This document shows positions 1 to 37,914 of a DNA stretch of 37,914 nucleotides, piece after piece. The notes beneath the pieces are model-generated. The model had not been told where the DNA came from and ran no database searches. It saw only the letters and a program-made list of their open reading frames with translations. This DNA is from Desulfobulbaceae bacterium (lineage in GTDB: Bacteria; Desulfobacterota; Desulfobulbia; Desulfobulbales; Desulfobulbaceae): positions 1-37,914 of the forward strand of contig JAUWLT010000004.1 in assembly GCA_030613515.1 (NCBI GenBank), read 5' to 3'. A program made the position numbers and the translations under genes. How positions within the stretch are numbered: the first letter of the stretch is position 1; the number at the start of each line of letters is the position of its first letter.

Positions 1-102
1 GCATTTGACAGTAAGTTGGATGGGAACTCCATGTGGATTCCCGGCATGATGAGCCGGAAAAAACAGACTGTTCCAAACATGCAGAAAGCCTTTGGCTGCT
101 GA
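1..102 (+). CDS. C-terminal end of an unidentified protein (partial, enters from left edge)
   Basis: Frame 1 is open from base 1 to TGA at 100-102 (...MWIPGMMSRKKQTVPNMQKAFGC*), followed by a terminator. Confidence 0.5.
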   Translation, partial: AFDSKLDGNSMWIPGMMSRKKQTVPNMQKAFGC

Positions 103-135
103 TCTCAGCTGCTTAAGTATTTTGGAATAAAAAAA

Positions 136-162
136 GGATCGGCATTTGCCGGTCCTTTTTTT
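136..162 (+). terminator. Rho-independent terminator
   Basis: GGATCGGCA-TT-TGCCGGTCC stem followed by a T run; A run on the left, so possibly bidirectional. Confidence 0.75.
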
Positions 163-211
163 ATTTTGCAGAGAAAAATGTAACCTCTCAAAAATGGTGG
201 TTTTCGGTTTT

Positions 212-275
212 TGTAGGAGCCCAGTCCCTTGGGCGATACAATATCGACAATCGCCCAGGGGACTGGGCTCCTACA
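212..275. repeat. REP pair (BIME-like), copy 1
   Basis: TGTAGGAGCCCAGTCCCTTGGGCGAT ... ATCGCCCAGGGGACTGGGCTCCTACA; inverted arms, each with an inner GCCCAG-TCCC-CTGGGC hairpin preceded by GTAG. Confidence 0.85.
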
Positions 276-335
276 GGGGCAGGCCAATATCCTAACGTAT
301 TGTGAAGTAATAAATAACAGGAGAAAAAAACGACA

Positions 336-1421
336 ATGACAGAAACTCTGGTAACCGTGGGACTAGATGAGCGCAGTTATCCTATTCATATCCGCTCGGG
401 CCTGCTGGCAGATATTAGTATGGATTTGCAGGAGAAACAGTTCGCCAGCCGCTATGGGGTGATCAGTGATGAATATGTAGCCGGCTTGTATGGCGAGAGC
501 TTGCTGCAATCACTGTCAAACGCCGGTATTCAGGCAGAATTGATTACCTTCCCAAGGGGCGAGGAATCCAAAAACCTGCAGACCATCGCCACTCTTGCCA
601 GTGAGCTTGCCAGGCGTGGTTTTGATCGTAGTGATGCCCTCATAGCCCTTGGAGGAGGTGTAACCGGAGATGTAACCGGCTTTTTGGCCTCAATCTACAT
701 GCGTGGCATCCCCTTTGTCCAGGTGCCGACAACCCTGCTTGCCCAAGTGGACAGTTCAGTAGGCGGTAAGACCGGGGTTGATATTCCGGAAGGGAAAAAC
801 CTGATCGGCACGTTTTACCAGCCCAGGTCGGTTTATATTGATACGGACGTGCTGCAGACTTTGCCCCGGGACGAACTGCGGGGAGGGCTTGCTGAAGTCA
901 TCAAATACGGTGTTATCCACGATGCGGACTTTTTTGCTTTCCTTGGCAGCAATCGTGATGCTGTTTTCGATTTGGACCGGAACGTCATTACCCGGCTCAT
1001 TGCCCGTTGCTGTGAGATCAAGGCATGGGTGGTTGAACAGGATGAGCGGGAAGGAGGGCTGCGCAGGATTTTAAATTTCGGCCATACCATAGGACACGCC
1101 GTTGAGGCTGCCTCCAGCTTTCGGATTATGCATGGTATGGCCGTTGGTATCGGGATGTGTGCTGCCGGTGATCTTGCAGTGAAAACAGGCTGTCTGTCCC
1201 GGCAGGACGCACATGAGATCCGTACAATGGTTGAGAGTTACGGCCTACCCGTGTCTGTTCCGGCTGAACTTGACCGGGATGTAATCAAAAAATATCTGCT
1301 AATCGATAAGAAGACAATCGGTGGCCGGGTTTTTTATGTACTGCCTGAGACCATTGGTAAGGTCATTATAACCGATCAGGTACGAAGTGAGGATGTTGAC
1401 TCTGTTCTGCGAAATGCTTAA
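336..1421 (+). CDS. aroB: 3-dehydroquinate synthase
   Basis: Full-length AroB: ALGGGVTGDVTGFLAS, PTTLLAQVDSSVGGKTGVD, ILNFGHTIGHAVE motifs. Confidence 0.97.
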   Translation: MTETLVTVGLDERSYPIHIRSGLLADISMDLQEKQFASRYGVISDEYVAGLYGESLLQSLSNAGIQAELITFPRGEESKNLQTIATLASELARRGFDRSDALIALGGGVTGDVTGFLASIYMRGIPFVQVPTTLLAQVDSSVGGKTGVDIPEGKNLIGTFYQPRSVYIDTDVLQTLPRDELRGGLAEVIKYGVIHDADFFAFLGSNRDAVFDLDRNVITRLIARCCEIKAWVVEQDEREGGLRRILNFGHTIGHAVEAASSFRIMHGMAVGIGMCAAGDLAVKTGCLSRQDAHEIRTMVESYGLPVSVPAELDRDVIKKYLLIDKKTIGGRVFYVLPETIGKVIITDQVRSEDVDSVLRNA

Positions 1422-1486
1422 AATGATGTAGGCTTGATTCCAGGAAGTAAAAATCACAAAAACTTGAGAGTTCAATAAAAGATTCC

Positions 1487-1981
1487 ATGCCGATCTATGA
1501 ATTTTATTGCCGGGACTGTAATACGATCTTTAATTTTTTTTCCAGTCGTATCAATACCGAGAAGCGACCGGACTGCCCGAAATGCGGCAGGAAAGAGTTG
1601 AGCAAGCAGATGTCCACCTTTGCCACCATTGGCAAGGCAAAGGAAGAAGATGGTGATGATCCCCTGGCAGGGCTCGATGAAGCCAGGATGGAACAGGCCT
1701 TTGAGGGACTTATGCGAGATGCTGAGGGGATAAACGAGGACGATCCCCGTCAGATGGCCGGCCTGATGCGTAAATTTTCAGACAAGACCGGTATTTCCAT
1801 GGGTGATCAGATGGAAGAGGCCCTGTCACGCATGGAGGCCGGCGAAGATCCTGACCAGATAGAGCGTGAGATGGGTGACCTGCTGGATTCTGATGATGCC
1901 TTTACGCTTGAATCGATGAAGAAAAAAGTCAGCTCCGGCCCCAGACCACCAGTCCATGATGAGAAACTGTACGAGTTGTAA
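1487..1981 (+). CDS. FmdB-family zinc ribbon protein
   Basis: N-terminal MPIYEFYCRDCNTIFNFF...CPKCG typical of FmdB/CxxC_CxxC_SSSS proteins, with a long acidic tail. Confidence 0.85.
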   Translation: MPIYEFYCRDCNTIFNFFSSRINTEKRPDCPKCGRKELSKQMSTFATIGKAKEEDGDDPLAGLDEARMEQAFEGLMRDAEGINEDDPRQMAGLMRKFSDKTGISMGDQMEEALSRMEAGEDPDQIEREMGDLLDSDDAFTLESMKKKVSSGPRPPVHDEKLYEL

Positions 1982-2059
1982 CTATCTGTAATGTTAGCTA
2001 ATATATGGTATGTTTCTGCCCGGTACGTAATGTAGTGATTCCAATACCTTTGGATGTGC

Positions 2060-2131
2060 GTAGGAGCCCAGTCCCCTGGGCGATAAATGGAAAGGTATCA
2101 GTGTCAATCGCCCAGGGGACTGGGCTCCTAC
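2060..2131. repeat. REP pair (BIME-like), copy 2
   Basis: GTAGGAGCCCAGTCCCCTGGGCGAT ... AATCGCCCAGGGGACTGGGCTCCTAC. Confidence 0.85.
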
Positions 2132-2257
2132 AACTTTACACCAAGAAGCATACAGGTGTACCCCTGGTTTTCCTGCTGTCAGCAGAATTCTCTTTTGGTA
2201 TCTTGATCGCTCTCCTGTATAATCAAACAACGCAGGTAAATTTTTCCGGAGACAGTC

Positions 2258-3382
2258 ATGGGTGTTGACAATGTAATTTTGCTGGAAGTACTGGAATGGT
2301 TTGATGAAACCGGCCGGGAACTGCTGCACCGGTTGCCGGAGCATGGTTCCGGGGAGATCAAATTTGGTGCTCAGCTGACGGTGCGTGAAAGCCAGGCTGC
2401 CGTCCTCTTTTACAAGGGCAGGGCAGGTGATGCGTTCGGCCCTGGACGTCACACACTGAAAACCGGCAATATCCCGTTGATTACCAAGATTCTCTCTGCG
2501 CCATGGGGCTTGATCAGTCCCCTGCGGGCCGAGGTGTATTTTGTTAACCTCAAGGTCTTTCCTAATCTGAAATGGGGCACTCGTGATCCGGTGGCCTTTC
2601 GTGATTCAGAGCTTGGGCTTGTCCGGTTGCGGGCACACGGAGTCTTTAATATCCGGGTGGTCCAGCCGGTACTTTTTATCAACACCCTGGCCGGAACCAT
2701 GGGTAAATATACCACTGAGCAGATTGAAGAGTATTTGCGGCGGGTGATTGTTTCCCGGCTTAATGACTATCTTGGTGAAACACTGGACACTCTTTTTGAT
2801 CTGCCCGGAAAGTTTGATGAACTGGCAACAGCTTTGAAAGAACGGTTGGTCAAGGATTTTAGCCGTTTTGGTCTTGCCCTGGATGAATTGTATATCACCT
2901 CTATTACACCGCCTGAGGATGTCCAGTCCGCCATAGATGACTCCAGTCGGCTTCGCGTGATCAAGGACATGGATAAGTTTGTCCGCATGAAGGCCGGTAT
3001 GGCCATGGAAAAGGCCTCGGAAGCAGGCGGTGAGGCCGGTGCCGGGCTTGGCATGGGCATGGGCATGATGATGCCTGCCATGTTTGCCGGATCCCAGGCA
3101 GGCGGACAGTCCACAGCAACGGCTGGACCTGTAAAAAATCAGTGTACTGATTGCGGAAACATGATTCCTGCAGATGCCCGGTTCTGCCCCTTGTGCGGGC
3201 ATCAACAGGTTGTTTTGATGCAATGTACAAACTGCGCTAAAAATTTAACCCCTGGAACCCGATTCTGCCCCCGTTGCGGCCATCCGGCCGATGAGAAACC
3301 CTCTGTTATTGTTTGTGTCCACTGTACAAGCGAAAATTTGCCTGAAGCAAAATTCTGTAATAATTGCGGCCGGAAGTTGTAA
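2258..3382 (+). CDS. SPFH-domain (virion core/YdjI-like) protein with C-terminal double zinc ribbons
   Basis: SPFH-like N-terminal domain (VFPNLKWGTRDPVAFRDSELGLVRLRAHGVFNIRV); three C-terminal zinc-ribbon repeats of the form CxxC...ARFCPxCG/ CxxC...AKFCNNCG. Confidence 0.8.
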   Translation: MGVDNVILLEVLEWFDETGRELLHRLPEHGSGEIKFGAQLTVRESQAAVLFYKGRAGDAFGPGRHTLKTGNIPLITKILSAPWGLISPLRAEVYFVNLKVFPNLKWGTRDPVAFRDSELGLVRLRAHGVFNIRVVQPVLFINTLAGTMGKYTTEQIEEYLRRVIVSRLNDYLGETLDTLFDLPGKFDELATALKERLVKDFSRFGLALDELYITSITPPEDVQSAIDDSSRLRVIKDMDKFVRMKAGMAMEKASEAGGEAGAGLGMGMGMMMPAMFAGSQAGGQSTATAGPVKNQCTDCGNMIPADARFCPLCGHQQVVLMQCTNCAKNLTPGTRFCPRCGHPADEKPSVIVCVHCTSENLPEAKFCNNCGRKL

Positions 3383-3402
3383 CAATTAGCCGGGGCGGAT
3401 CA

Positions 3403-4647
3403 ATGAAAATTCGGGTTGAACAACCCTGTCCGCAATGTGGCGGTCTGATTACCCTGCAGGCTTCAGATCGGTTGCTGACCTGCCCCTATTGCGGGGTACG
3501 AAATTTTCTCCAGGCAAACGGGCCCTTTCGTTATGGACTGCCCGGCAAGGTTGATACCGCAGAACAGGACCGGCTGCTCCATGCGCCGTATCTTCGGTTT
3601 AAGGGCAATATCTTTCTTGTTACGGATGCAGGTATCTCGTACAGGGTAGTGGATACAACCCGGGACGGTTTTCCCATGCCTGGTCTGCCCCCATCTCTGG
3701 GCATGCGTCCCCAGGCCATGAAACTTGTTCGCCTCAATACAGAGAGCCGGGGCCGGTTTCTGCGTTTGAGCGTTAAGGCCAAGGTGATTCTGGACAAGGC
3801 TGCTCGTATCAATGATTTGTCCGGAAAGAGAGGAAATGAGCTGTACCATCGTGCTTATATTGGAGAAAATGTAAGCTTTATTTATCTTCCACTGCTCCGG
3901 ACCGATGACATGCTCGTTGATGCTGTTACAGGTCGGCCACTGGTAGCGCTTGAAAAAATAGCATCATTTCCCCTGAAAGGTGCACCTTTCAATCCGCGTT
4001 GGCAGATCAACTTTCTTGCCACTCTTTGTCCCCGTTGCGGCTGGAGCCTGGATGGTGAGGGCGATTGCCTGGTACTCACCTGCAGCAACTGTGATACGGC
4101 CTGGCAGGTGGGAGCGGCCGGACTTGAGCGTATCTCCTGCAAGATTGTATCAGGCGGGGCTGATACGTCTATATATCTCGGGTTCTGGAAGATCTCCGTC
4201 CATCTGCCCTCCATGAAAATCTGGAGTTTCGCGGATTTTATGGAACGGACAAATCAACCTGGTATTATTCGCAGGCAGTGGCATGATCGGGTAATGAATT
4301 TCTGGATACCGGCCTTTAAACTGCGACCCAAGATATTTCTCCGGGCAGGTCGTCAGGTCACCATCAACCAGTGGCGTCTTGATGATGAGCAGGAGATGCA
4401 TGTCCTGCCCAGCCTGTACCCGGTGACTCTGCCGTCTCTTGAGGCACGGCAGGCGCTTAAGGTCATTCTTGCCGCCTCTGCTGCCAGCCCGAAAAAAGTC
4501 TTCCCCTACCTGCATGGGGCGCATGCTGAAAATATTTCCTCTACTCTGGTGTTCCTGCCGTTTATCGATCAAAACCATGACTGGGTCCAGCCTCAGACCG
4601 GGACAGTGATTGCCAAGAGTATATTACGTTTTGGCAGGAGTCTTTGA
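3403..4647 (+). CDS. Zinc-ribbon conserved hypothetical protein
   Basis: MKIRVEQPCPQCGGLITL...LTCPYCG plus a second CPRCGWSL..LTCSNC knuckle. The ORF opens at 3364; ATG 3403 avoids overlap with the upstream gene. Confidence 0.75.
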   Translation: MKIRVEQPCPQCGGLITLQASDRLLTCPYCGVRNFLQANGPFRYGLPGKVDTAEQDRLLHAPYLRFKGNIFLVTDAGISYRVVDTTRDGFPMPGLPPSLGMRPQAMKLVRLNTESRGRFLRLSVKAKVILDKAARINDLSGKRGNELYHRAYIGENVSFIYLPLLRTDDMLVDAVTGRPLVALEKIASFPLKGAPFNPRWQINFLATLCPRCGWSLDGEGDCLVLTCSNCDTAWQVGAAGLERISCKIVSGGADTSIYLGFWKISVHLPSMKIWSFADFMERTNQPGIIRRQWHDRVMNFWIPAFKLRPKIFLRAGRQVTINQWRLDDEQEMHVLPSLYPVTLPSLEARQALKVILAASAASPKKVFPYLHGAHAENISSTLVFLPFIDQNHDWVQPQTGTVIAKSILRFGRSL

Positions 4648-4651
4648 AAGT

Positions 4652-5233
4652 ATGTCAGGGAAGAGGGAAGAGGGAAAAGAAGTGACGGATGAGGCGGGTA
4701 ACGGTTTGCAGCAGAAATCCGATGAACAGTTCATGCACCAGGCCCTGGATGAAGCCCGGCTGGCCCTGGATGCAGGTGAGTTTCCCGTGGGCTGTGTGCT
4801 GGTGCTGGACGACCATGTGGTTGGACGAGGTCACCGCCGCAACAGTGGAGGTGCACTGTCCAATGAAATTGATCATGCCGAGGTGGTTACCCTGCAAAGG
4901 TTGCTTACCGATCATCCCGGTATTGACTGCAGTCGGGTCACTGCCTATTGCACCATGGAGCCCTGCCTGATGTGTTACGCCGCCATGCTGCTCTCCGGGA
5001 TCCGCAGGTTTGTCTGGGCCTATGAAGATGTTATGGGCGGCGGGACTTCTCTGGCTTTGCAGGGATTGTCTCCTCTGTACAAAGATATGGAAGTTGCATT
5101 GGTACCAGGTGTCCTTCGCCGTGAAAGCCTGACCTTGTTTGGCCGCTTTTTTCAAAATTATTCGTACTGGCAGGGCAGCCGGCTTGCCGATTATACTCTT
5201 GAGCAATGGAATATGGACAGGGAAAAGGAATAG
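4652..5233 (+). CDS. Nucleoside/tRNA-adenosine deaminase family (CMP/dCMP deaminase fold)
   Basis: HAEV ... PCLMCYAAML zinc motifs. ATG 4652 chosen over 4610, which overlaps the upstream gene. Confidence 0.8.
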   Translation: MSGKREEGKEVTDEAGNGLQQKSDEQFMHQALDEARLALDAGEFPVGCVLVLDDHVVGRGHRRNSGGALSNEIDHAEVVTLQRLLTDHPGIDCSRVTAYCTMEPCLMCYAAMLLSGIRRFVWAYEDVMGGGTSLALQGLSPLYKDMEVALVPGVLRRESLTLFGRFFQNYSYWQGSRLADYTLEQWNMDREKE

Positions 5234-5297
5234 GGGAGGAGAGGCTATGCCCACTCTTTTCCCTTTTCCTTTTCCCTATTTTTTTCGAGGAACAATC

Positions 5298-6320
5298 ATG
5301 ACTACTGAACCGGTAGCCCGTACCGTTGATTTCAAGCCTGGTGAGCGCAATGTCTTTTTTCATCTGTTGACAGGATGCAACCTGTCCTGCAAACACTGTT
5401 ATATAAATCCTTCCCAGCATGGAACGGCTACTTTACCCCTGCAGACGGTGCTGAAATGGTTAAAGCTCTTTGCCAGGCCCAAGCAGGATACAAATCTCAT
5501 CCTGCTTGGCGGTGAGCCCACCATGCATCCGGATCTTGCCGCGATTATCAAGGCGGCAAAATCCATGCGCTTTGGTGTTACCGTGGACTCCAACGGTTAC
5601 CTGTTCCATGACCTTCTCGACCGGGTGACCCCGTCGGAACTTGATTTTTTAAGTTTCAGCCTGGACGGTCCGGACGCAAGAGTCAATGATCCTCTCCGGG
5701 GTGAGAATGTCTTTGCCGTTTGTACGGAAAACCTGCAAAAGGCCGTGGCCCTTGGCTTTCGCACCAGCCTGATCTATACGGTTTCCGCTCGTAATATTGA
5801 TCATCTCCACCGCATGCCTGCCCTTCTTGCAGCTCTTGGTGTTCAGCGATTTTTTATTCAGGTCATTGGGTTGCGCGGTAAACCGGCTGCCGGAAAGCCG
5901 GAAAAATGTACGGAGTGGCAGGTGGATCGGCAGCACTGGCTGGACATAGTACCGCAGGTGGCCCGCGATGCGGCCGGGGCCGGCATTCATGTCACCTATC
6001 CCAGGGTTTTTCTTGAGCCGGAGGATGAGTTCCAATGTGCCGGCCGGGTGGCGGAGAATTATTTTATTTTTCCCAACGGTCGGGTGTATCAGTGCCCGCT
6101 CTGTGAAGACTATCCCATTCACAGTTTTTTCATTGAGGAAGACCTTCTCATCAAGCGCGACGGGCTCAACGAAGATCGTTTTTTTACTCTGGATATCCCG
6201 GAGGGCTGCGTAATGAATAAGCTGCTGCAGCCCGATACTATAGACTATCTTCCTGACGGCAGTCCCAGACACCGGATTTCCTGCTGCCTGCTGAAACAGG
6301 AAATGGGGCCTGTAGGCTGA
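5298..6320 (+). CDS. Radical SAM protein
   Basis: LTGCNLSCKHCYINP (CxxxCxxC), LLGGEPTMHPDL, C-terminal cysteines (CAGRVAENYFIFPNGRVYQCPLC) consistent with a SPASM-like region. ATG at 5298. Confidence 0.8.
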   Translation: MTTEPVARTVDFKPGERNVFFHLLTGCNLSCKHCYINPSQHGTATLPLQTVLKWLKLFARPKQDTNLILLGGEPTMHPDLAAIIKAAKSMRFGVTVDSNGYLFHDLLDRVTPSELDFLSFSLDGPDARVNDPLRGENVFAVCTENLQKAVALGFRTSLIYTVSARNIDHLHRMPALLAALGVQRFFIQVIGLRGKPAAGKPEKCTEWQVDRQHWLDIVPQVARDAAGAGIHVTYPRVFLEPEDEFQCAGRVAENYFIFPNGRVYQCPLCEDYPIHSFFIEEDLLIKRDGLNEDRFFTLDIPEGCVMNKLLQPDTIDYLPDGSPRHRISCCLLKQEMGPVG

Positions 6321-6464
6321 GCATGAAATCCATTACGAGGTTTGTAGCTCTGCGGTATCACATACCATCAAACTGTAAGTTGACACAGGTGCCTCATATT
6401 AGCGCAGTTGTTTCCGTTCGCTATAGCACCATTATGCGGGCGGGATCAACTGCGTTAAGATGGG

Positions 6465-7721
6465 GTGCCTGTGACGGCTTACCTGAGCATGGCTGAAGAT
6501 CTGCAGCATATATACGGTCTGGCTCTTGAGGCCCATGAGCAGAAAGATTTTGACCGGGCTGTGGAACTCTATGGACGGATTCTTGCCCGGTTCCCGGATG
6601 GTGATCTGGTTCTCTACAACCAGGGACTGGCCCTGTATCAGCTGGATCGTTTTGCAGAATCGGCTGCCGTCTTTGCACGAGCTGCGGATATTCGAGATGA
6701 TGACGCGGATACCTGGTTCAATCTCGGTTTGGCGTTGAAACAGGACGGCCGGCACCCTGAAGCGCGGCGTGCCTATGAACGCGCCTTAAATCTTGCCTCC
6801 GATGATGCTGATATCATATTTAACCTTGCCAACTGCTGTCGTGAAGGCGGCTATCCAGAGCAGGCGGCTGCATATTACGATCAGCTTTTGAATATTGAGC
6901 CTGACCATGTTTCCTGCTTGAATAATTTTGCCTATCTTTGTCATCTGCAGGGAGAATATGGGCGGGCTGAAGAGCTTTATAATCGTTTTCTGAACCTGCG
7001 ACCCGATCATCCGGGCGCCCTTCATATGCTTGCCGCCCTAAGCGGTACGGCAGATGACACACCTGCAAACGAGTATATTCGAGAGCTGTTTGATCAGTAC
7101 AGTGATACCTTTGAGCAGAGCCTGGTGGGAGAGTTGGAGTATCGCGTACCGGAGTTGCTGTTTGACCTTTTAGATCGTTATGATCCCAGTAGTTCAGGTT
7201 ATGAAAATTGTGTTGACCTGGGCTGTGGTACAGGGCTTGCCGGGGTAATTTTTAGTCCCCTGTGCAACCGGTTGACCGGTGTTGACCTGTCAGAGAAGAT
7301 GGTTGCCGTTGCTGCTGAAAAGGAAGTGTATGACACACGTGTAACTGCGGATGTGGTTCAATTCCTGCTGCAGGGTAACACGCAATATGATCTGTTTATC
7401 GCCGCTGATCTCTTGACGTATATGGCGGATCTTGAACCGCTGTTCCAGGCAGTCTCCCAAAAGAGCCTTCCAGGCAGTCTATTTGTTTTTTCCACCGAAC
7501 ATGGTGAGGATCCCGGCTGGCAGGTACGGCCCACCGGACGTTTTGCGCATTATCCAGACTATATTGCTGGAGTTGTCAGGAAATGCGGTGGGAAAATAGT
7601 TTGTACGCAAAAGGCCGACCTGCGCAGGGAAGGGGCCGCATGGATTGCCGGAGATATCTATCTGGCATCATTTAATCTGGCCGGAGCAGGCTGCAAAGAA
7701 ACGGAAAATGGTGATCAGTAG
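6465..7721 (+). CDS. TPR-repeat protein fused to a class I SAM-dependent methyltransferase
   Basis: Several TPR units (e.g. DTWFNLGLALKQDGRHPEARRAYERALNL), then CVDLGCGTGLAGVIFSPLCNRLTGVDLSEKM. GTG 6465 or ATG 6489. Confidence 0.85.
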   Translation: MPVTAYLSMAEDLQHIYGLALEAHEQKDFDRAVELYGRILARFPDGDLVLYNQGLALYQLDRFAESAAVFARAADIRDDDADTWFNLGLALKQDGRHPEARRAYERALNLASDDADIIFNLANCCREGGYPEQAAAYYDQLLNIEPDHVSCLNNFAYLCHLQGEYGRAEELYNRFLNLRPDHPGALHMLAALSGTADDTPANEYIRELFDQYSDTFEQSLVGELEYRVPELLFDLLDRYDPSSSGYENCVDLGCGTGLAGVIFSPLCNRLTGVDLSEKMVAVAAEKEVYDTRVTADVVQFLLQGNTQYDLFIAADLLTYMADLEPLFQAVSQKSLPGSLFVFSTEHGEDPGWQVRPTGRFAHYPDYIAGVVRKCGGKIVCTQKADLRREGAAWIAGDIYLASFNLAGAGCKETENGDQ

Positions 7722-7797
7722 GAGGCCAGTCCCCTGGCCGAAAGAGCTGTGAGTATGATATCTCAGTCTCCAATCGCCCAGGGGACTGGGCTCCTAC
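7718..7797. repeat. REP pair (BIME-like), copy 3
   Basis: GTAGGAGGCCAGTCCCCTGGCCGA ... AATCGCCCAGGGGACTGGGCTCCTAC; the left arm has compensatory changes in the inner hairpin. Confidence 0.85.
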
Positions 7798-8528
7798 TTT
7801 TCTTCTTTCTTTTTCTTTCCCGAAAAAACCCTGCTCGCAATAATTCCAGCTTCATATAATCCAAACAGAGGAAAAGAGAGCAGGACCGTTGCAGTGATAT
7901 CACCTGCAGTGAGCAGGAAAGAGAGAACGACAATGGCTATGTAAAAATATGTGCGTTTGGCTTTGAAATGGCCATGTTTGACAAGCCCGGTTGCCGAGGC
8001 CATGACCATGAGAAAGGGGATCTCAAAGGCAATGGCAAAGGCAAGCACTAACCGTGCGACAAAGGTGAGATACAACCCTAATTTTGGCATGGGTTCCAGA
8101 TTGGTGCCTGCATAACTCATGAAAAATGCCAGGGTCTTGGGCAGAACTATAAAAAATGAAAACAGTGCACCGGCAGCGAATAATCCTGTTGCCCAGAATA
8201 TGATTTTGCGGGCAATGCGTTTCTCATTGTCCAGCAGTCCCGGGGAGACAAACATCCATATCTGGTAGAGCAGGTAGGGGGAACTGACCAGGATCCCGAC
8301 CAGCAGGGCCAGTTTGATATAGGAGATAAAGGCCTCGGTCAGCTTGGTATAGACCAGGGTCTTGAGAGTTGGGTCGGCCAGGAACAAAGGCCTGGTACAG
8401 AGTCCTGCTATCGGGTCAATGAACAGATAGGCCACTACTGTGCAGATTGCAATGACCAGGAAGGAACGGGTCAGCCGCTTCCTCAGTTCCTCGTGGTGGG
8501 GCCGGAAATGTTCAAACGCGGTAATCAT
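7794..8528 (-). CDS. tatC: Sec-independent protein translocase TatC
   Basis: MITAFEHFRPHHEELRKRLTRS..., KLTEAFISYIKLALLVGILVSSPYLLYQIWMFVSPGL. Confidence 0.95.
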   Translation of the reverse strand: MITAFEHFRPHHEELRKRLTRSFLVIAICTVVAYLFIDPIAGLCTRPLFLADPTLKTLVYTKLTEAFISYIKLALLVGILVSSPYLLYQIWMFVSPGLLDNEKRIARKIIFWATGLFAAGALFSFFIVLPKTLAFFMSYAGTNLEPMPKLGLYLTFVARLVLAFAIAFEIPFLMVMASATGLVKHGHFKAKRTYFYIAIVVLSFLLTAGDITATVLLSFPLFGLYEAGIIASRVFSGKKKKEEK

Positions 8529-9037
8529 GCTGCAGGGGAGGTCGGCGTGTCCTTTGTTTTGCCGGCAGCAGGGTCTTCTGTCGATTCGGGACTGCCCGAG
8601 GCCGTTACTTCTACCGCATGATCAGTTGTATCATCAGAGGCTTTTTCCTTTTCCCTCTTCCCTTTTCCCTCTTCCCTTTCCTCTGGTCTTGCCTGGGTAT
8701 CTTTTTCCCAGGGACGTTCTTCAAGGGGCTGTAGATCTATGACATCTTCTTCAATATCCTTGCCATCCGTCACTTCATCTTCAGGGTTCCATATTTTTGC
8801 CTTGTTCTCAAGCAGGTTATCTGTGAGTTGACCGGCTGTTTTGCGTAGATCTTCCTGGACCGAACTGATAACCTTGGTTTCTTCGCTCAGGTTTTCCTTG
8901 ACCTGATTCATGGTCTTTTTCAGCTCACCTATGCCTTTGGCCAATGAGCGGGCCAGTTCAGGCAGTTTATCCGGGCCGACTACGATCAGGGCCACGGCCA
9001 TGATAACTATCATTTCAGGAAGACCAATACCAAACAT
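8525..9037 (-). CDS. tatB: Sec-independent translocase subunit TatB (TatA/B family)
   Basis: MFGIGLPEMIVIMAVALIVVGPDKLPELARSLAKGIGELKK; adjacent to tatC with a 4-bp overlap. Confidence 0.9.
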   Translation of the reverse strand: MFGIGLPEMIVIMAVALIVVGPDKLPELARSLAKGIGELKKTMNQVKENLSEETKVISSVQEDLRKTAGQLTDNLLENKAKIWNPEDEVTDGKDIEEDVIDLQPLEERPWEKDTQARPEEREEGKGKREKEKASDDTTDHAVEVTASGSPESTEDPAAGKTKDTPTSPAA

Positions 9038-9074
9038 GGGATCAAAGTGGTTTTGTGGTGAACAAAAATAGTTT

Positions 9075-9153
9075 GTAGGAGCCCAGTCCCTTGGATGATT
9101 GGTGGACAGAGTTTTGAGGCAACCCTTCATCGCCCAGGGGACTGGGCTCCTAC
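9075..9153. repeat. REP pair (BIME-like), copy 4, left arm degenerate
   Basis: GTAGGAGCCCAGTCCCTTGGATGATT ... ATCGCCCAGGGGACTGGGCTCCTAC. Confidence 0.8.
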
Positions 9154-9185
9154 AGTTAACGACACAATTGTAAAACTCATGGACA

Positions 9186-9352
9186 CTAGTGTCGCGTCAA
9201 CGATGAAATGGCGCAAGATTGCGCAGTAGTTTTTTGTGCCTGCGTCTTTGTGGATTGGGGCGCATAGTAGAACTATGTAACTCAAGTCACAAAGAAGCAG
9301 GCGCGGAAAAGAACAAGAAAAATGCGTCAGTGTAGCGTTGACACGACACTAG
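9186..9352. mobile_element. MITE-like element with ~13-bp terminal inverted repeats and possible CTAG target duplication
   Basis: CTAG-TGTCGCGTCAACG ... CGTTGACACGACA-CTAG; internal arms GCCTGCGTCTTTGTG / CACAAAGAAGCAGGC and CATAG/CTATG at the centre. Confidence 0.7.
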
Positions 9353-9478
9353 ACCATAAACAATTGTTTACTGCCCTGAAGGGCTAACAATATACGGGAG
9401 TTGCAGGAAGGTGTCAAGTTGCTGTGCTGTCGCTGTCTTCACAGTCCCTAACCCCTTATCCCTTGCCCCTGTTTTTAA

Positions 9479-10822
9479 TCACATCTCGATCCCGTACAGC
9501 TTCATTTTCTGCCACAGGTTCTTTCTGCAGATGCCAAGCAGCGAAGCCGCCTTTGTCCGGTTACCCTCGGTGCTGTTCAATGCATTGAGAATGCAGTGTT
9601 TTTCTGTTTCAGCGAGGGCCTCTCCCAGAGGAATTGGTGGTCCCATTGTGTTCTGAGCTTTCTCTCCACGCAAATCTTCCGGCAGGTCGGTAACGGTAAT
9701 GACAGGATTTGGTGCCAGCACCGAGACCCGCTCCATGATGTTTCTCAGCTCCCGGACATTGCCGGGAAAGGGATAGTTCAGCAGGTAGGTCATGGCCTCT
9801 GGAGACAGGGACAAAGCAGTGTCCTTGTTGGTGCTGAACTCCAGCAGGAAATGGTTGGCTAAAAGAGCAATGTCCTCCCTGCGCTCTCTCAGCGGCGGCA
9901 TGGTCAGCGGGATGACCTGCAGCCGATAGAGTAAATCCTGGCGAAAACGACCAGCCTTGACCTCTTTTTTCAGGTCCCGTGCCGTAGAACTGAGAATGCG
10001 TACATCCAGCTTGATGGTTCTGGTGCCTCCTACCCGTTCACACTCATTCTCCTGCAGGACCCGCAATAACTTGGCCTGCAGTCCAAACGGAAGTTCACCA
10101 ATTTCATCCAGGAGCAGGGTGCCGCCATCGGCCATTTCAAAACGGCCGATTTTCTTTGCATGAGCACCGGTGAAGGCACCGCGTTCATGACCGAAGAGTT
10201 CGGACTCTATCAATCCCTCCGGGATAGCAGCACAGTTGATCCGGACATAAGGCTTGTCCGCCCTGTAACTTGCCCGATGAATTCCACTGGCTGCAAGCTC
10301 TTTTCCCGTACCTGATTCACCGGTAATCAGGACGGTTGCGTCTGTCGGGCCTGCCTGGTTGATCAGGTCAATGACCTGTCGGATGCGGCTGCTGTTGCCA
10401 AGTAGTGGAGTGTGCATCCGGCTGCAGCAGTCTTCAAGGGAGGCACAGCGGGCCTTGAACGATTGATTTTCCAGGGTCCGGTTAATGCGGATAACCAGAT
10501 CATCTATGTCAAACGGTTTCAGTATGTAATCAGTGGCTCCTTTTTTCAGGCAGCTTATGGCGTCATCCACGCTGCCATAAGCCGTCATCATGATTACATC
10601 GGTTTCGGAGGCAAGTTTGGTGATGGTCTCAAGGAGTTCTACCCCGCCAAGTTCGGGCATGCGGATATCTGAGATCACGATATGGTAGCTGCTGGCCTTA
10701 ATCTTTTCCAGTGCTTCCCTGCCGTTTACCACCGCATCAACGTTCCAGTTCTGCTGCTCCAGCCTGTCCTGGATAGTGATCCGCATGATTTCATCATCTT
10801 CTGCAAGAAGTATTCGAGCCAT
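9479..10822 (-). CDS. NtrC-family sigma54-dependent response regulator
   Basis: Receiver domain (ILLAEDDEIM, VISDIRMP), AAA+ (GESGTGKELAASGIH, GAFTGA, ELFGHERGAFTGAH), C-terminal Fis-type HTH. Confidence 0.95.
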   Translation of the reverse strand: MARILLAEDDEIMRITIQDRLEQQNWNVDAVVNGREALEKIKASSYHIVISDIRMPELGGVELLETITKLASETDVIMMTAYGSVDDAISCLKKGATDYILKPFDIDDLVIRINRTLENQSFKARCASLEDCCSRMHTPLLGNSSRIRQVIDLINQAGPTDATVLITGESGTGKELAASGIHRASYRADKPYVRINCAAIPEGLIESELFGHERGAFTGAHAKKIGRFEMADGGTLLLDEIGELPFGLQAKLLRVLQENECERVGGTRTIKLDVRILSSTARDLKKEVKAGRFRQDLLYRLQVIPLTMPPLRERREDIALLANHFLLEFSTNKDTALSLSPEAMTYLLNYPFPGNVRELRNIMERVSVLAPNPVITVTDLPEDLRGEKAQNTMGPPIPLGEALAETEKHCILNALNSTEGNRTKAASLLGICRKNLWQKMKLYGIEM

Positions 10823-10990
10823 TGTCAAGTATATGGTAAAAGGTATCAGGTGTCAGGTATCAGGTGTAACCTTAATCTTGCAATTGGCAAGTTTACCGGA
10901 GATGCTTTGTTGCCGGGGACGCAGACGTATAAGCATACTTCAAGTCCTTGGCGGCAAAGCAGATTCGGTGAAATTGCCAATCCCGGAGGG

Positions 10991-11104
10991 CGCTGAATAT
11001 GAGAAAAATAATATTTCATCAAACGAGTGAACTGAGTAATGTGTACATATGAGCGATAACATGTTGTTTCTCAAGGTTAAATATATTTTTCTCATATTCA
11101 GCGT
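10991..11104. repeat. ~25-bp inverted repeats enclosing ~60 bp (possible small MITE)
   Basis: CGCTGAATATGAGAAAAATAATATTT ... AAATATATTTTTCTCATATTCAGCG. Confidence 0.55.
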
Positions 11105-11150
11105 GTAGGATTTAGGTGTAATGTGTAAGGCACCGGGGCTGAACCCGTTG

Positions 11151-12707
11151 TTAGGCTTTCAAGGGACACTTTTGCTTGGCCGGCAGGGTGATGGTGAAGG
11201 TGGCACCCTGGCCGACCTTGCTGCCGACAATCAAGGTGCCGCCCATTTTTTCTACCTGAGCATAGCTTACAGCGAGACCCAGGCCGGTACCCACCCCTAT
11301 GTCTTTAGTTGTGAAAAAGGGATCAAAAATTTTGTCCAGAATTTCCGGGGGAATACCGGGGCCTGTATCTTCGATCCGGATTTTTATACAGTTATCCCGT
11401 GCACCGGTTCGCACCCGTATGGTTCCGCCCTTGTCACCCAGGGCCTGGATCGCATTAAGGCCGATGTTGACGATGGTCTGCCGTAGTGCTTCCACATCAA
11501 TACAGTAGCATTCGTTGAGATAGAGATCCAGCTGCAGATCGATTTTTTGCATGCGGTAACTCAGGAGCTCAAAACACTCCCGGATGACCTTGTCAACATC
11601 AATTTTTTTCAGGTCCAGGGGGGTGTTGCGGCCAAAGTTCAACAGTTGGTGCATGGAGTGCTCAATCCGGCGCAGTCCCTTGTCTATCAGAGGCAGGTAG
11701 CGCTCAACGAGCTGGGGATTATCCGGTTCCTTTTGCAGGGCCTTAACACAGTTGAGCAGACCGCCAAGGGGATTGTTGACCTCGTGCGCTATACCTGAAG
11801 TCAGGAGGCCAAGGGCAGCCATTTTTTCATTCTGAAAGGCCTGCTTTTTTGTCGTGTCCAGCGTTTCACGGGAGGTGTCGAGACGGTGGCAGAGGTCGTA
11901 GAATGTATCACTGATGCTGTCAATTTCGTCTTTGACGAGTTTGTGTTTTGGGGTGGGGACAGGCTGGTCGGGATAACGGTCCATGGTTGAAGTGAGCTGG
12001 GCCAGGGGACGGGAAACAAGGGTCGAAAAAAGCCAGAACAGCATGGCTGTAACCATCGCGATGGAAAGCAGCCCATAGGTAATGATTGCGCGGTTATTTT
12101 CGTGAATTATGTTGTCAGCCCATTTGATAGGGATAGTAATGCTCAAGCCTCCTCGGATATCACCAAGTGCGTAGCCGTGCTGGGCATGACAATTGAGGCA
12201 TGACTCCTCAATTTCAAGCGGTGCAATATAGCGGAGAATACGGCCTTCCTGACTGTTTTCAACAGAGACAACTTCTTTTTCATCTCCCTTTTCGAGTCGC
12301 AGGAGGCTTGCACGTTCAAATTCGTCCGGAGTATTGGCAGGATTGATCGGCTTGAGGCTGGTGACCCGGAACATGCACCAACCGTCCCGGGCGGCATATT
12401 CGGAGAGCTCTCTGGTGACCATGGCGGGATTACGCTGGACATAGACCTGACCGCTGGCTGAGTGGATCACCGGTGTGTTGAGAAAGGGGTTTGGCCTGGC
12501 CCTGTCACTCTGGAGCACGAAGAGACCGTGATGGTCAGCTACCCATTTGCGGGTCAGCAGTATTTGTTTGTGAAGCATTCGGGCTTGCTGCGTGGCTTGA
12601 GCGTAGATCAGATCATGCTGTTTTTGAGAGGAGTAGATAAAAAGAAAACCGTATGAAAACAACAGGATGGCTCCATTGGCAATAATAAATTTTCCCTGGA
12701 GTTTCAC
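11151..12707 (-). CDS. Sensor histidine kinase with periplasmic DUF3365-like c-heme domain
   Basis: Periplasmic region contains CLNCHAQHG (CxxCH), then TM, HAMP-like linker, [18 protein letters not shown]-box and [19 protein letters not shown]-box. Confidence 0.9.
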
Positions 12708-12744
12708 GAAGCATTATCCTCTGACTGAATCATAATGAAGTGTT

Positions 12745-12793
12745 GTTACCTGATGGTAACATAGGCTAACGGAAAATGATACCTTCTGGTAAC
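12745..12793. promoter_or_regulatory. Paired activator dyads upstream of the napD promoter
   Basis: GTTACC-TGAT-GGTAAC (12745-12760) and GATACC-TTCT-GGTAAC (12778-12793), 33 bp start to start. Confidence 0.8.
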
Positions 12794-12843
12794 GATCGAT
12801 GTTTTTTTTTTTTTAACATTCTGAAAAGATGACATTTTTTAAC

Positions 12844-12859
12844 TGGAATAGTTATTGCT
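12844..12859 (+). promoter_or_regulatory. Sigma54 -24/-12 promoter
   Basis: TGG-AATA-GTTA-TTGCT, consensus spacing, 50 bp after the second dyad. Confidence 0.7.
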
Positions 12860-13158
12860 TGTTCGATCATATGTTGATGTTTTCCGACATGGGTCAGGCT
12901 GACACAGGCTGACAGAGTTTTCTCTGATCAAAGCATGGAATCAGTTACTGCCTGACAGGCAGCGCACAGGAGTACTGGTTGTTGCCGGAGTCCCATGTAT
13001 TTGTGTCAAAAGAACTGCTGCCCGGGTACTGCTGATTTTTTTCCTGTTGAACCATACCTCCTTCTTGTTGCAAACTCTTTCAGGTAACGGGTTGGCTGGT
13101 ATCCGGGCGGTGGTATTATCGTCTTTCTTCTTCACTCACTCTCCATCCGGAAGATAAT

Positions 13159-13416
13159 ATGACCATTGGCGGTGTCGTGATAACAGTTCGTCCTGATGAT
13201 CGAAGAGATGTTGAAATCGCCCTTGCCCGGTTTTCAGAATTATCAGTCTACGGGAGTGACGAACAGGGGAATATTATCGCTGTGATAAAGAGTGAGGATT
13301 CGGGATCGATTGAAAAGGTAATCAGAACAATCGAAGAAATAGAAACTGTGGATAAGGTTAACCTGGCCTATCTCAATATTGAAAATGCGCCGGATACTTC
13401 TGCCGGTACGGCGTGA
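13159..13416 (+). CDS. NapD-like chaperone (copy 1)
   Basis: MTIGGVVITVRPDDRRDVEIALARFSELSVYG...GSIEKVIRTIEEIETVDKVNLAYLNIE; NapD size and ferredoxin-like pattern. Confidence 0.75.
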   Translation: MTIGGVVITVRPDDRRDVEIALARFSELSVYGSDEQGNIIAVIKSEDSGSIEKVIRTIEEIETVDKVNLAYLNIENAPDTSAGTA

Positions 13417-13503
13417 GCAACGATAGCTATTGTCTGGACATAAGAGTTCACCGGGGTGCCTGTGACCTCCTACGTCCGAACAGGGTTGTTGCAATGAAAA
13501 AAT

Positions 13504-13552
13504 GTTACCGCGCGGTAACGATGTATTGGCAGAGATGGTACCGTTTGGTAAC
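13504..13552. promoter_or_regulatory. Paired activator dyads upstream of the cytochrome/napA operon
   Basis: GTTACC-GCGC-GGTAAC (13504-13519) and GGTACC-GTTT-GGTAAC (13537-13552), 33 bp apart. Confidence 0.8.
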
Positions 13553-13602
13553 GCATGGCCGATATTTTTTGCTAACCAAAGAGTATCAAAGGAAAAAAAT
13601 AT

Positions 13603-13618
13603 TGGAATGCAAATTGCA
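13603..13618 (+). promoter_or_regulatory. Sigma54 -24/-12 promoter
   Basis: TGG-AATG-CAAA-TTGCA, 50 bp after the second dyad. Confidence 0.8.
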
Positions 13619-13717
13619 TATTTTTATGATGTGGGGAATTGCTGGAGAAAATCAGTTTTTTCCGGTGTCAGGAAGCAGGCTGTCAAAGTGTTCTATTAAT
13701 ATTTAAGAGGGAGTGGA

Positions 13718-14350
13718 ATGAAGATGCCTTGTTTTTTCAGTAATGCTACTGTATTACGGCTACTGGCCGTTACCTCCTTGGTGGTTGGCTTGTGCCTGCC
13801 TGCCATAGCTGCAGAGTCGGCTGATGAAAAGGATAAGCCGGAACTTAAGACCCGGCCCGTTGTCGAGGAGTGTATGCGCTGTCATGATGTCAAGATGTAT
13901 GAGAGAGAATTGAAAAGTTCTCCGCATGCTGTTGACAAAGACAACAAGCCCATCTCCTGTGAACAGTGCCATCAGTTTCACTATAGTCCGCTCACCAGCT
14001 ATTATGCACGCCATGAGTATTATGATAAAAAAATCTTTGAACCCGGCGCGTTTGATCGGCGCAAGCTGCAGACCAATGCCCGTAACGGTATCTCAAATGA
14101 AAAATGCCGGGAATGCCACAAAGATCTGTCTAAAAATGTCAAAAATGAGCCGATTTCCGAAATTGGTCAACTCTGTCATGACGCCTTTCTTGGTAAAAAC
14201 GGCATGACTCGTAAAAATTGTGCGGGCTGTCATGTAAATATGGCCCATTTGCCGGAATTTGATTGGGATTTACAGATAAATGCAGAGTTTGTAAAAAAAC
14301 TTGCTGAAAGTGAAGCGAAAGCTGCCGACATGAAGGGGGAGAAAAAATGA
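13718..14350 (+). CDS. Periplasmic tetraheme c-type cytochrome
   Basis: Signal peptide; CxxCH motifs CMRCH, CEQCH, CRECH, CAGCH. Confidence 0.85.
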   Translation: MKMPCFFSNATVLRLLAVTSLVVGLCLPAIAAESADEKDKPELKTRPVVEECMRCHDVKMYERELKSSPHAVDKDNKPISCEQCHQFHYSPLTSYYARHEYYDKKIFEPGAFDRRKLQTNARNGISNEKCRECHKDLSKNVKNEPISEIGQLCHDAFLGKNGMTRKNCAGCHVNMAHLPEFDWDLQINAEFVKKLAESEAKAADMKGEKK

Positions 14351-14787
14351 AAAAATCAATTTCCATGAAGCGTTACGGGAAAAGGTTGGCGGCTTGTGCA
14401 GTTTTTGGCCTTTTTCTTGCCCCCTGTTTTCAACCGGCTGTTACAGCCGGCACGTTTCAACATCTGAAGGCGCCTGATTCTGCTGCTGACTGTTATGAGT
14501 GTCATAAAGCGCACACTCCAAGAGTTGCCCAGAACTGGCTGGAATCAAAGCATGGGTTTACTTTGATGAAGTGTTTTGTCTGTCATGGTCAGCCGGATGG
14601 TCAGGGCTCGATTCCCTGGGCTGTGGTACCGGATGTTAAAGCAGTCTGCCGAAAATGTCATGAACCTGCAATGATAAGGATGGAGCAAAAATTCGGTGTG
14701 GACCCGGATTGTTATCAATGCCATCCGTTTCATCAAAATTCATTGCATCATGATGCATATGGCAGGACTGAAAGTAAAACTAAGTGA
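14347..14787 (+). CDS. Periplasmic tetraheme c-type cytochrome
   Basis: Signal peptide; CYECH, CFVCH, CRKCH, CYQCH; overlaps the upstream cytochrome by 4 bp. Confidence 0.85.
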   Translation: MKKSISMKRYGKRLAACAVFGLFLAPCFQPAVTAGTFQHLKAPDSAADCYECHKAHTPRVAQNWLESKHGFTLMKCFVCHGQPDGQGSIPWAVVPDVKAVCRKCHEPAMIRMEQKFGVDPDCYQCHPFHQNSLHHDAYGRTESKTK

Positions 14788-14826
14788 GCAACAAACAGAA
14801 CAATCATAAAAAGGGAGAGAAAGATT

Positions 14827-17085
14827 ATGGAACTAACCAGACGTGAAGTCCTTAAGTATGCCGCTGCATCCTCAGCAATGATGGCAATCGGTGGTCCAAT
14901 GTCATCGGTTATGGCAGCTGATGCGGGAGAACCTGATAAGTGGGTCAAGTCCGTTTGCCGCTTCTGTGGCACCGGCTGTGGTGTTATGGTTGGTGTTAAA
15001 GATGGCAAGGTGGTAACCGTCAAGGGTGACCCGAACAATCATAATGAGGGATTTCTCTGTTTGAAAGGTGCCTTGATGCCGCCGATTGTATACGCCAAGG
15101 AGCGGGTTACCAAACCCTATATTCGCAAGAATGGAGTACTCAAGCCGGCATCCTGGGACGAGGCCATGAGCCTTGTCGTTTCCAAGTTTAAAGGCGCTAT
15201 CAAGGAACACGGACCGACTTCAGTAGCCTATTATGGTTCCGGCCAGGCCCTGACCGAAGAGACCTACCTGGCTTCCAAAATCTGGAAGGCCGGACTGGGC
15301 AGCAACAACGTCGAGGGTAACCCGCGTCTCTGTATGGCTTCTGCGGTTGGCGGTTATGTAACTACCTTTGGTAAGGATGAGCCGTGCGGCAGCTATGATG
15401 ATATTGACGCAGCCACCTGCTTCTTTATTATCGGCTCAAACATGTCCGAATGCCATCCGATTCTTTTTAAACGGGTTGCTAAACGCAAACAGGCTGATCC
15501 CAACGTCAAGATCATTGTTGCTGATCCGCGCAGAACCAATACTGCCCGTATTGCTGACGAGCATCTTTCGTTCAGACCGGGAACTGACTTGGCTATTATG
15601 AATGCGATGGCCTATGTTATCATCCAGGAGGAGTTGGATAATCAGCGCTTTCATTCAAAGTATGTCACTTTTATGACCAGTGACAAGAAGAAGGTTGATT
15701 TCGATGCCTATGTGAAGTTCCTGGAAGACTACACTCCGGAAAAAGCTGCAAAGCTTTCCGGTGTTCCGGCGGATCAAATCATCAGGTGTGCCAAGATGTT
15801 TGCCGAGGCCTCCGGCTCTATGTCTTTCTGGTGTATGGGGCTCAATCAACGCATCCGCGGCGTCTGGGCCAACAACCTGGTATCCAACCTGCATCTGTTA
15901 ACCGGTCAAATCGGCAAAACCGGTGCGACACCATTCTCGCTCACCGGCCAGCCCAATGCCTGTGGCGGTGTTCGTGATACCGGCGGACTCTGTCACCTGC
16001 TGCCTGCCGGACGTCTGATCAAGAAACCTGAACACCGTGCCCATGTGGAAAAACAGTGGGGCCTGAAACCGGGCACTATTGCTCCCAAACCCGGGCTGCA
16101 CACCGTTGCCCTGTGGAACGCCTTTTCCGAGGCCAAGGTCAAGGCAATATTTGTCATTTGCACCAACCCGGCTCATTCTATGCCCAATGTGAATATTTAC
16201 ACCGAGGGCATGAAGCGCGATGACAACTTTATGGTTCTCAGTGAGCCCTTTATGGATGCCGAGACGGTTAAGTACTGCGATGTTCTGCTGCCGCCGGCTT
16301 TCTGGTGTGAGAAGAGAGGGGTATACGGCTGTTCCGAGCGGCGTTACTCCTTGTTGGACCAGTCGGTAGAACCCATGGGCGAGTGCAAACCCGATGTTGA
16401 AATTCTGTTGGATTTTGCCAAACGCATGGGGGTGGATCCCAAAGTAATCCCATTTAAAAACTCCGATGATATCTGGGAAGAATGGCGCATAATGAGCAGC
16501 GAAACTCCGTACAACTTTGCCGGTATTACCAGACCGCGTTTGGAGAAGGAGTCCGGCATTCTGTGGCCCTGTCCGACCGAGGATCACCCGGGCACCAAAA
16601 TTCGCTATGTCCGGGGAGAGGATCCCAATATCCCCAAGGACTACAAGAACAAGTATCATTTCTACGGCAAACCTGACGGCAGGGCTGTAATCTGGTTCCG
16701 TCCATACAAGGGTGCGGCCGAAGAACCGGACAACGATTACCCCATGGTGCTCAACACCGGCCGGGTTATCGACCACTGGCATACCGGTACCATGACCATG
16801 AAGGTACCGGAGTTACGTCGATCCTTCCCAAATGCGTATGTCGAGGTGAACACAGAGGATGCCAAGAAATATGGAATCCAAAACGGTGACGACGTACTGC
16901 TGGAGACCAGGCGCGACAAGATGGTCTTCCAGGCCAAGGTATCTGATGTCTGCCGACCGGGCATGGTCTTTGTCCCCTGGTTTGATGCCAAGCTGATGAT
17001 CAATAAACTGACACTGAACGCCTTTGACAAGGGCTCCAAACAGCCTGAGTACAAGATTTGTGCTGTACGGATCAAGAAGGCTTAA
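14827..17085 (+). CDS. napA: Periplasmic nitrate reductase catalytic subunit
   Basis: Tat-like signal TRREVLKYAA; 4Fe-4S site CRFCGTGCGVMVGV...FLCLKG; NPRLCMASAVGGY putative Mo-Cys ligand; C-terminal molydopterin-binding region (VLNTGRVIDHWHTGTMT). Confidence 0.93.
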   Translation: MELTRREVLKYAAASSAMMAIGGPMSSVMAADAGEPDKWVKSVCRFCGTGCGVMVGVKDGKVVTVKGDPNNHNEGFLCLKGALMPPIVYAKERVTKPYIRKNGVLKPASWDEAMSLVVSKFKGAIKEHGPTSVAYYGSGQALTEETYLASKIWKAGLGSNNVEGNPRLCMASAVGGYVTTFGKDEPCGSYDDIDAATCFFIIGSNMSECHPILFKRVAKRKQADPNVKIIVADPRRTNTARIADEHLSFRPGTDLAIMNAMAYVIIQEELDNQRFHSKYVTFMTSDKKKVDFDAYVKFLEDYTPEKAAKLSGVPADQIIRCAKMFAEASGSMSFWCMGLNQRIRGVWANNLVSNLHLLTGQIGKTGATPFSLTGQPNACGGVRDTGGLCHLLPAGRLIKKPEHRAHVEKQWGLKPGTIAPKPGLHTVALWNAFSEAKVKAIFVICTNPAHSMPNVNIYTEGMKRDDNFMVLSEPFMDAETVKYCDVLLPPAFWCEKRGVYGCSERRYSLLDQSVEPMGECKPDVEILLDFAKRMGVDPKVIPFKNSDDIWEEWRIMSSETPYNFAGITRPRLEKESGILWPCPTEDHPGTKIRYVRGEDPNIPKDYKNKYHFYGKPDGRAVIWFRPYKGAAEEPDNDYPMVLNTGRVIDHWHTGTMTMKVPELRRSFPNAYVEVNTEDAKKYGIQNGDDVLLETRRDKMVFQAKVSDVCRPGMVFVPWFDAKLMINKLTLNAFDKGSKQPEYKICAVRIKKA

Positions 17086-17090
17086 GCGAC

Positions 17091-17399
17091 ATGGCTATAC
17101 TGGGATTTCTGATTCACACCCTGGATGAGGATGTCCGGGAAGTGGAGGCAAAGGTCAAGAAGATGCCGGAGATCACCACCTACGGTGTTCACCAGGATCA
17201 CTTCATCGTGACGGTGGCGGAAGTCCCAGCCGATGATGTTGAAAAAATAATGAACAAGATTAAGGAGTTGGATGGTGTCTTAACCACCTATACCACCTAT
17301 CTGACCATTGAAGATGAAATTGATGAAAACGGCAACCTGCAGACAAATCTCAGCTTGACTGATTTGATGCGCAAGGAACCCAAAGACCCCATCAATTAA
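17091..17399 (+). CDS. napD: NapD-like chaperone (copy 2)
   Basis: MAILGFLIHTLDEDVREVEAKVKKMPEITTYGVHQDHFIVTVAEVPADDVEKIMNKIKELDGVLTTYTTYLTIED immediately after napA. Confidence 0.8.
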   Translation: MAILGFLIHTLDEDVREVEAKVKKMPEITTYGVHQDHFIVTVAEVPADDVEKIMNKIKELDGVLTTYTTYLTIEDEIDENGNLQTNLSLTDLMRKEPKDPIN

Positions 17400-17404
17400 G
17401 CAGA

Positions 17405-17444
17405 TTCCGGTCGTCACCCTTGTTGTGGCGGCCGGATTTTTTTT
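17405..17444 (+). terminator. Rho-independent terminator after napA-napD
   Basis: TCCGGTCGTCAC...GTGGCGGCCGGA followed by TTTTTTTT. Confidence 0.8.
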
Positions 17445-17448
17445 CTTG

Positions 17449-17472
17449 CATTGTGGGCATATGCCCACAATG
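17449..17472. repeat. Perfect 24-bp palindrome
   Basis: CATTGTGGGCATATGCCCACAATG equals its reverse complement. Confidence 0.9.
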
Positions 17473-17530
17473 TGGGACCATGTTCGTGCGTTGCCTGCAT
17501 GGCAGCTGCACGATGTCAGCTGTTTCGATT

Positions 17531-17590
17531 GTAGGTGTAGTCTGTTAGGGACGTTTACGGCAACCTAAACAACTAACAGTCTACACGCCT
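17531..17590. repeat. Inverted pair of degenerate heptamer repeats
   Basis: TGTAGGTGTAGTCTGTTAGG ... CCTAAACAACTAACAGTCTACACGCC. Confidence 0.6.
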
Positions 17591-17615
17591 CCAATTTAAC
17601 GGATCAGAGGATGAG

Positions 17616-18116
17616 ATGTTTGATCTTAAAAAACATTTTCTCCGGCCTCCTGGGGCTCGGAGTGAAAAGGAATTTCTCTCCCGCTGCCTGCAGTGCGGTC
17701 AATGCGCCCAGGTCTGCATTTTTGATTGTATCAAGATGCGGCGGGGTTTTAATTTTTTTCTGGCCGGTACACCGGAGATTAATCCCAAGGATGCCCCCTG
17801 CCATCTCTGCATGCGTTGCTCCGCCATTTGTCCTTCAGACGCTTTGCACGATGTAGCGATCGAAGATGTACGTATGGGCTTTGCAGAGCTTGACCGAAAA
17901 AAGTGCTATACTTGGAGAGAGTACCTGCTTTGCCGCAGCTGTTATGAGCGTTGCCCTATCAAATGGCGGGCTATGCGGTTAGAGAGAGGTGAGTATCCGG
18001 TGATTACCGATGAGTGTGCCGGTTGTGGGCTCTGTGAACATGTTTGTCCTGCCGATGCTATTGTGATTACGCCCACCAGGTTCCAGAGCAGCAGGGTTGA
18101 TGAGGGAGGCGCGTAA
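17616..18116 (+). CDS. napG: NapG-like (MauM/NapG) ferredoxin-type protein
   Basis: Multiple 4Fe-4S motifs: CLQCGQCAQVC, CHLCMRCSAICP, CRSCYERCP, CAGCGLCEHVCP; followed by a NapH-like gene. Confidence 0.75.
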   Translation: MFDLKKHFLRPPGARSEKEFLSRCLQCGQCAQVCIFDCIKMRRGFNFFLAGTPEINPKDAPCHLCMRCSAICPSDALHDVAIEDVRMGFAELDRKKCYTWREYLLCRSCYERCPIKWRAMRLERGEYPVITDECAGCGLCEHVCPADAIVITPTRFQSSRVDEGGA

Positions 18117-19768
18117 TGAAAAAACTGACACTGAAAACCTATCGCCGCACCTTCCAGATCTTTGTCGCAATATCCTTTATCATTATCCCCATTCTTAACC
18201 GTACTGATTACAGCTATGTGTATGGCAACTATTTCTCATTTCATCTGTTTGGTATAACGTTTGCCGATCCGTTGGCTGTATTGCAGTTGACTGTAAAAAA
18301 TTTCTACCTCACTGTAGATAATGCAATCGGTACCTTGCTGCCGCTGTTGCTTGCTTTCGCTCTTGGAACGGTCTTCTGTTCCTGGATCTGTGCGTACGGT
18401 CTTTTGTCGGAATGGACCCAGCAACTGAGCAGAAAAATTATGGGTCGTGGCCGTAAGGGATTACCACTCGACATGAATGGATTTCCTTTTAAAATGGCCA
18501 TCTTTACTCTTGGTTTCATCGGCTTTTTCATCTTCTCGACCACTCCGATACTGAATCAACTTTCAATGCCCGCCTGGTACACCAGGTTTTTTCAGTATTA
18601 CTTTGGTCAGGACATTATATCGCTCTGTTTTCTTTTCATTTTGGCAGTGCTGGCTTTAGAATTTTTTGCCGGCAAACGTCTCTGGTGCCGCTATGTCTGT
18701 CCCCAGTCGATTTTGATCACCTTAACTAAACAGTTCAACCGTAAGCGTATGAAGGTGGTTTTTGACCGGGAAAAATGTATCTGTAAACCAGGGCGTGAAC
18801 GGTGTGAATCTGCCTGTACTCTAAGTTTAAAGCCCAAAACACTTTATGATAGGGCTGAACTGGAATGCAGTAACTGTGGTGACTGTGTTGTGGCCTGCAA
18901 AAAAATGGGCAAGGCACTGTCCTTTGAATGGTTGCAGGGCAGAGAGTTTCTGGAGAGGACGGATTTTAAGGAAAGTATCCCTGAGCTGAAAAAAATTGGT
19001 ATTGGTCTTGCTGGGTTATCCGTGCTTATGGTCGTGAGTTATTATGTAGTTCCGGTAGTACGGAATGTAGAGTTTGCCGGAGAAAAATCGATGACCGAGA
19101 ACGCGCTGCTCAGCAATAAAAAAATCGCCTGGAATGACTCCAGGGGGGCCCAGTATTATGAACTGCTGAAGAATGGTACTCTGATCTGTGTGGGTGGTGA
19201 CTGGCCGGTGGAAGGTTTCAAGGGATGGCGGTGGGAATCCGTTGATGAAAATGGTTCCTTTAAAATTGTCAAAGAGGCTTCCCAACCAGGAATCTATACC
19301 ATTGCAAGAATGAGCAGTAAGATGGGCAGTGGTGGCCGCTTTATCATGGAACAGTATGTCGATGGTTCCATGGTTGAGGGAGAAGCTGAGGAATATCGCA
19401 TTGAAACCTATGATATTCTTGTATCAAGTCATGAAGAAATTGCTACGGTTATGGATGCTCGAGCAATCCTGAACCGGTATGCCGACGAAACCTATATTTT
19501 TGATCTCTCTGTCTTTGATCCCGGGGGTAAAAAGATCAAGAAAATTTTGACCGAGGGCGATCTGATTACCATCGAAGGCATGTTGACAGCCGTTCATCGC
19601 TGGATCAACAGTCCGGTTATCACTGCCTCAAGAGGCAAACCACCCAAGTTGCCGATTCATACCAGTATGGAGATACGTTTCCGCGACGGCCGGGTGAAAG
19701 TGATCAGTTTCGTTACTAACTCTACCAGGGACCGGAGTTCAGAGGTATTTGAGGATCTGTGGTTTTAA
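18116..19768 (+). CDS. napH: NapH-like membrane polyferredoxin with unusual ~220-aa C-terminal extension
   Basis: TM region with CSWICAYGLLSEW and WCRYVCPQSI, ferredoxin motifs CSNCGDCVVAC, then an extra TM (GIGLAGLSVLMVVSYYVVPVV) and a soluble domain. Confidence 0.75.
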   Translation: MKKLTLKTYRRTFQIFVAISFIIIPILNRTDYSYVYGNYFSFHLFGITFADPLAVLQLTVKNFYLTVDNAIGTLLPLLLAFALGTVFCSWICAYGLLSEWTQQLSRKIMGRGRKGLPLDMNGFPFKMAIFTLGFIGFFIFSTTPILNQLSMPAWYTRFFQYYFGQDIISLCFLFILAVLALEFFAGKRLWCRYVCPQSILITLTKQFNRKRMKVVFDREKCICKPGRERCESACTLSLKPKTLYDRAELECSNCGDCVVACKKMGKALSFEWLQGREFLERTDFKESIPELKKIGIGLAGLSVLMVVSYYVVPVVRNVEFAGEKSMTENALLSNKKIAWNDSRGAQYYELLKNGTLICVGGDWPVEGFKGWRWESVDENGSFKIVKEASQPGIYTIARMSSKMGSGGRFIMEQYVDGSMVEGEAEEYRIETYDILVSSHEEIATVMDARAILNRYADETYIFDLSVFDPGGKKIKKILTEGDLITIEGMLTAVHRWINSPVITASRGKPPKLPIHTSMEIRFRDGRVKVISFVTNSTRDRSSEVFEDLWF

Positions 19769-19810
19769 TAATATCGGTGGGCACTTTTATTTTGCAACAA
19801 CGTTATATGT

Positions 19811-19832
19811 GTAGGGTGGGCTGTGCCCACCG
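19811..19832. repeat. GTAG-type REP hairpin, second family
   Basis: GTAG-GGTGGGC-TGT-GCCCACC-G. Confidence 0.65.
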
Positions 19833-19848
19833 TTGTAGGGGAGAAACA

Positions 19849-20334
19849 ATGAAAACAATTCTTCGTCTAATTACCGTGTTTTTTGGTATTGTTATCTTTA
19901 CTTCGATATCTTCTGCTGCAGACATTGATAATGCGGCAAAGAATGGTGACCGTTTTATAATCGACGAGACGACGGTCACTGATACCGGGACCGGGTTAAT
20001 GTGGGCTGCTGGCGATAACGGTACCGACATCAGTCTGGTTGATGCACAAGCGTATTGTGAAAACTATACCGGTGGCGGATATGACGACTGGCGGCTGCCC
20101 ACCCAGGACGAATTGGCCACCCTCTTTGAGCTGGAAGCCTATAAAGGCAGCGGCTATTCCATAGTCGCTAACATAAAACTAACCGGGTGTTGTCCCTGGG
20201 CCTCGGATCGAAAGGACGCAAGGGTTGCCAGTTTTGATTTCGAATACGGCAATCCGGACTGGGGACATCCCATGTCAACCATCAATGCCAGGGCGCTGCC
20301 GGTCCGTGCTGCCGCAGGGCTGAAAACCAGGTGA
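19849..20334 (+). CDS. Exported DUF1566 (Lcl C-terminal-like) protein
   Basis: Signal peptide; VTDTGTGLMWAAGDNGTDISLVDAQAYCENYTGGGYDDWRLPTQDELATLF. Confidence 0.8.
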   Translation: MKTILRLITVFFGIVIFTSISSAADIDNAAKNGDRFIIDETTVTDTGTGLMWAAGDNGTDISLVDAQAYCENYTGGGYDDWRLPTQDELATLFELEAYKGSGYSIVANIKLTGCCPWASDRKDARVASFDFEYGNPDWGHPMSTINARALPVRAAAGLKTR

Positions 20335-20338
20335 TGGG

Positions 20339-20683
20339 TTAACGCTGGTTATCCTCTTTTCCAACCGGTTTTTTTCGCAGTCCGTCAATGGCGTGTCTGA
20401 TTCCCATGATCGGATTCGTTAAAAGCATCCTTGGACCTATTTCACGCATTATTTTTCGAATTGACTCCCGTTTGTCCGGCCTGTAGCAGTGGACCGGACA
20501 TTTTCCGCAGGTAGTTTTTCCATTCTGAAAGGGGCAGTTGTCCAACCGTTTACGGGCATAGGCAAGCAGTTTGTTGCATTCCGGGCATAATTCATGATTG
20601 TGATGGTGATTGAGACGGCAGTAGTGGCGGATCATCACCTCGATAGTTTTTTTTTCGCGTTGGATTCGGCTTATATTTTTCAT
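20339..20683 (-). CDS. ygbA: YgbA-like 'nitrous oxide-stimulated promoter' family protein
   Basis: REKKTIEVMIRHYCRLNHHHNHELCPECNKLLAYARKRLDNCPFQNGKTTCGKCPVHCYRPDKRESIRKIMREIGPRMLLTNPIMGIRHAIDGL, with family-typical cysteine spacing. Confidence 0.85.
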   Translation of the reverse strand: MKNISRIQREKKTIEVMIRHYCRLNHHHNHELCPECNKLLAYARKRLDNCPFQNGKTTCGKCPVHCYRPDKRESIRKIMREIGPRMLLTNPIMGIRHAIDGLRKKPVGKEDNQR

Positions 20684-20860
20684 ACGGATTTGTTTTATAG
20701 GTCGTATCTGTGACAATCTTGTAAAATTATATTTTTTTGCTATCCCGTTATTCCTGCGTAGGAGAGATGCGTTGCCTGTGATTGTTTACGAACAATCTGC
20801 CTCTATTTATGCCATAGGTCAAGTCATTCCTCTGGCAGGATGACGGAGGCAGAATAGAGT

Positions 20861-20911
20861 GTTACCAATTGGTGACACTCGAAAATGGCGGGTTCGTTAC
20901 CTGGTGGTAAC
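20861..20911. promoter_or_regulatory. Paired activator dyads upstream of the tetraheme/NrfCD/HAO operon
   Basis: GTTACC-AATT-GGTGAC (20861-20876) and GTTACC-TGGT-GGTAAC (20896-20911), 35 bp apart. Confidence 0.8.
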
Positions 20912-20961
20912 GATGCGGGCGACTGAATGTGTAATTGCTTTAAAATACATCACTTTTTTTT

Positions 20962-20977
20962 TGGAACAGGAATTGCA
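20962..20977 (+). promoter_or_regulatory. Sigma54 -24/-12 promoter
   Basis: TGG-AACA-GGAA-TTGCA, 50 bp after the second dyad. Confidence 0.8.
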
Positions 20978-21033
20978 TCTCTTAGAAAAATTGAAAGTAA
21001 AATTATTGTCGCTGTTAACGCAGGGAGGTTTTC

Positions 21034-21582
21034 GTGCAACAGGAGTACAAGTCAAAAAGCTACAGCCATGTGTTCAAGATCATTCTAATTTTGATCGCTG
21101 TCTTAGGTCTTGGAGTTGCTGTGCGGGCGATGGTGATGCCGAAGACGTTTGGCGAATTCGGCCACTATAGAGGCAGTGCCATTGAAGATGAGATGAACCG
21201 GCCCATCCGCAACGGAACCAATGCCTCCTGTCTTGTCTGTCACCCTTATATCAGGCAAATGCATTTGGAAGGTGTGCATAATACGGTTTCCTGCGAGTTC
21301 TGTCATGGTCCGATGGCGGATCATGTCAAAGACGGCAAGGTAATTGCCGACCTGCCCATGAAACAGGGCGAGGAAATAAAAAAACTCTGTCTGCGCTGCC
21401 ATAACCAGATCATCAGGGCTCGGCCCAAAGAGTCGATAAAGATGATATCCATGCCCCAGCATCTTGAAGAGAAACATGTTCGAATAGATCATAACTGTAA
21501 TCAATGCCATAATGTCCACGCTCCGCTGATGTGGGTAAATCAGGCCAAGGCCATTGTCGGTGCAGGGGGGGACAGCAAATGA
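21034..21582 (+). CDS. Membrane-anchored tetraheme c-type cytochrome
   Basis: N-terminal TM; CLVCH, CEFCH, CLRCH, CNQCH. Confidence 0.85.
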   Translation: MQQEYKSKSYSHVFKIILILIAVLGLGVAVRAMVMPKTFGEFGHYRGSAIEDEMNRPIRNGTNASCLVCHPYIRQMHLEGVHNTVSCEFCHGPMADHVKDGKVIADLPMKQGEEIKKLCLRCHNQIIRARPKESIKMISMPQHLEEKHVRIDHNCNQCHNVHAPLMWVNQAKAIVGAGGDSK

Positions 21583-22388
21583 TGGACGTTATACAAAAAG
21601 AAATGTCCCGGGATCGAAGGGCATTTATCAAAAACGTGCTGAGCGGAACCATAGCCGGTTCACTGCTGCTGGTAATTCCGGCAGGTGCTATGGATCTGGG
21701 AAATATACCGGAACAGATTACCGGTATGCGTGATGATACGGAACCATTTATTACCAAAAGAAAATTTGCTTTTATCGTTGATATTACCCGTTGCATTGGC
21801 TGCGGTTCCTGTTGTGTGGCCGATAAAAATGAATACCAGGTTCCCGATGGCATGTATCGGACCTGGGTTGAACGGTATGTGATTGATGATGAGGATAATG
21901 TATACGTTGACAGCCCGAATGGAGGGTTGGACGGATACCAGGAGCCGCGCAAGGATATTCCACATCCCGTTCGCGACACCTTTTTTGTGCCTAAGCTCTG
22001 CAATATGTGTGAGCATCCCTCCTGTGTGCAGGTCTGCCCGGTTGGTGCAACCTATCAGACCGATGACGGCTTTGTGTTAATTGATGCCAAGCGTTGCGTT
22101 GCCTGCGGTTACTGCATCCAGGCCTGTCCCTACTCTGTTCGCTTTATCAATCCCAAGACCAAGACCGCTGATAAATGTACCTGGTGTTATCACCGGGTTC
22201 GCAAGGGACTGCTGCCTGTCTGTGTTAATGTCTGTCCGGTACAGGCCAGGAAATTCGGTGACTTGAATGATAAGGAATCCGAAGTGTACAAAATTTTGCA
22301 CCAGCCGCATGTGGTCTCGATCCTGAAACCGGGAATGGGAAATAAACCGTCGCTCCACTATGTGGGCTTACGAAGAGAGGTGGTCTAA
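21579..22388 (+). CDS. NrfC/TtrB-like 4Fe-4S electron transfer subunit with Tat-like signal
   Basis: SRDRRAFIKNVLSG; CIGCGSCCVAD, CNMCEHPSCVQVCPVGA, CVACGYCIQACPY, CTWCYHRV...CVNVCP. Confidence 0.88.
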   Translation: MMDVIQKEMSRDRRAFIKNVLSGTIAGSLLLVIPAGAMDLGNIPEQITGMRDDTEPFITKRKFAFIVDITRCIGCGSCCVADKNEYQVPDGMYRTWVERYVIDDEDNVYVDSPNGGLDGYQEPRKDIPHPVRDTFFVPKLCNMCEHPSCVQVCPVGATYQTDDGFVLIDAKRCVACGYCIQACPYSVRFINPKTKTADKCTWCYHRVRKGLLPVCVNVCPVQARKFGDLNDKESEVYKILHQPHVVSILKPGMGNKPSLHYVGLRREVV

Positions 22389-23590
22389 TGAGTCCTGAAC
22401 ATGGAGTAGCGGCAGCAACCGCCTTGACCAATTTTGTTTTCCCCAACGATCTTCATGTGCACTGGAGCCTGATGATCGTTCTGTATCCCTATATTACCGG
22501 TATTGTGGCCGGCGCATTTATAGTGTCCTCACTCTATCATGTTTTTCATATTGAATCATTGAAGCCGGTGTCCCGCTATGCCCTGATCTTTGCTCTGGCC
22601 TTTGTGGCCTTTGCCACCATGCCGTTGCTCAATCATCTGGGCCATCCTGAGCGGGCAATGAGTATGATGTTTACCCCGAGCGCCTCCTCGGCAATGGCCG
22701 GTTTCGGTTATATCTATTCCGCCTATACCGTGCTCCTTATTCTTGAGATTTTGCTTATCTATCGCCCGACCCTGGTTGCCCTGAAAAAGACTTCGACAGG
22801 CTATATGCAAAAGCTATACGGCGTCCTGACCCTGGGCAGTGACAACGTGTCGGAAAAGTCCCTGGCCCTGGATCATAAAATAATCGCCTTTCTGGCAGCC
22901 ATAGGTATTCCCATGGCCTGTACCCTGCACGGCTATGTCGGTTTCATCTTTGGCGGGGTCAAGGCTAATCCCATGTGGGCTACACCCCTGATGCCGGTTA
23001 TTTTTCTGCTGTCAGCCAGTGTCTCCGGCATTGCCGGTATTATCCTCTCCTATATCCTGATCAAGACCTTTACCCGTAAGGCCCTTGATATGGACTGTGT
23101 CCGGACATTAATCAAGTTCCTCTGGGGCTGCTTTATCCTGGACTTTGTTTTTGAGATGCTTGAGCTTTTCTCCCATTACTATATGGCGACACATCACTGG
23201 CATCAACTGCATGCTCTCTACTTTGGCCCGCTGTACGGAACCTTCTGGGTAGCCCAGGTCGGCATTTTCTCCGTCATTCCTTTTGTAGCGCTTGGCATAC
23301 TCTCCCTGGTGAAACTGCCCGATGGCGTGGTGAAGTTTTTTGGTTCCATTGTCTCATTGATGATCCTTATTCAGGTTCTGCTCATGCGCTGGAATGTTGT
23401 TATCGGCGGCCAGTTGATGTCCAAAAGCGAACGGGGCCATACGGTTTTTCATCCGGAATGGTTTGAGAAGGAGGGTATTCTGGTTTCAATTATTATCATG
23501 ATTCTGCCTATCGTTTTTCTCTTTCTTCTCAGCAAGGTTTTTCCTTTCTGGCTTGATGATGATCCGGCAGCAAATAAGCAGTCTGTCTGA
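22388..23590 (+). CDS. NrfD/PsrC-family integral membrane subunit
   Basis: Polytopic, ~400 aa, directly after the NrfC-like subunit (TAATG overlap); NHLGHPERAMSMM pattern. Confidence 0.85.
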   Translation: MSPEHGVAAATALTNFVFPNDLHVHWSLMIVLYPYITGIVAGAFIVSSLYHVFHIESLKPVSRYALIFALAFVAFATMPLLNHLGHPERAMSMMFTPSASSAMAGFGYIYSAYTVLLILEILLIYRPTLVALKKTSTGYMQKLYGVLTLGSDNVSEKSLALDHKIIAFLAAIGIPMACTLHGYVGFIFGGVKANPMWATPLMPVIFLLSASVSGIAGIILSYILIKTFTRKALDMDCVRTLIKFLWGCFILDFVFEMLELFSHYYMATHHWHQLHALYFGPLYGTFWVAQVGIFSVIPFVALGILSLVKLPDGVVKFFGSIVSLMILIQVLLMRWNVVIGGQLMSKSERGHTVFHPEWFEKEGILVSIIIMILPIVFLFLLSKVFPFWLDDDPAANKQSV

Positions 23591-23767
23591 TGAGTAGGTT
23601 GCTATGAGAAAAAACACATTTTCCCAAGAACAATACAAAATGAAAGGAGGGCATACCACGTTGAATAAAAGGAGGTGACAGTGCAGACAGCGAAAGTTTG
23701 CAGGTAATTCGTAGATCGAATTGCATCTGGTTTAAGGTTAAAGACGTTCATATCAGGAGGAAACTGA

Positions 23768-25363
23768 ATGAAACATTTGAAAAAAACATTTTGTATTGCA
23801 GTCCTTGGGCTTTTTGCTGCCGGTTCGGCCTTTGCCACCACTGAGCAGTCAAAAAATACCCAGGACGAGGCGGCTAAAGCAATAAATGTGAAATGTGTGA
23901 ACTGCCATTTGAAAGAGAACGTTTCCCTGGTGAAACAGTGGCAGCATTCACCCCATGCAGCGGCAAAAGATGGTCAGGTCGGCTGTTATAACTGTCATGC
24001 CGCCAATAAAGGCGATGAACTTGGCTATGAGCATGAAGGTGCATTTATCAAGACCATTCTCTCGCCCATTGATTGTAATTTTTGCCATGAGCGCGAAGTA
24101 AAAGAGATGGTTAACTCGCATCATGCCACTGCCGGTGAAATTATGGCTTCACTGGATAACGTGGTTGGTGAGGTTATCTGCTCCATGGAACCCACCAAGG
24201 CCGATGTTGTCAACGGCTGCTGGCAGTGCCATGGCTCAGTGATTAAGATTAAACGTGGTAAAGACGGCAAGCCGCTTCATAATGAAGCCAAGGCCGTTAT
24301 GATCGATTACATGACCTGGCCCAATACCGGCATTGGCCGGATCAATCCGGATGGTTCCAAGGGTTCCTGTATGGCCTGCCATTCCAAGCATTCCTTCCGT
24401 TCCTCGATTGCCCGTCAGCCTGAGAACTGCGGAAAATGTCATCTTGGCCCGGATCATCCGCAGATGGAGATCTATAACGAGTCTAAGCATGGTATTGCCT
24501 ATAATGCTTCTGTCCGTGAAGGCGGAGCCAACGGCATGAATATCCTAAAGAATGGATCCTGGGTATTAGGTAAAGACTATTATTCAGCTCCTACCTGTTC
24601 TACCTGCCATATGGGTGCTTATGTGAAACTGGACGGTGGAATTGCTCCGAATACCCATAACGTTGGTGATCGTATTTCCTGGACCCTGCGTCCGAAAGTT
24701 TCCGTTAAATTGAATCGTGTAATTTTTAACGACGGCACAGTTGCAGATGTACCTGGTGATATTCCGCCTATGGCCGGACAGGAAGCCAAGTATAAAACCT
24801 ATGTACTGAAAGACGGCAAACTGAAAAAAACCATGGCCACCAAGCAGGTTGCCAAGGTTATCTCTTGGGAAGATCGTCGTAACAACATGAAGGGCGCATG
24901 TAAATCCTGTCATGGTATGCAGCAGGTGGATAACTTCTACACCCAGTTTGATTCTCTTGTTGTTACCTATAATGAGAAGTTTGCCAAGCCGACCAAAATG
25001 CTGTACGGAATGGCAAAGAAGGATGGCCTGATCCATGGTTCTACCTTCCATACCGAACTTGGTTGGATCTGGTGGGAGATCTGGCATCATGAAGGTCGTC
25101 GTGCCCGTCACGGCGCTGCCATGCAGGGGCCGGATTATACCCATTGGCATGGAATGTACGAAGTTGCCAAGCACTTCTATTTTAAGTTTATCCCCGAGCT
25201 GATGCATCTTGCAGAGGCTAAAGGTATGACGGAGAAGTACGAGAAGGTTATCAACGAGTTGCTTGCCAAACCTGAGCATGCCTGGTACAAAGCAGGCTTT
25301 GATACTGGCCAGATGGAAGCTATCAAGGCTGAGGCTGCCGAACGTTACGGAGACAAGAAGTAA
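23768..25363 (+). CDS. Octaheme hydroxylamine oxidoreductase-like cytochrome c (putative nitrite reductase)
   Basis: Signal peptide; eight CxxCH motifs (CVNCH, CYNCH, CNFCH, CWQCH, CMACH, CGKCH, CSTCH, CKSCH); HAO-like C-terminal region HHEGRRARHGAAMQGPDYTHWHGMYEVAKHFY. Confidence 0.88.
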   Translation: MKHLKKTFCIAVLGLFAAGSAFATTEQSKNTQDEAAKAINVKCVNCHLKENVSLVKQWQHSPHAAAKDGQVGCYNCHAANKGDELGYEHEGAFIKTILSPIDCNFCHEREVKEMVNSHHATAGEIMASLDNVVGEVICSMEPTKADVVNGCWQCHGSVIKIKRGKDGKPLHNEAKAVMIDYMTWPNTGIGRINPDGSKGSCMACHSKHSFRSSIARQPENCGKCHLGPDHPQMEIYNESKHGIAYNASVREGGANGMNILKNGSWVLGKDYYSAPTCSTCHMGAYVKLDGGIAPNTHNVGDRISWTLRPKVSVKLNRVIFNDGTVADVPGDIPPMAGQEAKYKTYVLKDGKLKKTMATKQVAKVISWEDRRNNMKGACKSCHGMQQVDNFYTQFDSLVVTYNEKFAKPTKMLYGMAKKDGLIHGSTFHTELGWIWWEIWHHEGRRARHGAAMQGPDYTHWHGMYEVAKHFYFKFIPELMHLAEAKGMTEKYEKVINELLAKPEHAWYKAGFDTGQMEAIKAEAAERYGDKK

Positions 25364-25396
25364 TAGAAACCGTATAATTCGTTTAGAGTAGAATCT

Positions 25397-25438
25397 CCGC
25401 CCCGTTTTCCACTTCAGGAAATCGGGGCGGTTTTTTTT
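25397..25438 (+). terminator. Strong Rho-independent terminator
   Basis: CCGCCCCG ... CGGGGCGG followed by TTTTTTTT. Confidence 0.92.
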
Positions 25439-25455
25439 ATTGAGGATTTGTAGAT

Positions 25456-26145
25456 ATGTACCGAGACAAAAAAAGAAAAACAATGCGGTTGGTAACGTTT
25501 GTTTTTGCTGCTTTGCTGGCAATGACTCTTTCTGTTTATGCTGAGGATAAAAAAGTAGAAACGCTGTTAGATCAAGTTATATCCTTAAAGCTTGGTTTGA
25601 ATGGATATGCTGTTGGTGAAAAACTTTCTGCTGACCAGAAAAAAACAGCTGAAAAGAATCCTGTGCAAGGTGATGCCTACGAGGGAACCTATAAGTTTAA
25701 TGCTGAGGAGCTGATTGTCGTTGTTGATGCAAAAACAGACAGAATTCTGGCCATGTATCAGCAAAAAAAAGATGCTGATAAAGAACAGTTTAAGGCAATG
25801 GTTGCCGGCCTGATGGATCATTTTGATACTCCCACCACCATGGCTCATGGCAAGATGCTGTACTGGGCATTTAATAAACACGGGGCTGTTTCAGAAGATG
25901 TTTTTAATGCCTCAAAAAAGATAAAGGAGACCAGTGATCTTGGGATTATAGCCACTGTTAAATTTAGTTCTGAGCTTGATATAACTCCTGATTTAACTGT
26001 GAAGCAAGAAGGCATGGAAGAAAAAAATGACGGAGTTAAAAAAGAAGGAAAGAAAGAAGAACAAACACCAACCGGAGCAATCTATTTTATTATTACTTCT
26101 GACCTTCTGGTCAAAGAGTTCATGGCCGATCACACTCAAGAATAG
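25456..26145 (+). CDS. Exported hypothetical protein
   Basis: Signal peptide (RLVTFVFAALLAMTLSVYAE); no recognised family; ATG 25456 or 25483. Confidence 0.65.
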   Translation: MYRDKKRKTMRLVTFVFAALLAMTLSVYAEDKKVETLLDQVISLKLGLNGYAVGEKLSADQKKTAEKNPVQGDAYEGTYKFNAEELIVVVDAKTDRILAMYQQKKDADKEQFKAMVAGLMDHFDTPTTMAHGKMLYWAFNKHGAVSEDVFNASKKIKETSDLGIIATVKFSSELDITPDLTVKQEGMEEKNDGVKKEGKKEEQTPTGAIYFIITSDLLVKEFMADHTQE

Positions 26146-26287
26146 AATACCTGCCAGGTAAATTTTTCCGGCCGCATTTTCCTGAATTTGACTTTTTCCT
26201 CACTCTTTGCTATATTTCTTCGTTTTGTGTGGGCTGCTTACTTCCGTGTCGGAATGGTATTCAGCCTTTCCTCTTGTAATTACCTAA

Positions 26288-27607
<1,320 letters not shown>

Positions 27608-27760
27608 GTTAAGGGTAAGGGAAAAGGGAAAAGGAAATTGGCCGTTGGTAGGTTTGTTCCTTTTCCCTTACTTTCTCCCTTGATTTTGCCATGACTGTGT
27701 CCCATTGTATGACAGATACAGTACGCTGATAATTATGTTTTTATTTTAAGGAGGCCGTAA

Positions 27761-28039
27761 ATGGCTCGTATTACTGTTGAAGATTGTCTTGAGCAGGTAG
27801 GTGATGATAATCGTTTTGCCCTGGTTCATCTTGCTGTTGAACGTATCCGTCAGCACAGGAAAGGAGAACCTTTCCTTGTGCAGGGGAAAAACAAGGAAAT
27901 CGTTATGACCCTGCGTGAAATTTCCGCCGGTGAGGTGACCTTTGAAAATATTCAGGAACTGCCTAAACAGCGCCGAGCCCGGGAAGAAGCAGACCGTGAA
28001 GAGACTGCACCGGCAGAAACTGAAGAAGATCAGGCATAG
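27761..28039 (+). CDS. rpoZ: DNA-directed RNA polymerase subunit omega
   Basis: MARITVEDCLEQVGDDNRFALVHLAVERIRQ. Confidence 0.85.
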   Translation: MARITVEDCLEQVGDDNRFALVHLAVERIRQHRKGEPFLVQGKNKEIVMTLREISAGEVTFENIQELPKQRRAREEADREETAPAETEEDQA

Positions 28040-28057
28040 ACAGGTCATTGAGCAGTC

Positions 28058-29194
28058 ATGAGTAGATGTTATTATGAGATCCTTGAAGTATCAAGGGATG
28101 CCGGCGGGGAGGTCATAAAGAAATCCTACCGTAAACTGGCCATGAAGTATCATCCAGATCGCAACCCCAATGATGCAGAGGCGGAAGCATGTTTCAAAGA
28201 GGCTGCCGAGGCCTACGAAGTACTCAGTGATCGGCAGAAGCGGCGGATATACGATACCTATGGCCATGAGGGATTAAAGAATACCGGTTATTCAGGCCCA
28301 GGTAATGCTGGTGATATTTTTTCCAATATCAATGAGATGTTCGGAGATCTGTTCGGGTTCGGCGGTCGTTCACGCAGGCGCGATCCCAATGCCCCGGTGC
28401 AGGGCGATGACCTGCGCTATGATCTGGAGATTTCCTTTATGGATGCTGTGCACGGCGTTGAAAAGGAGGTCGAAATAACCAAACGTGAGACCTGCTGGAC
28501 CTGTGAAGGTTCGGGAGCCCGTCCGGGCCATAAACCCCAGACCTGCCCCACCTGTAATGGCCGTGGCCAGGTTATCCGTTCCCAGGGTTTTTTTCAGGTC
28601 AGTGCAACCTGTCCCCAGTGTCACGGTTCCGGCCAAGTCATTTCCGAACCCTGTGCTGACTGTAACGGTCAAGGACTGGTTAACCGGAAAAAGACGGTCA
28701 AGCTTAAGATTCCTGCCGGGGTAGATACCGGTTCCCGCATGCGATTAACCGGTGAAGGTGAGGGGGGCCGCCGTGGTGGTCCTTCCGGTGACCTGTACGT
28801 GCTTATTCACGTTTTGGAGCACGAGTTTTTCCTGCGTGACGGCCAGGTCATTTTTCTGAGCTTTCCTGTGCCCATGGTTAAGGCAGCCCTGGGTTGCGAG
28901 GTTGATGTACCCACCATTCAAGGTTCTTCCAAGCTGAAAATTCCGGCCGGTACTCAGGCCGGTAAACGTTTTACCCTGCGGCGACAAGGTGTTCCCAGCC
29001 TGCGGGGAGGCAGTCGGGGTGACATGGTTGTCGAGGTGCAGGTCCAGACTCCGACCAAGCTCACGAAAAAACAGAAGAAACTGCTGCAAGAGTTTGACGA
29101 TCAGTACCATGAGGAAGAAGAAGGCTTTTTCTCCAGACTGTTCCATGGTCATTTTAAAAAGTTTAAGAAAGAAGAAGAGAAGGAAAAGGCATAA
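28058..29194 (+). CDS. dnaJ: Chaperone protein DnaJ
   Basis: J domain with HPD, G/F region, four CxxCxGxG-type zinc motifs. Confidence 0.97.
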
Positions 29195-29261
29195 AAGCAG
29201 GGAATAGGGACAAGGGATTAGGGACGAGCAGGTTGCTCCTTAAGCTTCTGACACCTGACAG

Positions 29262-29759
29262 ATGACACCTATGAATACAAAATTTACCCATTTTGATGAT
29301 GCCGGTAATGCCCGGATGGTGGATGTAGGCATTAAGAAGGAAACCGTGCGGGTTGCGACAGCCGAAGGACGGATCACCATGCTCCCTGCTGCCTACGAGA
29401 TGGTGCGGGCCGGCACCATGAAAAAGGGTGATGTCCTGGGGGTAGCCAGGATCGCCGGCATCATGGCTGCCAAGAAGGTGGATTCTTTGATTCCTTTGTG
29501 TCATCCCCTGGCAATTACCAAGGCGGATGTCTCCTTTTCTTTTCATGACGACATTCACACCATCGGGATAGAGGCTACTGTCGGTATTACGGGCAGGACC
29601 GGTGTGGAGATGGAAGCGTTGACGGCAGTTTCTGTTGCAGCCCTGACTATATATGATATGTGTAAGGCCGTAGACAAGGGTATGGAAATTTCTGTTATCC
29701 GCCTGGTAAAGAAAAGTGGCGGCAAGAGCGGGGATTTTGTCAGGAGCTCGGACAGGTAA
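29262..29759 (+). CDS. moaC: Cyclic pyranopterin monophosphate synthase
   Basis: [64 protein letters not shown]. Confidence 0.96.
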
Positions 29760-29920
29760 TTGCTACCGCTGGTCTGCGGAAAAATTTTCTTTGTTACCGG
29801 CCGTCTTTGTGGTATGTCCTCTGATAGCGCAGTAAGTTGTACAGAGCTGTATCGAAATATTGTTCATTAACTGTACTGGAAATAATAACCGGCTTACAGA
29901 CCAATGACCGGAGAATAATC

Positions 29921-30283
29921 ATGGACAGCAAACAACAGCAGAAATTCAAGGAACAGCTTGAGCAGATGAAAAGGGATGTCATCTCTGATGTTGAGCAGAC
30001 GCTCGCAGACATGACCAGCCAGAACGGTAATATTCCTGATCCCAATGATCGTGCTACGATGGAGTCGGATCGAAGTTTTGAGCTTCGTCTGCGCGGCAGG
30101 GAGCGTAAACTGTTAGATAAAGTTGACGAGGCCATTGCCAGGATTGATGAAGGAACCTATGGTGTCTGTGATGAATGCGGTAAAGATATCCGCATGAAGC
30201 GTCTTGAGGCGCGGCCGGTGGCTAAGTTCTGTATAGATTGTAAGATCAAACAGGAACAGCGAGAAAAAGCCCAGGGACGCTGA
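29921..30283 (+). CDS. DksA/TraR-family zinc finger protein
   Basis: GTYGVCDECGKDIRMKRLEARPVAKFCIDCK; ATG at 29921. Confidence 0.9.
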   Translation: MDSKQQQKFKEQLEQMKRDVISDVEQTLADMTSQNGNIPDPNDRATMESDRSFELRLRGRERKLLDKVDEAIARIDEGTYGVCDECGKDIRMKRLEARPVAKFCIDCKIKQEQREKAQGR

Positions 30284-30288
30284 CGGAT

Positions 30289-31290
30289 ATGCCGGAATTA
30301 CGTAAGGATCCTATCCTTGGCCGTTGGATAATTATTGCCAGGGAACGCGGAAAACGGCCAACGGATTTTGTGGTTGAACCATCGAAAACCAAGGGAGGTT
30401 TCTGTCCACTTTGCCCTGAACACGAGAAAACAACTCCCGATGAGGTGCTGGTCTATGGACGCGAACCGTGGATGGGGCCGAACTCTTCCAGCTGGAAGCT
30501 GCGGGTCGTACCTAACAAGTATCCGGCCCTGGTCATTGAAGGGGAACTTGACAAGCAGGGGGAAGGGCTGTATGACCGCATGAACGGTATCGGTGCTCAT
30601 GAGGTGGTTATTGAGAGCCCCAACCATGAGGACCAATTTGCATTCCTGCCCCATGACCAGATGATCCTGACCTTTCGGGCCTTTCGCGATCGTATCCGTG
30701 ACCTTTCCCAAGATGAACGTTTTGCCTATGTCATGGTGTTTAAAAATTACGGCAAGTCGGCTGGTGCATCACTTGAACATTCCCATTCACAGCTTGTTGC
30801 TCTGCCCATTTTGCCCCGGATGGTGGTTGCTGAACTTGAGGGCAGTCTGGCCTATTATAAATATAAGGATCGTTGCGTTTTCTGTGATATCATTCGTCAG
30901 GAGATCCAGCAGGACATCCGGCTGGTGTGCGAAAATGACAAGTTCGTTACCTTGGCCCCATTTGCGCCCCGGTCTCCCTTTGAGATGTGGATTATGCCGA
31001 GAGAGCATCACTCCTCGTACATAAACCAGGACGAGGCCTCTTTGTCCGCCCTGACTAATATCTTTTCCGAGAGTCTCAGGCGTCTGGATAGTTGTATCCC
31101 GGGAGTGCACTATAATTTTGTTCTGCATACCCAGCCGCTCAGGTCAAAGTCGCTGGGCCATTATCACTGGCATTTTGAAATCGTTCCCAAGCTGAGCAGT
31201 ATTGCCGGTTTTGAGTGGGGATCAGGTTTCTATATTAATCCCATACCCCCTGAAGATACCTGCCGGTATCTGCGTGAAGTCGAGCTGTAG
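30289..31290 (+). CDS. galT: Galactose-1-phosphate uridylyltransferase
   Basis: MPELRKDPILGRWIIIARERGKRPTDF, FCPLCPEHE, EHSHSQLVALP (HxH active-site motif). Confidence 0.9.
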   Translation: MPELRKDPILGRWIIIARERGKRPTDFVVEPSKTKGGFCPLCPEHEKTTPDEVLVYGREPWMGPNSSSWKLRVVPNKYPALVIEGELDKQGEGLYDRMNGIGAHEVVIESPNHEDQFAFLPHDQMILTFRAFRDRIRDLSQDERFAYVMVFKNYGKSAGASLEHSHSQLVALPILPRMVVAELEGSLAYYKYKDRCVFCDIIRQEIQQDIRLVCENDKFVTLAPFAPRSPFEMWIMPREHHSSYINQDEASLSALTNIFSESLRRLDSCIPGVHYNFVLHTQPLRSKSLGHYHWHFEIVPKLSSIAGFEWGSGFYINPIPPEDTCRYLREVEL

Positions 31291-31300
31291 GAGGAATCCG

Positions 31301-31660
31301 GTGGAAGAAAAAAAGAAAATTCTGCTCGTTGATGATGAGGAAGGTATCCAGCTGTTATACCGGGAAGAATTTGAAGATGAGGGTTACCTGGTGGACTCGG
31401 CTATTAACGGTGAGGAAGCACTGGTGAAATTCAAGGCCGGCCCGCCGGACCTGGTAATCCTGGATATCAATATGCCGGGTATGAACGGCATCGAAGTGTT
31501 GCGGCAGATGAAGGAGATGAATGCCGAACTGCCTGTCATTCTCAGTTCTGCCTACCAGGAGTATAAGGAGGATTTCGGTACCTGGGCCTCTGAAGAATAT
31601 ATTGTCAAGTCAGCGAACATGGATGAACTCAAGGCCGCTGTTCATAAATATCTTGACTGA
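31301..31660 (+). CDS. Single-domain response regulator (CheY-like)
   Basis: KKILLVDDEEGIQLL, DLVILDINMPGMNGIEVL; GTG start at 31301 after AGGAGG. Confidence 0.85.
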   Translation: MEEKKKILLVDDEEGIQLLYREEFEDEGYLVDSAINGEEALVKFKAGPPDLVILDINMPGMNGIEVLRQMKEMNAELPVILSSAYQEYKEDFGTWASEEYIVKSANMDELKAAVHKYLD

Positions 31661-31661
31661 T

Positions 31662-31770
31662 CAGAAGACAGAAACCAGAAACCAGAAGCCAGAGATCAGT
31701 GGACAGAGTAGATCTCTGTAGTTCTGGTCTTTGTCCTCCGGCTTCTGTCCTCTGACTTCCGGCTTCTGCC
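31662..31770. repeat. Inverted pair of heptamer tracts (CAGAAAC/CAGAAGC type)
   Basis: CAGAAAC-CAGAAAC-CAGAAGC-CAGAGAT-CAG ... TTCTGTC-CTCTGAC-TTCCGGC-TTCTG. Confidence 0.75.
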
Positions 31771-31771
31771 A

Positions 31772-32533
31772 ATGAAAGATATCCAGAACCTGCACGACGA
31801 TCGGCGTATCAATATCAGGAAGGTCGGTGTCAAGACGATTTCCTATCCCATTATGGTCCTTGATCGTGAAAAAAAACTCCAGCAGACCGTGGCCACGGTC
31901 AACATGTATGTCAACCTGCCGCACCGGTTCAAGGGAACGCACATGAGTCGTTTTGTCGAGATCCTGGACAAGTTTCACGGCGAGTTCAACCTGCAGAAGT
32001 TCCAGCTGATTTTAGAAGAGATGAAACAGCGACTCAATGCGGAAGCTGCCCACCTCGAGATCGGTTTCCCCTATTTCATGGAGCATGCGCCTGCTATCGG
32101 TTCCATAGGTATGGAACGGTACGAGTGCAGGATGCACGGCCGGCTGCAAGACGATAATGATCTGGTCATGGAAGTGGATGTTCCCATAACCCTGCCCGGA
32201 TCGGATTGTCCCGGTGATGGTCTGCCCAGATCCATGGGGCGTTGGGGTTACGTTCGGGTGGCTGTTCGTTTCAACGAGTTTATCTGGATTGAAGATTTAA
32301 TCGGCCTGGTGCAACAGGGAATTGCCGGAGAATCAAGTAGATTGGATTCTGTCGAATCTCTTTGCAGGCAGGTTGGTAAAGCGCTTGCCGATACCCGGGC
32401 AATCGGCTGGTTCCGGGTTGTGGTGGAAAACATTGCTGACGGCTACTCGACTTTTGCCTCTGTTGAATCCCCCTTGAGAACTGGGAACTACACAAACAAT
32501 AACTCCTCAGGTTCACCGACCGGAGTTTATTAA
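31772..32533 (+). CDS. folE2: GTP cyclohydrolase FolE2
   Basis: VGVKTISYPIMVLDR, TVATVNMYVNLPHRFKGTHMSRFVEIL. Confidence 0.93.
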   Translation: MKDIQNLHDDRRINIRKVGVKTISYPIMVLDREKKLQQTVATVNMYVNLPHRFKGTHMSRFVEILDKFHGEFNLQKFQLILEEMKQRLNAEAAHLEIGFPYFMEHAPAIGSIGMERYECRMHGRLQDDNDLVMEVDVPITLPGSDCPGDGLPRSMGRWGYVRVAVRFNEFIWIEDLIGLVQQGIAGESSRLDSVESLCRQVGKALADTRAIGWFRVVVENIADGYSTFASVESPLRTGNYTNNNSSGSPTGVY

Positions 32534-32574
32534 CCGGAAAATCATTGAATTTTAAACCTTAACCATTTTTTACA

Positions 32575-34665
32575 ATGGCACAATTACTCTTTGAAATTGG
32601 AACTGAAGAAATCCCTGCAAGCTATATCAAACCCGCGCTCACCTTTATGGAACAGGCTGCTCAAGCCAAGTTTGATGAGCTTGGTCTTGGTTTTGGCCGA
32701 GTACAGTCGGTGGGAACCCCACGGCGATTGACTCTTGCTGTGGACGGTCTCCAGGAAAGCCAGCAGGACCGTAGCCGGGAACATATCGGACCTGCACGAA
32801 AGGCAGCCTTTGATACAGACGGTAACCCGACCAAAGCAGCCATGGGCTTTGCCCGTTCCAAAGGAGTCGCGATTGATGATTTGCAGGTCATTGATACTCC
32901 AAAGGGTGAGTACCTGATGGCCGTAGAAGAGATCAAAGGGGTGGCAACCGGCGAGTTGCTGCCTGAACTGCTCGATGAACTGCTTCGTTCCATTCCATTT
33001 CCCAAATCCATGCGCTGGGCCGACGGTTCCCTGAGCTTTGCCCGACCTATCCAGTGGCTGTTGGCCCTGTATGACGGCAAAATTGTCGACTTTACGGTTG
33101 AAGGTGTGCAGGCAGGCAATACGACTCAGGGTCACAGATTCATGGCCCCGGAGCCGGTGGAGGTGCAGGGGTATGACCACTACCTGGAGTTGCTGGCGGA
33201 AAAGTCGGTTATTGCTGATCCGATACAAAGGCGTGGACTGGTTATTGATGAGGTAGAGAAGGCAGTTCGGGAGCGTATTGGAGAGAGCGGCAAAGCGGTA
33301 CTTGATGAGGGCTTGATTGATACGGTAACCAACCTGGTTGAAATTCCCTGGGGCGTGTGCGGCTCCTTTGATGAAAAGTTCCTGGCCCTGCCCGATGAGG
33401 CGTTGATCACCTCCATGCGTGAGCACCAGAAGTATTTTCCGGTTGTTGATGAAAACGGAGAATTGATGCCTGTTTTTGTTGCTGTTAACAACACGGATAT
33501 CAAGGATAAAGAACTTGCAGTCAGTGGCCACGAGCGAGTTTTACGGGCGCGCCTTGAGGATGGCCTCTTTTTCTTTAACGAGGACAAGAAAAAGACCCTG
33601 GCCAGCCGCATGGATAACCTTTCAGGAATCATTTTTCATTATAAACTCGGTACAATGGCGGAAAAGAGTGAGCGGATTGCTGTTCTTGCCTCCTATCTTG
33701 CCGACCTGCTTGACCCGGCACTGAAAGAAGATGCAGTGCGAGTGGCCGGGCTTGCCAAGGTGGACCTGCTCACCGAGATGGTGGGCGAGTTCCCTTCCCT
33801 GCAGGGGGATATCGGTCGTGACTATGCATTGCTTGACGGTGAGAAACCTGCCGTGGCAGGTGCCATCCATGAACATTATCTACCGGTTCGGGCCGGCGGG
33901 GAACTACCCAAGTCCCTGCTTGGAGCCATTGTCGGCCTGGCTGACCGCATGGATACCATGGTCGGCTGCTTTGCAATCGGCGAACGGCCAACCGGCAACA
34001 AGGATGCCTTTGGTCAGCGACGATTGGCCATCGGTCTGATCAATATCATCCGCAGCCAGAATCTGTCCCTGCCCCTCATTGACCTGGCCCAAAAGGCAAT
34101 GGCTGAGTATGCGGACAAGATTGAAATCAAGGAAGATACACTGGACCAGCTGATGGCCTTTATCCGGTTGCGCTTTGTAAATGACCTGACAGCAGCAGGA
34201 GTCAAACAGGAGGTTGTAGAGGCCGCTACAGCAGTTAGTTTTGATGATCTCACCGACTGTCTGGCCCGCATAGAGGCCCTGAACAGTATGCGCAGTCGCG
34301 AGGAATTTGCCGTACTGGCAGGATCATTTAAGAGGATTCGTAATATCATCAAGGGTAATCGTGCAACAACAGTTGATCCTTCACTGTTTGCTGAAGATGC
34401 TGAAAATGAGCTGTTTACCACCTTGACTGCAGTCAGCGAGAAGGTGCAGCCCATGATTGAGGGCCGTGATTACAGTGGGGCCCTGGCAACCATGCTGACA
34501 ATGAAAGAACCGGTGGATCGATTTTTTGACGATGTTATGGTCATGGCCGAAGACCAGGCAGTACGTGCAAACCGTTTAAACCTGCTTACCGCCCTCGGAG
34601 CCCTGGTCCGCCAGGTCGGTGACATCTCCCGCATGCATGTGGAGGGAACAGGGGTTAGGGATTAG
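32575..34665 (+). CDS. glyS: Glycyl-tRNA synthetase beta subunit
   Basis: MAQLLFEIGTEEIPASYIKPAL, SLSFARPIQWLLALYDG, MREHQKYFPV. Confidence 0.97.
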   Translation: MAQLLFEIGTEEIPASYIKPALTFMEQAAQAKFDELGLGFGRVQSVGTPRRLTLAVDGLQESQQDRSREHIGPARKAAFDTDGNPTKAAMGFARSKGVAIDDLQVIDTPKGEYLMAVEEIKGVATGELLPELLDELLRSIPFPKSMRWADGSLSFARPIQWLLALYDGKIVDFTVEGVQAGNTTQGHRFMAPEPVEVQGYDHYLELLAEKSVIADPIQRRGLVIDEVEKAVRERIGESGKAVLDEGLIDTVTNLVEIPWGVCGSFDEKFLALPDEALITSMREHQKYFPVVDENGELMPVFVAVNNTDIKDKELAVSGHERVLRARLEDGLFFFNEDKKKTLASRMDNLSGIIFHYKLGTMAEKSERIAVLASYLADLLDPALKEDAVRVAGLAKVDLLTEMVGEFPSLQGDIGRDYALLDGEKPAVAGAIHEHYLPVRAGGELPKSLLGAIVGLADRMDTMVGCFAIGERPTGNKDAFGQRRLAIGLINIIRSQNLSLPLIDLAQKAMAEYADKIEIKEDTLDQLMAFIRLRFVNDLTAAGVKQEVVEAATAVSFDDLTDCLARIEALNSMRSREEFAVLAGSFKRIRNIIKGNRATTVDPSLFAEDAENELFTTLTAVSEKVQPMIEGRDYSGALATMLTMKEPVDRFFDDVMVMAEDQAVRANRLNLLTALGALVRQVGDISRMHVEGTGVRD

Positions 34666-34734
34666 GGGTGAGGGGTTAGTAACAGCAATTCCCAGAGGGT
34701 GCTGGGTTTCAGAGCCACAGATCAGCGAACGAGT

Positions 34735-34855
34735 TAATCTCTTGATGACCATTGATGGTATTGGCGAAATTACTGCTCTCACCTGGGTACTTGAAATTGG
34801 TGACATTGAACGATTTGGTCGTATCAGCCAAGTAGTGAGTTACGCAAAAAAATGA
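34735..34855 (+). pseudogene. IS110/IS116/IS902-family transposase remnant
   Basis: VNLLMTIDGIGEITALTWVLEIGDIERFGRISQVVSYAKK* resembles the Transposase_20 region; no intact transposase frame. Confidence 0.7.
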
Positions 34856-34876
34856 ACAGGAATTCCATAGGGCTAC

Positions 34877-34920
34877 ATGAAAAAAATCAGGCGGCCCGAA
34901 AAAGTCCGGACCGCCTGATT
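34877..34920 (-). terminator. Rho-independent terminator for the minus-strand gene at 34973
   Basis: Minus strand: AATCAGGCGGTCCGG...CGGGCCGCCTGATTTTTTTC. Confidence 0.8.
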
Positions 34921-34972
34921 GACTGCAATATGGGGGAGAGCAGTCAAAAATATCCCTAGAGTATATAGGGGA

Positions 34973-35212
34973 CTACTTGCTCATAGGCGGGAATGTGGCA
35001 AGGCAGGCCTTCAACCCGTCCATATCCGCGGCCTTTTCCACACACGCTTTTTTCTGGGTCAGAAAATCCATTTTTGCGGCGTTATCTTTAGAATTTTCCA
35101 TTTTGCCGGCAATCTTGTCGAGCATTCTGGTTTGCTCTACAATGAATTCATTGGCAAGGGCGGGGCTGGCAATAAAGGCACAGGCAACGGTTGCAAGAAT
35201 CAGTTTTTTCAT
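34973..35212 (-). CDS. Small exported hypothetical protein
   Basis: MKKLILATVACAFIASPALANEFIVEQTRMLDKIAGKM..., signal peptide, RBS-like GGAGGAAAC upstream, terminator downstream. Confidence 0.7.
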   Translation of the reverse strand: MKKLILATVACAFIASPALANEFIVEQTRMLDKIAGKMENSKDNAAKMDFLTQKKACVEKAADMDGLKACLATFPPMSK

Positions 35213-35685
35213 TTTAGTTTCCTCCAATTAGTTTGATAAAAAAGAAATAATGAACAATTGGAATCTCTTTAAAGCACCTACTGTGCCGGTTTGAAATTTT
35301 GTCAGCTCGCTCTCCATCGTAAAATCGTTGTAGACTTATTGGTGAACCTGTTTATCTCCTTGAAATTTTGAAGTAAATAATATAAAAAACAAAGAGATGT
35401 TTTTTAAGAGGCCAGGAACAATTTTAGATATGCGAGAGAGAAATCACCCGCAGACATCCATTCAGATGATCGAACAAACAAAAATATGCGCCCCTGTCCA
35501 GCCGCTTCTGTCTCCTTAAGAAAACAATATTCAACGGCTATAATCTAATTGCCTGTATTCCGGTGAATTTAAATGTGGCTCTATGGAGACAGTACCCTGC
35601 CTGTCTTTCCATCATATCATATTGATTTAATAAGATATTCCTCATGCTCTGATTCTTCAATGTGTCAATATGTTCAATATCCACT

Positions 35686-36480
35686 TCAACTAGATCGCCG
35701 TCCTTGAGCAGGCTGACGCAGCCCAGTGTGCCGTAACGAATGAAGGCTATATCCCCTTTGCGAAAGGCCGGCCTTCTGCACAGCTTTTCGCATTATCATC
35801 CAGGCCACGACATAAGAGAGTTCTCGCCCTGCATAACCATAAAACAGGTAGTCACTGCTCGGGTTCCTGATCGCCAGCCACTTCTTGAGTGCTTGCTCTG
35901 CTTCACTGCTGTAATAGACAACTCGTCCTTGGAAATTCTTCTCTCCCAGGTACAAAAGGATCTTACGTTCCGGTAGGATAATATCAGCCATTTTCACCCT
36001 GAGCAGCTGGCCAATACGCATACCAGTGTGCAGTAACAGCAAAATAAGAGCACGATCTCTCACAGTCGTAATGGCTGCAAGAATTTGCTGTAGATCTTCT
36101 GCAGAGATTGCCTTGGGGAGCACTTCCGGTAACTTGATTCTGATCTTTTTGTGCAGAATATTCAGCGGCAGCACCTCGTTATCAACCAGGTACTGAATGA
36201 AGGCGTAGACTGTGTGCCGATGATTTTTCACAGAGGTCATTTTTAAACCTCGTTCTTGCTTATGCTCGACATAGGCAGCAATATCCTTCCGACAAATTTC
36301 CTCTATGCTCAACCTTCCTAATGCCTGAAAAAACGACAAAAAAGTAATGAGTCTTTCGCCTGTCTGCCTGATGGTACTTATCTTTAAATTACGACGGTAC
36401 TTGTCGCATAGATGAAATATTGCGTGTTTGTAGCCAGGCAGGTCACTTTCTTCGAGCCTATCAATAGCTCGATTGAGCAC
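35686..36480 (-). pseudogene. Tyrosine recombinase/integrase, 3' end frameshifted or truncated
   Basis: Phage_integrase signatures LLLLHTGMRIGQLL and GYSLHSLRHT, then loss of frame before the LGH...Y box. Confidence 0.7.
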
Positions 36481-36571
36481 ACGGCGCCTTTTACTGGGTC
36501 GATAAACTTACAAAGCACCAGCAGAGGATGAGAGCAGCGTCCGGATGGATTCTGCATTTAATTTTGCATGG

Positions 36572-36790
36572 TCATGTCACAGTGCCACTGAGACCCTTGA
36601 GAACTTCTATAGCTCTGAATGCTTCTTCTTTAGGAACAAAGAGATGGTCGTGGAAATAGGCTGAGACCACATTGACGCTGATTTTGGCTTGAGCGAGCTT
36701 TTCTGAGATCGCTGCCAGAAAACCGACCGCATTGAGATCTGAATGAACATTGCATGTCTCAATCGTTCGTATACCTACTGTGTCGTTAAA
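36572..36790 (-). pseudogene. 5'-truncated ACT-domain (DUF2241/ACT_7-like) protein
   Basis: Minus-strand translation RTIETCNVHSDLNAVGFLAAISEKLAQAKISVNVVSAYFHDHLFVPKEEAFRAIEVLKGLSGTVT*; no N-terminal half or clear start. Confidence 0.6.
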
Positions 36791-36837
36791 TGTCAGGTAT
36801 TAGCTGATTGCTGATAGCTAACAACTAATTGCTTTTA

Positions 36838-37914
36838 TCACAGCTGTGATTCAATAGGCAGCCAGCCGGCAACGGAGAGGATAAACCGTCGCCAGAGAGA
36901 AGCATAGGGGTCGGTGGTATATACTTTTTCCTCCCCATCCCTGATGGTTACCCAGCGGATCAGATCTACACTGTCCTCTACCTCATCTTGCGGGACAAGC
37001 TCAAGTTGGAAGGCACCTTTGCTGCTTAACTGATCAAAATGTTCTGCTAAGGGGTTGGCCAGGGAGGGTGATTTAAACAGGATGCCGATCTCCGTGTTCT
37101 CATAAACTGAACGGGGATCAAAATTAAAAGAGGTGACAAACATCGCCTGCCTGTCAACAATAAACGCTTTGGCATGCAGACTTGACTTGCCGGAACCTGA
37201 AACGCCGGCTTTTTTCTTTTCCTTTCGTTCCTCAGGTGTCATTTTTTTATCCAGCTCGTACAGCTCAATACCGGCACGCAGCATTTCGCGACGGTACCTG
37301 GCATAGCCGGCATGAACCAGAATTACATCATTGGACGACAGAGAATTGGTCAATATCCGCACCCGAATACCACGTTTTCGAAGTGATTTCAAGAAATCAA
37401 CACCTGACCTGCCCGGCACGAAATAGGCAGATAAAATGATTAATTCCTTCTCTGTTTTTTCAAGATATTTTTTCAAACGTGGGGCGAGATAAAACTCCTC
37501 TGCCTGTACCTTACTGCTGATTTTTTCCGGTTTATCAGCAAGAACTGTGGCTGCCCCCCAATGGTAGACAATCGTACCTCTTTCTATACGCCGGACAAGA
37601 TCAGAACCTTTCAGGGCCTTGACATAGTCTGATTCCTTCTCCTCTTCTATCAGAGCATCCCAGCGGGGACGCAACTCATCCAGTGTTTCCCCTGTCAACT
37701 TCCTCTTCAACGTACTGATAGGATAGGACAGCTCGCTGTTCCAGTATTCATCAAATGAGGCGGATACCTCTTCCACCACCGGCCCGATTGTCATCACATC
37801 CAGATCGCCAAAGGCCAGGTCGGGGTCAGCCTCGAAGTACTCATTACCGATATTACGTCCCCCGACAATGGAGACACTGTTATCTACGGTGAACGATTTG
37901 TTGTGCATCCTCCT
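36838..37914 (-). CDS. Phospholipase D/cardiolipin synthase-family protein, C-terminal part (runs off right edge)
   Basis: Two HKD motifs: RRMHNKSFTVDNSVSIVGGRNIGNEYF and LHAKAFIVDRQAMFVTSFNFDPRS; frame open to window end. Confidence 0.85.
   Translation of the reverse strand, partial: RRMHNKSFTVDNSVSIVGGRNIGNEYFEADPDLAFGDLDVMTIGPVVEEVSASFDEYWNSELSYPISTLKRKLTGETLDELRPRWDALIEEEKESDYVKALKGSDLVRRIERGTIVYHWGAATVLADKPEKISSKVQAEEFYLAPRLKKYLEKTEKELIILSAYFVPGRSGVDFLKSLRKRGIRVRILTNSLSSNDVILVHAGYARYRREMLRAGIELYELDKKMTPEERKEKKKAGVSGSGKSSLHAKAFIVDRQAMFVTSFNFDPRSVYENTEIGILFKSPSLANPLAEHFDQLSSKGAFQLELVPQDEVEDSVDLIRWVTIRDGEEKVYTTDPYASLWRRFILSVAGWLPIESQL

Follow-up and report, generated by a model that had tools for sequence, protein, structure and literature searches.

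A probable sigma54-dependent two-component regulon for nitrate/nitrite ammonification in the Desulfobulbales

The window analyzed here, a whole stretch of 37,914 nucleotides from a Desulfobulbaceae bacterium (assembly GCA_030613515.1, contig JAUWLT010000004.1), encodes a two-component system next to nap and octaheme cytochrome genes. On the reverse strand lie an NtrC-family response regulator (9479-10822), composed of a receiver (PF00072), a sigma54-interaction AAA+ domain (PF00158) and a Fis-type HTH (PF02954), with the GAFTGA loop present in its translation, and a sensor histidine kinase (11151-12707; PF11845, PF00512 and PF02518) with a periplasmic Tll0287-like (sCache_heme) domain. On the forward strand follow a first copy of napD (13159-13416, PF03927), an operon (13718-19768) encoding an NrfH-like tetraheme cytochrome, a NapM-like cytochrome, NapA, a second NapD, and NapG-like and NapH-like proteins, and another operon (21034-26145) encoding a tetraheme cytochrome, an NrfC-like Fe-S protein, an NrfD-like membrane protein, an HAO-type octaheme cytochrome and a 229-aa protein that is conserved and has no assigned function. 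Gene identities were taken from Pfam and NCBIfam profile matches and the gene calls are mechanical. The nearest relatives of the NapA protein are found in MAGs of Desulfocapsa and Desulfobulbaceae, which places the window in the Desulfobulbales.

The PF11845 match of the kinase scored 83.3 bits (cutoff 24.1) and contains a CXXCH motif at residues 170-174, of which C170, C173 and H174 are, together with H59, invariant in 44/44 orthologs. This haem-c sensor domain was absent from the first, sequence-only reading of the window, and so was the comparable, non-orthologous NrfS-NrfR system. Among the 261 genomes of the class, mostly MAGs, the kinase ortholog group is represented in 117 and that of the regulator, which is single-copy, in 111; regulator orthologs gave search bit scores of at least 480 and the next paralogs of at most 451. 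The recognition helix GISRKNLWEKM/L is kept throughout the regulator group (GICRKNLWQKM in the window) and differs in other regulators. The genome also encodes RpoN (PF04552 match, E = 1.5e-62).

Six dyads of the form GTTACC-N4-GGTAAC, three perfect and three with one mismatch, are arranged on the forward strand as three pairs, each upstream of one of the transcription units mentioned above. The first pair (GTTACCTGATGGTAAC at 12745-12760 and GATACCTTCTGGTAAC at 12778-12793) lies in the kinase-napD intergenic region and is followed by the sigma54 -24/-12 element TGGAATAGTTATTGCT (12844-12859); the second (GTTACCGCGCGGTAAC at 13504-13519 and GGTACCGTTTGGTAAC at 13537-13552) precedes the element TGGAATGCAAATTGCA (13603-13618) of the cytochrome/napA operon; and the third (GTTACCAATTGGTGAC at 20861-20876 and GTTACCTGGTGGTAAC at 20896-20911) precedes the element TGGAACAGGAATTGCA (20962-20977) of the NrfCD/octaheme operon. 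The start-to-start distances within the pairs are 33, 33 and 35 bp, the three elements all read TGG-N9-TGC, and in the three promoters exactly 50 bp separate the end of the second dyad from the TGG. These positions, spacings and gaps, as well as the three -24/-12 elements, had been given in the sequence-only reading and proved correct to the base when the sequence was read again directly. The napD promoter is located about 316 bp upstream of napD, compared with about 80-106 bp in relatives; in this long leader an Rfam search gave no match and only a short CAGGCTGACA direct repeat was found.

Scanned over the entire assembly (2.67 Mb, 85% complete), the dyad-pair pattern matched three times, always in the window, and the reversed control of the same pattern gave 0 matches. 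A much looser pair pattern again retrieved only the window's three pairs, and the genome's three perfect dyads all belong to them.

The conservation of this architecture was evaluated in the 261 class genomes by searching with the gene that opens the NrfCD/octaheme operon, so that loci were chosen by gene and not by motif. This retrieved 35 orthologous octaheme operons, 34 of them with enough upstream DNA (L096 is cut by the contig end), and the gene order of the operon is kept among class genomes. Two dyads 32-35 bp apart, with a -24/-12 element 50-53 bp further on, were present in 34/34 of these Desulfobulbales cyt-nrfC-nrfD-octaheme operons, in agreement with the earlier expectation that dyads and -24/-12 elements would be conserved at orthologous loci; a scripted search demanding a strict TGG-N9-TGC match recovered the architecture in 33 of the 35. 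Shuffled upstream regions contained it in 0 of 10,500 cases, and over all fetched loci 76 distinct architectures were counted, compared with 0 in reversed sequence. Based on the genome-wide, class-wide, shuffled and reversed controls, a chance origin of the dyad pairs is rejected. ACC-N4-GGT hardly varies across the conserved dyads; in the 3' half, the last base but one can be A, G or T.

In a second set of loci, selected by NapA, the same design was found at the napD and cytochrome promoters of L016, L018 and L032 and at the napD promoter of L011. In L005, L006, L012 and L013 the nap genes directly follow the octaheme operon and have no dyad/sigma54 promoter of their own. L010 is an exception: its napD promoter has a sigma54 element but no dyads, and at the promoter that follows dyads are present but no sigma54 element could be recognized. 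Among all loci fetched, L211 also departs from the design, with no sigma54 element at the usual distance. Distant nap or hao loci outside the class (L019, L028, L030 and L040) contained no dyads.

The position of the first pair, 38-86 bp upstream of the kinase start, raises the question of whether it serves additionally, or chiefly, to autoregulate the divergently transcribed kinase-regulator operon, the more so as Desulfocapsa-type genomes carry a pair and a third dyad in the kinase upstream region. This may be the case, but we consider it doubtful: in the window a sigma54 element facing the kinase gene was not found, and both the pair and the sigma54 element face napD, likewise in L011, L016, L018 and L032.

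The conserved promoters also bear on the possibility that the dyads are bound by a regulator of the CRP/FNR type (HcpR or FNR-like), the sigma54-like elements being incidental. HcpR controls nrfHA and nar/nap genes in related bacteria, but the words reported for delta-proteobacterial HcpR are TGTGA-N6-TCACA and TTGAC-N4-GTCAA, not GTTACC-N4-GGTAAC (PMC1274295), and in the 34/34 operons the -24/-12 element is conserved together with the dyads at a fixed distance. CRP/FNR-type binding was rejected on the dyad word and on this fixed sigma54 distance, and it appears extremely improbable.

In other genomes of the class this module is found upstream of further nitrate/nitrite-reduction genes: nrfHA (with NrfA confirmed as PF02335 in L125, L130, L131, L136 and L138), octaheme cytochromes (L126, L134, L141, L146, L147 and L153) and several types of napA operon (L127, L132, L135 and L141-L143). 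Exact dyad pairs occur in 54 of the 261 class genomes (one genome in the reversed control), and each of these 54 encodes an ortholog of the kinase and/or the regulator. Expressed the other way, exact pairs were present in 54/121 genomes with kinase and/or regulator and in 0/140 genomes with neither (Fisher p = 2.6e-22, a value that overstates independence because the genomes are related), a split that covers many genera and families. Among the 67 system-bearing genomes without an exact pair, several have degenerate pairs.

Two simpler accounts of this co-occurrence were rejected. Physical linkage alone is not the explanation, since several genomes carry the pair at targets that are remote from the genes for kinase and regulator or located on different contigs. 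Nor does the target gene alone account for the dyads, since in class genomes without the system 0/11 nrfA loci carried dyads; the two nrfA loci of system-bearing class genomes both have them, in degenerate form. Therefore, the dyads follow the regulator and not the target.

The sequence-only reading had assigned the dyads to the regulator at 9479-10822 as the only sigma54 activator of the window. The statement is true for the window, but the argument is weak because the genome holds 21 strong sigma54-activator matches and two marginal ones; the co-occurrence test was used instead. With about 21 such activators, one of them (e.g., a NorR-like protein) could share the sites, the neighboring two-component system acting elsewhere; tandem dyads in front of the sigma54 promoters of nitrogen-oxide genes are known from NorR as well (PMC1274295). 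Against this, exact pairs are confined to system genomes in the comparison given above, nrfA loci are free of dyads once the kinase/regulator pair is missing, and the sites reported for NorR are three GT-N7-AC, different both in word and in number (PMC1274295). Binding by another activator is thus regarded as very unlikely. Because exact pairs co-occur with the system and vanish at nrfA without it, the activator that binds the dyads is very probably the NtrC-family regulator (9479-10822). The earlier proposal that it coordinately drives napD, the cytochrome/napA operon and the NrfCD-like/HAO operon gains support from the conservation of the promoters, the other targets, the co-occurrence, the dyad-free nrfA loci, the recognition helix and the presence of rpoN.

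A further alternative is that the pair represents the Desulfobulbales ortholog of Desulfovibrio NrfS-NrfR, a known sigma54 two-component system controlling nrfHA and probably nap (PMC5701242; PMC12285233), with a drifted binding site. Three loci, L187, L189 and L190, inferred to be Desulfovibrio-like from gene arrangement, encode, divergently from nrfHA, a sigma54 regulator and a kinase of the Tll0287 type, as described for NrfS-NrfR. However, their regulators score 234-241 bits against that of the window, lower than ordinary paralogs (289-324, up to 451 bits), and their recognition helix is GISRGHWYELMKK instead of GISRKNLWEKMK. In addition, receiver and Hpt domains make their kinases hybrids, and no GTTACC dyads were found in the nrfHA-kinase intergenic regions of the three loci. 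Orthology with NrfR was rejected on similarity, helix and sites, the comparison being made with the NrfR-like proteins of these Desulfovibrio-like loci, and the explanation is held to be very unlikely.

Returning to the window's own regulator as the activator, what is read in the DNA, namely the promoter architecture and its conservation, the target genes and the co-occurrence with the two-component system, very likely represents a two-component regulon that depends on sigma54, serves nitrate/nitrite ammonification and is maintained throughout the order. With regard to dyad binding, phosphotransfer, activation and the signal, we infer from sequence the following sequence of events. The haem-c sensor kinase (11151-12707) would perceive a periplasmic product of nitrate respiration, most likely NO or nitrite, and phosphorylate the NtrC-family regulator encoded beside it. 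Regulator dimers would then occupy both GTTACC-N4-GGTAAC dyads, which are three helical turns apart and therefore on one DNA face, and assemble an ATPase ring that may remodel sigma54-RNA polymerase at the -24/-12 element 50-53 bp downstream. In this way napD, the cytochrome/napA operon and the NrfCD/octaheme operon would be switched on together, matching nitrite production to its removal.

Regarding the signal (NO, nitrite or nitrate), a 2026 preprint renamed the DUF3365/Tll0287 family sCache_heme and described a member, fused to signalling modules, with the properties of an NO sensor (PMC12889525). The PF11845 domain with its invariant CXXCH and this NO-binding relative suggest NO or nitrite as the leading candidate signal, an assignment made on domain similarity only. 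More broadly, it can be hypothesized, with somewhat better than even confidence, that one vertically maintained NO-/nitrite-sensing haem-kinase/NtrC system governs ammonification throughout the Desulfobulbales, and that its rigid two-dyad sigma54 promoter module has become attached to differing nitrite-reducing enzymes (NrfHA or HAO-type octaheme cytochromes) and to several types of nap operon, the regulator being kept while the enzyme is exchanged.

The architecture provides a searchable, order-wide signature for the control of nitrate/nitrite respiration in sulfur-cycling Desulfobulbales, and it offers a concrete candidate regulon, hence a predicted in vivo role and a candidate signal, for one clade of the NO-binding sCache_heme kinases described recently. 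The pattern further suggests that lineages have retained a single regulatory system but differ in the nitrite-reducing enzyme under its control, which may help to link octaheme and NrfCD operons of uncultured bacteria to the reduction of nitrite or NO.

Several known systems resemble the one proposed here. A search of the open-access literature, a scope that leaves the primary NrfR paper outside, gave no published description of the dyad word or the regulon, consistent with the sequence-only reading, which did not recognize the motif as a described one. Like NrfS-NrfR, the window system combines a sigma54-dependent response regulator with a PF11845 kinase beside nitrite reductase genes, and the 16-bp dyad sites reported for the Desulfovibrio system are similar in format. 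Unlike it, the window kinase is non-hybrid, the regulator is non-orthologous to the NrfR-like proteins compared here and has another recognition helix, and the targets here are nap and octaheme NrfCD operons, nrfHA being a target in other genera; as far as the LurR/NrfR-type sites are quoted in PMC6456213, they read GTCC...GAC, in contrast to GTTACC-N4-GGTAAC. With NorR, which responds to NO, it shares a sigma54 activator, tandem dyads upstream of -24/-12 elements and nitrogen-oxide genes, but here a receiver-type regulator, two sites instead of three GT-N7-AC and a separate membrane haem kinase are found. Two-component control of nap and nitrite reductase is also exerted by E. coli NarX-NarL and NarQ-NarP, which, from general knowledge and PMC12285233, operate with sigma70, NarL-type regulators and a nitrate/nitrite-binding sensor, in contrast to sigma54 and a haem-c sensor here.

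With the sCache_heme (DUF3365/Tll0287) kinases, family members of which bind NO when fused to signalling modules (PMC12889525), the window kinase has in common the PF11845 domain with an invariant CXXCH; unlike those described, it belongs to a clade tied to a defined candidate regulon, and no nitrite-reductase targets of such kinases were found in PMC12889525. In other lineages of the phylum, Tll0287-type kinases also stand beside nrfHA or octaheme genes, there with short response regulators (OmpR-type in L179, where tested). This type of sensor therefore seems to have been paired repeatedly with nitrite reductases through different regulators.

The octaheme operon ends with a gene (25456-26145) encoding a 229-aa protein without a Pfam match. 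Nearly every orthologous operon has this gene behind that of the octaheme cytochrome, and it is the last gene in most of loci L087-L120 from the genomes compared, which makes its product a conserved partner in this operon. In many genomes tatA/tatC adjoin the regulator genes or, in divergent orientation, flank the nrfHA or octaheme operon (window 7794-9130; L088, L090, L092-L095, L097, L099, L130, and L131), as if Tat export accompanied nitrate/nitrite respiration.

Two NapD paralogs are encoded in the window (13159-13416 and 17091-17399), one of which has a predicted sigma54 promoter of its own. The leader of that same napD is unusually long (~290 nt) and contains a perfect tandem repeat, two copies of CAGGCTGACA, at 12895-12914; no Rfam match was detected in this leader.

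In Desulfocapsa-type genomes an additional GTTACC-N4-GGTAAC dyad, often preceded by a TTCGACA box, lies near the kinase start, ~87 bp past the dyad pair. Its presence upstream of the kinase gene (L013, L102, L104-L106, L110, L111, and L115) suggests autoregulation. In genomes from outside the taxonomic class, Tll0287-type kinases adjoin nrfHA or octaheme genes together with short response regulators (L177, L179, L182-L186), that of L179 being OmpR-type; apparently, the Tll0287-type sensor has been paired recurrently with nitrite reductases.
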